A stretch of DNA of 64,000 nt from Verrucomicrobiaceae bacterium (GTDB lineage Bacteria; Verrucomicrobiota; Verrucomicrobiia; Verrucomicrobiales; Verrucomicrobiaceae). Positions 1 through 64,000 of the stretch are shown here, piece by piece. Where the stretch lies: NCBI GenBank assembly GCA_947507875.1, contig CANNQP010000017.1, positions 1 through 64,000 on the forward strand, in the 5' to 3' direction. The notes beneath the pieces were generated by a model. It saw only the letters and a program-made list of their open reading frames with translations, was not told where the DNA came from and searched no databases. The position numbers were made by a program, and so were the translations under genes. Positions within the stretch are counted from its first letter, which is position 1, and each line of letters opens with the position of its first letter.

Positions 1-1305
1 AAAACGATGCCGATGAAGAAAATCGTCAGCACGAGCAGCAACTCGGCGGTGACACTACCCGACGCACCGCCCGACTTGCTGGACGTGCCTGATGTGAGCT
101 CGATGCTCGGTGGCGGTTCGCTGGGTGGCGGAGGTTTTGGCAAAGGCGGCGCTGGAGGCGGCTTCGGCACGGGCATGGGCATGGGAGCCATGCAAGGCTT
201 CGTGAGCTTGCCCCCCTCGATGAGAAGCCGTTGTTCTCCCCAGGAGCGCTTGAAGAAGCTGGCTGAAAGTGGCGGCACGCCCGAGTGCGAGCGCGCGGTA
301 TCGAACTCGCTGGAATGGCTAAAATCGAAGCAAAACCCAGACGGTTCCTGGCCTGGTCCCAACAAGGCAGGCATGACGGGTCTAGCACTTCTTTGTTACC
401 TAGGCCGCTGCGAAACGCCGGATTCTCCTTTCTATGGCGACACGGTGCTCAAAGGTATCAATTATCTGATCGAGCTATCCAACAAGAACCCATACGGTTA
501 TATCGGCGAAGAGATCAAGAGTGGCGGAAGCACCTACGCTCATGGCATCGCGACCTATGCTTTGGGCGAGATGTACACGCTGGCTCGTCTGGGCAACAAA
601 GAGTTACCAGGCATGAAGGATGCCTTCGTCAAAGGCGTGAAATTGATCATCGAAAACCAAAACCAACGTGGTTCTTGGACTTATGGTGGCATTGAAGCCG
701 GCAAACCCTACGGCTACAACAAAGACAGCAAAGGCGAAGACCTGTCGGTTGCAGGTTGGCAGTTCCAAGCCCTCAAGGCGGCCAAAAACAGCAGCCTGAA
801 AATCGACGGCCTGCACGCCGCTTTGGATAAAATGGTAGATTATGTTCTGGCCAAACAAACCAAGGATGGTGGTTTTGGAAACGCCAATCGCGACCAGCAT
901 TACAATCAGTGGAGCCTTACTGGGGTGGGAACCTTGGCCCTCCAAACTGCGGCTAAAGGCAAAACCAAGGCCACCAACGAAGGCTTAAAATTCTTGCGAC
1001 GCTTCTTGGAAGCAGAGCCCTTGGATTGGAACAAGAACTGCAACCCTTACTGCTGGTATTATTACACGCAGACCTTCTTCCAAGCAGGTGCCGATGACTG
1101 GAAATTCTACAACCAGCAACTGCTCCCGCAGCTACTCAGCGCCCAAAACCCAGATGGTAGCTTCAAAAAAGGTAGGGCCAACTGGCCATCAGGTGATACT
1201 CCTGACCCAGTTTACCGCCAGACAATGTGCACGCTGATGCTTGAGGTTTACTACCGCTACCTGAAGGTGGCTGACCGCGATGAAGCGAGCTTCTTTGATC
1301 GCTGA
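1..1305 (+). CDS. Prenyltransferase/squalene-oxidase (terpene cyclase-like) repeat protein, probably 5'-truncated by the window edge
   Basis: ORF 7..1305; frame is open to base 1; Gly-rich linker, then QNPDGSWPG / QNQRGSWTYGG / QTKDGGFGN repeats typical of squalene cyclase-like alpha/alpha folds. Confidence 0.8.
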   Translation, partial: KTMPMKKIVSTSSNSAVTLPDAPPDLLDVPDVSSMLGGGSLGGGGFGKGGAGGGFGTGMGMGAMQGFVSLPPSMRSRCSPQERLKKLAESGGTPECERAVSNSLEWLKSKQNPDGSWPGPNKAGMTGLALLCYLGRCETPDSPFYGDTVLKGINYLIELSNKNPYGYIGEEIKSGGSTYAHGIATYALGEMYTLARLGNKELPGMKDAFVKGVKLIIENQNQRGSWTYGGIEAGKPYGYNKDSKGEDLSVAGWQFQALKAAKNSSLKIDGLHAALDKMVDYVLAKQTKDGGFGNANRDQHYNQWSLTGVGTLALQTAAKGKTKATNEGLKFLRRFLEAEPLDWNKNCNPYCWYYYTQTFFQAGADDWKFYNQQLLPQLLSAQNPDGSFKKGRANWPSGDTPDPVYRQTMCTLMLEVYYRYLKVADRDEASFFDR

Positions 1306-1322
1306 GCTGATCAAAAGCTCAG

Positions 1323-3935
1323 CTAACCCAGGGTAATCTCCAGAACCTCAGGGTTGACTAAAAGAGCACGAACCCCTGTGATCTCTTTGGTCACCCCTGC
1401 TTCCGGTTCAGAAATCACCAGATTGTATTCGCCCTCAGCAAAAACATGAGGCTGCCAATTGTCTGTGTTCAGTCGCAAGACATACAAAAGCTCTGCACGC
1501 TTCGCATCCATGACCTCCACCACCGCAGAGCTCGTGTTCGTGAACTTGAGTCGTGGTAGGTAGGCTTTTGCTTGTTTGCCGTACTGGTCACGCTCACTCA
1601 CGGTAACAGGCCAAGTTTCCATCTGCTGACCACCGATATCATCCAAAGGCCAACATTCACAAGTCACCCTACGGTTTTGTTTATCGAAGCGAACCCAGCC
1701 AAAGCCTGAGGTCTTCGCACGCAAATTTTCAAGGATAGGTTTCGGGGGCTGAAACGGTCCATTTTTCACAGCAAGCACAGCCAAAGGGTGCCCAAAGTGA
1801 TCCATGAAATCGCCTGTAATTCCCTGACCGGGCTTACGACCATTCACCTTCTCTGTCGGTTCCCACCAACGAGGATAACCAACATTCACAGCAGGCCCAG
1901 CGAAAGCAACCCCCGCATCCCGTGCTTCCTCAATCCCATAATGAACCACAGCAGGCAAATGCTGGTCGCCCGCGAGATGAAAGGCATGAGCCTTGCGGAT
2001 GAGACGCAAGGCCGCATTCCGCGCCTTTTGGGGCCAGCCATTTTGGTCATAGTCCATTCTGAGCACTTGGCGATCTCCCCCATGCGTCGTGGCCATGCCT
2101 GCAAAGATGGTTTGCGAAATCACGGCCTTCATCTGCGCTCCCTTCCAGTCCCGAACCCACTTTTGCAAAAACTGCATCTGCTCGCCACCCAGAAGCTCCA
2201 AGCCCTCGATGTCCGAGAGCTTCGGGTCTGCATCTGGATTTATCATATGATCTGGCCGTTCATCCGTGGGCGGCACATTACCCTCAGGCGCGGATTTAAA
2301 CTGACGGTCTGCCAAGATGGCGAAACTGATGCCACCATATGTCATTGCACCGTAGTAATTGCTGATGCCTTGCTTGCAGGGCTTGGTGTCGTAAGGGTCG
2401 GGATGATGAGAGGTCTGTGTGCGATGCACCACATTGACCCACTCGGCTGGCATTTGGTAGCCACCCGCTTCCTGACTTCGAGTCTGCTTTTCCCCTCCGA
2501 CACCCCAGAGATTTCCCTGATAAACATCATGATCGTCGGGTAATGAGACACTGGGACGATCTTTGGTAAGTTCACGCCAAGTCCAACCATGAAAATACCA
2601 CTTTCTCAAGTAATCGAGCACCGCGGGTTCTAGAGGATCACGCTGCACACCATAACCTGCTGTGCTTTCGTAAAATTGATCCCCGACAAATGCTAGTAGA
2701 TCTGGGTCGAGTTTAGCGACAGCGCTCACAAAAGGTGCGTTCGGAAACGCTGTGTGAATGTTGCAGGAGATGTCAGCGACCTTGAGCTCAGCGAGGTGCC
2801 AAGGGTCACGACGAATGATGCCCTGCAGATGATGTGTGTGGCTTCCTATTTTTGATTTCAACACGTAGCTTAGCCGATACGGGATATCCTGCGAGGAATC
2901 CCACTGCGTAAGGCGAAAGCTGGCGGTTCTCGCTTGTGCATGAATCTGGGCCGTGGCGATGACCTTCCAGGCAGGGCCATCTTCCACCTCAAATCTCACC
3001 TCACGATGATCTTCGGCACCCATGGGTGGCAGCTGTGCAGTCATCTTCATGATGTCTCCACTGAGTGTGTATTGATTGAAAAGGATCGGCCCCCAACGAT
3101 GCGATTCCTGAACATCGATTTTGCTACCACGAATCGTCCAGTCACTGAAGGCAAAGAGGCCTGAACCCATATTGAAGGCATTTTCGGGCGCTTTCTTTTT
3201 AGCCTGGGCACGTTGACTCTCCGGCGCAAAATTGCAGCCAATGGCAACATTGCCCACCAGGGCCTTGGGATGCAGATCTTCCTGGGTGATGGCGCCTAAC
3301 AAACGCCCTGTCTCGGCATCATGAACCGCAAACTGCAAAGTATACGTCTTGGCTTTTTCTTCGACACTCAACATAAGACGCAAGCTCTGGATGCCATCCA
3401 GTTCAGCGCGTGCCAGGGGTCGATTGAGATCGCCAATAAACAAATCGCCATTCGCCATGACGCCAATGTCCAGTCCTGAGGAAAAAGCCAGGTTGTTCCG
3501 GTAATCGCGCAGATGGGGCTCATCGCGGAGCGTGCCGAGTATGCCAATTTTGAAGCCAGCACTGCCTTTGCCATTTCCAGAAAACGCATTCCCTCCGATG
3601 CGTGAGACAACCACACTCATCTGAAGGTCACCACGACGATCCGCCAACTGACAAACCAGCGAATGCACGTTGCGATTCGGTTTGGCGGCAATGCATTCAG
3701 CACGCCCCTCACGCACTTGCCAATCTTGCAAGGGATTCGCCCAGTAATCTGGCCCTAACCAAACACGATCCAGATCCTCATGCCAGCGGCTGGCAAAGGA
3801 GACAGAGGCCACCGCATTAGCGGCGTCGATTGGCAGAAGGCTACCTGCCACAAAGGCCGTGGATTCTGCAATAAAATAACGACGTGTGGTCTTGGACATG
3901 AACTGAGAACACCCTTGCCCTGGGGCGTCTTGCAC
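1323..3935 (-). CDS. PhoD-like phosphatase/phosphodiesterase, Tat-type N-terminus
   Basis: 870 aa ORF; TTRRYFIAESTAFVAGSLLP signal; DDHDVYQGNLWG, AGDQHLPAVVHYG and FVGDQFYE motifs of the PhoD family. Confidence 0.8.
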   Translation of the reverse strand: MQDAPGQGCSQFMSKTTRRYFIAESTAFVAGSLLPIDAANAVASVSFASRWHEDLDRVWLGPDYWANPLQDWQVREGRAECIAAKPNRNVHSLVCQLADRRGDLQMSVVVSRIGGNAFSGNGKGSAGFKIGILGTLRDEPHLRDYRNNLAFSSGLDIGVMANGDLFIGDLNRPLARAELDGIQSLRLMLSVEEKAKTYTLQFAVHDAETGRLLGAITQEDLHPKALVGNVAIGCNFAPESQRAQAKKKAPENAFNMGSGLFAFSDWTIRGSKIDVQESHRWGPILFNQYTLSGDIMKMTAQLPPMGAEDHREVRFEVEDGPAWKVIATAQIHAQARTASFRLTQWDSSQDIPYRLSYVLKSKIGSHTHHLQGIIRRDPWHLAELKVADISCNIHTAFPNAPFVSAVAKLDPDLLAFVGDQFYESTAGYGVQRDPLEPAVLDYLRKWYFHGWTWRELTKDRPSVSLPDDHDVYQGNLWGVGGEKQTRSQEAGGYQMPAEWVNVVHRTQTSHHPDPYDTKPCKQGISNYYGAMTYGGISFAILADRQFKSAPEGNVPPTDERPDHMINPDADPKLSDIEGLELLGGEQMQFLQKWVRDWKGAQMKAVISQTIFAGMATTHGGDRQVLRMDYDQNGWPQKARNAALRLIRKAHAFHLAGDQHLPAVVHYGIEEARDAGVAFAGPAVNVGYPRWWEPTEKVNGRKPGQGITGDFMDHFGHPLAVLAVKNGPFQPPKPILENLRAKTSGFGWVRFDKQNRRVTCECWPLDDIGGQQMETWPVTVSERDQYGKQAKAYLPRLKFTNTSSAVVEVMDAKRAELLYVLRLNTDNWQPHVFAEGEYNLVISEPEAGVTKEITGVRALLVNPEVLEITLG

Positions 3936-3952
3936 GTCTTCCCCTTACCAAC

Positions 3953-5221
3953 TCATTGCAGGCTCGTCTGAAAAGACTCAGGCTGCTGCTCCAACATGGC
4001 CAGCGCCTCCCCAACAAGGTAAAGCGAACCGCACACAAGTTTTCTGGAAGAGGTGCCGTGGTTCAGCGCTTCTGCGAGATGGGCATGTTCGAAAATGCTT
4101 GAACTTGGTGGAGGTGTTTCGAGGCTTCGAAGAATGGCTTTTAGCTCTACGGTTGGCATCGCTCGGGCCGAAGAGAAGGTGGTGAGATGCCAAGACGAAG
4201 CGACGGGAACAAGCGCTTCCATGATACCCACGATGTCTTTGTCCTTTGCGGCAGCAAAAATCACGGCCGCCCTTTCACGCGGGTACTCTTGCTGCCAAGT
4301 GCCGGCCAAGACCATGGCAGCTTCGTTATTGTGCGCTCCATCCAAGATGATGTTACCGTCCTGCATGCGCTGGAATCGCCCAGGCCAACGCACCGCTTGC
4401 AGCGCTGCCTCGAGCCTCACCGCCGGCAAGCGCACGCCCAGTTCACGCACAGCTTCCAACGCCAAGGCTGCATTCCATGCCTGATGCGGGCCAGTGAGTC
4501 CGACATCGACACCTTCGATTGGGCCATCGACATGAAGGAAAGGAGCTTTTTGGCGCGCTGCCGTTTCCTTTAGTACCTTGAGTGCGATTGGATCTTGCAG
4601 CCCCGTCACAACAGGCACCTGTGGTTTGATGATACCTGCTTTTTCCGCCGCAATGGACGCAAGCGTATCGCCCAACTGGTCCATGTGATCCATGCCAATG
4701 CGGGTAATCACACAAATCTCAGGCAAGATGGCATTCGTGGCATCCAAGCGCCCGCCTAAGCCAGTCTCCAGAACCACCCACTCGACACCTCTCTGCCTGA
4801 ACCAGTCTAGAGCGAGGACAAAGGCGAGCTCAAAGAACGTGGGATGTGGGTCCCAGCCGGTCACCTTTTCACGGAGTCTAGCCAGACCAGCCTCCAGTTC
4901 ATCATGGCTAATCTGGCGCTCTGTATCACAGATCCGTTCGTTGAAACGAATGAGATGCGGTGAGGTGAAAAGACCTGCCGTCAGACCTGCCGTCTTCAGC
5001 ATGGAATGGATGAAAGCACAGGTGCTACCTTTACCATTCGTGCCAGCAACATGAATGAACTTTAACCCGCGTTCTGGGTGATCCATCGCGGCAAGCAAAC
5101 GATGCACATTGTCGAGACCGAGCTTGATGCCAAAAAGCTGGGTAGAATAGAGCCAAGAAAGTTCAGGTGTCACAGGCGGAAAAAGTGAGTTTGGAGGGGC
5201 CTTGGCAGCCGACCAACCCAA
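3953..5221 (-). CDS. folC: Bifunctional folylpolyglutamate synthase/dihydrofolate synthase
   Basis: HVAGTNGKGSTCAFIHSML, LFTSPHLIRFNERI, VLETGLGGRLDATN and DGAHNNEA motifs. Confidence 0.93.
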   Translation of the reverse strand: MGWSAAKAPPNSLFPPVTPELSWLYSTQLFGIKLGLDNVHRLLAAMDHPERGLKFIHVAGTNGKGSTCAFIHSMLKTAGLTAGLFTSPHLIRFNERICDTERQISHDELEAGLARLREKVTGWDPHPTFFELAFVLALDWFRQRGVEWVVLETGLGGRLDATNAILPEICVITRIGMDHMDQLGDTLASIAAEKAGIIKPQVPVVTGLQDPIALKVLKETAARQKAPFLHVDGPIEGVDVGLTGPHQAWNAALALEAVRELGVRLPAVRLEAALQAVRWPGRFQRMQDGNIILDGAHNNEAAMVLAGTWQQEYPRERAAVIFAAAKDKDIVGIMEALVPVASSWHLTTFSSARAMPTVELKAILRSLETPPPSSSIFEHAHLAEALNHGTSSRKLVCGSLYLVGEALAMLEQQPESFQTSLQ

Positions 5222-5249
5222 AAAAAGGCCAGCTAAATCAGCTGGCTGG

Positions 5250-5334
5250 TGGTGCTCGGGAAGGGACTCGAACCCTTAAGCCTTTCGGCACAAGATCCTT
5301 AGTCTTGCGCGTATACCAATTCCGCCACCCGAGC
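5250..5334 (-). tRNA. tRNA-Leu, anticodon AAG (complement of 5298-5300), CCA encoded
   Basis: Reverse complement GCTCGGGTGGCGGAATTGGTATACGCGCAAGACTAAGGATCTTGTGCCGAAAGGCTTAAGGGTTCGAGTCCCTTCCCGAGCACCA; 7-bp acceptor stem, long variable arm, GGTTCGAGTCC T-arm, CAAGA-CTAAGGA-TCTTG anticodon arm. Confidence 0.93.
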
Positions 5335-5476
5335 AGGGCTGCGTTTTGCAGGGGCGCGCATTATAGCGGGTCAGATTCGGATGCAACTGCTGTTTTGATT
5401 TTTTCCAGCTGGCTAGAGGAGCGCATGGACAATGTCTTGCCGCCTCCTAGGGAGCGAGTTAATCGAAAGGCCATTC

Positions 5477-6238
5477 ATGTCGCTGGAAACCCTTGTCCTG
5501 CTATTCCTCGCTGGCCTCAGCGCGGGCTTCGTCGACGCTGTGGCCGGGGGTGGCGGTCTGATTTCGATCCCGTCACTGCTGTGGGCTGGCCTCACCCCGC
5601 AGATGGCTTTGGGTACGAACAAGATGCAATCCACCTGGGGCACCGCCATGGCGGTACGGAAGTATATGAAAGCCGGGCTGGTGCGCTGGAAGGATGTTCA
5701 AGGCGCTGCTGTCGTTACCTTCGTTGCGGCCAGCATAGGCACTTGGGTGGTCACGCAGATCAGCAACGAAGTCCTGAAATTGATCGTGCCTTGGCTGCTG
5801 TTGGCCATTGCGATTTATGTGGTTCTCTCGCCGAAACTGGGCGTTCAAGCCGGCAAGGCTAAGCTTTCAGCCACTGCTTTTGCCGGGATCATGGGTGTTA
5901 CACTCGGGTTTTACGATGGTTTTTTTGGCCCCGGCACAGGCACCTTTTGGACAGTCGCCGGCGTGTCCCTGCTAGGCCTAGCTCTGCCTCAGGCTGCGGC
6001 TTACACCAAGGTTGTGAACCTTTCCAGCAACCTCGCCGCCTTGGGCGTTTTTCTGATCTCGGACCGCATCCACTACCCGATCGCCATGTCCATGATTGCC
6101 GGACAATTGATCGGAGGTCGGCTTGGCGCGGGGATGGCCATCAAGCATGGAGCAGGCTTCATTCGCTTCATGTTTTTGGCAGTGGTGTTTTGTATGATCC
6201 TGAAACTATTCTGGGAGCAGCTGGAGGCAGGAGCTTGA
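5477..6238 (+). CDS. TSUP (TauE/SafE) family sulfite exporter/permease
   Basis: LSAGFVDAVAGGGGLISIPSLL, GTNKMQSTWGTAMAVRKY and GFYDGFFGPGTGTF motifs; start at the Met of MSLETLVLLF. Confidence 0.87.
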   Translation: MSLETLVLLFLAGLSAGFVDAVAGGGGLISIPSLLWAGLTPQMALGTNKMQSTWGTAMAVRKYMKAGLVRWKDVQGAAVVTFVAASIGTWVVTQISNEVLKLIVPWLLLAIAIYVVLSPKLGVQAGKAKLSATAFAGIMGVTLGFYDGFFGPGTGTFWTVAGVSLLGLALPQAAAYTKVVNLSSNLAALGVFLISDRIHYPIAMSMIAGQLIGGRLGAGMAIKHGAGFIRFMFLAVVFCMILKLFWEQLEAGA

Positions 6239-6302
6239 TTTCTTGACCCAGAGCGCGGCCCTCAGTATCTGAGCGCTGTCTCTTATTCCCACCCACTCCA
6301 CC

Positions 6303-7217
6303 ATGATCAAGCTCACCGGCATCGCAGATGAAGCAGGCGCGTCTCTCGACGTGCAAATCCAGGCCCACCAGGAACTCGGCTGGGACAGCATTGAGTCCCG
6401 CATCGTCGAATTCGACGGCGTGAAGGGCAATCTGCACGAGATTCCCGATGCCGTGTTCAATAAAGTCGTGGCCCACCTGGACGAAAAAGGCATGAAGGTG
6501 AGCGGCTTCGGATCCCTGATCGGCAATTGGGCCAAAAAGATCACCGATGACTTTTCCATCACCGAAGCTGAAATCAGCCGAGCTATTCCGCGCATGCAGC
6601 GGCTTGGCGCTAAGCTCATCCGTGTGATGAGCTATGCCGTGTGTAAAACCGACGGCAAGGACGACGAAGAGCAATTCGCCCCGGAACGCATCCGTCGCAT
6701 GATCGAGATCAACAAGCGCTTCACCGATGCTGGCCTGACCGTCGTGCACGAAAACTGCATGAACTGGGGTGGCATGAGCGCAACGTATGTGCAGCGGATG
6801 GCCGAGACTGTGCCCGGCATGAAGTGGGTCTTTGACACTGGCAATCCTGTTTTTATCGACGACCGCGACCGCCCTGGCCAGAAGCAAGACGCCTGGGAAA
6901 TGTACCAGGCTATCAAGCCCTTCATGGCCCACGTACACGTCAAAGACGGCATCTGGGACAAGGCTAAAAATGATGCCACCTACACCTATCCCGGGGAAGG
7001 AGAAGGCCAGACGGAACGCATCATGAAGGACCTCGTCGAAACCGGCTATTCGGGCTACATCAGCATTGAACCGCACGTGGCAGTCGTCTTCCACGGCGCA
7101 GGTGCAGCCGATTATCTTAGCCCCGAACAGAAGGCAAAGGAGCAATACGACAGTTACATTAAATACGGTCGTATGCTCGAAGCCATGCTCCATCGCCTAG
7201 GTGCCAAGCTGGGCTGA
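6303..7217 (+). CDS. Sugar phosphate isomerase/epimerase (xylose isomerase-like TIM barrel)
   Basis: 304 aa; HVHVKDGIW and GYSGYISIEPHVA motifs near the C-terminus. Confidence 0.82.
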   Translation: MIKLTGIADEAGASLDVQIQAHQELGWDSIESRIVEFDGVKGNLHEIPDAVFNKVVAHLDEKGMKVSGFGSLIGNWAKKITDDFSITEAEISRAIPRMQRLGAKLIRVMSYAVCKTDGKDDEEQFAPERIRRMIEINKRFTDAGLTVVHENCMNWGGMSATYVQRMAETVPGMKWVFDTGNPVFIDDRDRPGQKQDAWEMYQAIKPFMAHVHVKDGIWDKAKNDATYTYPGEGEGQTERIMKDLVETGYSGYISIEPHVAVVFHGAGAADYLSPEQKAKEQYDSYIKYGRMLEAMLHRLGAKLG

Positions 7218-7234
7218 GTGGATTTCCCCCGGCT

Positions 7235-8305
7235 ATGTCGGAAGTCACTTCGCTCTCTAAGTTTGGCTGTCCTGCCTGTGGGGCAGAGGCCCTTTGGACC
7301 CCCTCCAAACACGCCTTAGTCTGTCCGTACTGCGGCACGGAATCTCCTGCTGAGCTGAAAATCGATGGCTCATTGGTGGAAGAAAATGACCTCGTCACCG
7401 CGCTGCGCTCGATTCCTGAAGAACAACGTGGCTGGGCTGCCGAGCGCAAAACCGTGCGCTGCCAGAGTTGCCAAGCCATCTCCATCTTCGATGCGAAGCG
7501 GGTAGCGCAGCGCTGCGACTTCTGCGGATCCCCTTCTCTGCTAAGCGTGGAAGACATCCAAGCTCCAATCCGCCCTGGCAGCGTGCTCCCCTTCAAAGTC
7601 GCAGAGTCTCAAGTGCGCGAAGAAATTCGCCGTTGGTATGGCAGCCATTTTTGGGCAAAAAACGATGTCGGTGAAAAGGCTCTGACCGATACCCTTCATG
7701 GTCTTTATGTTCCGTATTGGACCTTCGATGCCCACGCCGAATGCGCTTGGGAAGCGCAGGCAGGGTATTATTACATCACCACGGATAGCCAAGGACGCAC
7801 CCAACAGCAAGTGCGTTGGCAATACGTCAGTGGTCATGTGAGCCAAAATTTTGATGATGTGCTAGTGCCAGCCTCAAAGGGCATCCACCCAGGCCTACTG
7901 GAGGGTCTGGCCCCTTTTCCTACCACGAGCGATCTTGTGCCTTACGATCCTGGTTATCTTAGCGGCTGGGTAGTGGAACAATATCAAATTGACCTCGTTC
8001 ACGCCGCTCAAGAATCGCGTGAACGTATGGTGCAACGCCTGCGCGATCTTTGCACCCGGCAGGTCCCAGGAGATACCCATCGGGGGCTGCGCATAGAGCC
8101 CTCATTTAGCGGGCAGACCTTCAAGCACGCCCTCCTACCGGTCTGGCTCCTGAGCTACACCTATGGATCCAAGACCTATCAAGTCGCCGTGAACGGAGCC
8201 ACCGGCAAGATAACGGGCGAGTATCCACTAAGCTGGGCCAAAATCAGCATCGCCATCCTCATCGCTCTACTGATCCTGCTGATCTTCATGGCTTCGAAAC
8301 ATTGA
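7235..8305 (+). CDS. Zinc-ribbon protein with C-terminal TM segment
   Basis: CPACGAEALW..CPYCGTES and CQSCQA..CDFCGSPS Cys4-type pairs; hydrophobic C-terminus ISIAILIALLILLIFM. Confidence 0.7.
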   Translation: MSEVTSLSKFGCPACGAEALWTPSKHALVCPYCGTESPAELKIDGSLVEENDLVTALRSIPEEQRGWAAERKTVRCQSCQAISIFDAKRVAQRCDFCGSPSLLSVEDIQAPIRPGSVLPFKVAESQVREEIRRWYGSHFWAKNDVGEKALTDTLHGLYVPYWTFDAHAECAWEAQAGYYYITTDSQGRTQQQVRWQYVSGHVSQNFDDVLVPASKGIHPGLLEGLAPFPTTSDLVPYDPGYLSGWVVEQYQIDLVHAAQESRERMVQRLRDLCTRQVPGDTHRGLRIEPSFSGQTFKHALLPVWLLSYTYGSKTYQVAVNGATGKITGEYPLSWAKISIAILIALLILLIFMASKH

Positions 8306-8401
8306 TCCCTATCGCGTCTCGCCAACGCCCTAGCCCTCATCTTTGCATCAATCATTGCACATCCCTGCTCACCGGCGGTCAGAGCAGACTAGCATTTCAT
8401 C

Positions 8402-9367
8402 ATGAAGACCCTACTCCTTTCCCTAACGGGCATCACCATTGGATGCCTGATCACACTGGCCTGGTTTCTCGGCACGCCACCCGCCGAGGACCATCGGGTC
8501 GCTCAGCTGGAGGCCGAGTTAAAAACCGCGAAGGAGACGATCTCCCAGCTCAAAAAACAGCTAGAGGTCAAACCTGTAACCCCTGTGACAACCGCCATGA
8601 CATCGCCCGCCGTCAGCGCAAGCACCTCGGTGGAACCAACACCTGCTGTCACACCTGCAGCCTCAGCGGGACCCGCAGCATTGCGGCAAGTACTCAAGGA
8701 CCCGACCATGCGCGAACTGCTCACCAAACAACAAGCCATGCAGGTCGAAACAAGCTACGCCGGTCTGATCGAATACCTGAATCTGAACAACGAAGAAAAA
8801 GCTCACTTCAAGAACCTGCTTACCCAACGGGCGAAGATGGAAGCTGATCTCGCCCTTCGTCTCTTGGATGGAAAGGTCAGTTCTGCTGAGCGTCAAAGCA
8901 TCATCGCAGAACTGGAAAAAGGACGCAAAGCCTACGATGAAACGATTCGTCAGTTCCTCAACAACGACAGCGACTGGAAGGCCTTTCAAAGCTGGGAGAA
9001 CACTAAACCAGAGCGCACACATTACGAGACGGTCGGACGTACGTTATTCAACTCGACAGGAGAACCCCTGAATCAACAGCAAGAGCAGCAGCTCATTCAG
9101 GTGATGGCGCAATCCCGACAATCCCCGACGCCCCAGCAGCTGGAGTTGATGCGCAGGATCCAGAACCCCTCCGAATTGAATGAGACGAACATCAAAACCA
9201 TGCTCGACGTCCAAAGAGCAGCCAACGAGCAGACTCTTCAAAAGGCAGCGAGCTTCTTGCGTGAGAACCAACTCAAAGCCCTAAAAAACTACCAAGAGAG
9301 AATCCTCATGGATACCGAATCTGGCTACCGCATGGGCAATATGCTGATGCAAAACAACGGTCAGTGA
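8402..9367 (+). CDS. Hypothetical membrane-anchored coiled-coil protein
   Basis: N-terminal TM helix, then heptad-like LEAELKTAKETISQLKKQLE; Gln/Glu-rich C-terminus. Confidence 0.6.
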   Translation: MKTLLLSLTGITIGCLITLAWFLGTPPAEDHRVAQLEAELKTAKETISQLKKQLEVKPVTPVTTAMTSPAVSASTSVEPTPAVTPAASAGPAALRQVLKDPTMRELLTKQQAMQVETSYAGLIEYLNLNNEEKAHFKNLLTQRAKMEADLALRLLDGKVSSAERQSIIAELEKGRKAYDETIRQFLNNDSDWKAFQSWENTKPERTHYETVGRTLFNSTGEPLNQQQEQQLIQVMAQSRQSPTPQQLELMRRIQNPSELNETNIKTMLDVQRAANEQTLQKAASFLRENQLKALKNYQERILMDTESGYRMGNMLMQNNGQ

Positions 9368-9415
9368 AGAGTGAGCGCAGGTGACGTTCAAGACATCTTA
9401 GCATCAACGGACAGT

Positions 9416-10867
9416 CTATTGTTTCGCTTTTGGTGGCATGGCCTGAGGTGCGGCCTCGGGCGCATGAGAAGCTTGAGAAGCTGGTTCTTGTGAAGTCGTG
9501 GATTTGGATGTTGCCTGAAAAGACTCAAAAAGCAGCGCACCTTTTAGCGCATCGACTGCACGCTCCAGCTGCTTATCGCCCAGCGTTGCAAGCTCAAGGG
9601 CTGCTGCTTCACCCGTCCCATGCTGAGCTCGCCATCGGCTGATGCGCTGTTCGTCTTCGATTTCCAACGAGGAAACAATGTCCGGCACGACCCCCTGCTC
9701 ATGGATCGTGCGGTGGCTCGGGGTGTAATATTTAGCGATGGTGAGCCTCATGGCTGCGCCATTTTGCATCGGCATGATGCTTTGCACACTGCCCTTCCCA
9801 AAGCTGGTCGTGCCCACAACAATCGCGCGTCTTAGATCTTGCAAGGCACCCGCCGTGATCTCGGCAGCACTCGCACTGGCATGATTGATGAGGACCGCCA
9901 TCGGGTAGCGCCGATGCCGCTTACCTTCCCGAGGCGGCGTTCGATAGGGCGGCGGATTTTGGGCAGCCTGGCGCCCTTCCGTGGTCACCACCATGGTCCC
10001 TTCCGGCAAAAATTCACCACAAACCGCCACGGCACTGTCCAGTAACCCGCCAGGGTTGTTCCGCACATCCAGCACAAGAGCCTGCATCCCTTGTTTTTCC
10101 AACTGATCTAGTTCTTGACTCAAATCCCGTGGAGTCGCCTGCGTGAACTGAGATATGCGCACATAGCCTATTTTGAAGTTACCTGCCAGTTTGGGGGTAA
10201 AAAGCAGCGCATCATGCACCGAGGTCTCGGTGAGTGTCTCACGCACTAGCTTGAACTCAAGAAACTGGCGAGTCGAAGGCCGACGCACCGTCAACTTCAG
10301 CGTCTCTCCCGCTCGACCAGACAGCAACTGGATCACCTCCGCCACACCCACACTTTCCGTCAACACCTCATTGATCCTCACCATTTGATCCCCCGGCAGT
10401 ATCCCTGCCCTGGCCGCTGGTCCATCTTCACGGGCACTCACGATGGTCAACACCCCCTCACGCAGCACCACCCCGATGCCCACTCCCTCGGACTCATCGG
10501 CCTGCTCGCGCTGCATGTCCTCAAATAAGATCTTCCCCATGTATTCGCAGTGTGGATCAAGCTTCCTGAGCATCCCTTCAAGAGCTCCCTCCACTAGCTT
10601 TTCGTAACTAATCTGGGACTCATCGACATAACTCTGCCGGATGGTTTCCATCACTCGGGTGAATAGCTCCATCTGCCGATAAGCATCCTGAGGCAAAGCT
10701 GCTGCAGCTGGGCTAGCCAGCGTGGTATTGGCCACACTTGAACCAGGTTGGGTCGGCTTCAAAGCTGGTGCCGTGGAGTTTCCTTGAGGTGCGGCAGGTA
10801 TAGGCTTTTCCGCACTGCTGGCCGAAGCCGCAGCCATGATCATCCAAGAAACCAGAGTCCGGTGCAT
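9416..10867 (-). CDS. S41 family (C-terminal processing) peptidase with PDZ domain
   Basis: DPHCEYMG, PDZ GILPGDQMVRINEVLT, DVRNNPGGLLDSAV, ASASAAEITAGALQD, GTTSFGKGSVQ. Confidence 0.92.
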   Translation of the reverse strand: MHRTLVSWMIMAAASASSAEKPIPAAPQGNSTAPALKPTQPGSSVANTTLASPAAAALPQDAYRQMELFTRVMETIRQSYVDESQISYEKLVEGALEGMLRKLDPHCEYMGKILFEDMQREQADESEGVGIGVVLREGVLTIVSAREDGPAARAGILPGDQMVRINEVLTESVGVAEVIQLLSGRAGETLKLTVRRPSTRQFLEFKLVRETLTETSVHDALLFTPKLAGNFKIGYVRISQFTQATPRDLSQELDQLEKQGMQALVLDVRNNPGGLLDSAVAVCGEFLPEGTMVVTTEGRQAAQNPPPYRTPPREGKRHRRYPMAVLINHASASAAEITAGALQDLRRAIVVGTTSFGKGSVQSIMPMQNGAAMRLTIAKYYTPSHRTIHEQGVVPDIVSSLEIEDEQRISRWRAQHGTGEAAALELATLGDKQLERAVDALKGALLFESFQATSKSTTSQEPASQASHAPEAAPQAMPPKAKQ

Positions 10868-11266
10868 TCAGCGATTTTGCATCAAATGAAGCACTTGCAC
10901 AGATGAAATTGAAGCAGAAGCCCATCAGGGCATTGACACCAAACACCAATCCACCCCCCAGAGTGGCTGATGGCGATAGCTTCGAGCACAACCGTTGCAT
11001 TGACTCATTCGCCCTTTACTTTGGATAGCAATCCTTTTGATGACAACAGCTAGAATAACCAAAGGTTGCGCTTATTGACTTCATCTTGAGCAGAACGGCC
11101 CCACAGACTGTCACGAAGTGCCCGGTGCCCTTGATTTCATGAAGGCGTCCCTACCATGAAATCGACGCCATGCCTCATTCATGGAACTCTCCGACGCCAA
11201 GCTGAAGAAAAAACAATTCGCGGTTGCAAGCGCGTCAGCCTGGGGCAGAGTGAGCTCCCAATAAAT

Positions 11267-11343
<77 letters not shown>

Positions 11344-11349
11344 ATTTCA

Positions 11350-11385
11350 AGCCCTTGTAAATCTTTGATTTACAAGGGCTTTTTG
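11350..11385 (+). terminator. Rho-independent-like terminator after tRNA-fMet
   Basis: AGCCCTTGTAAATC-ttt-GATTTACAAGGGCT followed by TTTT: perfect 14-bp stem. Confidence 0.85.
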
Positions 11386-11489
11386 TTAATCTGAAACTTA
11401 GTGCCCCAAAGCAGGCCGGTCTCCCATAGCGATCCAAAGCTTGGGGTGGTCTTGACACTTCTGCTTGAACTAGGCAGGCTCGCACATCC

Positions 11490-12044
11490 ATGAAACTCAT
11501 CTTTCTAGCGTCGCTACTCGCTGTACTTTCTTGCCAGATAGGACACGCACAAAACAATAACAATGGCGGCGGAACGACGGGGCCGACACAGACCAAGGCT
11601 GTCCCAGAAGAGTTTTATCAAAATGGGGTCTGGACAGGCTCCCTTCGTGGCGGGCGTTACATGGTAAAATGCTCACAAATCATCGCCCTATCCAAGCATG
11701 AATACGTGGCCGATGGGGCAGCCCGTGTCGTTGAAGTGAATCTGACGCTAAGCTCCAATACATCCGTGCGCTTTTACTTCCTCGAGCCCGTACGACTGGA
11801 AGGCGGTGGAACCATCGCGGCTGGGCAGCAGGCGATCGACAAGGCACGACAGATGGTGCAAGAGGCGGCTAGCCGGATCTCCCCAACGTTGACTGAGCCC
11901 AAGGTGGTCAAAACTTACCCCAGCTCGACCCATGCACATACGGTTGAATTCGTGCTCCGTCAGGAAAGTCGCCTGAACTCTCTCTTCGATAGCCTTGAAG
12001 GAGCTTTTCGTGATCCTGGAAACAAACACTTCTGGCGCGAATGA
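11490..12044 (+). CDS. Hypothetical secreted protein
   Basis: Signal peptide MKLIFLASLLAVLSCQIGHAQ; downstream of the terminator, upstream of rnhA. Confidence 0.6.
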   Translation: MKLIFLASLLAVLSCQIGHAQNNNNGGGTTGPTQTKAVPEEFYQNGVWTGSLRGGRYMVKCSQIIALSKHEYVADGAARVVEVNLTLSSNTSVRFYFLEPVRLEGGGTIAAGQQAIDKARQMVQEAASRISPTLTEPKVVKTYPSSTHAHTVEFVLRQESRLNSLFDSLEGAFRDPGNKHFWRE

Positions 12045-12105
12045 TGGACTTGTACCTCGCCACGGCATCTGAGCTTTGGACTTCAAGCCTTCTCTTCCTC
12101 CCTAC

Positions 12106-12603
12106 ATGACGCAGGTGACCATTTACACGGATGGCGCGTGCTCTGGAAACCCAGGTCCAGGAGGCTATGGAGCACTGCTTCAGAGTGGTCGGCACTGCAA
12201 AGAGTTGTCCGCGGGTTATCGACGCACCACGAACAATCGCATGGAATTGATGGCCGTCATCGCTGCTCTGCGTGTGCTAAATCGGACATGCCAGATCGTG
12301 CTTTATTCTGACTCCAGGTATGTCGTCGATGCGATCGAGAAAGGCTGGGCACACAATTGGCGCTCACGTGGCTGGATCAAGGCAGACAAGCAGCGCGCGC
12401 AGAATTCAGACCTTTGGGCTGAGGCGCTTGAGCTTCTAGCTCGACATCAGGTGCGACTGGTGTGGGTCAAAGGCCATGCCGACAACGAAGGCAACAATCG
12501 TTGCGATCAATTGGCTGTTGCTGCGGCTCAAGGATCTTCTCTTCTCGTGGATGCTGGCTTCGAAGCGGTGAAATCACATCTTCCCTCCCTGCTCGGTCTC
12601 TGA
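12106..12603 (+). CDS. rnhA: Ribonuclease HI
   Basis: YTDGACSGNPGPGGYGALL, TTNNRMELMAVIAAL, YSDSRYVVDAI, WVKGHADNEGNNRCDQLA. Confidence 0.95.
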   Translation: MTQVTIYTDGACSGNPGPGGYGALLQSGRHCKELSAGYRRTTNNRMELMAVIAALRVLNRTCQIVLYSDSRYVVDAIEKGWAHNWRSRGWIKADKQRAQNSDLWAEALELLARHQVRLVWVKGHADNEGNNRCDQLAVAAAQGSSLLVDAGFEAVKSHLPSLLGL

Positions 12604-12621
12604 ATGGAGGTTGATGCGGGT

Positions 12622-13422
12622 TTAAGCTATCTTTACGACGCCGACGGTAACATTATCCTGACGTTCGTTATTCACTCGACGAATGGCAAAGAGAATCGCT
12701 TCCGCAATGTTATCCGCCGTGGTCTGGCAACCAAAACTAAGCAGTTCTTCGAGAGCCTTGTGCTCTAAGGTAAAAATGCCATCGCTCGCAGCGATGATGA
12801 TGTCTCCGGGTTGTAGCTCGGTCGGGTGCTCGGGCAAATCCACGAGAGCAAGAGGATAGCCTAGCACTGCACTTTGAAGCGTGTGGCGCTCGGGATGACG
12901 AGCTGCCTCTTCTGGCGTCATGAGGCCTTGGCGCACGCGATTTTCTAAAATGGGGGTCAGGGAATGATCTGCATTGAGACGCATGAGCTGGCCGTTGCGA
13001 TGCAGAAAGAGCGGCGAATCCCCCACGCTGATCCATTCCATCCGTCGATGCGAGATGCGCACCGATAGCATCGTGGTACCCATCGGTGGAGCGACACTGG
13101 GCATGCGGGCTGTAATGAGGCCGATGGTTTCATTCGCTGCATCAAGAGCACTTCGCAGGCGAAAAGCCGGACTGCCCTGCTGTTCATGAAAAGCACGCAC
13201 GAAGGCATTCACGGCGATGTAACTCGCCACATTACCTCCGGCATGAGCCCCAAGCCCATCCCCAACCACCAAAAGCAACCGCTGAAGCGAGGGCTCTCCT
13301 GGTTCGGCAGCATCAGCGTAAGCGTAGTAGTCCTCTTGATTTTCCCTTTTGCCCCGATACTGCCTAGCAGAGAAATCTTGCTCCTGCACAAAAGGCGGAG
13401 AGTAGATGGCAGCATCAGGCAT
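12622..13422 (-). CDS. PP2C-family serine/threonine phosphatase
   Basis: KRENQEDYYAY, VGDGLGAHAGGNVAS, DGIFTL, DNVTVGVVKI. Confidence 0.88.
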   Translation of the reverse strand: MPDAAIYSPPFVQEQDFSARQYRGKRENQEDYYAYADAAEPGEPSLQRLLLVVGDGLGAHAGGNVASYIAVNAFVRAFHEQQGSPAFRLRSALDAANETIGLITARMPSVAPPMGTTMLSVRISHRRMEWISVGDSPLFLHRNGQLMRLNADHSLTPILENRVRQGLMTPEEAARHPERHTLQSAVLGYPLALVDLPEHPTELQPGDIIIAASDGIFTLEHKALEELLSFGCQTTADNIAEAILFAIRRVNNERQDNVTVGVVKIA

Positions 13423-13445
13423 GGCAGCGAAATCCTAGCATGAGG

Positions 13446-14642
13446 TCATTCGTAGGAAAATCGAAAGATGGTGGTGTGTAGATAAGTCTCACCGGGACGC
13501 AAAGTAGCGCTGGGGAACTGCGGTTTATTGGGGCTATCGGGAAACTTTTGGGTCTCTAGACAAAAGCCATGCCGCTTGGCATACACATGGCCCGATTTAC
13601 CTACCGTACCTTTCAGGTGATTGCCTGTGTAAAGCTGAACGCCAGGATCCGTCGTGTGCACTTCCATGATGCGGCCACTTTTCGGCTCGCGGACACGGGC
13701 GGCGAGTTTCATGCCCGAACCATTCAACACATAGTTGTGATCGTAACCGAGACCTTGCTGCAAAGGCTTAAAGGGAGCTTCGATGCGATCTCCGATCAGA
13801 TGTGGTTGGGTGAAATCCAATGCCGTTCCCACAAGATTTTCCAGTTCCCCCGTGGGAATGAGGTCGTTATCCGTCGCTGTGAAACGATCTGCAGGAATCA
13901 TGACCTCATGCCCCAACACATCACCACTGCCCTCACCCGCTAGATTAAAGTAACTGTGATTCGTCAAGTTCACCACCGTCGGTTTATCTGTGGTGGCTCG
14001 GTAATCGATGCGCAAGGCACCTTCCTCCGTAAGGGTGTAAGTGACGGTGCAATCAAGCTTCCCTGGAAAGCCCTCTTCACCATCCTCACTGGTATAGCTC
14101 AGCTCCAGAGCCTGTGCCGTTTGATCAATCCGAGGCTTCCAGACTTTTTGATCAAAGGCAACTCGACCTCCGTGGATATGGTTTTTCCCAGAATTAGCAG
14201 TCACCTGATACTCTGCCCCATCCAGCATGAATGCAGCACCGCCGATGCGATTGGCATAGCGTCCGGTGATACAGCCAAAATGAGGATGCTTGCCCAAGTA
14301 AGGCTCCAGAGAATCAAAACCGAGCACGATATCCGAGAGCTTTCCTGCCCGATCCGGCACCTTCAGCGAGACGATGATGCCACCCCAGTCCGTGATGCGT
14401 GCCTCCATGCCGCGACGGTTGCGCAGCGTATGAAGCATGACGGGCTCACCCATCGGAGATTTTCCCCAGGGCTCGGAGGTAATGGTGGCATGGCTGGAAA
14501 GGAGGGACATGGCAAAAAGGCAAAAGGCGATGACGCAGGGTTTCATGAAAAGGCGGTGTGACTGTCGTCCGTCTGGGCTAGTTCTCAGATCACCGCGCGG
14601 CAGACAAGACAAAAAATATGTCTCCATAGAATCGCCAGGCAC
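13446..14642 (-). CDS. galM: Aldose 1-epimerase (mutarotase), secreted; mature start probably near MKPCVIAFCLFAMSLLSSHA
   Basis: GRYANRIGGAAFMLDG, NHIHGG, TNHSYFNLAG, LETQKFPDSPN motifs. Confidence 0.88.
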   Translation of the reverse strand: MPGDSMETYFLSCLPRGDLRTSPDGRQSHRLFMKPCVIAFCLFAMSLLSSHATITSEPWGKSPMGEPVMLHTLRNRRGMEARITDWGGIIVSLKVPDRAGKLSDIVLGFDSLEPYLGKHPHFGCITGRYANRIGGAAFMLDGAEYQVTANSGKNHIHGGRVAFDQKVWKPRIDQTAQALELSYTSEDGEEGFPGKLDCTVTYTLTEEGALRIDYRATTDKPTVVNLTNHSYFNLAGEGSGDVLGHEVMIPADRFTATDNDLIPTGELENLVGTALDFTQPHLIGDRIEAPFKPLQQGLGYDHNYVLNGSGMKLAARVREPKSGRIMEVHTTDPGVQLYTGNHLKGTVGKSGHVYAKRHGFCLETQKFPDSPNKPQFPSATLRPGETYLHTTIFRFSYE

Positions 14643-14655
14643 TCATGCCGCAGAC

Positions 14656-15702
14656 TCACTTCTTGGGAGGCGCGGGCGGCAGCCAAGCTTCGGGAGCACC
14701 TGCTTTCTGCAGGACATCTCTCAAGATGATCGGGCGGCCTTGCTGACGTTTACTTTCCTGGGCAGCTTCCATGAAGGCATAGATTTCCAGCGTCTGACGT
14801 GCCGTGAGAGGAGGCTGGCGCGTTTGGAAGAATTTGATAATCTCACGCAGAAGCGGGGTGTAATCGCCTTGGCTGGCCTGCTCGGTGATCTTTTCTTGGC
14901 CGAAGCGGATCAACTTGTAGTCCGTCGAGCCCATGGGCAGCGTGTGCAGGGCATAAAGCGTACCGAGGCGACCACCTTCCCACAGTCCCGTCACCACGGA
15001 GACATCCGGCGCTGAGGTGCGCTCGACGGAAAGGCATCCCGAGCCCATGACGGTGAAGAGAGCCTCTGCGCTGTGAATCCCATAAAAAAAGAGATCGGGA
15101 TGATGAGGTAGCACGGGCGCAGGCCCATAAGACAATGCGGCACGCGCCGCTAGTTTCTCCGAGTTAGCCACCTCGACGACTCCAGGCCACCAGCGGGTCG
15201 CTGAGGCACTCAGAAGCGGGACCTTGGCAGCCTCAGCCAGCTTGTAGATCTCCACGGCGTCCTTCAGGCTTGCGGCGACAGGCTTGTCGAGGAACAAAGG
15301 CTTGCCGCAGACGATGACCTGCTTGGCCTGGTCCAAATGCGGGCGACCATCAACGCTAAGGATCATCACAGCATCTGTCGCGGCACAGACCTCGGCGATG
15401 CTGCCCAGCATCTTAACGCCAAACTTATCCCGCAACGTGGCAGTAAAGCCTTCGATGCGCGAGCTACTCTCTGGCAAATCAGGGCTGGCGCAGGGAAAGG
15501 CGGCCACGACACGCGCTCCTGGCACATGGTTGGGGTTGGCAGGATCATTCAAGCGCAGAGTAAACTGCTCGCTATGGGAAGTATCCAGCCCGATAAGGCC
15601 AATGCGAAGATTATCAGCCATGGCAGAGACGGTGGGCAAAAAGGCCAGCCAAAAGAAGTAGAAAAAATGAAATCTCTGAAAAAACATGGGCCACACAAAC
15701 AA
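14656..15702 (-). CDS. Gfo/Idh/MocA family oxidoreductase-like protein
   Basis: RIGLIGLDTSHSEQF N-terminus; CGKPLFLDKPVAASLKDAVEIYKLAEAAKVPLLSASATRW. Confidence 0.78.
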   Translation of the reverse strand: MFVWPMFFQRFHFFYFFWLAFLPTVSAMADNLRIGLIGLDTSHSEQFTLRLNDPANPNHVPGARVVAAFPCASPDLPESSSRIEGFTATLRDKFGVKMLGSIAEVCAATDAVMILSVDGRPHLDQAKQVIVCGKPLFLDKPVAASLKDAVEIYKLAEAAKVPLLSASATRWWPGVVEVANSEKLAARAALSYGPAPVLPHHPDLFFYGIHSAEALFTVMGSGCLSVERTSAPDVSVVTGLWEGGRLGTLYALHTLPMGSTDYKLIRFGQEKITEQASQGDYTPLLREIIKFFQTRQPPLTARQTLEIYAFMEAAQESKRQQGRPIILRDVLQKAGAPEAWLPPAPPKK

Positions 15703-15716
15703 GGTGGAATGAGGTT

Positions 15717-16814
15717 CTAATTCAGCGGCTCCAACTCGGGCAGCAAGAAGATACCGTCTTTGCGGATCAGTTTACCGTCGAACCAAATCTCACCACCGCC
15801 ATAGTCAGGGCGTTGGATATTGACCAAATCCCAGTGCACTTGACTCCGATTGCCATTGTCCGCGATGCCTTCGTAGGCCTGACCTGGCGTGAAGTGGAAG
15901 CTGCCTGCGATCTTTTCATCGAAGAGAATGTCGCGCATCGGCTCGCGAATCTCCCGATTGAAGCCAATCGCGAATTCGCCGATGTAACGAGCACCCTCAT
16001 CACTATCGAAGATTTTGTTAATCGCCGCCGTGTTATTCGAAGTGGCGTTGATGATCTTGCCTTTGGAAAACTCAAGCTTAACCTGATCGAAAGCTATTCC
16101 CTGGTAAATCGTCGGGGCATTGTAGCTAATCACTCCTTCGACGCTGTCTTTCACAGGAGCACTGAAGACCTCACCATCGGGAATGTTATGCCGCCCGCCA
16201 CAGACGATGGACTTCAAGCCTTTCAGGCTAAAGCGGAGGTCAGTTCCAGGGCCAAGGATGTGCACGTCCTTGGTGCGATCCATCAGCTTCTTCAGCTGAT
16301 TCATGGCAGGGATGAGCGCGGCGTAGTCGAGCAGGCAGACTTTGAAAAAGAAATCCTCAAAGCTCTGCGTGCTCATGCCTGCCTGCTGGGCCATCGCACT
16401 CGTGGGCCAGCGCAGCACGCACCAGCGTGTGTTGTTCACCCGCTCATTCATGAAGGGCCGCATCCTCGCCATCACCATCTTCATCTTCTCTGCTGGGACA
16501 TCACTGTTTTCCGTGATGTTATTGCTGCCGCGCACGGCGATGTAGCAATCCATTTTTTTCATCAGTTCCAGCTGATGCTCGGCGATGACATCATACTGAG
16601 CCCCCGTGGCGTGCAGCATCATTTCGCGAGTCACCGTGGTATCATGCAGATGAATGAGGGGATGCGCCTTGGCGTGGACGACAGCTCGAATCATAGCCTG
16701 GGCGACGGAGGCAGGGACATCAAAGCAATCGATCCACACATAGTCTCCTTTTTTGACCTGTGTGGAATAGCTGACGAGCGTGCGTGCAAGTTGGTCGATG
16801 CGGGGGTCGTGCAT
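15717..16814 (-). CDS. Aminopeptidase, thermophilic metalloprotease (M29) family
   Basis: Acid/His-rich C-terminal half (GARYIGEFAIGFN, GIADNGNRSQVHWDLV, GEIWFDGKLIRKDG) as in M29 aminopeptidases. Confidence 0.82.
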   Translation of the reverse strand: MHDPRIDQLARTLVSYSTQVKKGDYVWIDCFDVPASVAQAMIRAVVHAKAHPLIHLHDTTVTREMMLHATGAQYDVIAEHQLELMKKMDCYIAVRGSNNITENSDVPAEKMKMVMARMRPFMNERVNNTRWCVLRWPTSAMAQQAGMSTQSFEDFFFKVCLLDYAALIPAMNQLKKLMDRTKDVHILGPGTDLRFSLKGLKSIVCGGRHNIPDGEVFSAPVKDSVEGVISYNAPTIYQGIAFDQVKLEFSKGKIINATSNNTAAINKIFDSDEGARYIGEFAIGFNREIREPMRDILFDEKIAGSFHFTPGQAYEGIADNGNRSQVHWDLVNIQRPDYGGGEIWFDGKLIRKDGIFLLPELEPLN

Positions 16815-17019
16815 GATCGGTTATAAACGTGGGCTGCTTCCAGGGTAAATCGGTTTTTCGCAAAGGAATCCGAAGGATTTGGGTGGGCAGAATCTTTGCG
16901 CTCGAGAGGTTTTCCACAAAGCCATCCCTGGCTTTTGAATAAAGAAGTTGAGGAAGATGAAAAAACCTTTTGCGCATCGTCGAAGTCCTGCCATCATCCG
17001 CGCCCCTTCGACATGGCAA

Positions 17020-17095
17020 GGCTTGGTAGCTCAGTCGGTAGAGCAGGGGATTGAAAATCCCCGTGTCGGCGGTTCGATTCCGTCCCAAGCCACCA
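17020..17095 (+). tRNA. tRNA-Phe (GAA), CCA encoded
   Basis: GGCTTGGTAGCTCAGTCGGTAGAGCAGGGGATTGAAAATCCCCGTGTCGGCGGTTCGATTCCGTCCCAAGCCACCA. Confidence 0.95.
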
Positions 17096-17167
17096 TTCGC
17101 AGGTTTTAAAGAGCCATTCCACCCGCTCCGGCTCGCCTGCTGGAGCAGCCCGTCCCCACAAAAGCCG

Positions 17168-17371
17168 ATGAAAGCTGAACTCGTCGAACAAGCCGCCCAG
17201 ATCGTCAAAGATCCCCCGATCCTGATCAACATGGTCTCCAAGCGCGTGAAGCAGCTGAATAGCGGCCGCTCACCCCTCGTGGAGCGTCGTCCAGGCCTAC
17301 GGGATGCTGACCTTGCCTTGCTGGAAATCATCCAGGGCAAGATCAAGCTCGAAGACCTGCAGGGAGACTAA
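17168..17371 (+). CDS. rpoZ: DNA-directed RNA polymerase omega subunit (67 aa)
   Basis: MKAELVEQAAQIVKDPPILINMVSKRVKQLNSGRSPLVE..DLALLEIIQGKI; located before smpB. Confidence 0.82.
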   Translation: MKAELVEQAAQIVKDPPILINMVSKRVKQLNSGRSPLVERRPGLRDADLALLEIIQGKIKLEDLQGD

Positions 17372-17404
17372 TGATCCGCTGGGCGGCCCACTGACCGCCG
17401 CCTT

Positions 17405-17884
17405 ATGAGCAGTAGCAACATCCAGGAGATCGCCACCAACCGCAAGGCGCTGAGAGATTACAACATCTTGCAGCACTACGAAGCTGGAGTGGAACTGAGA
17501 GGCACGGAGGTTAAATCCATTCGCGAGGGTCGCCTCAACATCAGTGATGCCTTCGCCCGTATTGAGCGCGGCGAAGCCTGGATGTACAACCTAGACATCC
17601 AACCTTACGATCGTGCCAACGGATTCACCCAACACGAACCACGCCGCACTCGACGCCTGCTGCTGAACAAACGAGAAATCCTCAAACTCGCCGGAGAAAC
17701 CCAGCAAAAGGGGCTAGCCCTGCCGGTGCTGCGCGCCTACTGGAAAGACGCTCGTGTGAAAATCGAACTCGGCCTCGGACGTGGTCGGGACAAAGGTGAT
17801 CAGCGCGAGGCATTGAAGGAAAAAGAAGCCAAACGTGAAGCGCAAAGAGTTGTCGCTAGATTCAACGATCGTGGTCGCCATTGA
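17405..17884 (+). CDS. smpB: SsrA-binding protein
   Basis: ATNRKALRDYNILQHYEAGVELRGTEVKSIREGRLNISDAFARI; ..LGLGRGRDKGDQREALKEKEAKREAQR. Confidence 0.96.
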   Translation: MSSSNIQEIATNRKALRDYNILQHYEAGVELRGTEVKSIREGRLNISDAFARIERGEAWMYNLDIQPYDRANGFTQHEPRRTRRLLLNKREILKLAGETQQKGLALPVLRAYWKDARVKIELGLGRGRDKGDQREALKEKEAKREAQRVVARFNDRGRH

Positions 17885-18471
17885 GGATGGCGTTGCCTTC
17901 TTGCTCTGACCGAACTATGCAAACGCCACTTATCACCGCCATGGACAAGCATTACATCTGGGACGCCTATTTCGCTGAACTCTTCGATTCCTGCGTGCAG
18001 GAGTATGACGATGGCAACAAGGACTACACGGCCTGGTTCACCGATGAAGATGTAGAGTACCTGCAAGCGATTGGCTGCCGTGAGCGTGAGCTTTTCGACT
18101 TCGTTGAAGACCACTGCGTGTCCGATGGCCAAGATCCCACCGCCACGACCGCCCTGCTCATCACCGCCGTGCGTCGTGACTACTTCCTGACCATTCAGAA
18201 AGGGGTGCCAAGCACACGCATCATCCCTCCCACAGAATTGCCTGCCAAAACCGCAGAGGTCGAAGGCATCGCTTGGTTGCCACGACTGATCGTGAAGGCA
18301 CGTGCCAAGCTACGCGGAGAGATGGACCCCGACACCATGTATGGCTGTGGCGGCGATCGCGCGTTCCTCTCGAAGTATGACATTCACCCTGCTGACTTCC
18401 TCCGCCATGTGTGGGCGGCAGGTGACGATGATGCCAAGATCATCGCTTACGTGAAGTCGCGCCAAGCTTGA
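17881..18471 (+). CDS. DUF5069-like protein (start may be internal, e.g. 17917)
   Basis: GIAWLPRLIVKARAKLRGEMDPDTMYGCGGDRAFLSKYDIHPADFLRHVWAAGDDDAKIIAYV resembles the DUF5069 pattern. Confidence 0.65.
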   Translation: MRMALPSCSDRTMQTPLITAMDKHYIWDAYFAELFDSCVQEYDDGNKDYTAWFTDEDVEYLQAIGCRERELFDFVEDHCVSDGQDPTATTALLITAVRRDYFLTIQKGVPSTRIIPPTELPAKTAEVEGIAWLPRLIVKARAKLRGEMDPDTMYGCGGDRAFLSKYDIHPADFLRHVWAAGDDDAKIIAYVKSRQA

Positions 18472-18489
18472 TGTGGACGACTTACGTCG

Positions 18490-18565
18490 TGGTGGAGCTA
18501 AGGGGATTCGAACCCCTGACCTTCTCATTGCGAACGAGACGCTCTACCAACTGAGCTATAGCCCC
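18490..18565 (-). tRNA. tRNA-Ala (CGC), CCA encoded
   Basis: Reverse complement GGGGCTATAGCTCAGTTGGTAGAGCGTCTCGTTCGCAATGAGAAGGTCAGGGGTTCGAATCCCCTTAGCTCCACCA; G3:U70 alanine identity pair. Confidence 0.95.
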
Positions 18566-18853
18566 GAAAGAATCACGCCGAAGGAATTACAGGGGATTGC
18601 GGGAGTGTCCAACTCAAATTCAGGCTCCTCACTCGATGCCTCGTCTGACAGACACTTTGAGAATCGGGCTAGCTTTGGGGAGGGTTCGAGATCACCTCAA
18701 CATCTTCCTTTACCTTCCACTCGATCCACCGTTCAGGCCAGTGCAGGGACACCCAGGGTAGGCAGACTTGGCCTGCACGATGGAGTCACTTCCCCCTGGA
18801 TTTGATCTTGCTTGTCTGCTGGGATGCGGAACTCTCCGGGCCGCTAGCCCCTC

Positions 18854-19567
18854 ATGATTGCCGTTTTTCCTATGCTGCTCGCTGCTGCCCCACCCTCCCC
18901 TACAGGACTCGCCGCCATCGGAGAATTCCTCGCCACCGGAGGCTACGTCATGCTCATGATTGTGCTCTGCTCGTTCCTCTCCGTCACGATCATGATTTCC
19001 GCTTGGCTACGGCTGCGGGATCATTTGGTGCTGCCGATCAATGTGATGAGCCAGCTCAGATCCCTGCCCAGCTATGCGACCAAAGGTGATATCAAGCCCC
19101 TTCAAGAGTTCTTGGAGCGCGATGATTCTCTGGTGGCCAAGCTAGGCTCACTCGCCATCAGCGGCACCTTTTCTTCGCGCCAAGAGTGCGTGGATACCCT
19201 GACCGCACGGGCCAAGGAAGAACTTCACCATCTGGAGCGCGGCATCCCGATGCTGGAGGTCATGGTCACCGTGGCTCCGCTGCTAGGCCTGCTAGGCACC
19301 ACGGCAGGTCTGGTGGGAATGTTCTCCGCCTTCGGCAGTGAGGCGGGGCCTGACACCACTGAGGTCGCGCGCGAAATTGGTGTAGCGCTACGGTGTACCA
19401 TCGCGGGACTGTTTGTGGCTGTGCCTTCGGTTGTCGCCCACACCTACTTCGTGCGCCGACTCGATACTATCGGCGTGCGGCTGGAATCCATCATGCACGA
19501 GACGATCCAGACTTTCTTCGCCCACTTCGAGGTAAAACGTGGCGGCTCCAGCAGCGAGCGCCCTTGA
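18854..19567 (+). CDS. MotA/TolQ/ExbB proton channel family protein
   Basis: LEVMVTVAPLLGLLGTTAGLVGMFSAF..EIGVALRCTIAGLFVAVPSVVAHTYF. Confidence 0.93.
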   Translation: MIAVFPMLLAAAPPSPTGLAAIGEFLATGGYVMLMIVLCSFLSVTIMISAWLRLRDHLVLPINVMSQLRSLPSYATKGDIKPLQEFLERDDSLVAKLGSLAISGTFSSRQECVDTLTARAKEELHHLERGIPMLEVMVTVAPLLGLLGTTAGLVGMFSAFGSEAGPDTTEVAREIGVALRCTIAGLFVAVPSVVAHTYFVRRLDTIGVRLESIMHETIQTFFAHFEVKRGGSSSERP

Positions 19568-19588
19568 TTTGTCAGCACCGCACCGCCC

Positions 19589-20020
19589 ATGCAGCTGAAC
19601 CTCCGTCCCCGCCGCCGTCCGGTCCCCGCCATTCCCATCGTGTCGCTGATCGACATCATGGTCATCCTGCTGATTTTCTTCATCGCCACGACCACCTTCC
19701 GTGAAAAGAAAATGGAGGTGAAGATCAACCTGCCCGAATCCAAGAGCATGGGTGCCGCCGCTCCGTCCGAGGAAGTCCGCAAGTCCATCATGGTCACCCC
19801 GAACAAAGAAGTGTTTCTCGACGGCAATTCCACCACGCCCGAGAAGCTGGGAGAGGCGCTGATTCGCCTGAAGGAGACGAACCCCAACACCAAGCTCGAA
19901 CTACAAGCCGACACCGAGACCCCGCTGGGGCTGCTGATGCAAATCTGGGATGCCCTTCGCTCGGCAGGATACTCGGTGAACGACGTGCCCGCCCGCATCC
20001 AGCGCCCAGGCCAAGGCTGA
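19589..20020 (+). CDS. ExbD/TolR family biopolymer transport protein
   Basis: IPIVSLIDIMVILLIFFIATTTF; follows the ExbB homologue. Confidence 0.92.
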   Translation: MQLNLRPRRRPVPAIPIVSLIDIMVILLIFFIATTTFREKKMEVKINLPESKSMGAAAPSEEVRKSIMVTPNKEVFLDGNSTTPEKLGEALIRLKETNPNTKLELQADTETPLGLLMQIWDALRSAGYSVNDVPARIQRPGQG

Positions 20021-20023
20021 ACC

Positions 20024-20914
20024 TCAGGCCTCGCCAGAGCGGCTGCGATGCTCACTGGGTCGCCAGCCGATCCATTTCTTGAAGGTGTTGCTGAAGACAA
20101 AGGGGTTTTGATACCCCACCGCATGGGACACGGTCTCGATCTTCAGGTTCGTCGTGCTCAGCAGCTCGCAGGCCTTTCTCATGCGCAGCCAGGTCACATG
20201 GTGCATGGGCGTGCGGCCCAGCGCCTTTCGACATAGGCGACGCAAATGCTCCGCGCTGACATGAGCCTGATGAGCCAGCTCATCCAGCGTCCAGTCGTGC
20301 CCCACATCCGCCGCCACGGTTTCCCAAAGACGCCAGAGGCGGTCATCCTGCTGCCACGGCTGGGCAAAGCGCTCCACGTAATTCTGCACCAGCTCCACCC
20401 AGTGAAACATCGCGGCGGGTTTGGCCTCGTGCGCCGCCTCCTCGATCAGTCCCTCCACCGCCGCATACAGGGCATGCCCCTGGAAAGCCGCCATGAGCGG
20501 AGAGCTGCTGCTCAGGATCGGCTGCTGACCCACCGCATGCTCATAGCGAACCCAACAGCAGCGCCAGGGTTTGCCTTTCACTGCCTCAAAGGCATTCACC
20601 ATGAAGGGCGGAAGCGCCACGGCCATGCCCGCGCCGCACTTCTGCCAGCGCCCATCCACCAGCACCCGCCCTTCCCCACTCAGGCAGGCCAGGAAATACA
20701 GCCCGCTTTGGTGCATCCGCACGATGCGGTAGGGGGCCTGCGCCGTCATGATACCCGCGTGGCAGATGCGATGCGTTTTCAGCGTAGCACAGACCGGCGC
20801 GCCACGAATCCAGGAGCGATTGTCTTCAGCACTCACGCGGACCACGCGATATTCCGTGCCTGCGCCGAGGGTGTGCGTTTCGGATAGTTCCTGGATGGCA
20901 GCTGGAGCGTGCAT
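20024..20914 (-). CDS. AraC family transcriptional regulator (ORF extends to 20962 through a repeat; start reassigned to MHAPAAIQEL)
   Basis: WTLDELAHQAHVSAEHLRRLCRKALGRTPMHHVTWLRMRKACELL..VSHAVGYQNPFVFSNTFKKWIGWRPSEHR double HTH. Confidence 0.88.
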   Translation of the reverse strand: MHAPAAIQELSETHTLGAGTEYRVVRVSAEDNRSWIRGAPVCATLKTHRICHAGIMTAQAPYRIVRMHQSGLYFLACLSGEGRVLVDGRWQKCGAGMAVALPPFMVNAFEAVKGKPWRCCWVRYEHAVGQQPILSSSSPLMAAFQGHALYAAVEGLIEEAAHEAKPAAMFHWVELVQNYVERFAQPWQQDDRLWRLWETVAADVGHDWTLDELAHQAHVSAEHLRRLCRKALGRTPMHHVTWLRMRKACELLSTTNLKIETVSHAVGYQNPFVFSNTFKKWIGWRPSEHRSRSGEA

Positions 20915-20921
20915 GACGGCT

Positions 20922-21020
20922 GGATTGATGATTAATGACTCACGATTTATGATTTCAAACACGAGTCACGCTTCGCGACGAGGCCAAATCATAAATCCAA
21001 AATCGCAAATCATAAATCAC
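20922..21020. repeat. AT-rich inverted repeat of the GATTTATGATTT family in a divergent promoter region
   Basis: Left arm GATGATTAATGACTCACGATTTATGATTTC; right arm AAATCATAAATCCAAAATCGCAAATCATAAATCA (approximate inverse complement) around CACGAGTCACGCTTCGCGACGAGG. Confidence 0.75.
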
Positions 21021-21021
21021 C

Positions 21022-21882
21022 ATGCCCAACCCTTGGACCGGAATCGGAAACCCCTACACCAAACAAGAAGTCGTGGACCGCTTGAAGGCGACTCTCGCGA
21101 AAGGTGAGCCCATCATCGCCGCCGGAGCAGGCACGGGCATCAGCGCCAAGTTCATCGAAAAAGGCGGCGCAGACCTCATCATCATCTACAACAGCGGACG
21201 CTACCGCATGATGGGCCACGGCAGCACCTGCGGGCTCATGGCTTATGGCGATGCCAACGCCGTGGCCATGGAAATCGGTGAGTATGAGGTACTGCCCGTG
21301 GTGAAAGAGATCCCCGTCATCTGCGGCGTGCATGCCACCGATCCTCGCCGCCGCATGTGGCATTGGCTGGGCCGGGTGAAAGAGATGGGCTTCTCCGGCG
21401 TGAACAACTTCCCCACGCACACCATCGTGGACGGCCACTTCCGCGGCGTGCTGGAGGAGACCGGCATGAGCGTGAAAAAGGAATTTGAGATGGTCGGGCT
21501 CGCCAGCCGCATGGACCTCTTTTCCATCGTGTATGTCGCCACACCAGAAGAAGCCATCGAGATGGCGAAAAACGGCGCGGATGCGGTCATCGCCCACGTC
21601 GGCACCACGGTCGGTGGCAGCATCGGCGTGGTGAAGGCCGTGGTGGACTGGGATCACACGGTCAAAGTCTCGCAGGACATCATTGATGCCGCGAAGAGCG
21701 TAAACCCGAACATCTTCACCCTGACTCACGGCGGCCCGATCAACACGCCAAAGGACGTGGAATACATCCTCAGCAAAACCACGGCGGATGGCTTTGTCGG
21801 AGCTTCCAGCCTGGAGCGCATGGGCGTCGAGGATTCCCTGACGAACCTGACTCGCGAATTCAAGAAGGTGCCGAAGCCCTGA
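21022..21882 (+). CDS. Phosphoenolpyruvate hydrolase-like TIM-barrel protein
   Basis: PIIAAGAGTGISAKFIEKGGADLIIIYNSGRYRMMGHGSTCGLMAYGDANAVAMEI; LTHGGPINTPKDVEYIL. Confidence 0.85.
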   Translation: MPNPWTGIGNPYTKQEVVDRLKATLAKGEPIIAAGAGTGISAKFIEKGGADLIIIYNSGRYRMMGHGSTCGLMAYGDANAVAMEIGEYEVLPVVKEIPVICGVHATDPRRRMWHWLGRVKEMGFSGVNNFPTHTIVDGHFRGVLEETGMSVKKEFEMVGLASRMDLFSIVYVATPEEAIEMAKNGADAVIAHVGTTVGGSIGVVKAVVDWDHTVKVSQDIIDAAKSVNPNIFTLTHGGPINTPKDVEYILSKTTADGFVGASSLERMGVEDSLTNLTREFKKVPKP

Positions 21883-21891
21883 CCCCTGGGG

Positions 21892-24810
21892 TCATTCGCG
21901 TGACCCTGGTGTGATCTTCAGCTCCAGCGCCTTGCCCTCCCTCAGCACCGTGATGCTGGTGGGCATGCCGATCTTCAGCTCTCCCATCAGGCTCGTGTAG
22001 TCATAGATGTTCAGCACGTCTTTGCCGCCGAGCTTGATGATGATGTCGCCGCCCTTCACGCCGCCTTTGGCCGCCGGGCCGATGGGCGAGACGCCGCTGA
22101 GCTTCACGCCCTTGGTATCGCCCTGCGCATAGTCCGGGATGGTGCCCAGGTAGGCGCGTAGCCCCCCGCGCGTGCCTTGGCTTTTCGGAGCCTCCATGGC
22201 CACGTAATCGGGATTGCTGTCCGCCGTAGCGATGCTGCGGGCGATCAGGCCCATGAGCTTGGCGATCTTCGCCGCGTTTTCGTAGTCGATCTTTTCCGCC
22301 GTGTCGCTGGGCATGTGGTAGTCCGCGTGGCTGCCGGTGAAGGCGTTCAGTGTCGGAATGCCGCGCAGGTAAAAGGTGGTGCTGTCGGTGGGAAGATGCG
22401 CGTCGTTCTGCGTCGTGATGGGCAGGCCGATGGGCGCATTGCGCTTCTCGATCTCCTTGGCCCACCAGGAGCTGGAACCCACGCCCTGAAGGACCAGCGT
22501 CTTTTGGAAACGCCCGATCATGTCCATGTTCAGGCAGGCGGCGAACATGCCCGTCAGCTTGCCGTTTGGATCGCCACGGAACATCTTGGCCAGGGACTCG
22601 ACAAAGTGATTGCTGCCCAGCAGGCCGAGCTCTTCACCGCTCCAGGCCGCGAAGATGACATCACGCGTGAGCTGGATTTTGCCCTGCTTCTTCAGGTCCG
22701 CCAGATACTGGGCGATCTCGATCACGCCAGCCACGCCGCTAGCGTTATCATCCGCGCCGTGGTGGATCTTGTTCAGGTCATCTCCCTTGGCGCGCGAGTT
22801 GCCGCCGCCTTTGTTGCCTAAGTGATCGATGTGCGCGCAGACGATCAGCGGAGCCACGTGCGGGTCCGGGTTCGCCTTGGCAGGCAGCACCCCGAGCACA
22901 TTGCGGCCTGTTTTTTTCTCCTGACGAATGTCAATCGTGGCCGCCAGCTGGAGCTTGCCGCACTCGATGCCGCCCATGAGGTTGCCGGTGTCCAGCTTAT
23001 CTTGGAGTTCCTTCAGGGTCTTGCCCGCAGGTTTCAAAAGTTGGTTAGCTAGCGCATCGGTGACGCTGATGGCTGCGATGCCCGAGGTGGCCAGCGAGGC
23101 GTCAAAGCTCATCGGCACGAGCTGGTCCACGACCTTGCTGTTCGGGCCGCTGGCGATGATCAGCCCCTTGGCTCCCTTTTGCCGCGCCACGAGCGCCTTG
23201 TGCCGCAGGCTGGCGTAGCGCGTCAGATCATCGCGGCGTTCCTTGGCGATACCCTCCGGCATGTAGCGCAGCACCAGCACCCATTTGTCCTTCACCTCCA
23301 AGTGCGCGTAGCTGCTGTAAGGCTCCAGGCTTTTGCCATCGGCACCCGTGGCTTCATCGGGCGTCTCGATGCCGTATCCGGCAAAGACAATTGGCGCCGC
23401 CTGCACCTCACCGAGCTGGCTGAAGGACAGCGGACGCCACTCCAGATCGGCCTTGAAGGAAGTCTCGCCCAACTTCAGCGCGTTCTTGTCTCCGAGCGCC
23501 ACACCGGCGGTGAAGTCAAAGGGCTCGAACCAGCCCTCATCTCCATAAGGCTGAAGGCCGAGGCCTTGAAAAACATCTGCCACATACTGCGTGGCCAGCT
23601 TTTCGCCGTTGGTGCCTGTGAGACGGCCTTCGAGCTCATCACTGGCCAGGTAGGTCACGTGCTGGCGGAGATCGGCGGGGTTAATGTCCGCCTTGGTGAG
23701 AGACACATCCGGCGTCTTGACCTGCTTGCGTTGATTGGCCGTTGACCCGATTCCAAGCGCCGCTCGCGCATGGTCATGATCCCAATCCGCCATGAAAATC
23801 TGACTCTGTCCGTTCGCCGTGCGGCCACTGGTCCAGGAGAGTTTTTTCCCATCTGGCGTGAAGACTGGCAGGCCGTCAAAGCCATCGGTCGTCGTCACCC
23901 GCACCGGCGCTTTTTCCCCCTTCGCATCCACCAGGTAGAGCTCGAAATTGGCGAAGCCGTTCAGGTTCGTCGTGAAGATCAAATACTCCCCGCTGGGGTG
24001 AAAGTAGGGTGCCCAGCTCATCGCGCCCAGCTTCGTCAGCTGACGCGGGTCGCTGCCGTCCGTGTTCATGCTCCAGACCTCGGCCACATCGCCTTTGGGC
24101 GTGAAGCGCCGCCAGCAGATGCGCTTCCCGTCCGCGCTGAAAAACGGCCCACCATCGTAGCCGGGCACGTCGGTCAGTTGCTTGACGTTGGAGCCATCCG
24201 CATCGGCCAGGTAGAGGTCCATGAAGTACTGCTTGTCGATCTTCAGTCGCTCCTGGTCCTCCTTGGACAGCTCCTTTTCATAAGCCCGACGGTTGCTGGC
24301 GAACACCATCTTCGTGCCATCCGGCGACCATCCCCCTTCCGCATCGTAGCCGCGCGTCTGGGTGAGGTTTTTCAGCGACTTGTCCACCAAACTGTATTCC
24401 CAGACCTCGTAGCTCTCATCGTAGTCCCACGAGTACTTTCGCACGCGGCTGGTCTCGCGGTCCTTGTATTCGGCAGCCTGCAGCTCCTTGGACTTCGGGT
24501 CCGTGTGGGTGCTGGCGAAGAGGATGCGCTTTCCATCCGGGTGGATCCACGCGCAGGTGGTCTTTCCCATACCGGGGGAGATGCGCTCCTGGTCGCCTGT
24601 CTCCAAGTCCATCAGGTAGATCTGGTAAAAAGGATTCCTTGGTTCGCGCTCCGACTGAAAGACCATCTTCGTGCCATCCGCGCTGAAGTAACCCTCCCCG
24701 GCCCGGCGGCCTTCGAAGGTAAGCTGACGGATGTTGTTCAGGAAATTCGACTCCGACTGGGCAGAGGCAGCAAGAGCAGCAGTCAGGCAAAAGGCAAAGG
24801 TCAGGCGCAT
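21892..24810 (-). CDS. Secreted M28-family peptidase with N-terminal TolB/PD40 beta-propeller and C-terminal PDZ (ORF to 24879)
   Basis: PD40-like SPDGTKMVFASNR / SADGKRICWRR / HPSGEYLIFTTN repeats; AHIDHLGNKGG..HHGADDNASGVAGVIEIA..WSGEELGLLGS; PDZ GGVKGGDIIIKLGGKDV. Confidence 0.9.
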   Translation of the reverse strand: MRLTFAFCLTAALAASAQSESNFLNNIRQLTFEGRRAGEGYFSADGTKMVFQSEREPRNPFYQIYLMDLETGDQERISPGMGKTTCAWIHPDGKRILFASTHTDPKSKELQAAEYKDRETSRVRKYSWDYDESYEVWEYSLVDKSLKNLTQTRGYDAEGGWSPDGTKMVFASNRRAYEKELSKEDQERLKIDKQYFMDLYLADADGSNVKQLTDVPGYDGGPFFSADGKRICWRRFTPKGDVAEVWSMNTDGSDPRQLTKLGAMSWAPYFHPSGEYLIFTTNLNGFANFELYLVDAKGEKAPVRVTTTDGFDGLPVFTPDGKKLSWTSGRTANGQSQIFMADWDHDHARAALGIGSTANQRKQVKTPDVSLTKADINPADLRQHVTYLASDELEGRLTGTNGEKLATQYVADVFQGLGLQPYGDEGWFEPFDFTAGVALGDKNALKLGETSFKADLEWRPLSFSQLGEVQAAPIVFAGYGIETPDEATGADGKSLEPYSSYAHLEVKDKWVLVLRYMPEGIAKERRDDLTRYASLRHKALVARQKGAKGLIIASGPNSKVVDQLVPMSFDASLATSGIAAISVTDALANQLLKPAGKTLKELQDKLDTGNLMGGIECGKLQLAATIDIRQEKKTGRNVLGVLPAKANPDPHVAPLIVCAHIDHLGNKGGGNSRAKGDDLNKIHHGADDNASGVAGVIEIAQYLADLKKQGKIQLTRDVIFAAWSGEELGLLGSNHFVESLAKMFRGDPNGKLTGMFAACLNMDMIGRFQKTLVLQGVGSSSWWAKEIEKRNAPIGLPITTQNDAHLPTDSTTFYLRGIPTLNAFTGSHADYHMPSDTAEKIDYENAAKIAKLMGLIARSIATADSNPDYVAMEAPKSQGTRGGLRAYLGTIPDYAQGDTKGVKLSGVSPIGPAAKGGVKGGDIIIKLGGKDVLNIYDYTSLMGELKIGMPTSITVLREGKALELKITPGSRE

Positions 24811-24875
24811 GGGTGAAAGAGCAGTGTTAATACGCACCAATCCGCCCAATGCAGTCAAGAACCCATCAGCACGGC

Positions 24876-26309
24876 TCACCGTAGTGGGGCGGGCAGGAAA
24901 TCCCAGTCGAGCACCATTTTTTCCGTCAGGGCCTTTTTCAGCTGGAACTCAACCTGCTTCAATGCGGGATCGCCGGCGAGGTTGTGCAGCTCTCCGGGGT
25001 CTTTTTCCAGATCGTAGAGCTCAAAGGTAGGCCGAGGAGAGGTGAAGTAGGTCTTGGTGTGCTCAGTACTCAACCGTGACTCGGCGTGCGCGGCTTCGAT
25101 CTGCTGCCAGGAAGGATCCCCGGCACTGTCCACGGGCTTGATCGCCCCGTGGGGCGTGCAGTTGTAGATGAGCTTGTAGCGGTCGCTGCGCACGCAGCGG
25201 GCGAGGTCAAAAACGTTCGCACTGATGTCGGGCTTCATGCCACCATCGCCGCCGTGCGGGCCACGCTCCGCAAAGATGTGCTGGCGCGGCGCAAAGGGCT
25301 GGCCACGCAGTTGCTTCAGGAAGCTGACGCCACTCATGCTAGGCAGCGGTGGGATGCCCGCTGCGTCCAGCATCGTCGGGGTGAAGTCTTCGCCCGAAAG
25401 CAGGTTGTGGGCTTTTTGCCCCGGCTTCACGACACCCGGCCAGCGGATGATGCAGGGCGTGTTGAGGCCGGGATCGGTGAGGTAGCCTTTGCCGTGTGGC
25501 ATGGCCATGCCGTTGTCGCCGATGAAAATAACAAGCGTGTTCTGGGCAAGACCGCGCTGCTCCAGCACATCGAGCACGGCTTTCACATCCTCGTCCAGGT
25601 GCTCCACCTCTTGAAGATACTTCGCCAAGTCCTCACGCACGCCGGGCAAATCCGGCAGATGCGGCGGCAGAGTGATCTTGGCGGGATCGAGCCGACCTTT
25701 GGATGAAACGGTGTCCCAAGGATGGTGAGGATCGCTGAAACCAAGCCAAAAGAACCAGGACTTTTCTTTCGGCACTCGATCCAAAAAGGAGGCCAGCTTG
25801 CCGCCGAAGTCCTTCATGCCGCCCTTTTCCTCCACGTAATCGGCGCGCTGCTTGAAGGTGCGCAGGTTTTCACGATCCATGAGACCGCCCATCACCGGAG
25901 AAGCACGCTTCATGCCCGGCTTTCCCGTCGAGGGGCCATCCAGATGGTAGCTGCGGCCTGCGATGCCCGTGTAATAGCCGCCTTTCTCCCGCAAGAGATC
26001 AGGCAGCGCTGGCACATCCGCGGGCAAGGGCGAAGTGAAACGCACCATGCGCACCGCCACTGGACTGCGGCCGGTCATGAGAGCGGCGCGGGACGGTACG
26101 CACTGCGGACAGGAGGTGAAAAAGCGGTCGAAGCAGATGCCCTCCGCCGCTAGCCGATCCAGCGTGGGGGTGCGCACGTCCGGATTTCCGTAGCAACCCA
26201 GGTAGGGCACGCTGTGGTCATCGGAGAGCAAAAACAAAAGGTTCGGCCGCTCCGCGCCGAGAAGAGTGAGCAGCGGGCAAATCAAGACAAGGAAAAGGAA
26301 GCGAAACAT
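24876..26309 (-). CDS. Sulfatase (arylsulfatase/heparan N-sulfatase type)
   Basis: RPNLLFLLSDDHS; CPQCVPSRAALMTGR active-site motif (C-x-P-S-R); YTGIAGRSYH; VIFIGDNGMAMPHGKG. Confidence 0.93.
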   Translation of the reverse strand: MFRFLFLVLICPLLTLLGAERPNLLFLLSDDHSVPYLGCYGNPDVRTPTLDRLAAEGICFDRFFTSCPQCVPSRAALMTGRSPVAVRMVRFTSPLPADVPALPDLLREKGGYYTGIAGRSYHLDGPSTGKPGMKRASPVMGGLMDRENLRTFKQRADYVEEKGGMKDFGGKLASFLDRVPKEKSWFFWLGFSDPHHPWDTVSSKGRLDPAKITLPPHLPDLPGVREDLAKYLQEVEHLDEDVKAVLDVLEQRGLAQNTLVIFIGDNGMAMPHGKGYLTDPGLNTPCIIRWPGVVKPGQKAHNLLSGEDFTPTMLDAAGIPPLPSMSGVSFLKQLRGQPFAPRQHIFAERGPHGGDGGMKPDISANVFDLARCVRSDRYKLIYNCTPHGAIKPVDSAGDPSWQQIEAAHAESRLSTEHTKTYFTSPRPTFELYDLEKDPGELHNLAGDPALKQVEFQLKKALTEKMVLDWDFLPAPLR

Positions 26310-26383
26310 GGTGTGCCCCGGGAACGAAGGCCGATGGGAAAACTTCGTGGAAAAGCAGTGGCTCGGGCGGCAAGATCACCCCC

Positions 26384-27232
26384 ATGGCCGCCCTGCCGCA
26401 TGATTTGACCGAAACCACCTTAGATGGCCCCAAGACCCGTCGCTGGGTCGTGGAGGCTCATGAATGCGCCGAGATGCGCACGCACCGCATCGCCCGTCTG
26501 GGTTTTGATGAAGCGTTGCCTCCCTACCGCCGGGTGCGCATGAGCCCAACAGGCAGCTTTGTGCTTGCCTGTGCCAGCGGGGAGGGCTCGATCCTGTTGG
26601 ATGGTCGCTGGCAACGGGTGCGGCCTGGCATGGTCTGCCTGGCTCCGCCACGTGTGTTAAATGCCTTCGAGGCCAGGGGTCCCAGCAAATGGCGCTTTGC
26701 CTGGGTTCGCTATGAGGAGCCCAGCTTTGTCGTGCCGCTGGTCGGGGCGGCCTCCCCCGTGATTCCAGGCACTGCGGCCGAGGACGTCCTGCGACTCGTC
26801 ACCGGACTGCGTGCCGAGTGGGAAGGTGAACGTGAGCCCCGCCTGCTGCATCATTGGCTGGAGCTGCTGCACGCCACCCTGCGACGCATCGCTCAGCCTT
26901 GGCGCAGCAAAGAACCCCGCGTGGCCCGCCTCTGGGCAGATGTGGAGCAGGACCTGCAGCACGACTGGACGCTGGCCGAACTGGCGCACCGCAGCCACTG
27001 CAGCCCGGAGCATTTACGCCGCCTCTGCCTGAAGGAGCTAGGCCGCAGCCCCATGCAGCACCTGACCTGCCTGCGCATGGAATACGCTCGCCGACTGCTG
27101 GAACAGGATTCGGACAAACTGGAAACCGTGGCCGAACGCGTGGGCTATGCGAATGCCGCCATCTTTTCTCGCGTCTTCCGCCGCTGGGTCGGCATTGCTC
27201 CTGGCGAATATCGCGGTGGCATCTCCCCATGA
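26384..27232 (+). CDS. AraC family transcriptional regulator (paralogue of 20024..20914)
   Basis: WTLAELAHRSHCSPEHLRRLCLKELGRSPMQHLTCLRMEYARRLLE..VAERVGYANAAIFSRVFRRWVGIAPGEYR. Confidence 0.88.
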   Translation: MAALPHDLTETTLDGPKTRRWVVEAHECAEMRTHRIARLGFDEALPPYRRVRMSPTGSFVLACASGEGSILLDGRWQRVRPGMVCLAPPRVLNAFEARGPSKWRFAWVRYEEPSFVVPLVGAASPVIPGTAAEDVLRLVTGLRAEWEGEREPRLLHHWLELLHATLRRIAQPWRSKEPRVARLWADVEQDLQHDWTLAELAHRSHCSPEHLRRLCLKELGRSPMQHLTCLRMEYARRLLEQDSDKLETVAERVGYANAAIFSRVFRRWVGIAPGEYRGGISP

Positions 27233-27237
27233 AGGTC

Positions 27238-27600
27238 GCCTCGCGGCGCCGCGCCGGATCGCCCCTTCAGGGCTTCGTGACGGCTCTGACTGCCCTGGGA
27301 CTTTGTCCCAGGCTGAGATGGGCCAGGCCGTTGGCCCTGAAAATGAGCCGAATCGTGGATACCTGAAGCAGCAAGCCAACCCAGCCCACTCCAGCGCCAA
27401 AGGCGCGAGCCATCCCAGTACATGGCCTCTTCCAAGGATCGCGCACGAGGCACTGCCCTCAAGAAGGACCATCACCCTCGCCGTGCCCGAATGCCCACTC
27501 CAGCGCCAAAGGCGCGAGCCATTTCAGCCCAGGGCAACGCCCTGGGGAACGGGGGCGAGACGAGACCTCTTGAGCCCTGAAGGGGCGACCCATGCAGCGC
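27238..27600. repeat. Intergenic palindromic repeat cluster
   Basis: Perfect 29-bp direct repeat CCCACTCCAGCGCCAAAGGCGCGAGCCAT at 27385-27413 and 27494-27522; palindromes CCTGGGACTTTGTCCCAGG (27294-27312), GGGCCA..TGGCCC (27320-27337), CCCAGGGCAACGCCCTGGG (27528-27546); inverted GCCCCTTCAGGGC (27261-27273) / GCCCTGAAGGGGC (27574-27586). Confidence 0.92.
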
Positions 27601-27654
27601 GGCGACATGGAGGACACGCTTGCTTTTTCAGGCAGACAGCCATCACTGCAAGGC

Positions 27655-28110
27655 ATGAACGTGAAACACCTCTTCATCTCCCCCGAGCACAACTTTTTCG
27701 GCCACCATGGCCAACCCGCTGGCCAAGCCCCAATGATCGCGGTGCCGGAGGTGGAATGCGTCGCGGGCAAAGGGCTGAAAGGCGACCGCTTCTTTGGCTG
27801 GAAAGAGAACTACAAGGGGCAGGCCACCTTCTTCTCCCTGGAGGTCTATGAATCTCTCTGCGCACGGTTCAGCGTGCATGACCTCCCCCCCTCCGTCTTC
27901 CGCCGGAACATCATCGTGCAAGGGGCCGACCTGAATGCGCTCATCGGCCAAGAATTCGAGATCCAGGGCATCCGCTTTCTCGGCACCGAGGAAAGTCGTC
28001 CCTGCTACTGGATGAACGAGGCCTTCGCGCCTGGCGCGGAGGAGGCGATGAAAGGACACGGCGGTCTGCGCGCCAAAGTGCTCAGCGATGGCGTGCTGCG
28101 TTGCGACTGA
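27655..28110 (+). CDS. MOSC domain-containing protein
   Basis: LFISPEHNFFGHHG.., GKGLKGDRFFGWKENYKGQATFFS, RRNIIVQGADLNALIGQEFEIQGIRFLGTEESRPC. Confidence 0.85.
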   Translation: MNVKHLFISPEHNFFGHHGQPAGQAPMIAVPEVECVAGKGLKGDRFFGWKENYKGQATFFSLEVYESLCARFSVHDLPPSVFRRNIIVQGADLNALIGQEFEIQGIRFLGTEESRPCYWMNEAFAPGAEEAMKGHGGLRAKVLSDGVLRCD

Positions 28111-28148
28111 AGATCGCGTCTCTTGGACACGACCGAACTGGGGAAAAC

Positions 28149-29477
28149 TCAGCTCTGCAGGGTCTCGACCCGCATCCAGCTTGGTTCACCGCGCACGCAG
28201 TCCAGCGCGCGGATGGCCGACAGGGCGTCCTTCATGTCACCGAGCTTGGCATCGTGAATCATGAGCACAAGGAAGGTCTGGCCACTGGTGTCCTCCAGGT
28301 CTTCCGGCTGGATCATGGAGGAAATGCCGATGCTGCGCTTGCCGAGTTCGGCCGCCACCTGAGCGAGCACGCCAGGCTCATCCGCCACAGTAATGCGCAG
28401 GTAGTAGTGGGAGACGGTGTCATCCACCGGCTTGCTCTTGCCATAGAGGCCATGCGGAACAAAGCCGCTGTGACGTGCGCCATAGACCAGCGTGGCAGCG
28501 GCCTCACACAGGTCACTGATGACGGAACTGCTGGTCGGGTCCTGACCAGCACCGCGGCCATAAAAAAGCGTCTCGCCCACAATGTCACCATTCACCAGCA
28601 CGGCATTGAAGCTGCCGCTGACACTGGCCAGCACATGGCTCAAAGGCACCAGCGTGGGCTGGGTGCGTACCTCAACGAGGCCCTGGTCATCCGCGCGGAT
28701 GACAGAGAGGAGCTTGATCGTGTAGCCGAGACGGCGAGCGAACTTGAAATCAGCGATGTCGATCTTGTCCACGCCCTCGACATGGACGCAGCTCTGGGGA
28801 ATCCAAAAGCCGTAGCTGAGGGAGGCGAGGATGATGGCTTTGTGCGCCGCATCCCAGCCGCTAACGTCCAGGGTGGGGTCAGCCTCCGCGTAGCCTTTTT
28901 CTTGAGCCTCGCGAAGGGCATCAGCATAGCTCAATCCTGCCTGACTCATGCGGGTCAGGATGTAATTGCAGGTGCCATTGATGATGCCGTGAATGGAGAG
29001 GATGCGGTTGCCCACCAGCCCTTCCTGCAAGACCTGAATGATGGGAATGCCACCCGCGACGGCTGCTTCAAAGTAAATCGGCACGCCGCATTGCTCGGCG
29101 AGGGCGAAGAGCTCTTGGCCACGCTCAGCCAAAAGCGCTTTGTTGCCCGTGACGACGATTTTTTTCGCCCGCAGGGCGGCGCACACGAGGTCATAAGCGG
29201 TGGTGGTGCCACCGATCAGTTCGACGACAACCTGGATCTCAGCGTCTTCGATGAGGTCCTGCCAGCGCGTGCTCACCATCTCCACCGGTAGGCTGACATC
29301 TCGGGCTCTCGCCACATCCCGAACCACAACCCGCTTCACCCGAATGTCCGCCCCGGTGCGCTGGACGATGATGTCACGGTTTTTGTCGAGATTTTTATAA
29401 ACGCCAGCGCCGACATTACCCAGACCGGCGAGGCCGATGTGGATGGTGCGGGGTGCAGCGTGGGAGGAGACTGGCAT
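28149..29477 (-). CDS. hom: Homoserine dehydrogenase (with C-terminal ACT)
   Basis: IHIGLAGLGNVGAGVYKNL, VTGNKALLAE, FEAAVAGGIPIIQVLQEGL, NGTCNYILTRM, DPTLDVSGWDAAHKAIIL. Confidence 0.95.
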   Translation of the reverse strand: MPVSSHAAPRTIHIGLAGLGNVGAGVYKNLDKNRDIIVQRTGADIRVKRVVVRDVARARDVSLPVEMVSTRWQDLIEDAEIQVVVELIGGTTTAYDLVCAALRAKKIVVTGNKALLAERGQELFALAEQCGVPIYFEAAVAGGIPIIQVLQEGLVGNRILSIHGIINGTCNYILTRMSQAGLSYADALREAQEKGYAEADPTLDVSGWDAAHKAIILASLSYGFWIPQSCVHVEGVDKIDIADFKFARRLGYTIKLLSVIRADDQGLVEVRTQPTLVPLSHVLASVSGSFNAVLVNGDIVGETLFYGRGAGQDPTSSSVISDLCEAAATLVYGARHSGFVPHGLYGKSKPVDDTVSHYYLRITVADEPGVLAQVAAELGKRSIGISSMIQPEDLEDTSGQTFLVLMIHDAKLGDMKDALSAIRALDCVRGEPSWMRVETLQS

Positions 29478-29511
29478 GGTCGCGAAGGGAGGAAAAGGCG
29501 AAAGCCTAAGC

Positions 29512-30783
<1,272 letters not shown>

Positions 30784-30888
30784 TTCTGAAAATCGCGGCT
30801 CAGGCCGCAGGGATTGGGGTTTGGGGGAGAAAAAGAAAGCTGCCGACCTCATCGGGCCGACAGCGAAAAATCCGGCCTTGTTAGCGCA

Positions 30889-31386
30889 TCAGGCGGAGAG
30901 GTTCATGGCGCTGTAGATCGCGTAAGCACATCCGGCGAGCATCAAAAATGCCAGTCCATAGAGCGGGCCATAGCCGTGACTTTTCGGCTTGGGCTTCGGC
31001 CCAAAGCCGCTGCGACGGGATTTATCGATGGGCGTGGCGCCGTAGCCCGTGTGAGTCATGCTCTGCGGGGCAATGTAGGAATCTTCTTCAGCAGGTTCCT
31101 CGTCGCCGATGAAAACAACCTCAACGTGACCAATGGTGAAAACGCCGCCGTGGGCCATTTCCAGGCTCTCGACGCGCTGGCCCGTGAGGAAGGTGCCATT
31201 GGTCGAACCGAGATCGGTGAAAATCCAGGCACTGCCGTCAAAGATGAATTCACCGTGATGACTCGAGATGGAGTCGTGGGCAATGACCAGCGCATTGTCA
31301 GCAGCCCGACCCAGGGCGACGCGTTCGGAAACAAGCTCCGCTTCGCCTGTCTGGCCTTCGGGGGTGGTAAATTGGATTTTTGCCAT
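30889..31386 (-). CDS. FHA domain protein with C-terminal TM
   Basis: VALGRAADNALVIAHDSISSHHGEFIFDGSAWIFTDLGSTNGTFLTGQRV; C-terminal hydrophobic LYGLAFLMLAGCAYAIYSAM. Confidence 0.88.
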   Translation of the reverse strand: MAKIQFTTPEGQTGEAELVSERVALGRAADNALVIAHDSISSHHGEFIFDGSAWIFTDLGSTNGTFLTGQRVESLEMAHGGVFTIGHVEVVFIGDEEPAEEDSYIAPQSMTHTGYGATPIDKSRRSGFGPKPKPKSHGYGPLYGLAFLMLAGCAYAIYSAMNLSA

Positions 31387-31502
31387 AGCAGGGCGGGCAT
31401 TTAGCAGCAGCCCCCGGCCCTGGCAAGGCTGAATCCTGAGACAAGCCTCGCAGAGATTCGAGAGTTGACGGTTCTCCGCCTTCACGCCAGCCTCGCGTCC
31501 CC

Positions 31503-32321
31503 ATGAGATTTGCGATTTGCAACGAAACCTACCCTGCTGACTGGTCTTTTGAAAAAGTGTGCGAAGACGTGGCCTCGGCGGGCTACCAAGCCCTGGAGTT
31601 GGCCCCTTTCACCCTCAAGGAAGATCCCCGCCAGATCAGTGAAGCCGATGCGCTGCGCCTGAGCCACATCGCGACCTCCTTTGGCCTGGAAATCCTGGGC
31701 CTGCACTGGCTGCTGACCAAGCCCGCCTGGTTCCACATCACCACGCCCGATGCTCTCCAGCGCCGAGAAACGGCGAAGTTCGGTCGCCACCTAGCCCGCG
31801 TCTGCGCCATGACGGGCGGACGCATCATGGTCTGGGGCAGCCCGAAGGCCCGTAGCCTCCAGCCCGAGTGGGCCTATGAAGATGCCTTTAAACGCGCGGC
31901 AGACACCGTGCGTGAGGTCGCTGAAGAATGCGGTCAATATGGCGTCGTCATTGCCATGGAGCCACTGGGACGGAAGGAGACGAACTTCCTGAACACGGCG
32001 GAGGAAACCATCCGCCTCTGCCAGGCGGTCGATCACCCCAGCTGCAAGCTGCATCTGGATGTGAAAGCGATGAGTGATGAAGAAAAGTCCATCCCGGACA
32101 TCATTCGGGATAGCAAGGACTGGTTCGTGCATTTCCACGCCAACGATCCCAACCTCCTAGGACCTGGCATGGGCGAGGTGAAATTTGAGCCCATCATCTC
32201 CGCTCTGCGTGAGGTGGACTATCGCGGATTCCTTTCCGTCGAGGTCTTTGACTACCGTCCCGGCGCCCAGCACATCGCACGCGAGAGCATGCGTTACCTG
32301 CGCGAAGTCACTGGGCTTTAG
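31503..32321 (+). CDS. Sugar phosphate isomerase/epimerase
   Basis: YQALELAPFTLKEDPRQ, VIAMEPLGRKETNFLNTAEE, FHANDPNLLGPGMGEVKFEPI. Confidence 0.85.
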   Translation: MRFAICNETYPADWSFEKVCEDVASAGYQALELAPFTLKEDPRQISEADALRLSHIATSFGLEILGLHWLLTKPAWFHITTPDALQRRETAKFGRHLARVCAMTGGRIMVWGSPKARSLQPEWAYEDAFKRAADTVREVAEECGQYGVVIAMEPLGRKETNFLNTAEETIRLCQAVDHPSCKLHLDVKAMSDEEKSIPDIIRDSKDWFVHFHANDPNLLGPGMGEVKFEPIISALREVDYRGFLSVEVFDYRPGAQHIARESMRYLREVTGL

Positions 32322-32334
32322 TGCAGCTCGCGCT

Positions 32335-33759
32335 TTAGGCGATCAGCTTCTCAATGACCTGCCCACCGATCTGCGAGAGCTGCTTGAAGCGGCCACCGTG
32401 GTAAAAGGTGAGCTTGTTGTCATCCAGTCCGAGCAGGCGCAGCAGGGTGACGTGCAAATCGCGAACGTGGTGAACCTCCTCGATGGCCTCCATGCCGCGA
32501 TCATCTGTGGCGCCGATGCTGTGGCCGGCCTTGCAGCCACCGCCAGCCATCCAGATGGTCATCGCCTTGGGATTGTGATCGCGGCCGTAGGCGGTGCCGC
32601 CGCGCACGCCATTGTCCGGCGTGCGGCCGAATTCACCGCACCACACGATCAGCGTGTCATCGAGCAGGCCGCGCTGTTTCAAATCGGTGATGAGCGCCGC
32701 GATGGGCTGATCCACGCCGCGGATGAGATTGCCGTGGGCCCGCTCGATGTAGTCGTGGCTGTCCCAGGTGCCGTTGTAGAGCTGTACAAAGCGCACGCCC
32801 TTCTCGACGAGCTTTCGGGCGAGCAGGCATTTGCGCCCAAACGCGTCCGTGGTGTCCTTGCCGATGCCGTAAAGCTCCTTGGTCTTCGCATCCTCCTTAT
32901 CGAGATCAATGACCTCCGGCACCTGCATCTGCATGCGAAAGGCCAGCTCGTAGTTGTTCATGCGAGCCTTCAGTTCGTCGTGCCAGGGATGCTCCTCGGC
33001 GTGTTTGGCATTCAATTTGCCCAGCAGATCGAGATTCGCCCGCTGATGCTCCGGTGTGATGCCCGGCGGCGGTTGCAGATCGAGAATGGGCGATCCTTTG
33101 GCCCGCAGCGCGGTGCCCTGAAAGTGCGCGGGCAGGAAGCCATTGCCCCAGTTGGCGCTGCCGCCCTGCGGGTAGCTGATCTCCGGTAATACGATAAAGC
33201 CAGGCAGATCCTGATTCACCGAGCCGAGGCCATACGTCACCCAAGAGCCGATGGCTGGATCACCGCCGAAGCGGTTGCCGCAGTTCATTTGGTACATGGC
33301 GGTGGGATGATTCACCGAATCGACCTGACAACCGCGATAAAAGCAAAGTTCGTCCGCTACTTTCGCGAGGTGCTGCCACGGCTCGCTCATCCAGGCGCCG
33401 CTCTGGCCGTGCTGCGCAAAGGCGAACGGCGATTTCACGTAGTAGCGTTTTCCGCTCTCCATCGCCGACTTCATCTTTCCCTCACGCACGAACTCCTTCA
33501 GATGGAGCTTTTCGAGCGCGGGCTTCGGGTCAAAGCAGTCGATGTGGCTTGGACCGCCCTCCATCATGAGAAAGATGCAGTTCTTGGCTTTCGCGGGCAC
33601 CATCTGCGGTTTCGGCGCGAGCGGCCCTTTCTGCTCCTCAGCAAGCAAGGAGGTCAAGGCCACGCTGCCGAGCGAGGTGCCGAGGCCATAGACAAATTCA
33701 CGCCGTGTGGGTGCATGCAGCGCCCGCGAACCAGCACAAGGAAAGAAGGAGGCGTTCAT
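32335..33759 (-). CDS. DUF1501 family protein, Tat-type N-terminus
   Basis: TRREFVYGLGTSLGSVALTSLL; NCIFLMMEGGPSHIDCFDPKPAL; VWCGEFGRTPDNGVRGGTAYGRDHNPKAMTIWMAGGG. Confidence 0.9.
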   Translation of the reverse strand: MNASFFPCAGSRALHAPTRREFVYGLGTSLGSVALTSLLAEEQKGPLAPKPQMVPAKAKNCIFLMMEGGPSHIDCFDPKPALEKLHLKEFVREGKMKSAMESGKRYYVKSPFAFAQHGQSGAWMSEPWQHLAKVADELCFYRGCQVDSVNHPTAMYQMNCGNRFGGDPAIGSWVTYGLGSVNQDLPGFIVLPEISYPQGGSANWGNGFLPAHFQGTALRAKGSPILDLQPPPGITPEHQRANLDLLGKLNAKHAEEHPWHDELKARMNNYELAFRMQMQVPEVIDLDKEDAKTKELYGIGKDTTDAFGRKCLLARKLVEKGVRFVQLYNGTWDSHDYIERAHGNLIRGVDQPIAALITDLKQRGLLDDTLIVWCGEFGRTPDNGVRGGTAYGRDHNPKAMTIWMAGGGCKAGHSIGATDDRGMEAIEEVHHVRDLHVTLLRLLGLDDNKLTFYHGGRFKQLSQIGGQVIEKLIA

Positions 33760-33762
33760 GAC

Positions 33763-36588
33763 TCAGTAGAGGTAGGCGAATTCGTTCGAGTTCAGCAGCA
33801 CAAGGCAGACATCGGCCAGCGCACGTGTTTTGGCATCGCAATCCGCTGGTTGAAGGTCAGGGACGAAGTCGGCGTAACCGGGGAGCTTTTCTTGGAAGCT
33901 GAATTTCTCGCCGGTGTTCTCTTCGACGGCTTCGCGGCGCACTTCGAGCGGCGGCTTGGGCTTTGAAAACGTCAATTTCGCCTGCTTGGCCTCCATTTGC
34001 TGCCAGTGAGCTTCACAACTGGCCTTTTCGTCCGCAACAGGCTTGCGGCCGAACGTGAGCTCAAACACTCGCGAGATCGGATCGGCGGCTTTTTCCTTCA
34101 AGATGCGATTCGCGAGCGCCAGGGCCCGATCATAGCTCGCCTGGCCGTTGAAGAGGCTGAAGACCTGCGGCGTGACGGTGGAGACCTCACGGGCTTCGCA
34201 GGAAAAGTCCGGCGCAGGCTCGTTGAAGACCTCCATGAAGGGATCTCGCAGACCGCGAATCTTGAGCGCATACAAACTGCGGCGATGTCGCTGCTGTGGC
34301 AGCGGATTCGGCACCCACGCGGCGGCAAACGTGCCCATGACCATGCGCGGCTGCATCGCCACCTCGATGTTGATCTCCGGCCGGTTCGGAATGCCGCCCA
34401 GCGTCGGATTGAGCTCGCCGGTGATGCTTAGCATCGCATCGCGAAGCTCCTCCGCCATGAGACGGCGGGGTTTGAAGGTGGCGTAGGACGAACTTCCAAG
34501 TTCGTCAGATGAACGAGCTTGGAAGCTCGTTCTACGATACGCCGCGCTCGTCATGATCAGCCGGTGCATGTCCTTCACACTCCAACCCTTCTCCACGAGC
34601 GTTGCAGCGAGAAAATCGAGCAGTTCGGGATGTGTGGGCTTTTTGCCGGTGCTGCCAAAGTTGTTGGGGTTGCCCGCGATGGCCTGCCCGAAATGCCAGA
34701 GCCACAAGCGGTTCACGAAGGTGCGCGTGGTGAGCGGGTTGTCCTTGCTGGCGATCCACTTCGCGAGCGCGGTGCGGCGGCCTTCGACCGCTTCGGGGAA
34801 CTCGATGCTGCCGAGGATGGAAAGCACACCGGGCTTCACTTTCGTCGTCGGTGAAAACGGATCACCGCCTCCAAGAATGGCGGTTTGTTCGAGTTCACCG
34901 TTCTTCATGCGGTCGCCGGGCATGCGCAGCGGCTGGTAAACGTTCACCATCGGGAGGGTGACGCCATTGTACACGCTGAAGGCATAGGGCTCGTAGCGCT
35001 CCATCTCCCACTTCAGGCGTTCGAGGCCTTTGCGGGCCACGCGTTCGTTGCCGAAGTCCTGCGGCTCAAAGCCGACGAGCTTCGGCGGATACTGATCCTC
35101 CGGCACGCCTTGCTTGGTGAGGATCTGCCGTGCGGCACCAAACACATCGGAGAAGCCCTTTTTGGCGTTCTTGCCGCCCCCTTGCTTCGCTTGAGCCACC
35201 GCAGCGTTCCATTTCGCCGGATCGACCTTTTTCTCGGCGAACCAGTTCGCCGCATTTTGGAGCAGTTTTTCGTCGAGCGCCTTCAACACGGCCAGATGCT
35301 CGGCGCGGCGAGCTTCGAGATACTTTTTCTCCTCAAAGCCACTCGTGTTCTCCGACTTCAAAAACAGCGCTTCACGCTCGGTAAGCTGCGTCGTCGCGAA
35401 GCAGGCCTGGATCGAGTAGTAATCATGCGTTGGCACCGGATCGAACTTGTGATCATGGCAACGCGCGCATTGCAGCGAGTGCGCGAGGAAGGTCTCGCCG
35501 ACCGAATTTGTCACATCGTCGAGAAACCGCTGACGTGCGACTTTCGCCACCTCCATGCCCGTGAGCTCCCACGGCCCCATGCGAAGAAAACCGGTGGCGA
35601 TGAGGAGCTCTGATTTATGATTTGTGATTTGTGATTTATGATTTGGGTCATCGACCATCTCATCTCCCGCGATCTGCTCGACGATGAACTGATCGAAGGG
35701 TTTGTCCGCATGGAAGCTGCGCACGACGTAATCGCGATAGCGCCAGGCATTGCCGCGTTCGTAGTCGTTCGCGAAGCCGCTGCTGTCCGCGTAGCGCACG
35801 ACATCCAGCCAGTGCCGGGCCATGCGTTCGCCGTAGTGCGGGGATTCGAGCAGTCGATTGATCAAACGCAGCCACGCGTCGGACCGGTCCGACACGTCCG
35901 ACCAGTCGGACTCAAACGCGGCCACTTCTTCGGGTGTCGGCGGTAGCCCCGTGAGATCAAACGTGGCGCGGCGGATCAAAGTCCGCGCATCCGCCTCCGA
36001 CGCAGGCTCCTTCACCGCGAGCAGCGCATCCACCGGGTGTTCGTCCTTCGTCATTCGGATTTCCGGTTTCCGAACGGGCTGGTAACCCCAAAGCGACTCC
36101 GGCTTGTAGCGCCGATTGGCCCATTCCGGTGTCAAAGCACCTTTCACCTTCACCGTGATGCCATCTTCCGCACTCCACTTGTCCGCGCTCGCCTTCGCGA
36201 TGGCATTTCGTTTCGCCTCACCGGGCCACGGAGCGCCGCCAGCGATCCATTCCTTGATCCACGCGAGCTGCTCGGACTTCAGTTGATCCGCCTCCTTCGG
36301 CGGCATCGGCTCCCAATCGTCGTGCTGGCGTGTCGAGGCGAGGTAGAGCGGGCTTTCGTCCGGCTTGCCGGGCACAAGGGCCTTCACGCCGCTCTCACCG
36401 CCTTGGGTCGCGCTTGCGAGCGTGCGCATGTCGTAGTTCGCCTTGATCTTCTTTTCGTCGTTCCCATGACAAGCGAGGCATTTTTCCTGAAACAACGGCC
36501 ACACACGCCGCACGAACAATGATTCGCCATCCTCCGCATGCAGGGCGTAGGTAGTCGCCAAAAAGATCCCGAGAACACGCGGAGTCAT
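33763..36588 (-). CDS. Planctomycete-type cytochrome c / DUF1549 / DUF1553 protein
   Basis: FQEKCLACHGNDEKK heme-binding motif; RRATFDLTGLPPTPEEV and HYGERMARHWLDVVRYADSSGFANDYERGNAWRYRDYVV (DUF1549); RTFVNRLWLWHFGQAIAGNPNNFGSTGKKPTHPELLDFLA (DUF1553). Confidence 0.94.
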   Translation of the reverse strand: MTPRVLGIFLATTYALHAEDGESLFVRRVWPLFQEKCLACHGNDEKKIKANYDMRTLASATQGGESGVKALVPGKPDESPLYLASTRQHDDWEPMPPKEADQLKSEQLAWIKEWIAGGAPWPGEAKRNAIAKASADKWSAEDGITVKVKGALTPEWANRRYKPESLWGYQPVRKPEIRMTKDEHPVDALLAVKEPASEADARTLIRRATFDLTGLPPTPEEVAAFESDWSDVSDRSDAWLRLINRLLESPHYGERMARHWLDVVRYADSSGFANDYERGNAWRYRDYVVRSFHADKPFDQFIVEQIAGDEMVDDPNHKSQITNHKSELLIATGFLRMGPWELTGMEVAKVARQRFLDDVTNSVGETFLAHSLQCARCHDHKFDPVPTHDYYSIQACFATTQLTEREALFLKSENTSGFEEKKYLEARRAEHLAVLKALDEKLLQNAANWFAEKKVDPAKWNAAVAQAKQGGGKNAKKGFSDVFGAARQILTKQGVPEDQYPPKLVGFEPQDFGNERVARKGLERLKWEMERYEPYAFSVYNGVTLPMVNVYQPLRMPGDRMKNGELEQTAILGGGDPFSPTTKVKPGVLSILGSIEFPEAVEGRRTALAKWIASKDNPLTTRTFVNRLWLWHFGQAIAGNPNNFGSTGKKPTHPELLDFLAATLVEKGWSVKDMHRLIMTSAAYRRTSFQARSSDELGSSSYATFKPRRLMAEELRDAMLSITGELNPTLGGIPNRPEINIEVAMQPRMVMGTFAAAWVPNPLPQQRHRRSLYALKIRGLRDPFMEVFNEPAPDFSCEAREVSTVTPQVFSLFNGQASYDRALALANRILKEKAADPISRVFELTFGRKPVADEKASCEAHWQQMEAKQAKLTFSKPKPPLEVRREAVEENTGEKFSFQEKLPGYADFVPDLQPADCDAKTRALADVCLVLLNSNEFAYLY
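34483..34535. repeat. Nested palindromic element inside the DUF1553 CDS
   Basis: GTAGGACGAACTTCCAAGTTCGTC-AGAT-GAACGAGCTTGGAAGCTCGTTCTAC: two perfect hairpins (ACGAACTT-CC-AAGTTCGT; AACGAGCTT-GG-AAGCTCGTT) that are also near inverse complements of each other; encodes YRRTSFQARSSDELGSSSYA. Confidence 0.9.
35612..35648. repeat. GATTTATGATTTGTGATTT low-complexity repeat inside the DUF1553 CDS
   Basis: GATTTATGATTTGTGATTTGTGATTTATGATTTGGG; minus-strand translation PNHKSQITNHKSE. Confidence 0.88.
35878..35911. repeat. GTCGGAC palindrome pair inside the DUF1553 CDS
   Basis: GTCGGACCGGTCCGAC (perfect 16-bp palindrome), then GTCCGAC-CA-GTCGGAC; translates to DWSDVSDRSD. Confidence 0.9.
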
Positions 36589-36754
36589 GGTGTGGAAACG
36601 AAGCTAACGCTCAAAATTTTCGCACCTTCTCCCCCTCACTTCTCAGGTCACGCTGCTTTGCCATGAATGCTGAACCAACTCGCAGGGATCAAAACGCACC
36701 TAGACAGCGCCATGGCCCCGTTGTGATCCAGTTGGGCGAATGGAGCAGCCTTCC

Positions 36755-37666
36755 TCAAGGTCTAAAATGCCTAGCGAAGAATTCCACGGAGGCATTCACG
36801 CACGCGTCGAAGGCTTTCTGCTGACCGAGGAAGGCATGCGGAGCCTGGGGGATGACTTCGAGGCCAGTGGGGATGGCGAGCTTCGTGAGATCGGCACGCG
36901 CTGCGTCGGCCTGGGTACTGGGGTCGTCGAGTTCGCCGGTCATGAAAAGCAGGGGCGGGTCGATTTTGTCGAGGTGATGACGGGGAGAAGCGAGGGCGTA
37001 GATCTGGGCAGCCTTGGCTTGTGAATCGCCCAGAAAGGTGCGGTAGAAGGGATCGTCAGGCTTGCTGCTGAGTTCCCCGATGCGGGCGCTTTCGAGATCA
37101 CTCTGGGCGCCCATGGCGATGCCAGCCTGCACGGCGCTGGAGTATTCGGCGTGGCCACCTTCCCCTTCGAGTTCCTTCACGCCACCGCTGGTGGTGAGCA
37201 GCGCAGCAAGATGACCGCCTGCGGAAAGACCGGTGACGCCGATGGCATTGGGGTTGATGCCAAACTTGGCCGCGTTGGCGCGAAGGAAGCGAACGGCGGC
37301 TTTGCAATCTTGAATGGCCGCAGGAAACTTGGCTTCGCCACTCAGGCGATAGCTGATGGTCGCCGTGACAAAACCTTTCGCGGCCAAGGCTTGCGCGAGA
37401 TTGGCCATCGACGAGCGCTCGCCTTTGAACCAACCGCCGCCATGGATGCAGATGATGGCGGGCAATGGCTGCGAGGCCGTATGGAGCTTCCAAAGATCCA
37501 GTTGCATCTCGCGTTGGCCATAGCGGGCATAAACAAGGCCCAAATGCGCTTCGAGTGAAGCCGTGAGCTCGGGCGCTAACTTGGTGGGAAGAGGTTTGGG
37601 CTGCTGAGCCAGAGCCGCGGTAGCAAGAAAGGAGAGGAGAAGCAGAGAGCGCATGGTCGGATGCAA
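36755..37666 (-). CDS. Alpha/beta hydrolase (carboxylesterase/acetylesterase type)
   Basis: PAIICIHGGGWFKGERSS, GVTGLSAGGHLAALL (GLSAGG nucleophile elbow), TGELDDPS, APHAFLG. Confidence 0.9.
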   Translation of the reverse strand: MHPTMRSLLLLSFLATAALAQQPKPLPTKLAPELTASLEAHLGLVYARYGQREMQLDLWKLHTASQPLPAIICIHGGGWFKGERSSMANLAQALAAKGFVTATISYRLSGEAKFPAAIQDCKAAVRFLRANAAKFGINPNAIGVTGLSAGGHLAALLTTSGGVKELEGEGGHAEYSSAVQAGIAMGAQSDLESARIGELSSKPDDPFYRTFLGDSQAKAAQIYALASPRHHLDKIDPPLLFMTGELDDPSTQADAARADLTKLAIPTGLEVIPQAPHAFLGQQKAFDACVNASVEFFARHFRP

Positions 37667-37953
37667 CAGATTGTGACGCAGGTCGGATTACCGACACGCC
37701 ATGAAACTCTAACTTCCGCTTCTCCTTTCGTTGTTTGTTATCACTACCGCGTGGGGAAGAGCAAAAAATGCGTCAGCGAAAGCATGGGGGGAGCCAAGCC
37801 TCTGCTTATCCTTGCTAGCCTCCTAGGAGGTTTTGAAAGCATGTTTGAGTGCCCCTCCTGAGTTTTTATTGAAGCCGTTTTTGTGACATTCAGCGAAGAA
37901 ACAAAGACCTAGGCCGTCAACGCGGTGGTCTGTTTTGAGATCAACCAACCCAC

Positions 37954-38817
37954 CTAAAACGTCCAACCCAGCTTGAGGCCTATGGAATAAGTATAACTTT
38001 CGGGCTGTTGAATAGATGTAAAGCCTGCATCCACTTGATCAGATTTACCAAACCAGTAGCTATCAATAAAGGCAATCGCTGACATATGTCTGGTGAATTG
38101 GTAGCCCGCTTGTGCATATCCACTTAACCTCATGGTGGGGTTCAAAGTCACACTCCCGAGATCTGACTTAATCCATTGTTTGGTATAAACAGGCGCCTTT
38201 ATCCCAACAGACGCAATCCATCCTTTTTCTACCCTTGGATTGATATCAAAACCCGCTTTTAGGTAAATCGGTAGAAAATATTCGTCATAGCTTAAAATGC
38301 TGGGATCCGAAGATGAAGGAAGGTCACGAAACCAATAGTCCACCCCAGCGCCAAACATGGTATCGATCACATACTGCTGTCCTAGCTTCGCACGATAGCC
38401 ATAACGTGCTTCTGCTAAGGCCCCTCTGTAACGAGTCGTTGCTTTGAAAGGACTCATGGCGCCTGAAGAGTCTGGTGCTCCACCATTGTAATCTACCGAT
38501 CCATAATAGACCTTAGCTCTGGCAGCCCAAAGCCAACCTTGCTCTTTAGGCTGCTTGTAGGAGGCCTCCAAAGCCATTCGAAAGCCACTTTCATCTAGGA
38601 ACTTTTGACCGGTCTGAGGGTCTTTTTCGTGCCAATAATAATACTCAGGCGCAAGGTCCAACGTGAGCTGAGCCTGGGCGAACCCGCCCAAAAGCATCAG
38701 AAGCATTGCTACCATCATCACTCCACGGAGACCTGAGGCCAGCCGAACTGAAAGAGGGCTTGGATTTAGTTCATGCCGAACCCGAATCAGTTCCTGATTT
38801 TTCATATTCATAATCAT
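37954..38817 (-). CDS. Hypothetical outer-membrane beta-barrel protein
   Basis: Signal-peptide-like MVAMLLMLLGGFAQAQ, alternating aromatic/hydrophobic strands, C-terminal Phe (YSIGLKLGWTF). Confidence 0.65.
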   Translation of the reverse strand: MIMNMKNQELIRVRHELNPSPLSVRLASGLRGVMMVAMLLMLLGGFAQAQLTLDLAPEYYYWHEKDPQTGQKFLDESGFRMALEASYKQPKEQGWLWAARAKVYYGSVDYNGGAPDSSGAMSPFKATTRYRGALAEARYGYRAKLGQQYVIDTMFGAGVDYWFRDLPSSSDPSILSYDEYFLPIYLKAGFDINPRVEKGWIASVGIKAPVYTKQWIKSDLGSVTLNPTMRLSGYAQAGYQFTRHMSAIAFIDSYWFGKSDQVDAGFTSIQQPESYTYSIGLKLGWTF

Positions 38818-39229
38818 TGGTTACACTCACTTCACTTTAGAACTTAACACCAAGCCTAACCAACTACATGTATTCCAACAACGAAATGAATCGCATGGAT
38901 TGATGAATGACCAAGGTTCTGACTCATGTTGGCACGTCATGAGCCCCTGATATTGAACCCACGTTTTCAAAGTTTGGATGAAATCGGCGAATCGATCGCT
39001 CTTCATCGGCATTTGGGACCGTTGTAAGCGTGCGGAAAAGGGAGTCCGATGGATTCCATGAGAAAAAACGAAGCTTTTTGAGATCGTATCTGAGACACAA
39101 CGCACAGGACCTTCCCTAGCCAATCGTTTTGCGGCCCGCTGAAGCAGGTGAGGCCTCAATGAAGACCCGTCTGCAGGTCTGCCTTTGATCGGGGTAGGGT
39201 GAAGCCTACATTCCACGAGTAACAAAAAA

Positions 39230-39260
39230 GCGCCCGGAAACTTCCGGGCGCTAGAAAAAA
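39230..39260. terminator. Bidirectional terminator hairpin
   Basis: AAAAAAGCGCCCGGAA-AC-TTCCGGGCGCT with A/T tracts: perfect 11-bp stem. Confidence 0.88.
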
Positions 39261-39283
39261 AGGAGAACGTTAGGTGATCTCAA

Positions 39284-39805
39284 TCACTTCGCCGCAAAAG
39301 GGCTCTTGATGAGCGCGCGGAAAGCATCGGAAATCTTGGCCACGGCATCTTTCGGACCCGTCAGCTTGATGAACACAGGCGCATCTTGACCTGGCACGAT
39401 CGCCCCCAAAAGCGTGTAGTTATCCTTGGGCGTCTTCGGGCCAAACATAGCTCCGTCATTGTAGGTTCCGGTGGCAGTGACTAGGGTGACCTTGGTGCCA
39501 TTCGCATCCAACTCCTCTGTCTTCGACTCCGGCGGGCTTGCAAACTGCCCCAACCAACGATCCACATTCGCCTTGGCATCGCCACCCTGCCCTGCGCCGA
39601 AGTAATAAAACACGGCCTCCAGAGGCTTCTCTGCGCCTTCGACGGTCACCTGCAAGGTGCCAGCGCGCATGGGGCTGGTCGGTGGGATGGATGCCCAGGT
39701 GCTAGGATAGGCGAAGTTCAGACCTGCGACGGCGAGTTTGCCATCTTCAGCTAGCGCCGAAAAACTGAGCGAGGCCAAGGTGAAGAGCGTGAGTATGCGT
39801 TTCAT
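39284..39805 (-). CDS. Hypothetical secreted protein
   Basis: Signal peptide MKRILTLFTLASLSFSALA; between hairpin terminator and the cupredoxin gene. Confidence 0.65.
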   Translation of the reverse strand: MKRILTLFTLASLSFSALAEDGKLAVAGLNFAYPSTWASIPPTSPMRAGTLQVTVEGAEKPLEAVFYYFGAGQGGDAKANVDRWLGQFASPPESKTEELDANGTKVTLVTATGTYNDGAMFGPKTPKDNYTLLGAIVPGQDAPVFIKLTGPKDAVAKISDAFRALIKSPFAAK

Positions 39806-39878
39806 GGTGAGTGGATGGATAGCGTGGGAAGAGAAAACGGAAGGCGGACCGAGGCCCGCCTTCCTGATTTAAAAAAAC

Positions 39879-40346
39879 TTACTTGGTGACGTGCATCACT
39901 CCCTTCATCAGCAACCAGTGGCCGGGGAAGGTGCACATGAACGGATAGTCACCGGCTTCAGCAGGGGCGGTGAACTCGATGGTCTCCGTACCATTGGGCT
40001 GCACCAGTTTGGTATGGGCGATGATATCATCCTTCGAGGCATCAGGGATGTAGCTTTTGGACATCGCCTGGGGATCGGTCATCATGGCATTGGCCTGGGC
40101 ACCCACGGCCTGATCTTTGCCGGGCTTGATGAGCAGGAAGTTGTGTGGCTGAGGAGCGATGCTGCCTGTGTTGTTGAGGGTCAACTTGACCTTCTGGCCG
40201 GCTTTGACAGACAGGTCGGTTTTGTCGTAACCCAGGGGGTTGCTGGCATGAGGCTTCAGCTCGATGACAGCGACATCAGCATCCTGTGCCAGGGCGACGG
40301 AGGCGAAAATCGCAAGAACGGAGGTGAGTAGGGTGGCTTTTTTCAT
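39879..40346 (-). CDS. Plastocyanin/azurin-like copper-binding protein
   Basis: Signal MKKATLLTSVLAIFASVALAQ; TLNNTGSIAPQPHNFLLIKPG..EAGDYPFMCTFPGHWLLMKGVMHV blue-copper ligand pattern. Confidence 0.88.
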   Translation of the reverse strand: MKKATLLTSVLAIFASVALAQDADVAVIELKPHASNPLGYDKTDLSVKAGQKVKLTLNNTGSIAPQPHNFLLIKPGKDQAVGAQANAMMTDPQAMSKSYIPDASKDDIIAHTKLVQPNGTETIEFTAPAEAGDYPFMCTFPGHWLLMKGVMHVTK

Positions 40347-40440
40347 GGGTAGTTGAGGGGGGGGGAGATTAATCGGACAGGAGCGAGGCTGGTTTTCAAC
40401 CATTTTCCCAGCTTACGACGCTGCGAGATCGGCAGCAGCA

Positions 40441-41691
40441 TCAATCGAAGTGCATCTGCCCAATGTCGGTGCGGCGCTGCAAGCCGTCGAAGTGGATCTT
40501 CGCCGACTCGGCATAGGCTTTTTCACGAGCCTCGACCCGTGTCATGGCCGTGGCTACAACAGCCAGGACGCGCCCACCATTTGTCTCAAAAAGATTGTCA
40601 GGGTTCTTGCGCGTTCCGCAGTGATAGACGCGAGCGCCTTCGACTTGCTCCAGTCCTGAAATGACATCGCCGCTGCGGGAGCTGGCGGGGTAACCTGCGG
40701 ATGCAGAGATCACGCAAATGCTCCAGCCATCCGCAAAATCGATGCGCTCTGGCTGCAACTTACCTGATGCTGCGGCAGCGACGTAGCCCACGAAATCACC
40801 ACGCACGAGGGGCATGACCGCTTCTGCTTCAGGGTCACCGAATCGGCAGTTGTATTCGATCACCTTCGGCCCGTCAGGCGTGAGCATCAGTCCAAAATAA
40901 AGGAAGCCACGGTAGCGTAGGCCATCCTGAATAAGGCCCTGCACAGTAGGAATGACGATCTCCCTCTCGATGCGAGCGAGCACCTCGGGCGAAACGATCT
41001 CACGACTTGCCACCGCCCCCATGCCGCCTGTGTTCGGGCCTTCATCCCGATCGCGGATGCGCTTGTAATCGCGCGCGGGCATGAGGATGTGGTACTGATC
41101 GTCGCAGATCGAAGCAAAAACTGACAACTCTGGGCCCGTCAGACAAGATTCCACCACGAGATTTCCTGGACCGAAAACGCGCTGCTCCATGACCTCAGTG
41201 ATAAAGCTTTCGGCCTCAGCACGGGTCGGGCAGACAGCCACCCCTTTGCCGGCAGCAAGGCCATCGAATTTCAGTACGATGGGGAAGCGATTCAGCGCTG
41301 CCCGGGCTTCTTCGGCCGTTTGGCAGACCGTGTAATCGGCCGTCGGAATACGGTGTTTTTTCAGGAAAGCTTTGGCAAAGGCCTTGGAGGCCTCCAATTG
41401 AGCAGATTCACGACGCGGCCCCCAGCAAGGGATGCCTGCCTGCTCACAGAGATTGGCCAATCCTTCATCCTTCACCAACAGTGCCTCTTCCCCGGCCACA
41501 CAGAGATCGATGCCCTCTTGCTTCATCCATTCGATCAGCGCCACCAAGCTGGGCACCTCAACCCGAGTGGCAAGCTCAGCGATGGCATCGCTACCTGGGT
41601 AGGCAAAGATCTGGGGTTTGCCTGGAGATTCGCTAAGCGCAGTGATGAGGGCGTGTTCGCGGCCGCCTTTGCCTGTGACCAAAATTTTCAT
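40441..41691 (-). CDS. purD: Phosphoribosylamine--glycine ligase
   Basis: MKILVTGKGGREHALI, GLAAGKGVAVC, GPNTGGMGAVAS, YNCRFGDPEAEAVMPLV. Confidence 0.95.
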   Translation of the reverse strand: MKILVTGKGGREHALITALSESPGKPQIFAYPGSDAIAELATRVEVPSLVALIEWMKQEGIDLCVAGEEALLVKDEGLANLCEQAGIPCWGPRRESAQLEASKAFAKAFLKKHRIPTADYTVCQTAEEARAALNRFPIVLKFDGLAAGKGVAVCPTRAEAESFITEVMEQRVFGPGNLVVESCLTGPELSVFASICDDQYHILMPARDYKRIRDRDEGPNTGGMGAVASREIVSPEVLARIEREIVIPTVQGLIQDGLRYRGFLYFGLMLTPDGPKVIEYNCRFGDPEAEAVMPLVRGDFVGYVAAAASGKLQPERIDFADGWSICVISASAGYPASSRSGDVISGLEQVEGARVYHCGTRKNPDNLFETNGGRVLAVVATAMTRVEAREKAYAESAKIHFDGLQRRTDIGQMHFD

Positions 41692-41794
41692 GGGTGTCCA
41701 TTCTTGGAGGGAAAAACGAGCCCTGCCACTGCAAAACGCCCCGGAAGGCAAGTAGCCAACCGGGGCGTCGGGAAAGTCTCGATGGGGGCGGGGC

Positions 41795-42295
41795 TTACTT
41801 CACCGCACCATGGAAGCCGGCTTTGTTCATCGCGGCGATCAAGTCAGCTTCGGTGAATTCGCCTTTCACCGTGAAGGTGCTAGCCTTGGAGGCGACGGTG
41901 TGCTCGGTGACTCCAGGAACGGATTTCACGGCGTCAGCCATCGCATTGGCACATTTTTGACAGCAAAGATGCGCACCAGTGACGGTAGCCTCGGTCAATT
42001 TCTTCGCGGCAGCAGTGTTGGAAAGACTGCTTTTCTCCGACTCGGCCCCCGTGCCATAATATCCAGCGGCCATGAGCGCCTGGACGGCTTTTTTCGCAGA
42101 GCTTTTTGACTTCGCCGTGATGGTTACAGTGGTTCCATCCGCAGCCGCAGTCACATCTTTAACACTTGTCACGGCTTTCGTGATGCCGTTGGTGCAGCTT
42201 TTGCAGCAATTGTGCACGCCTTCCAGCGTCACAGTGACTTCGGCCTGAGTCGCAGGGGCCAGGAACAGGGAGAGAGCTAGCAGATGGTATTTCAT
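41795..42295 (-). CDS. Secreted protein with two HMA-like metal-binding domains
   Basis: Signal MKYHLLALSLFLAPATQA; VTVTLEGVHNCCKSCTNGITKAV and ATVTGAHLCCQKCANAMADAVKSVPGV. Confidence 0.75.
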   Translation of the reverse strand: MKYHLLALSLFLAPATQAEVTVTLEGVHNCCKSCTNGITKAVTSVKDVTAAADGTTVTITAKSKSSAKKAVQALMAAGYYGTGAESEKSSLSNTAAAKKLTEATVTGAHLCCQKCANAMADAVKSVPGVTEHTVASKASTFTVKGEFTEADLIAAMNKAGFHGAVK

Positions 42296-42410
42296 AGCAC
42301 ATGCTAAGACGCGCATCTCGCGTGCATCTTTGCGCAAAGATTCACCAGAGCCGAATCACGAGGGATTTTTCCTCTCGCGAAGCGGCCTCCGTGCCGTACA
42401 CTCCGCCGTC

Positions 42411-43412
42411 ATGTCTCTCTACGATCGCGACTACATGCGGGATGATGCCCCCAGCTTCCTGGAGAGGCTTCAGCGCATCCAGGCATTTCATTGGTTCTTC
42501 GGCGCAAACATCGCTGTCTTTGTCGTGCAGTGGCTTTTCCTCGCAGAAGCTGGCTCCGCACGCACCTACATCCCTGCGGGTGGGGTCAGCCTGAGTGCGC
42601 TCTCCGATGGCAAGCTATGGACACCTTTCACCTACATGTTCGTGCATGGCAGCGTGGGTCACATCTTGCTTAACATGATCATGCTCTGGTTCGCTGGGAA
42701 GCGGGTACAGGACCTCTACGGCCAGAGGCATTTCGTGATGATCTATGTCGTCTCGGGCCTTGCCGGAGCCGCCCTACAGCTCGCAGTCGCCTCCACCACA
42801 CCGATGGGCGACGCCTACCTGATGGGGGCGTCGGCGTCCATCATGGGCCTGATGCTGGCGCTGGCAATCGCCATGCCTGCGGAGGAAATTTATCTCCTGG
42901 TCATGTTTATCATTCCCGTTCGCTTTCGCCTCTGGACTCTGGCGAAGGTGCTGCTGTTTTTCAATTTGGGCATGGGCGTGCTGGAGATGCTGGGCGCTCT
43001 GCCTGGCTGGTTAGCGGGCGATGGAGCCGCCGTGGCCTATTTGGCTCACTTCGGGGGTGCACTCGCAGGCTGGTATTATGCACGAACTCTTGGCCAAGGT
43101 GACATGGTGTCGCTACTGCCCATGCAGGCATCGAACTTCCGTAGTCGTTTACGCCGACGAGCGCTAGCTGCGCAACAAGCTCACTCATCCCGTCGCCTGG
43201 ATGGTCAAAACTCATTCCTGGAATTGGCTAAAGAAACCAGCACTCGCGCCGGAAATGCGGCTCCTTCGGTCGATCTGATCAAGGACGAAGTGGACCCCAT
43301 TTTAGATAAAATCAACGAATTGGGATTCTCCAGCCTGACGGACGATGAACGCCGCACACTGGAGCGTGCCAGCCGCCAGATTTCGGACAAAACCAGTCTC
43401 GGAGACACCTAA
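42411..43412 (+). CDS. Rhomboid family intramembrane serine protease
   Basis: WTPFTYMFVHGSVGHILLNMIMLWFAGKRVQDLYG; GASASIMGLMLAL (GxS); AHFGGALAGWYYA. Confidence 0.92.
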   Translation: MSLYDRDYMRDDAPSFLERLQRIQAFHWFFGANIAVFVVQWLFLAEAGSARTYIPAGGVSLSALSDGKLWTPFTYMFVHGSVGHILLNMIMLWFAGKRVQDLYGQRHFVMIYVVSGLAGAALQLAVASTTPMGDAYLMGASASIMGLMLALAIAMPAEEIYLLVMFIIPVRFRLWTLAKVLLFFNLGMGVLEMLGALPGWLAGDGAAVAYLAHFGGALAGWYYARTLGQGDMVSLLPMQASNFRSRLRRRALAAQQAHSSRRLDGQNSFLELAKETSTRAGNAAPSVDLIKDEVDPILDKINELGFSSLTDDERRTLERASRQISDKTSLGDT

Positions 43413-43438
43413 ACCCGCTTCGGCGGGAGCCTCAGCCA

Positions 43439-44200
43439 TCAACCACCGAAGTCCAAAGGACGCGCGGTTTCGCTGAATGTGGGCCGAACCACGACGATCT
43501 CGCCAAGGATGTTCTCTTGCTCGACCTGGAGATGATTCAATTTCATCAGCTCCAACATCGCGAGGAAAGTTACGATGACTTCTACACGGCTGGCAGCGTC
43601 GCTAAATAATGTCTCAAAGCGCATCCGACCTCCGAGCGGGATAATTTCCAGGAGATGCTCGATTTTGTCCGCGACGGTGTAGCGGTCGCTGACGATTTCA
43701 CGAATGTCGGTGCTGTTTTCGAAACGCTTCAGCACCTTTTGGAATGCACGGATGAGGTCGAAGATACCCACTCCTGCCACGGTCGTGACCGGTGCTTCCA
43801 GATCGATCAGCTCAGGACTCGTCGCGAAGAATTCATCCGCTTTCATCTCCTGATGTCCCAGGAACTGGGCTGCATCCTTGAACTTCTTGTATTCCACCAA
43901 CTGGCGGATCAGCTCCCAACGTGGATCTTCCTCTTCGGCATCGTCCTCAGGTGGCTGCTGACTCTGCGGCAGCAACTCACGGCTCTTCAGGTACATCAGG
44001 TTGGCCGCCATCACGATAAACTCACTGGCCAGCTCCACGTTCAACATCTTGAACGTGTTCACATAATCCAGGTATTGCTTCGTGATGCGCTCGATCGACA
44101 CATCATAAATGTCGATTTCGTCCTTTTTGATCAGGTACAGCAGTAGGTCCAAAGGACCTTCGAAAATTTCCAGTTTGACCTTATAATCTTTGTCTTCCAC
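43439..44200 (-). CDS. scpA: Segregation and condensation protein A
   Basis: YKVKLEIFEGPLDLLLYLIKKDEIDIYDVSIERITKQYLDYV..VELASEFIVMAANLMYLKSRELLP. Confidence 0.95.
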   Translation of the reverse strand: MEDKDYKVKLEIFEGPLDLLLYLIKKDEIDIYDVSIERITKQYLDYVNTFKMLNVELASEFIVMAANLMYLKSRELLPQSQQPPEDDAEEEDPRWELIRQLVEYKKFKDAAQFLGHQEMKADEFFATSPELIDLEAPVTTVAGVGIFDLIRAFQKVLKRFENSTDIREIVSDRYTVADKIEHLLEIIPLGGRMRFETLFSDAASRVEVIVTFLAMLELMKLNHLQVEQENILGEIVVVRPTFSETARPLDFGG

Positions 44201-44416
44201 TCGCCGAGCTATGGACGGAATGACCTACGATGCTAGAGGAAAATCAGCCTTTAAGCCGCCTCTAGCGCCTCCGCTCCGCTCAATGAGCCGCCAGTGACTG
44301 GATGGGGGTATTTTTCGATCTGCAAAAAAATTGGGGTCATTTGCAAGAAGGAGGCGATCCAGCCGCGTATTGCGCTACTGTCCTCCTGAATTGCGCATCT
44401 CTACCCCCTCGTTCCC

Positions 44417-45751
44417 ATGAAAATGCATCCCAACTGCCAGGGTAACCACCTCGACCTACGCGCTGGTGCCAGCCGCCGCGACTTCATGTATGTCGGTATG
44501 CTGGGTGGTATCGGCCTATCCTTGCCTGATCTCCTGCGCCTTCAAGCCGCTCCCGTGATCCCAGATGTCGAGAGCTACAAGCCGATCGCAGACTCCGTGA
44601 TTCATATTTATCTGCCAGGCGGCATGGCCCAGCATGAATCTTGGGATCCGAAGCCTTTCGCCAGCCCCGACTATCGTGGACCCTACACGCCGATCAAAAC
44701 GAGCATTCCTGGCGAATACGTGGGTGAAAAATTCCAGAACATCGCCAAAATCATGCACAAGCTGTCGGTCATCCGAAGCATGACGCACGGTGAGGCAGCT
44801 CACGAGCGTGGCACCCACAACATGTTCACGGGCTATCGCCCTAGCCCCGCCATCAAGTTCCCAAGCTTTGGCTCTATCGTCTCCCACGAGCTCGGCAGCC
44901 GAAACAATCTGCCGCCTTATGTGGTGGTGCCGAATGTCATCGCTCCTGAGCAAGGCACCGGCTACATGAGCAGCGCCTTCGGCCCCTTTGCCCTGGGCAG
45001 TGATCCAGCCGACAAAAGCTTCTCCGTACGCGATCTTCTCACGCCGAAAGACATCGACGACAAACGCTTCGAGCGCCGTCGCAACCTGCTTGGCACAGTG
45101 GACGAACACTTCCGTATGGTCGAAAAGGCTGATTCCATCAATGCCATGGATAGCTTCTATCAAGCGGCCTACGGTTTGATCAGCAGCACCCAAGCACGCG
45201 AGGCCTTCAACTTGGACAAAGAGTCCGCTAAACTCCGCGACGAATACGGCCGCAACCAAGCGGGACAGCGCTTCCTCCTAGCTCGTCGTTTGGTCGAGGC
45301 TGGAGTCCGCATGGTGTCCGTGACCTATGGCGGTTGGGATCACCACAGCAACATCAAGAGCGCCTTCGATCAACAGGCTCCGAATTTTGACCAAGCCTTC
45401 GCTCGTCTGATTCGCGACCTCGATGAGCGTGGCATGTTGAAGAAAACACTCGTCATGGTCAGCTCGGAGTTCGGCCGCACGCCCAAAATCAATGGCACCA
45501 ACGGACGCGACCACTGGCCGCGCGTTTTCTCCGTGGCGATGGCAGGTGGCGGGGTCAAAGAAGGTTACATCCACGGAGCCTCCGATGCTCTCGGCGGTGA
45601 GCCTGATCGTGACGCCGTCGGTCCAGAGGATCTGGCCAAGACCATGTATCGCGCCCTTGGCATCAATGGCGAGAAGCGCATCATGTCCGATGGCGCACGG
45701 CCGATCGACATCGTCAATGGCGGACGCATCCTCACCGAAGTGCTCGCTTAA
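44417..45751 (+). CDS. DUF1501 family protein
   Basis: SRRDFMYVGMLGGIGLSLPDLLRLQA; HIYLPGGMAQHESWDPKP; VSSEFGRTPKINGTNGRDHWPRVFSVAMAGGGV. Confidence 0.92.
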   Translation: MKMHPNCQGNHLDLRAGASRRDFMYVGMLGGIGLSLPDLLRLQAAPVIPDVESYKPIADSVIHIYLPGGMAQHESWDPKPFASPDYRGPYTPIKTSIPGEYVGEKFQNIAKIMHKLSVIRSMTHGEAAHERGTHNMFTGYRPSPAIKFPSFGSIVSHELGSRNNLPPYVVVPNVIAPEQGTGYMSSAFGPFALGSDPADKSFSVRDLLTPKDIDDKRFERRRNLLGTVDEHFRMVEKADSINAMDSFYQAAYGLISSTQAREAFNLDKESAKLRDEYGRNQAGQRFLLARRLVEAGVRMVSVTYGGWDHHSNIKSAFDQQAPNFDQAFARLIRDLDERGMLKKTLVMVSSEFGRTPKINGTNGRDHWPRVFSVAMAGGGVKEGYIHGASDALGGEPDRDAVGPEDLAKTMYRALGINGEKRIMSDGARPIDIVNGGRILTEVLA

Positions 45752-45777
45752 TACATCCAACCAGAAATCTAGCTTCC

Positions 45778-45807
45778 GAACCCCCGCTGCCCAGCGGGGG
45801 TTCTTTT
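45778..45807 (+). terminator. Rho-independent-like terminator
   Basis: GAACCCCCGCTG-CC-CAGCGGGGGTTC followed by TTTTT. Confidence 0.9.
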
Positions 45808-45849
45808 TGGCAGACAGACCTACCGCAGGCTGCCAAATTGCCCTCTGTC

Positions 45850-46752
45850 ATGCGCTTTCCTGCCCTTCCCGTCTTGGCCTGTACTGGCCTGCTGCTGAGC
45901 TGTGCCACGAAGGCGACCCAAGCCCAGGCCCCAATCCAGGAATGGATCAACCAAGCGGCCCAATCCGGTGGCGGGGTGGTCACGATCCCACCTGGCGTGC
46001 ATGAACTACCGAGCGGTTTGCTGCTGCATGGAGTCAAAAAACTAGCTCTACGCGGCATGGAGCGTGAGCGCTGCGTGCTGCGCCTCGCCGACACCGTTCG
46101 CAGTGAGGCCCTGATCACCATAGGCGCACAAATCGAGACGGTCGAGATCGCCAACCTTGTCCTGGAAACAGCTGCCGATTCTTCGCGACGCCGTAGCGAG
46201 CTACCCCTTGCCATTCGCTGTGGTCCAGGAGACGCCATGACCACGGCAGGCCAAAGCAACGGCCCACGCGGCGTCACCATACGTGACTGCATTTTTCAAA
46301 ACTGGCCTAGCACAGCCATCCACCTCTCCGACACACACGATGCAGCGGTGGAACGATGCAGCTTCCGTGAAATCGGAGGCACCGCAGTGCGGATGGATCG
46401 TCAAAGCCAAGCCGTGCACGTACTAGGATGCTGGTTCATCCGCTGTGGCTTGGCCTTGGAGATCGTGGATTCAGCAAGCGGACGCTTCATCGGCAATGAA
46501 ATCCTTCAAGGGCAAGACGGCATTCGCATTCGCGGCACTGCAACCGTGAAAGCTGCCGACCAACCCAGCGGTCATGAGCTTTCCCACAACCACTTGGCCC
46601 ACCTCAATAATCTGGCCCTGCACATCTCTGCTACAGCTGCACCCGCTCGGCTTTCCAACAATGACATCGACGGCAAGACCGAGGTGCAAGGCACGCACGA
46701 ATGGAAACAAACCAACGCTGAAACTGCGGTCGATCAAGCGAAGTCGAACTAG
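45850..46752 (+). CDS. Right-handed parallel beta-helix repeat protein with lipobox-like signal
   Basis: VLACTGLLLSCATKA; GGGVVTIPPGVHELPSGLLLHGVKKLALRGME; NxxIQGQDGIRIRGTA / HNHLAHLNNLALH / NNDI beta-helix rungs. Confidence 0.75.
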   Translation: MRFPALPVLACTGLLLSCATKATQAQAPIQEWINQAAQSGGGVVTIPPGVHELPSGLLLHGVKKLALRGMERERCVLRLADTVRSEALITIGAQIETVEIANLVLETAADSSRRRSELPLAIRCGPGDAMTTAGQSNGPRGVTIRDCIFQNWPSTAIHLSDTHDAAVERCSFREIGGTAVRMDRQSQAVHVLGCWFIRCGLALEIVDSASGRFIGNEILQGQDGIRIRGTATVKAADQPSGHELSHNHLAHLNNLALHISATAAPARLSNNDIDGKTEVQGTHEWKQTNAETAVDQAKSN

Positions 46753-46765
46753 CCTCACCTTAGGC

Positions 46766-48817
46766 TCAAAATCGAGGTGCCTGATTCAGAGTACCGACTT
46801 CCGGCAAAGCCGTGCTTGGCGTGGGTGCGATCACTCCACCGAGACTCGTGGCTGTCGGTTGCTTCTGTTTTTGCTGAAATTCAGCCAGGGTGCGCTGCAT
46901 CCATTCGAGATAGCCTGGATTTGCATTCGGCAAGTTCTTGCAGGCCTCATAGCTACGACTCAGGCAGCGCACGGCCTCTTCGTATTGGCGATTGCGCCCC
47001 AGCGCATAGCCCAGGTGAAACCGCACCTCTTCCAGGGCAGCGGTGGCATTGGGGTATCGCTTTGACCGAATGGCCAAGATCTTTTCCAGACGTTGGATAG
47101 CAGCGTCCATGCGTGCCGCCGAAAGTTCACATAGGGCCATCTTATCGGCAACCGTGCAGGTGGACTCTGCCTCCGGCCCAAACAAGCGGAGACAGTTGGC
47201 CATCAAGGTTTCATACTCACGCAGAGCCTCTTCATAGCGCCCTGTGGTCTCGATGTAACTCGCCAGCGAGACATGGGCATTCAGCCGCGCTGGATCACTT
47301 TCCGGGAAGCTCTGGCAGACTTGGCGAAAAAGGGCTCGCTGCTCCTCAATCAGCAGGGTCTTTCCCTCTTCCAGACTGGCAAGCTTTTGCGCCGATTGGC
47401 TGCAAGCGATGCGCCTTGGATCCGTCTCCTTGAGCAGCCTGGTGAAGGCCACGAGGGCGATGCGGATCTCGGCCAGGGCTTCTTGATGTTGGCCCAGGCC
47501 CAAGAGGGCGACCCCCAATTGATGCCTAGTTTCCAGCGTCTCCAGATCATCCGTCGGCAGGGTGCGCCGCTGGATGGCAAGGGTCTTTTCTAAAAGATCC
47601 CGCGCCTGCTCGTGACGGCCCAAGGGATTCAAAATCTGGCCCAGCAGCAGCGAGCTAGTCAGGCACAATCGATGCTCCGGCCCGAGCACACGCTGACCAT
47701 CCCGCAACAACGACTCCAGTTGACTCGCCGCCGCGATCGAAGGCGGCAACTGCACGAGCAGGCGCGCGTGAAGCAGGCGTGCCTCCAGCGCAAGCAGCGC
47801 ATCCGCTCCGACAGCTTTGACAGCCAGATCCACCAGCTTCCGAGCTTCGGGCTCAGCTTCGACTTGCCGGCCTTGAGCCATGAGATTTTTCACCCACAAC
47901 GTATGCGCGGCGATCACCTCGCTGTCACTCGCCCCCGAGCCATCGGCCATCATTTGCTGAAAAACTTCACGACGCAGCGACTCCGCCTCCGCTGGTCGGC
48001 CCATGCCCTCCAGCACCCGAGCTAGATTTTTCTTGGCGACCTGCGTGGGGACAGCGTGGTGGCCATGTAGCCTCAGCGTTTGCTGCAGCACCTGGCGGCT
48101 CTGGCGCTCGGCTTCCTCATCCTTGCCATGCTGGTAAAGCAGCCCCGCCAGCTCACTACGGACGCGCACCGTGTCAGCATGCCCTTCCCCCCGACGGCGC
48201 TCGTACTCCCGCAAGATGTGCCGATGCATCTGCTCCTGATCTAGCGGCATCTTCAGCCCTTCGTAGGCACGGGCGGTCACCGCCTGGAGCTGACTCCAGA
48301 GCGCCAAATCGCGCTCTGGCGGCACCTCACCCGACGCGACCGTGATGTAGCGCACCACCTCTTCAAAGGCGCCACTTTCCATCGCCGCAAAGGCCGCCAA
48401 TTGCAGCGCAGCGACCACGTCCATTGGCTTCCGCTCGGCAGCCCGATGAGCTTCATCACCCGCCTCCAGAGCCAGCAGGCGCGACTCATCGTAGCGACCG
48501 AGCGCAAACTTGGCCCGCGCGCGATCCACCTTGGAACTGGTCTTGGCCTCCAACAACTGCTGCGCGCTAGGTTTCAGCGACTGCTCCACACGCTCCGGCA
48601 TCAGTCCTAGCCGTTGCGCGAGCAAACGCATGGCCTGACTTTCCCGCTGTGCGGGTGTTTCCGGCGGTCCCAGCCCCGTCTGCATCGCGTGGATCTCCGG
48701 GTAGTGGCGCAGGCAATCCATGGCTTCCGCAGCCAGCAGCGGTGCATCGGCCGCCTGCCCCACCGTCGGCAGAAACAGGATACCAAACCCAAGTCGAGAA
48801 AAAAAGGAGCGCCACAT
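46766..48817 (-). CDS. Tetratricopeptide repeat protein
   Basis: 683 aa; repeated A..LLYQHGKDEEAERQSRQVLQ, YIETTGRYEEALREYETLM, LGRNRQYEEAVRCLSRSYE; N-terminal signal. Confidence 0.82.
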   Translation of the reverse strand: MWRSFFSRLGFGILFLPTVGQAADAPLLAAEAMDCLRHYPEIHAMQTGLGPPETPAQRESQAMRLLAQRLGLMPERVEQSLKPSAQQLLEAKTSSKVDRARAKFALGRYDESRLLALEAGDEAHRAAERKPMDVVAALQLAAFAAMESGAFEEVVRYITVASGEVPPERDLALWSQLQAVTARAYEGLKMPLDQEQMHRHILREYERRRGEGHADTVRVRSELAGLLYQHGKDEEAERQSRQVLQQTLRLHGHHAVPTQVAKKNLARVLEGMGRPAEAESLRREVFQQMMADGSGASDSEVIAAHTLWVKNLMAQGRQVEAEPEARKLVDLAVKAVGADALLALEARLLHARLLVQLPPSIAAASQLESLLRDGQRVLGPEHRLCLTSSLLLGQILNPLGRHEQARDLLEKTLAIQRRTLPTDDLETLETRHQLGVALLGLGQHQEALAEIRIALVAFTRLLKETDPRRIACSQSAQKLASLEEGKTLLIEEQRALFRQVCQSFPESDPARLNAHVSLASYIETTGRYEEALREYETLMANCLRLFGPEAESTCTVADKMALCELSAARMDAAIQRLEKILAIRSKRYPNATAALEEVRFHLGYALGRNRQYEEAVRCLSRSYEACKNLPNANPGYLEWMQRTLAEFQQKQKQPTATSLGGVIAPTPSTALPEVGTLNQAPRF

Positions 48818-48922
48818 CAGCGCAGAGCTTCACAATTCTGGGCAGAAGAGTCAAGCCATCGGTCCAGGCGTGGCATCTTCCTCCTTGCGATGTCTTCCCG
48901 AAGTGCTTTCTCCTGCGCCCCC

Positions 48923-49912
48923 ATGTCCAGCCCGGCCAACTCTCTCTCTGAAATCGCCGATGCCCTGCGTTCGGCGCAGCGGATCGCCATCGCCGCGCAC
49001 GTGCGTCCTGACGGCGATGCCGTGGGCTCCGTGCTTGGTCTTGCGCTAAGCCTGAGGGCGATGGGCAAAACGGTCTATGCCCTTCTGGAGGATGGCGTGC
49101 CCTCGAACCTGACCTTTCTGCCGCAGACCGACACCGTGCTCAGCCCGCCCTATGCCGCGCTCGACATCGACTGCGCCGTGGCCCTGGACACCGCCACGCA
49201 TGAGCGTGTGGGCGATGCCACCAAGGCCGCCCTGGGCGTGGCTCCGCTGCTGCTGAACATCGACCACCACGGCACGAATCCCGGCTACGGCCACCTGAAC
49301 CATGTGGACAGCAGCCAGCCCGCCGTGGGCCAGATCGTCTATGAACTGCTAAAAACAGGCGGCTTTCCCCTCACGAACGAGGTGCTGCAGCATCTCTTCA
49401 CCGCCCTCAGCACAGACACCGGCTCCTTCCAGTTCTCCTGCACAACCGCGCGTAGCCACGAGATCGCTGCCGAGATGATGCGCGCAGGTCTCGACACCGC
49501 GTGGCTGGCTCAGAAGCTCTACCAGACTTACCCCGCGCGCCGACTCGCGCTCATGCGCTCCATGCTGAATGAGATGCAATTCCGGGCCGAAGGCCGGGTG
49601 GTCAGCTGGAACCTCACCCAAAAGCTCATGCAGGAAGTCAGCATGGAAGCCGGCGATACCGAGGGCATCATCGACACCCTGCGCATGATCGACAGCGTCA
49701 TCAGCGCTGTTATTTTCGAAGAGCTGCCGGATGGCAAAATCCGCGTCTCCTCACGCTCCAAAGACAGCCGCCTGGATGTCTCCGCCATCTGCGGTCAATT
49801 CGGCGGCGGTGGCCACCGCATGGCTGCCGGAGCCCGCATGAAAGGCCCCATCGAAGCGGCCGCTGAAACCTTTTTGAATGCCCTCGAACATGAAGTCCGA
49901 CGACTCGCTTAA
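48923..49912 (+). CDS. DHH/DHHA1 phosphoesterase (nanoRNase/pAp phosphatase type)
   Basis: AAHVRPDGDAVGSVLGLAL; DCAVALDTA; LNIDHHGTNPGYG; ALSTDTGSFQFS; GGGGHRMAAGARM; adjacent to truB. Confidence 0.92.
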   Translation: MSSPANSLSEIADALRSAQRIAIAAHVRPDGDAVGSVLGLALSLRAMGKTVYALLEDGVPSNLTFLPQTDTVLSPPYAALDIDCAVALDTATHERVGDATKAALGVAPLLLNIDHHGTNPGYGHLNHVDSSQPAVGQIVYELLKTGGFPLTNEVLQHLFTALSTDTGSFQFSCTTARSHEIAAEMMRAGLDTAWLAQKLYQTYPARRLALMRSMLNEMQFRAEGRVVSWNLTQKLMQEVSMEAGDTEGIIDTLRMIDSVISAVIFEELPDGKIRVSSRSKDSRLDVSAICGQFGGGGHRMAAGARMKGPIEAAAETFLNALEHEVRRLA

Positions 49913-50618
49913 CGGTGTCCTCCTGGTGGACAAAGGACCCGACATGACCTCTCACGATGTCGTGGCCGTGGCCCGCCGCTGCCTAAACACCAAGAAGATC
50001 GGCCACTGCGGCACGCTCGACCCCATGGCCACTGGCATGCTCATCCTGGTCATCGGCACTGGCACGAAGCTGTCCGACCTGCTCATGAGCGAGGACAAAG
50101 AATACACCGGCACGCTAAAACTCGGCCAAGTGACCAACACCCAAGATCGCGAAGGGGAAGTCATCGAGGAAAAGCCCGTGCCGGCCTTCACCGAAGACGA
50201 AGTCCGCGCCGCCTTTGCGAACTTCCAGGGCGACTTTTACCAGACGCCGCCCATGGTCAGCGCCATCAAGGTGAATGGCGTGCCGCTGCACAAGCTCGCG
50301 CGCAAAGGGCAGGAAGTGGAGCGCGAGCCGCGCTTCGTCCGCGTCTATGCCCACCAGATCAACCGCATCGCCGTGCCAGAGGTGGACTTCCGCATCGTGT
50401 GCAGCAAGGGCTTCTACGTTCGCACCTATGCCCATGACATCGGGCAAAAGCTCGGCTGCGGCGCGCACCTGACGGCCCTGCGCCGGACCCGCAGCGGTCA
50501 CTTCACCTTCAAGGAAGGCAACCACACCAGCTTTGACGCGCTGAAGCAAGGCCGTCGGGACGAAGTGCTGGCGGCCATGATGAGCCTGTACGATGTCTCC
50601 AAGCTGCGCGGAGCGTAA
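49890..50618 (+). CDS. truB: tRNA pseudouridine synthase B
   Basis: GVLLVDKGPDMTSHDVVAVARR, KIGHCGTLDPMATGMLILVIGTGTKL, YTGTLKLGQVTNTQDREGEV, CSKGFYVRTYAHDIGQKLG. Confidence 0.97.
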   Translation: MKSDDSLNGVLLVDKGPDMTSHDVVAVARRCLNTKKIGHCGTLDPMATGMLILVIGTGTKLSDLLMSEDKEYTGTLKLGQVTNTQDREGEVIEEKPVPAFTEDEVRAAFANFQGDFYQTPPMVSAIKVNGVPLHKLARKGQEVEREPRFVRVYAHQINRIAVPEVDFRIVCSKGFYVRTYAHDIGQKLGCGAHLTALRRTRSGHFTFKEGNHTSFDALKQGRRDEVLAAMMSLYDVSKLRGA

Positions 50619-50680
50619 CTTCCTGCTCCGCCCAAAGCCCTGATTGCCAGCGCACCACCTGCGCGTTTACTACCGTACCC

Positions 50681-51328
50681 ATGGCGGGCATCACCCTCAC
50701 CGACCTCTCGTTTAGCTATCCCAGCGGGCAGTTCCGCCTGCACGTGGATCATCTGTCGGTGCCCGCCGGCTCCGCCTTTGGCCTGCTCGGGCCCAGCGGC
50801 ACGGGCAAGACCACTTTGCTCCGCCTCATGGCCGGACTGCTGCCACCGGAGCGAGGCCAGATCACGCTCGGCACCACAGACCTCACCACCCTGACTGAGG
50901 CTCAGCGCCGCGCTTTTCGCCTCAGCCAGGTCGGGCTGGTGTTTCAGGACTTTGCCTTGCTGGACTACCTCACCGTCGCCGAGAACATCCTACTGCCCCA
51001 GCGCTTCACCGGAACCGATGCTACCCCAACCGCGCGCACGCTCGCCGAACGATTGGAAATCGACCGCCACTGGCACCAGCCCACCAGCCAACTCTCCCAG
51101 GGCGAGCGCCAACGCGTGGCCATCGCCCGCGCTCTCGCGCACGAGCCACGCTTTTTGTTCGCCGACGAACCCACCGCTTCTCTGGACACCGGACGCCGTG
51201 ACCTCGTCATGGATCTGCTCTTTGAGTGTGCCGCACGCACTTCCGCCAGCCTCGTCATCGTCACGCACGATGCCGCCCTGCTGCCGCGCTTTCCCCAACA
51301 TGCCCGCGTGGAGGACTGGGTGCCATGA
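50681..51328 (+). CDS. ABC transporter ATP-binding protein (LolD/MacB-like)
   Basis: GLLGPSGTGKTTLLRLMAGLL, QLSQGERQRVAIARAL, FADEPTASLD. Confidence 0.95.
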   Translation: MAGITLTDLSFSYPSGQFRLHVDHLSVPAGSAFGLLGPSGTGKTTLLRLMAGLLPPERGQITLGTTDLTTLTEAQRRAFRLSQVGLVFQDFALLDYLTVAENILLPQRFTGTDATPTARTLAERLEIDRHWHQPTSQLSQGERQRVAIARALAHEPRFLFADEPTASLDTGRRDLVMDLLFECAARTSASLVIVTHDAALLPRFPQHARVEDWVP

Positions 51329-52500
51329 TCGCCGCCGCCTTCCACCTCGCCCGCTGCTACGTCGCCCGACACCGCGCGCAATCCCTGCTGCTGGCCGCGG
51401 CCCTAGCGCTCGTCGTGGCGCTGCCCCTCTGCCTGAAGGTCCTGGCTCATGCGGTGGAAAAAGTCATGCGCACCCGCGCCCAATCCACCCCGCTCCTCCT
51501 CGGTCCCCGAGGCAGCGCGCTCGATCTCATGCTCAAGGCGCTCTACTTCAAGCGCCAGGCCCTGCCAGAGCTCTCGGCCCAGCATCTCCGCGAAATACGC
51601 GCCACCGCACTGGCCGAGGCCATCCCCCTCGATGCTCGTTTTCATGCCCAAGGTGCCCCCATCATCGGCACCCAACTCGAGTACTTCGCCTTTCGCCATC
51701 TCCAAGTGGCCGAAGGCCGCATGATCACCCGCCTGGGCGACTGCGTGCTCGGCGCCCGAGTGGCCCGCGAGCGCGGTCTTGCGCCGGGCGGCTCTCTCTT
51801 TTCCTCCCAAGAGCAGGTCTTCGACATGGCAGGCGTCTATCCGCTGAAGATGCGCGTCACTGGCGTCTTGGCCCCCAGCGGCACGGCCGATGACGACGCG
51901 GTTTTTGTCGATCTGAAAACCGCCTGGCTCATCTCTGGCGCCGCGCATGGACATGACGACGTCGCCGCCCAGGCCGACACCGTGCTGAAGCAAGAAACCG
52001 CCAACACCGTCGCCAATGCCAGCGTGCGCATGTATCACGAGGTCACGGACAAAAACCTCAACACCTTCCACTTCCACGGCGCGGAGGACAGCTACCCGCT
52101 GAGCGCCATCCTCGTCCTTCCGCGCGATGCCAAGGCCGAGGCGCTGCTGGCCGGACGCTACCTGAAGGACAGCCTGCCCGTGCAGCTCATCCGGCCTCGC
52201 GATGTCTTCGAGAGCCTCATGAGCACCCTGTTTCAGGTGGAGCGCCTCGTTTTCATCGTGCTTGGCGTCACCCTCACAGCCGCCCTGGCCATCTCGGCCC
52301 TTGTCTTTGCCCTTTCCTTCCGCCTCCGCAGTCGCGAATTCCGCACCCTGTCCGACCTCGGCATCTCCCCCGCTGCCCTGCGCCTCACCCGCGCGCTAGA
52401 GATCACCCTCATCACCACCACCGCCGTCCTGCTCGCCCTGCTGCTCACCTGGGCCGTGCAAAGCCAGGCCGAAACCTGGGTGCGCTGGCTGCTGGGGTAA
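51325..52500 (+). CDS. ABC transporter permease (FtsX/MacB-like)
   Basis: ATGA overlap with the ATPase gene; N-terminal TM, large extracytoplasmic domain, C-terminal TMs. Confidence 0.85.
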   Translation: MIAAAFHLARCYVARHRAQSLLLAAALALVVALPLCLKVLAHAVEKVMRTRAQSTPLLLGPRGSALDLMLKALYFKRQALPELSAQHLREIRATALAEAIPLDARFHAQGAPIIGTQLEYFAFRHLQVAEGRMITRLGDCVLGARVARERGLAPGGSLFSSQEQVFDMAGVYPLKMRVTGVLAPSGTADDDAVFVDLKTAWLISGAAHGHDDVAAQADTVLKQETANTVANASVRMYHEVTDKNLNTFHFHGAEDSYPLSAILVLPRDAKAEALLAGRYLKDSLPVQLIRPRDVFESLMSTLFQVERLVFIVLGVTLTAALAISALVFALSFRLRSREFRTLSDLGISPAALRLTRALEITLITTTAVLLALLLTWAVQSQAETWVRWLLG

Positions 52501-52684
52501 AATTTTAAGTGCTTTTAGGCCAGCAAAATGCAGTTTTTGGAGGGTAGCGCGCTACTTAGGCATGACCTCAGCTTAATCTAATTCGAGATCGTCAATGCAT
52601 AGCAGACCAGTTCTTGATTGAGTTTGTCAGATAATTTGGCTTATTAAATCATTCTGCCGTTTTAATCTCTTTCTTCCCGACGCT

Positions 52685-55543
52685 ATGTCTCAGGCTGCCT
52701 CTGCTGTCCGTCCGCCACGTGCCCGCGACCAAAAGCCTGCGGGTGCTTGGAATGTGCCCATCGGCATCGCCCTGCTGGTCCTATCGGCCTTGCTCATGCT
52801 GGCGCTCATTTCTTATGACCCACGCGACCTGCCGAGCTGGATTCCCGGCAGTGTCGCTTTGGAGGAAGACCGGATGACGCGGAACTTCGTGGGAGTGGTG
52901 GGGGCCATCTTGGCCTGGGCCGGACTCTGGATGACAGGCTGGGCCATTTACCTGGTGCCTATCACCATGACGTGGTTCGGCGTTTGCAAACTCGCCTCAG
53001 GCCTCAAAATTACCGGACGCTCTTGGCTAGGCGTGGCCCTGATGGTCATCAGCACGTCCGCCATCATGGCCGTGCAAGGCATCCTGAATCATCGCGATGA
53101 CATCACGCCTCACGGCGGGGGCGGCGGACTCGGCTACCTGATCGGGGGTAGTCTTTTGGCTAGCCTACTGGGCACGGTGGGCTCCTCTGTGGTGCTGGTG
53201 TGCATTTATGGGATCGGCTTTTTGCTGGCCAGCGGCATGCATCCACTCGTCATCCTCGAAGAACTGCGCCAGGAGATAGAGCGCTGGCGTGAAGAAGCAC
53301 GGCTGCGACGGGCTTTGGCAGAGGAAGAACTTGCCTCAGGAGCCCTATCCTCCCGTTCAATGGGCAAGAAAAAACTAGGACGCGGAGCCTTTGGGTCGGA
53401 GGCCACGGCTGGCCAAGGAGGACCGATGATCACGCCTGAGCTTGGACTGACCTTTGAACCCAAGATCATCGACGCCTCCGTTCCAAAAGCTCATCCGGTT
53501 GAGGATGAGAGCAAGCCCAAGCTCTCTGACGTTTGGCAGAAAAAACGTGCACAAAAACTGGAGCAAGCACCGCATGGCACGCTCGGCAGCCTAACAGTGT
53601 TGTTCAAAGACTACCAATTGCCTGAACTAGATCTGTTGCACTGGCCAGAAGAGGCAAGCCGCCCGGCAGATAAAAAGGAAATGCTGGGCGTTCAGGATAC
53701 CATCGTGCGCGCCCTAGCGTCCTTTGGAGTAAAAGTGGAACCGGGCGACATCACCCGCGGCCCCGCCATCACTCGCTACGAAGTGCGTCCGGTCGATGGC
53801 CTGCGCGTCGCCCGCATCGCGGCTCTGGATGATGACATTGCGCGAGCCACCCGAGCTGAGCGCATCAACATCTTAGCCCCCATTCCAGGCAAAGACACCG
53901 TCGGCATTGAATTGGCGAACAAAGATAAAGTCATTGTACCGATTCGTGAGCTGCTGGAGGACGAGGTCTTCACCAACGGCAAGGCGAAGATCCCCATCGC
54001 CCTTGGCAAAGACGTGTATGGCAAAACCATTATCGGTGACCTGGCAGCCATGCCTCACTTGCTCGTGGCGGGAGCCACGGGCTCTGGAAAATCCGTCTGC
54101 ATCAATGGCATCATCACCAGCCTGTTGTGCCGTTTTGCCCCCGATGAACTGCGCTTCATCATGATCGACCCGAAGGTCGTGGAGATGCAAAATTACGCCA
54201 ATCTTCCCCACCTAGCCCTCCCCGTGGTGACGGACCCGAAAAAGGCTCTCATGGCCCTGCGCTGGGTGGTGAAGGAAATGGAAAATCGCTATCAAATGTT
54301 CGCCAGCGAAGCCTGCCGAAATTTCGAGGCCTTTAACAACCGAAACCGGAAACGCCTGGCCGCAGCCGCGGCGGGCCAAGCCCCTGTCGGTGCCAGCCCT
54401 GCAGCACCTGGCTCCAGCTCGACCACTGAGGAGCCAACGGCCGCCGCCAAGCGCAGCCAACTCAATCAGCGACGCCCCCTCGGCATGCCAGGCGCAAAGG
54501 CGTCCGCCTCCCCCCGAATCATCTCGGCCGCAGCTGCTGATTCACCGATCCCTGACGTACCCTTCGGCCACAGCATCGCCGCGGCCGAGGAGTTGGCCAC
54601 CGAGACACGCCGCCCTGTGCGCAAGTCAGATGCCTTTGCCCGCGCCGCTGCCCTGGCAGACGCCGCTCAGGAAGGCCTGCATCCCGAGCAGGTGCGCCTG
54701 GACTACGTGCCCGAGCCGCCTCCGTGGGAAGATGAAGAAATGGAAAGTCGGCACGCGGTGGAGCTCGGTGAAGAAACCGACGAAGATGACAGCCTCCCCA
54801 TCGACGAAGGCGGTCTCTGGACTGGTGATTCCGAGCCACCTCCCCCACGCCGCCAAGAGCTCGTCATCCCCGATACCCTGCCCTACATCGTCGTCATCAT
54901 CGACGAGCTCGCGGACCTCATGCAGACCGCGCCTGCCGACATTGAGGGGGCCATCGCCCGCATCACCCAGATGGCGCGCGCGGCCGGCATTCACCTCATC
55001 GTGGCCACCCAGACGCCCCGTGCGGACGTCATCACTGGGGTCATCAAGGCGAACATCCCCACCCGCATTGCCTTCCAGGTTGCCTCCGCGCTCGACAGTC
55101 GAGTCATCCTCGATCGCAAAGGGGCTGAGAACCTCGTGGGCAAGGGCGACATGCTTTATGTCCCCCCGGGTGGAGCCCAGCCCATCCGGAGCCAGGGAGC
55201 CCTCGTGACGGATGATGAGATCCATGCCATCGTCGAGCATTGTGTGGCACAAGGTCGTCCCGTCTATGACGTGCGGGTCGATGACGAAAACGGCGACTTT
55301 ATAGGTGACGGCGAAGGTGACAGCGACAGTGGCATCAGCACCGAAGAGGAAGAGACCCTGGAGAAGTGCCTGGAAGTCATTCGCCAGGAGAAAAAGGCCA
55401 GCACCAGCCTCTTCCAGCGCCGGCTTCGCCTCGGTTATGGCCGCGCTGCCCGCATGATGGACATCCTGGAGATGCGCGGCATCATTGGCCCGGGCGATGG
55501 AGCCAAGCCCCGCGAGATCCTTGTCTCCATGGACGAAATCTAA
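52685..55543 (+). CDS. ftsK: DNA translocase FtsK/SpoIIIE
   Basis: N-terminal TMs; HLLVAGATGSGKSVCINGIITSLL; DPKVVEMQNYANLPHLALPVVTDPKKALMALRWVVKEMENRY; PYIVVIIDELADLMQTA; winged-helix tail TSLFQRRLRLGYGRAARMMDILEMRGIIGP. Confidence 0.96.
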   Translation: MSQAASAVRPPRARDQKPAGAWNVPIGIALLVLSALLMLALISYDPRDLPSWIPGSVALEEDRMTRNFVGVVGAILAWAGLWMTGWAIYLVPITMTWFGVCKLASGLKITGRSWLGVALMVISTSAIMAVQGILNHRDDITPHGGGGGLGYLIGGSLLASLLGTVGSSVVLVCIYGIGFLLASGMHPLVILEELRQEIERWREEARLRRALAEEELASGALSSRSMGKKKLGRGAFGSEATAGQGGPMITPELGLTFEPKIIDASVPKAHPVEDESKPKLSDVWQKKRAQKLEQAPHGTLGSLTVLFKDYQLPELDLLHWPEEASRPADKKEMLGVQDTIVRALASFGVKVEPGDITRGPAITRYEVRPVDGLRVARIAALDDDIARATRAERINILAPIPGKDTVGIELANKDKVIVPIRELLEDEVFTNGKAKIPIALGKDVYGKTIIGDLAAMPHLLVAGATGSGKSVCINGIITSLLCRFAPDELRFIMIDPKVVEMQNYANLPHLALPVVTDPKKALMALRWVVKEMENRYQMFASEACRNFEAFNNRNRKRLAAAAAGQAPVGASPAAPGSSSTTEEPTAAAKRSQLNQRRPLGMPGAKASASPRIISAAAADSPIPDVPFGHSIAAAEELATETRRPVRKSDAFARAAALADAAQEGLHPEQVRLDYVPEPPPWEDEEMESRHAVELGEETDEDDSLPIDEGGLWTGDSEPPPPRRQELVIPDTLPYIVVIIDELADLMQTAPADIEGAIARITQMARAAGIHLIVATQTPRADVITGVIKANIPTRIAFQVASALDSRVILDRKGAENLVGKGDMLYVPPGGAQPIRSQGALVTDDEIHAIVEHCVAQGRPVYDVRVDDENGDFIGDGEGDSDSGISTEEEETLEKCLEVIRQEKKASTSLFQRRLRLGYGRAARMMDILEMRGIIGPGDGAKPREILVSMDEI

Positions 55544-55646
55544 GCCCGAACAGCCAAGACGCGCCCAGCTCGACCTGGGCCAGGTGCCCTAGGACATCAG
55601 GCCTGGGGAAACTCACGCAGCCACGATCGCCGAGGCGGAAAAGGCC

Positions 55647-58600
55647 TCAGCCCAAAAGCTCCTCCAGCTCACCTTCCGCCAAGCCGGCCATGAGGGGGCT
55701 GTGTTCATCGAGCGTAGCTTCAATGAGACCGCGCTTTTTGGCCTGCAAGGCCAGGATGCGTTCCTCCACGGTGCCGCGCAGGGCCAGGCGATAGGCGGTG
55801 ACGACGCGCTGCTGGCCGATGCGGTGGGCGCGGTCGATGGCTTGAGCTTCGACGGCCGGGTTCCACCAAGGGTCGAGCAGGATGACGTGGTCAGCCGCCG
55901 TGAGGTTGAGTCCGTAACCACCGGCCTTGAGGCTGATGAGGAAAACTTTGCGCTTCGGATCGGCCTGAAAGGCTTTGACCTGCGCTTCGCGGTCATTGCT
56001 GGAGCCGTCGATGTAGCCGTAATCGATGCCATCGGCATCCAGCTTGGCGCGCACGAGTTTCAAGTACTGCACGAACTGACTGAAGATGAGCACTTTGCCG
56101 TCCGCATCAAGGATGGCGTCCAGCTTGTCCTGAAGCATTGGCCATTTGCCAGAAAGGTCATCGGGTTCTAGCCCCTTCAAGGCATCTCCCGTGAGGCCAG
56201 TGAGGCGGAGGTCGCAGCAGGTCTGGCGGAGGCGCAGCAGGACGGTGAACATGGTCATCTTCGCTCCGCCCTGGCCGCTGCGCTTGCGCGCGGCTTTGAT
56301 CTCCTCACGACCTTCCTCCAGGACGCGGCGGTACACCTCGGCCTGGGCGGCGGAAGGTTCGCACCAGAGGACTTGCTCGATTTTCTCGGGCAGATCCTTC
56401 AGCACCTCGCGCTTAGCGCGGCGCAGGAAATAGGGGCGCAGCAGTTTTTTCAGGCGGTCGCTGGCTGCGAGTCCAGCCGGACTATCGAGGCCGTTTTGAA
56501 TGGGCTGCTCGAAGCGTTCCTTGAAGTTGTCGCGGCTGCCGAGGTAACCAGGCAGGGCGAACTGGTAGATGGACCAAAGGTCACGCGTGCTGTTTTCCAC
56601 CGGAGTGCCGGTGAGGGCGAGGCGGGCGCGGCTTTTCAGCGAGCGCAGCGCCTTGGCGGCATCGGTGTCGGGATTGCGAATGTAGCTGGCCTCATCCAGC
56701 AGGATGAGCTGCCAGGGTTGCTTTTGCAGCACATCCTGATCGCGCACAGCGAGCTGGTAGGTGGTGATGATGACATCCTGCTCCGCGAGGCGGGAAAGCA
56801 GGCCAGCGCGGTTGCTGCCCTGGGACACGGCCACCTTCAGATGCGGGGCGAATTTCTCCAATTCCGAGCGCCAGTTGCCAGTGAGGCTCTTGGGACAAAC
56901 GATGAGGACGGGAGCGTAAACCGATTCTCCAGAATGGGTTTCTGAGGTGGTCGATGCGGACGAGTCCCGACTTTGGAAAGTCGGGCTACGCAGCGCACAA
57001 ATCGCCGCGATGCTTTGCACCGTTTTGCCAAGGCCCATTTCGTCACCAAGGACGCCGCCGCGACCGCTTTCGGCGAGGGTCACTAGCCAACGCGTGCCTA
57101 AAAGTTGGTAAGGCCGCAGCTTGGGCCCAAGATCGCCCAACTTCGCAAAGAGGGCAGCTTCTTCGGTGAGCTTCGCAGGCGTGGTGTCCTCGCCCCCCAA
57201 GAAGTAGTCGGCATGCAGGCTGCTGATGCGGGCACCATCCGCGGTGAGCTGGAGCGGCACGTCACGCAGCGTGTCTTCAAATTCTTCGACACCGGCGAGG
57301 TCGAGCAGGTAGCGCTTGCCATTCTTCGCCGTGACGCTGCGCTGGCCACTGCGGACGAGGCGGAGAACCTCGGCACGTGGCAGGCGGAAGCCATCAGGGG
57401 CCTCGTAGGCGAACTCCATGGCCAGCCAATCCTGCCCCCCGCCGCTGCGGCCTTCATTCTCGCCTTCCCGACGATGAATCTGCGGAGCTATGCGCGCGAC
57501 ACCACGCGTGGCGGCACGCCAGCGTTCGCCTTCGATCACCTTCATTTCACGGCGCAACCGGGGCAGCTCGGTGGCGTAGAGTTCCAGCACAGACTCGGGC
57601 TTCGTCAGCTTCCACACGAGGCGGTGTCCGCTTGCCTCGACCTTCATGCTGATCTGGAAACCGAGCGACTCCATGAGGGCCATGAGACGGGCTTCTTCAG
57701 CCTCGTTGCGAAGGTAGAAAAGACCAGGGGTGGTGCTGTCTTCGAACGGGAAGAGAGTCTCGGCCGCACAACGCGGGCCGCTTTCTCCCACGAGCCATTC
57801 TTTGCCCCCAAAGTCAGCGCGCAGAGTGGCCTCGACGGCTTGAAGCGAGCCCTCAAGATGCAGCGTGAAACGGCAGGGCACAGGCGCGCAGTGGAAGTGC
57901 TCCAAGCCTGAGCCACGCAGTTCGAGCTGGAAGGCATCGTTGAGGGCCTCGCGGTGCTGGATGAGCCATTTCAGCGGGCGCTTGGCCGGCAGCTCACGCA
58001 GCAGCTGCTCCGCTTCGGAGGTGAGCTTGGGGACAGGAAAAAGGCTCTGCGTCTCGCGGCAAAACCAAGCGGCCGTAGGGCGCTGTGGAAAGAGCGGGCG
58101 CTGGTCCTCACTGGCTAGGCGGAAGGTCACATCCTTCTCCCCGGGCCTGGATTCAGCGGTCAGCAACAAACGCACGGGCTCGCGAGCAATGCTGAGCGGC
58201 GAGCCACCGCCATTGGGCTTGCCCGCGATGACGCGCGGATGCTCAGCCGCGGCGCGGAAGAAGTCATCGAGCGCAGCGGCAGGTAGAGAAAGTGGCACGC
58301 TTTGCCCTTTGACCCCTTTCTCCGCCAACCAAGCGGCGAGCAGGGATTCCTCGGGCTCCTTATCGTTCGGATTGTAGCGGACATAGACCCCCACGGGCTC
58401 ACGCATCTGACCGGTGAGTAGGTTCTCCGGCAAATACAGCGTGTAGAAGCCTGGAACACGAAGGGGCTGCGTGGCTGGCGTGGGCGCACTTGCCAAAGCG
58501 CGAGCTTGAGGCCCGGTGGAGGGCTGAGCAGAGCGCGAACTAGCGTTTGAACCGACAGAAGTCGGCGTGCTCGTCAGAGCACGTCCCTGGGAACTGGCAG

Positions 58601-58883
58601 CCGGGCCAGCCCCACCTCGAAGATGCGCCAAGACGACCGCCAGAGAATGCTCGCAAATCAGGCCACGGCGGGAAGCGGGGCAGGTGCAGAGATTGGTGAC
58701 GTCTGTCCGCGAGGTGAAAGCGAGGCCACAGGCAAATTTGGTTTTTCCCGCACCCGCCAGACCGCGGACGCGACCTGTCTCGGCGCTTTGCAGGGTGACA
58801 AAACCGCCGTCCACGAGGCCGCGTGCGGCTTTCATCGCCTGCCAGCCGCCAATCTCGCCTAGCCATTTCTCGGTAAGTTCCAT
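55647..58883 (-). CDS. SNF2-family helicase with N-terminal SWIM zinc finger
   Basis: CTCPASRRGLICEHSLAVVLAHL (SWIM); GGVLGDEMGLGKTVQSIAAICAL; LILLDEASYIRNPDTDAAKALRSLKSRARLALTGTPVEN; DPWWNPAVEAQAIDRAHRIGQQ. Confidence 0.95.
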   Translation of the reverse strand: MELTEKWLGEIGGWQAMKAARGLVDGGFVTLQSAETGRVRGLAGAGKTKFACGLAFTSRTDVTNLCTCPASRRGLICEHSLAVVLAHLRGGAGPAASSQGRALTSTPTSVGSNASSRSAQPSTGPQARALASAPTPATQPLRVPGFYTLYLPENLLTGQMREPVGVYVRYNPNDKEPEESLLAAWLAEKGVKGQSVPLSLPAAALDDFFRAAAEHPRVIAGKPNGGGSPLSIAREPVRLLLTAESRPGEKDVTFRLASEDQRPLFPQRPTAAWFCRETQSLFPVPKLTSEAEQLLRELPAKRPLKWLIQHREALNDAFQLELRGSGLEHFHCAPVPCRFTLHLEGSLQAVEATLRADFGGKEWLVGESGPRCAAETLFPFEDSTTPGLFYLRNEAEEARLMALMESLGFQISMKVEASGHRLVWKLTKPESVLELYATELPRLRREMKVIEGERWRAATRGVARIAPQIHRREGENEGRSGGGQDWLAMEFAYEAPDGFRLPRAEVLRLVRSGQRSVTAKNGKRYLLDLAGVEEFEDTLRDVPLQLTADGARISSLHADYFLGGEDTTPAKLTEEAALFAKLGDLGPKLRPYQLLGTRWLVTLAESGRGGVLGDEMGLGKTVQSIAAICALRSPTFQSRDSSASTTSETHSGESVYAPVLIVCPKSLTGNWRSELEKFAPHLKVAVSQGSNRAGLLSRLAEQDVIITTYQLAVRDQDVLQKQPWQLILLDEASYIRNPDTDAAKALRSLKSRARLALTGTPVENSTRDLWSIYQFALPGYLGSRDNFKERFEQPIQNGLDSPAGLAASDRLKKLLRPYFLRRAKREVLKDLPEKIEQVLWCEPSAAQAEVYRRVLEEGREEIKAARKRSGQGGAKMTMFTVLLRLRQTCCDLRLTGLTGDALKGLEPDDLSGKWPMLQDKLDAILDADGKVLIFSQFVQYLKLVRAKLDADGIDYGYIDGSSNDREAQVKAFQADPKRKVFLISLKAGGYGLNLTAADHVILLDPWWNPAVEAQAIDRAHRIGQQRVVTAYRLALRGTVEERILALQAKKRGLIEATLDEHSPLMAGLAEGELEELLG
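56966..56990. repeat. Palindromic element inside the SNF2 CDS
   Basis: CCCGACTTT-GG-AAAGTCGGG-CTACG: perfect 9-bp stem; same layout as 34511-34536 (AACGAGCTT-GG-AAGCTCGTT-CTACG); translates to LRSPTFQSRDS. Confidence 0.88.
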
Positions 58884-58935
58884 TTTCTTTCTAGCGCGCT
58901 GGATGGTTCCACTTCAAACTCGGGTCAACTGACTT

Positions 58936-59709
58936 ATGCGAATCGTAGCGATCACCAATCAAAAGGGAGGTGTGGGTAAAACCACAACGGCCATCAACCT
59001 CTCCGCCTGCCTGGCACAGTTGGGCATGCGCACTCTGCTGATCGACCTAGATCCCCAGGCAAACGCCACCAGTGGCCTCGGACTCGCACAGGAAGAAGGG
59101 GGGAGTCTGTACACGGCTCTAGTCTTGGGTACTGATCCGCAGACCGTCATCCGCAGCACGCGGCTGCCGAATCTTTCCATCATCCGCAGCAACCAAGAAC
59201 TGGCAGGCTGTGAAATCGAGCTAGCACAGAGCGGAAACCATCTTGGACGCTTGCGCGAGGTTCTCGAACCCCTGCGTGCCTCAGAGCAATTCGACTATGT
59301 GCTGCTGGATTGCCCACCCTCTCTGGGCGTGCTGATGACCTCTGCTCTCGCTGCGGCAGACGAGCTCCTGGTTCCGCTTCAGTGCGAATACTTTGGCCTG
59401 GAGGGCCTAGGCAAGATCGTTGGCGTCGTGCAGCAAATCCGCGACAGTGGAGCCAACCCAAACCTAATTCTCGAAGGTATCGTGATGACGATGTACGACT
59501 CTCGCGCCAACCTTGCGCAACAAGTCGTCAGCGATGTCAAAAGTTACTTTGCCGAAATCATCTACAGCGCGGTGATCCCTCGAAGCGTGAGGCTTGGCGA
59601 GGCACCCAGCTTTGGCAAAAGCATCATTGAATATGAACCCAACGGACGGGGGGCGACAGCCTATCGTGCCCTTGCCCAAGAATTCCTCGCTCGTCGCGCA
59701 GCCCGATGA
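58936..59709 (+). CDS. ParA/Soj family ATPase
   Basis: MRIVAITNQKGGVGKTTTAINLSACLAQLGMRTLLIDLDPQANATSGLG; DCPPSLGVLMTSALAAADELLVPLQCEYFGLEGL. Confidence 0.95.
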   Translation: MRIVAITNQKGGVGKTTTAINLSACLAQLGMRTLLIDLDPQANATSGLGLAQEEGGSLYTALVLGTDPQTVIRSTRLPNLSIIRSNQELAGCEIELAQSGNHLGRLREVLEPLRASEQFDYVLLDCPPSLGVLMTSALAAADELLVPLQCEYFGLEGLGKIVGVVQQIRDSGANPNLILEGIVMTMYDSRANLAQQVVSDVKSYFAEIIYSAVIPRSVRLGEAPSFGKSIIEYEPNGRGATAYRALAQEFLARRAAR

Positions 59710-59853
59710 ATTCAGCAATCCACTTCGGGAATTGATTGTGAATAGACCGAGTTTCCGGTTGACACCCTGTCTTCGGCTTCTATCCTCGCGGCCCTCTTTC
59801 CCCCGGCTTGTCACGTAGTTTCTGTGTGCCAGCCACTCCCCCAAAGCACCTTT

Positions 59854-60288
59854 ATGAAGACATTCTCCGCGAAAGCAGAAAACGTGAACCGCCAGTGGTG
59901 GATCATCGACGCCAAAGATCAGGTCCTGGGCCAGGTCGCTGTCGCCGCCGCCAACCTGATTCGCGGCAAGACCCGCCCCACCTTCACGCCCAACGTGGAC
60001 ACGGGTGACTTTGTGGTGGTGATCAATGCGGACAAAGTGAAGCTGACCGGCAAGAAAGAACTTCAGAAGGTTTACACCAGCAAAACAGCCGTTTACATTG
60101 GCAATCAAAAGCGCGAAACCGCCGAGAAAGTGCGCCAGCGCCGCCCAGAGCTTCTGATCCACCGTGCAGTCAAAGGCATGGTGCCTCACAATCGTCTTGG
60201 CGACAAGATCGTGACCAAACTGAAGGTCTATGCCGGTGAAGAGCATCCTCACACCGCACAGAATCCGAAGTCCTTCGCCATCGCCTGA
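59854..60288 (+). CDS. rplM: 50S ribosomal protein L13
   Basis: WWIIDAKDQVLGQVAVAAANLIRGKTRPTFTPNVDTGDFVVVINADKVKLTGKK. Confidence 0.97.
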   Translation: MKTFSAKAENVNRQWWIIDAKDQVLGQVAVAAANLIRGKTRPTFTPNVDTGDFVVVINADKVKLTGKKELQKVYTSKTAVYIGNQKRETAEKVRQRRPELLIHRAVKGMVPHNRLGDKIVTKLKVYAGEEHPHTAQNPKSFAIA

Positions 60289-60311
60289 ACCCTTCTCTGA
60301 CTGAAACGATC

Positions 60312-60704
60312 ATGAGCAAGCCCCTCACCACCACCACCGGCCGCCGCAAGACCAGCATCGCCCGTGTGAGCATCCTCCCCGGTTCCGGTTCCATCACTGT
60401 GAATGGCCGTGACTTCGAAGAATACTTCCCTACGGTCACTCTTCAGAACCAAATCATCGTTCCTCTAGCCCTGACCAACAGCCGCCAGAGCTATGATTTC
60501 AAGATCAACGCCCACGGCGGCGGTGTTTCCGGTCAGATGGGTGCCGTTCTTCTTGGCATTTCCCGCGCTCTGATCACCGTGAATCCAGAACTTCGTGGTG
60601 CTCTCAAGAAGGCTGGCCTTTTGACCCGCGATTCTCGCGCCAAGGAGCGTAAAAAGCCAGGTCGCCCAGGTGCTCGCAAGCGCTTCCAGTTCTCCAAGCG
60701 TTAA
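60312..60704 (+). CDS. rpsI: 30S ribosomal protein S9
   Basis: TTTGRRKTSIARVSILPGSGSITVNGRDFEEYF; KKPGRPGARKRFQFSKR C-terminus. Confidence 0.97.
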   Translation: MSKPLTTTTGRRKTSIARVSILPGSGSITVNGRDFEEYFPTVTLQNQIIVPLALTNSRQSYDFKINAHGGGVSGQMGAVLLGISRALITVNPELRGALKKAGLLTRDSRAKERKKPGRPGARKRFQFSKR

Positions 60705-60744
60705 TCTCATCTTGTGTTTTTGTTCGGGCTTTGTGTCCGATGCT

Positions 60745-60780
60745 GAAAACCCCGCCCAGCAAGGCGGGGTTTTCTTTTGT
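60745..60780 (+). terminator. Rho-independent-like terminator after rpsI
   Basis: GAAAACCCCGCC-CAGCAA-GGCGGGGTTTTC followed by TTTT. Confidence 0.9.
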
Positions 60781-60986
60781 GCTGTTGCTTGGCTGATCCG
60801 ATTGACCATCACGCGCAAGTTCATTTCCTGAGCCAGCTGCTGCAATACACCACCGGAACACCTCAGCCCTTCCGCACGACCCGACCCCAACAAAAACCCC
60901 ATGCACTGAAACCAGCGCATGGGGTGGAAGATACCTCATCCAGCTTTCAGGCGATGCCCGAACGGCTAGAGAGATTGGAGTAACGA

Positions 60987-62723
60987 TTAAAAGTTAATCT
61001 GCGCCTGCAAACCGATGTAGTTGCCATCGTGCTGATCGTAAGGAGCCACCGCCGTGTTGGTGCGGTCGCCGTGCATGTATTGAAGCGTGAGCTCCAGCTC
61101 GGGATAAGGAATGTAGCGCAGACCAACCGCCCACTCATCCACCTGATTGCGAGGTGCATTTGTGGCAAACTTACGACCTCCGTCGTTGTATTGATAACGA
61201 ACGAAAGGAATCAGCTCCGCTTGGTTGCCGAAGATGTGGCGGTAAGAGGCCTGCACATAGCCACCCATCAGCTTACCTGATTCAATCTCGCTCATGTCGT
61301 TGTTCAGGACAGGACCATTGCCCCAGTTCCACTCTGCCTCAATGCCAAAAGGTTGTGGATAAAGAATGGCACTCACGCCCACGCGCTCATCCCGAACTCC
61401 ACGCGCTTCATAGGCAGGCGTCACTCCCCCAATCTTAGCCACTGAAGGCACGTAGCGCCCCGTGTAGCCGTTGACGGAGAATTCAAGGAACTGGCCATTC
61501 TCCAATTCAAAAGGATAAGTCGCACGAGCCACGAAGTGAGGCTGGCCATTCACATCATTACGGTTGATGCCCTGCCCGTTGTAGGCACCAACTGAGATAA
61601 GGCCGTAGTCACCCGAACCCCGTAGGCCCATCTTGACCAGATCTTTGAAGCGGTTGCGGATCTCAAACGGTGCCCACATCAGGTAGGCTCCTAAATCACG
61701 CTCACCTTCCACAGCGCTATTGATCGAATCGGTACGCTCCAGAGCGAGCCGGTTCTGGGAAGACTGCAAGTTCGACCAACCATAAGGCACTTTGGACAAA
61801 CCGATGCGTGCGCGAAATTCACGCGCAGGATCGAGGGAAATGTCCGCATAAACATCACGCGCCTGCAAAACATTCGATCCACTGACCGAGGCCATGTAGT
61901 CTGCCTGCATGTAGAGGTAAAGGTGACTGGTCAAGTCGCCACTCCAGATAAAACGGCCACGCCGAATGCCAAAAAAAGAGTCGTCATTTGCGATGTTCGA
62001 GTCATTTGGCTGGTGGTAGTCAGCACCGTTGCCTTCAAACATCGAATAACCGCGGAACTGGATGTAACCGCGAGGCTTCATTCGCTCATACCATTTGTCA
62101 GCCAAGAGGTCGTCCAGCTCAGCTTTATTGATGGTCGAAGGGGAAGTGTTGTCGGTGATGCGAGAAAGCTCTTCCACCTGGCCTTTGGTGCCCATGAGGA
62201 TGTCTTCCAACTTTTCAACCTTCCCGACGATGGCATCGGCCGGTCCGGTCGATTGGGCAATCTGCTCTATCTTCGACTGGGTGCCATTCAGGGTATTTTC
62301 CAGCTGCTTGATCCGCACCTCTTGAGTCGCGATCTTTTTTTCGAGCTCCGGCTGGGGAGCGACCGCAGGTGCCTTGGCAACAGCTGAACTAGGCGCAGGG
62401 GCAGGTGACCCTGGATTTGTGGCTGCCTTGGCCTCGTCCGCACGCATTGCGCTGATGAGCAGGTCATACTCCGACTGCGAAATACTGCCTTTGGCTTTCA
62501 AAATACCAAAGAGCTGCTCCATGGCCTGACTGGCCAGGGCTGGAGAGGCTGGAGTCACCGCGATCAATGCGGCTGTGAGGAGACCTAGAAATCTCCCCGT
62601 AGGATGAGTAGGACGAATCGGGAACATGGAGGATGGCGTTGAACTAGACGTTGAAACGAGAGCATGGGGCTTCATTGCCCCTTTGAGCGATTCAACAACA
62701 ACCTCATGTATCAATAACGTCAC
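60987..62723 (-). CDS. OprO/OprP-like (phosphate-selective) porin with N-terminal coiled coil (start may be 62675 or 62627)
   Basis: Signal-like GLLTAALIAVTPASPALA; coiled coil KKIATQEVRIKQLENTLNGTQSKIEQ; beta-barrel with C-terminal INF; divergent from pstS. Confidence 0.82.
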   Translation of the reverse strand: MTLLIHEVVVESLKGAMKPHALVSTSSSTPSSMFPIRPTHPTGRFLGLLTAALIAVTPASPALASQAMEQLFGILKAKGSISQSEYDLLISAMRADEAKAATNPGSPAPAPSSAVAKAPAVAPQPELEKKIATQEVRIKQLENTLNGTQSKIEQIAQSTGPADAIVGKVEKLEDILMGTKGQVEELSRITDNTSPSTINKAELDDLLADKWYERMKPRGYIQFRGYSMFEGNGADYHQPNDSNIANDDSFFGIRRGRFIWSGDLTSHLYLYMQADYMASVSGSNVLQARDVYADISLDPAREFRARIGLSKVPYGWSNLQSSQNRLALERTDSINSAVEGERDLGAYLMWAPFEIRNRFKDLVKMGLRGSGDYGLISVGAYNGQGINRNDVNGQPHFVARATYPFELENGQFLEFSVNGYTGRYVPSVAKIGGVTPAYEARGVRDERVGVSAILYPQPFGIEAEWNWGNGPVLNNDMSEIESGKLMGGYVQASYRHIFGNQAELIPFVRYQYNDGGRKFATNAPRNQVDEWAVGLRYIPYPELELTLQYMHGDRTNTAVAPYDQHDGNYIGLQAQINF

Positions 62724-62742
62724 ACATCTGACGAGCGTCGAA

Positions 62743-62765
62743 TTGTTACAAAACCGTCACAGAGG
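62743..62765. promoter_or_regulatory. Putative PHO box 1
   Basis: TTGTTACAAAACCGTCACAGAGG: GTTAC/GTCAC half-sites spaced 11 bp; near-identical to 62889-62911. Confidence 0.55.
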
Positions 62766-62888
62766 ACGATGGCACTCATGGATTTCATAATTAAATATAT
62801 GAATATCAATGTTATGCGAATGCAACAAACCGTGTCACAAAGATCAAAAGCCTTTACTTTCCTGATGCTTTTGTCACGAAACGCCGCT

Positions 62889-62911
62889 TTGTGACAAACT
62901 CGTCACAGAGG
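62889..62911. promoter_or_regulatory. Putative PHO box 2
   Basis: TTGTGACAAACTCGTCACAGAGG: 11-bp-spaced half-sites, 68 bp upstream of the pstS start codon. Confidence 0.55.
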
Positions 62912-62978
62912 AGATTTTGTCATATTTGTCACTCAACTCTAAACACAAACTCTCACCTTAGCCTCCAGCCTATTCCCG

Positions 62979-63797
62979 ATGAAAACATCTCTGATTGCCT
63001 TCATTCTTGGTAGCCTCATCGCCGCCTCCAGCCTTCATGCGCAAAGCACCCTTCGCATCCGTGGCTCGGACACACTCGGTGCAAAACTTGTGCCTCAGTT
63101 GGCTGAGGCCTTTAAAAAGAAAGGTGGAAGCGTCAGCTTCGACATCGCTGCTGAAGGCTCATCAACCGCCTTCACGAACCTGGCCGCTGGTACCGCCGAG
63201 ATCGGCATGTCTTCCCGCAAGGTGAAGGCTGATGAACGCGCCCTGTGCCGCAGCAAAGGCGTCACGCTCACCGAGTTCGAAGTCGCTTGGGACATGATCG
63301 TGATTGTGGTGAACAAAAACAACCCCGTCTCCGACTTGAGCAAAAAGCAGGTGCTGCAGATCTTCTCCGGTGACATCACCGACTGGAGCGAGGTGGGTGG
63401 CACACCAGGACCGATCTCGATTTACACCCGAAATACTTCCTCAGGCACCTACAAGGACTTCATTGGACTCGCCATGAAAGGCCGTGAGTATGGCAAAAAC
63501 AGTCAGAAAATGGCCGGCAATGAACAAATTGCTTCCGAAGTCGGCTCCAATGCAAACGGGATTGGCTATGTTGGCCTAGCCTACTCAGGCTCCAAAGGCT
63601 GCAAAGTCGTCACCATCGGCGGTGTGACACCGAGTGTGGCCTCAGTGAAGGACTATCCTTATTCACGCCCAACCTACCTCTACACCAGCGGTGAGCCTAC
63701 GGGCACGACCAAAGAATTCATCGACTATTGCCAGAGTGCGGAAGGCGAAAGCATCGTCGGCAAAGTGGGCTTTGTACCGAACTCCCAGGCCAAATAA
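62979..63797 (+). CDS. pstS: Phosphate ABC transporter substrate-binding protein PstS-like
   Basis: Signal MKTSLIAFILGSLIAASSLHAQ; LRIRGSDTLGAKLVPQLAEAF, AEGSSTAFTNLAAGTAEIGMSSRKVK, RNTSSGTYKDF, GYVGLAY. Confidence 0.9.
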   Translation: MKTSLIAFILGSLIAASSLHAQSTLRIRGSDTLGAKLVPQLAEAFKKKGGSVSFDIAAEGSSTAFTNLAAGTAEIGMSSRKVKADERALCRSKGVTLTEFEVAWDMIVIVVNKNNPVSDLSKKQVLQIFSGDITDWSEVGGTPGPISIYTRNTSSGTYKDFIGLAMKGREYGKNSQKMAGNEQIASEVGSNANGIGYVGLAYSGSKGCKVVTIGGVTPSVASVKDYPYSRPTYLYTSGEPTGTTKEFIDYCQSAEGESIVGKVGFVPNSQAK

Positions 63798-63835
63798 TCC
63801 TTCCCTGGCCTTTGTGCCCCTGTGGTGAATCCTAT

Positions 63836-63861
63836 CGGCTCCAGAATTCTGGAGCCGTTTT
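63836..63861 (+). terminator. Rho-independent-like terminator after pstS
   Basis: CGGCTCCAG-AATT-CTGGAGCCG followed by TTTT. Confidence 0.9.
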
Positions 63862-64000
63862 CCATTGAATCACCTTCAGTGTGTCGTGGCGGTTACTCCG
63901 AAAGACCACTGAAGTGCTCAACGAGCACGTTGACACAAGGCCCGCTCACCCCCACACACTCCACCCGCCGCGTGTCCACCGAACGTCCACCGCTCCACCA

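Follow-up and report, generated by a model that had tools for sequence, protein, structure and literature searches.

A palindrome within an SNF2 helicase gene is one half of an inverted REP doublet

How does a perfect palindrome come to lie, in frame, within the motor of a conserved helicase? This question is raised by an SNF2-family gene in a stretch of 64,000 nt (hereafter the window) from a member of the Verrucomicrobiaceae (GCA_947507875.1, contig CANNQP010000017.1, positions 1 to 64,000). The initial annotation had described a 25-nt hairpin at 56966-56990, encoding SPTFQSRDS between the motif I and Ia regions. This reading was correct to the letter: the plus strand is CCCGACTTT-GG-AAAGTCGGG-CTACG, an exact palindrome, and the sense strand of the gene places R-SPTFQSRDS between GLGKTVQSIAAICAL and PVLIVCPKSLTGNW. 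Read on the minus strand, the same positions give CGTAG, a 9-bp stem, CC and a 9-bp stem, that is, a GTAG-tagged REP, and the CTACG flank pointed out earlier, once reverse-complemented, becomes CGTAG and forms the 5' tag of this opposite-strand hairpin. REP sequences are recognised by a GTAG tetranucleotide placed at the 5' foot of their short hairpin. The hairpin stands as described, but the unit extends further, as the full element is an inverted doublet of 76 nt (56915-56990).

55647..58883, minus strand: host gene, SNF2-family helicase (SNF2-rel_dom, Helicase_C; domain profile matches)
56966..56990, minus strand: REP A, CGTAG + CCCGACTTT-CC-AAAGTCGGG (37.5 bits, E 1.5e-6, whole genome)
56940..56965, no strand: 26-nt spacer between REP A and REP B
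56915..56939, plus strand: REP B, decayed inverted partner, CGTAA + ACCGATTCT-CC-AGAATGGGT (19.4 bits, E 0.0038, window, filters off)

In frame, the SNF2 doublet codes for RSPTFQSRDSSASTTSETHSGESVYA, which lies in the loop joining motif I to motif Ia. This segment is far shorter in the aligned structure of a Sulfolobus homologue (1z63). Its 26-nt spacer had no significant match to the loops of relatives or to other spacers.

A second hairpin with the same architecture and the same CTACG flank had been noted in a DUF1553 gene 22 kb away. We recovered it at 34512-34536, where the plus strand reads exactly AACGAGCTT-GG-AAGCTCGTT-CTACG. It also belongs to a doublet (34482-34536) made of two facing hairpins with their tags outward and 5 nt between them, which in frame encodes RTSFQARSSDELGSSSYA directly after SAAYR.

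33763..36588, minus strand: host gene, PSCyt1-DUF1549-DUF1553 protein (domain profile matches)
34482..34506, plus strand: REP, CGTAG + GACGAACTT-CC-AAGTTCGTC (covariance-model match)
34507-34511: 5-nt spacer
34512..34536, minus strand: REP, CGTAG + AACGAGCTT-CC-AAGCTCGTT (covariance-model match)

The DUF1553 protein (33763-36588) also contains NHKSQITNHKS, and a LamG protein (L079) contains INHKSKIINPQK. These in-frame, repeat-like peptides probably derive from a different dispersed short repeat.

The hairpins belong to a dispersed family with conserved structure and orientation

A covariance model built from seven copies gave 23 matches in the genome of the window (about 20 copies), 15 of them at E<0.003. 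Matches were also found in 33 of 56 related genomes, with up to 64 per genome at E<=0.003, and 73 REPs were mapped in G005, a genome whose SNF2 locus is identical to that of Brevifollis gellanilyticus. As a background control, 21 genomes from other genera were included, and only 3 of them had any match. The proposal of one dispersed family was thus borne out by further copies both genome-wide and in related genomes. It had missed the inverted pair of GTAG REPs as the unit, the link to RAYT genes described below, and the fact that intragenic GTAG REPs are already known (PMC3733652).

The initial annotation had also held that the stems differ in a compensatory manner, the hairpin being conserved rather than the primary sequence. 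Covariation agrees with this. Over 74 distinct rows of an alignment that was fitted to the model and hence leans towards structure, 97.6% of the cells form standard pairs, both sides have changed in 6 of the 8 stem pairs, and double changes number 122 compared to 28 in shuffles. The covariation score was 0.558, vs 0.187 when shuffled and at most 0.17 with slid partners.

Tag conservation over 75 copies was 100% for G, 99% for T, 95% for A and 95% for G. Conservation sets in abruptly at (C)GTAG, the bases upstream being random. A conserved target site was rejected, since apart from the C itself the positions preceding CGTAG hold no information. In the genome of the window and G005 together, all 26 inverted doublets have GTAG outward and none inward; G005 also contains 4 tandem REP pairs. 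Doublet spacers range from 2 to 61 nt and are mostly unrelated in length and sequence, shared spacers being confined to two neighbouring G005 copies and to near-identical DUF1553 doublets. Therefore, movement of the doublet as a single unit is not evident for most copies. The Prosthecobacter-like REP is best described as a GTAG-tagged 20-nt hairpin, usually found in inverted doublets.

A search of Rfam revealed no family covering the window elements. Elsewhere in the window, 27502-27546 matched the Acido-Lenti-1 RNA barely above its gathering score.

The SNF2 insert is absent from readable orthologues

Named close relatives of the window SNF2 gene are from Prosthecobacter sp. MAGs and B. gellanilyticus, and the source of the window is a Prosthecobacter-like member of the Verrucomicrobiaceae. 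The element had been taken for an insertion in a conserved ATPase, and the orthologues agree: from 88% identity downwards, none of those with a readable GLGKT-to-LxxNW stretch carries it. This stretch spans 38 aa in the closest orthologue (88% protein identity) vs 55 in the window, and the insert is lineage-specific. Furthermore, a second conserved gene of the same genome, mfd, contains a decayed doublet encoding SPTNFQVRSESQSDTPSHGFESSFHA, which is absent from 8 relatives, one of them at 88% identity. Scanning the SNF2, DUF1553 and Mfd loci of 49 relatives with the covariance model revealed REPs in the G005 DUF1553 gene and nowhere else.

SNF2 has a net gain of 51 nt and Mfd one of 48 nt, both below the 76-nt doublet. 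The edges of these inserts are not sharply readable because linkers vary even at 88% protein identity. A net gain close to the length of two REPs suggests that two single REPs may flank an old linker in each gene. Similarity between spacer and linker, with the spacer taken as ancestral host sequence, was not significant in SNF2 or Mfd (p 0.3 or more).

REPs of three related genomes cluster around a RAYT gene

Of the 73 G005 REPs, 15 are gathered within 8 kb around a single Y1-transposase (RAYT) gene. Homologues sharing 70-74% identity occur in G025 and in G050, a member of another family of the order, and are flanked by the same REPs. In all three genomes a REP sits at the 3' end of the RAYT gene, where it encodes NVERVFQPVL. 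The G025 gene is split across two frames.

C7:184585-185316 of G005 (B. gellanilyticus): RAYT gene
CGTAG-AACGAGTTTTCCAACTCGTT: candidate single-stranded REP substrate paired with the B. gellanilyticus RAYT

The RAYT is 244 aa long and matches Y1_Tnp (PF01797); the PNHVH (HUH) and YIxxNPxKA tyrosine motifs are invariant in the alignment. Compared to solved structures, the best PDB match of its profile was TnpA-REP 4ER8 (E 2.2e-7). Against NCBIfam NF047646 (REP_Tyr_transpos) it scored 63.5 bits, below the curated cut-off of 80.

The RAYT gene adjoins kdp potassium-transport genes in G005 (C7:181858-189630; L167, L232) and G050 (C98; L183, L108), and a sensor-kinase gene resembling kdpD in G025 (C134; L168). 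In both G005 and G050, which belong to different taxonomic families, KdpA itself has REP doublets, and their site is the same.

The assembly of the window itself, which is 93% complete so that a RAYT gene could be missing from it, contains no close homologue of the REP-associated RAYT; the nearest is 37% identical and is accompanied by a different palindrome pair. REP copies in this genome are more degraded, with CGTAA, CGTGG and TGCAG tags. Given the lack of a close RAYT copy in the assembly, they look like orphaned relics. The RAYT-like genes that the assembly does contain (C19, C39, C10, C59, C32) were rejected as cognate because they are either IS200-like or truncated, or else lie with different palindromes. 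Near the one on C39 lies a single weak REP match (17.7 bits). On C10 (L005, about 1798-1870), a RAYT-like gene is followed by the inverted pair GTGATGCGGGCACTCTTGCCCGCA, with a similar sequence near C6:30991, and this pair probably represents a further REP family served by an enzyme of its own. On C19 and C39 (L002, L003), two short IS200-like transposase genes lie amid many G+C-rich palindromes (CCTGGGCCGTTGGCCCAGG, GAGCCGGAGGCTCG, CCGGTGGTGCAACCACCGG), which are a further repeat system.

DUF1553 genes carry doublets at a recurrent site

Doublets immediately follow [ST]xxYR, all at one point, in the window DUF1553 gene and its orthologues in G005 and G010. Distinct paralogues with a doublet at this site were found in G005 (C6:41556), G010 (C182, C129) and G007, and another G005 paralogue has a doublet nearby, close to the recurrent site (C8:161752). 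Either the site is preferred, or the doublet was moved by recombination between paralogues.

This locus bears on the strongest alternative, according to which gene conversion or recombination among copies and paralogues accounts for most of the spread of the hairpins, RAYT transposition now contributing little or nothing. Spacer excepted, the 55-nt doublets of the window, G010 (C182, C238) and G007 (C29) are near-identical at one site of paralogous genes, as recombination would have it. At the orthologous site, the G005 doublet keeps the A/G asymmetry while its stems match G005's own REP consensus, and the window assembly is without a close RAYT, both of which point the same way. Against this, copies occur in unrelated genes with unrelated flanks (SNF2, Mfd, KdpA, an AcrB-type transporter, a protein kinase and a multicopper oxidase), so that conversion between homologous genes is insufficient to account for them. 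We regard recombination as an unlikely main route, at roughly one chance in four.

REPs inside genes use two open reading frames

A codon-usage classifier applied to several genomes placed 33 of 66 loci in frame within genes (7/14 in the genome of the window, 13/23 in G005 and 13/29 elsewhere); these loci are the best-scoring matches, some are mutual orthologues, and the classifier is crude. Of 400 random positions in the window, the same classifier called 210 intragenic. Since the intragenic share is near this rate, the REPs do not evidently avoid genes, and "mainly extragenic", as the REP name would have it, does not describe the Prosthecobacter-like family. Besides SNF2 and Mfd, hosts include a vWA-like protein, a multicopper oxidase, a LamG protein, KdpA, an AcrB-type transporter, a molybdopterin oxidoreductase and protein kinases, in which the inserts are located between DFG and the APE-like motif (activation segment). 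Intragenic REPs use two frames, giving RRTxFxxRS or VERxFxxVP, and the remaining frame is closed, as it reads the TAG of GTAG as a stop.

These hosts also bear on the idea that the hairpin is selected in each gene as an RNA or protein device, such as a translation pause, a flexible linker or a regulatory hairpin. Compensatory changes do keep hairpins at some shared sites. A REP doublet lies at an apparently shared tRNA-array spacer site in G005, G008 and G019 (L230:1501-1554, L115:1472-1525, L112:1472-1525), and the stem differences among the three are compensatory. However, the host genes are unrelated, the inserts sit in variable linkers and are absent from most orthologues, and the window elements match no Rfam family. 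Furthermore, because two reading frames are in use, no single REP peptide is selected. Such a device is very improbable. Finally, a chance palindrome or ordinary conserved protein sequence, favoured only by the shortness of a single element, is already refuted by the genome-wide copies, 15 of them strong, as well as by the lack of the sequence in any orthologue and by the 3 perfect GTAG + 9-NN-9 hairpins in the window, where 200 order-2 Markov sequences averaged 0.005.

A RAYT-spread REP family is the most likely source of the SNF2 insert

With a probability of about 0.88, we consider the element to be a copy of a dispersed GTAG REP family, most likely spread by RAYT, of which one doublet landed in the SNF2 loop. 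A RAYT, as an HUH/Y1 enzyme, would recognise the GTAG tag and the hairpin as single-stranded DNA, and REPs would enter both coding and non-coding DNA. One doublet would have landed in a variable surface loop between SNF2 motifs I and Ia, REPs being kept in genes only where frame and fold permit. The SNF2 doublet would have survived because it neither brought a stop nor shifted the frame overall, CGTAG being open in two frames out of three. From the sequence comparisons we infer that a RAYT moved the SNF2 element. By analogy with the biochemistry of TnpA-REP, which handles the REP as single-stranded DNA (PMC8266576, PMC6006769), movement probably proceeded through such DNA. The extra peptide was presumably tolerated rather than useful.

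More tentatively, RAYT/REP may act in these Verrucomicrobiaceae as a natural in-frame linker mutagen, in which case genes entered as freely as intergenic DNA, two stop-free frames and the repeated decoration of the same DUF1553 loop would make REPs a lasting supply of novel peptide segments, and not just debris outside genes. The family offers a clear case of REP/RAYT copies that sit in conserved genes (SNF2, Mfd, KdpA and the activation segment of a protein kinase) and leave them intact. The way in which RAYTs move REPs, and a possible contribution of REPs to new peptide segments, can be tested in B. gellanilyticus, because this cultured relative has both the RAYT and the REPs.

Comparison with known palindromic elements

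The RAYT found here shares the HUH and tyrosine motifs with known RAYT/TnpA-REP proteins, as well as a gene flanked by its own REPs and a REP within the gene (PMC6006769, PMC8266576, 4ER8), the latter having been described for subclass 2.4 (PMC6006769). In contrast, the G005-type protein has a longer N-terminus and falls below the NCBIfam cut-off. REPINs and BIMEs (Bertels and Rainey 2011, PMC3116915; E. coli BIME) are likewise dispersed, RAYT-linked inverted doublets with outward tags, but conserved spacers are expected among their copies, whereas spacers here are mostly unrelated. Like Rickettsia palindromic elements (RPE; Ogata, Claverie), our palindromes lie in frame in many unrelated protein genes. 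According to PMC3733652, RPE-4 and RPE-6 have a CGTC tag and no dedicated transposase, unlike the Prosthecobacter-like family with its GTAG tag and a RAYT in relatives.

A further close match is to the GTAG REPs of Di Nocera et al. 2013 (PMC3733652), which are defined there by a GTAG (or GTRG) tag, a loop of 2-20 nt and a stem of 5-13 bp. They occur in the PVC superphylum, predominantly as HH dimers and in association with RAYTs. Most REPs are said there to sit between genes; an extragenic location is not required of GTAG REPs, and in-frame intragenic copies are reported with a bias to repair genes, Opitutus terrae (Verrucomicrobia) having the most. Our family resembles them in tag, hairpin, GTAG-outside dimers, RAYT association and in-frame ORF copies, and differs in being about half intragenic and in occupying the same site of several DUF1553 paralogues. 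Literature searches for Verrucomicrobia with REP and for Prosthecobacter with palindromic repeats returned no description of this family. Since GTAG REPs, REPINs/BIMEs and in-frame intragenic REPs have all been described, the family is new while its type is known. It is probably distinct from the 24 published GTAG consensus families of PMC3733652. Its unusual features are an unusually intragenic spread and the recurrent DUF1553 site.
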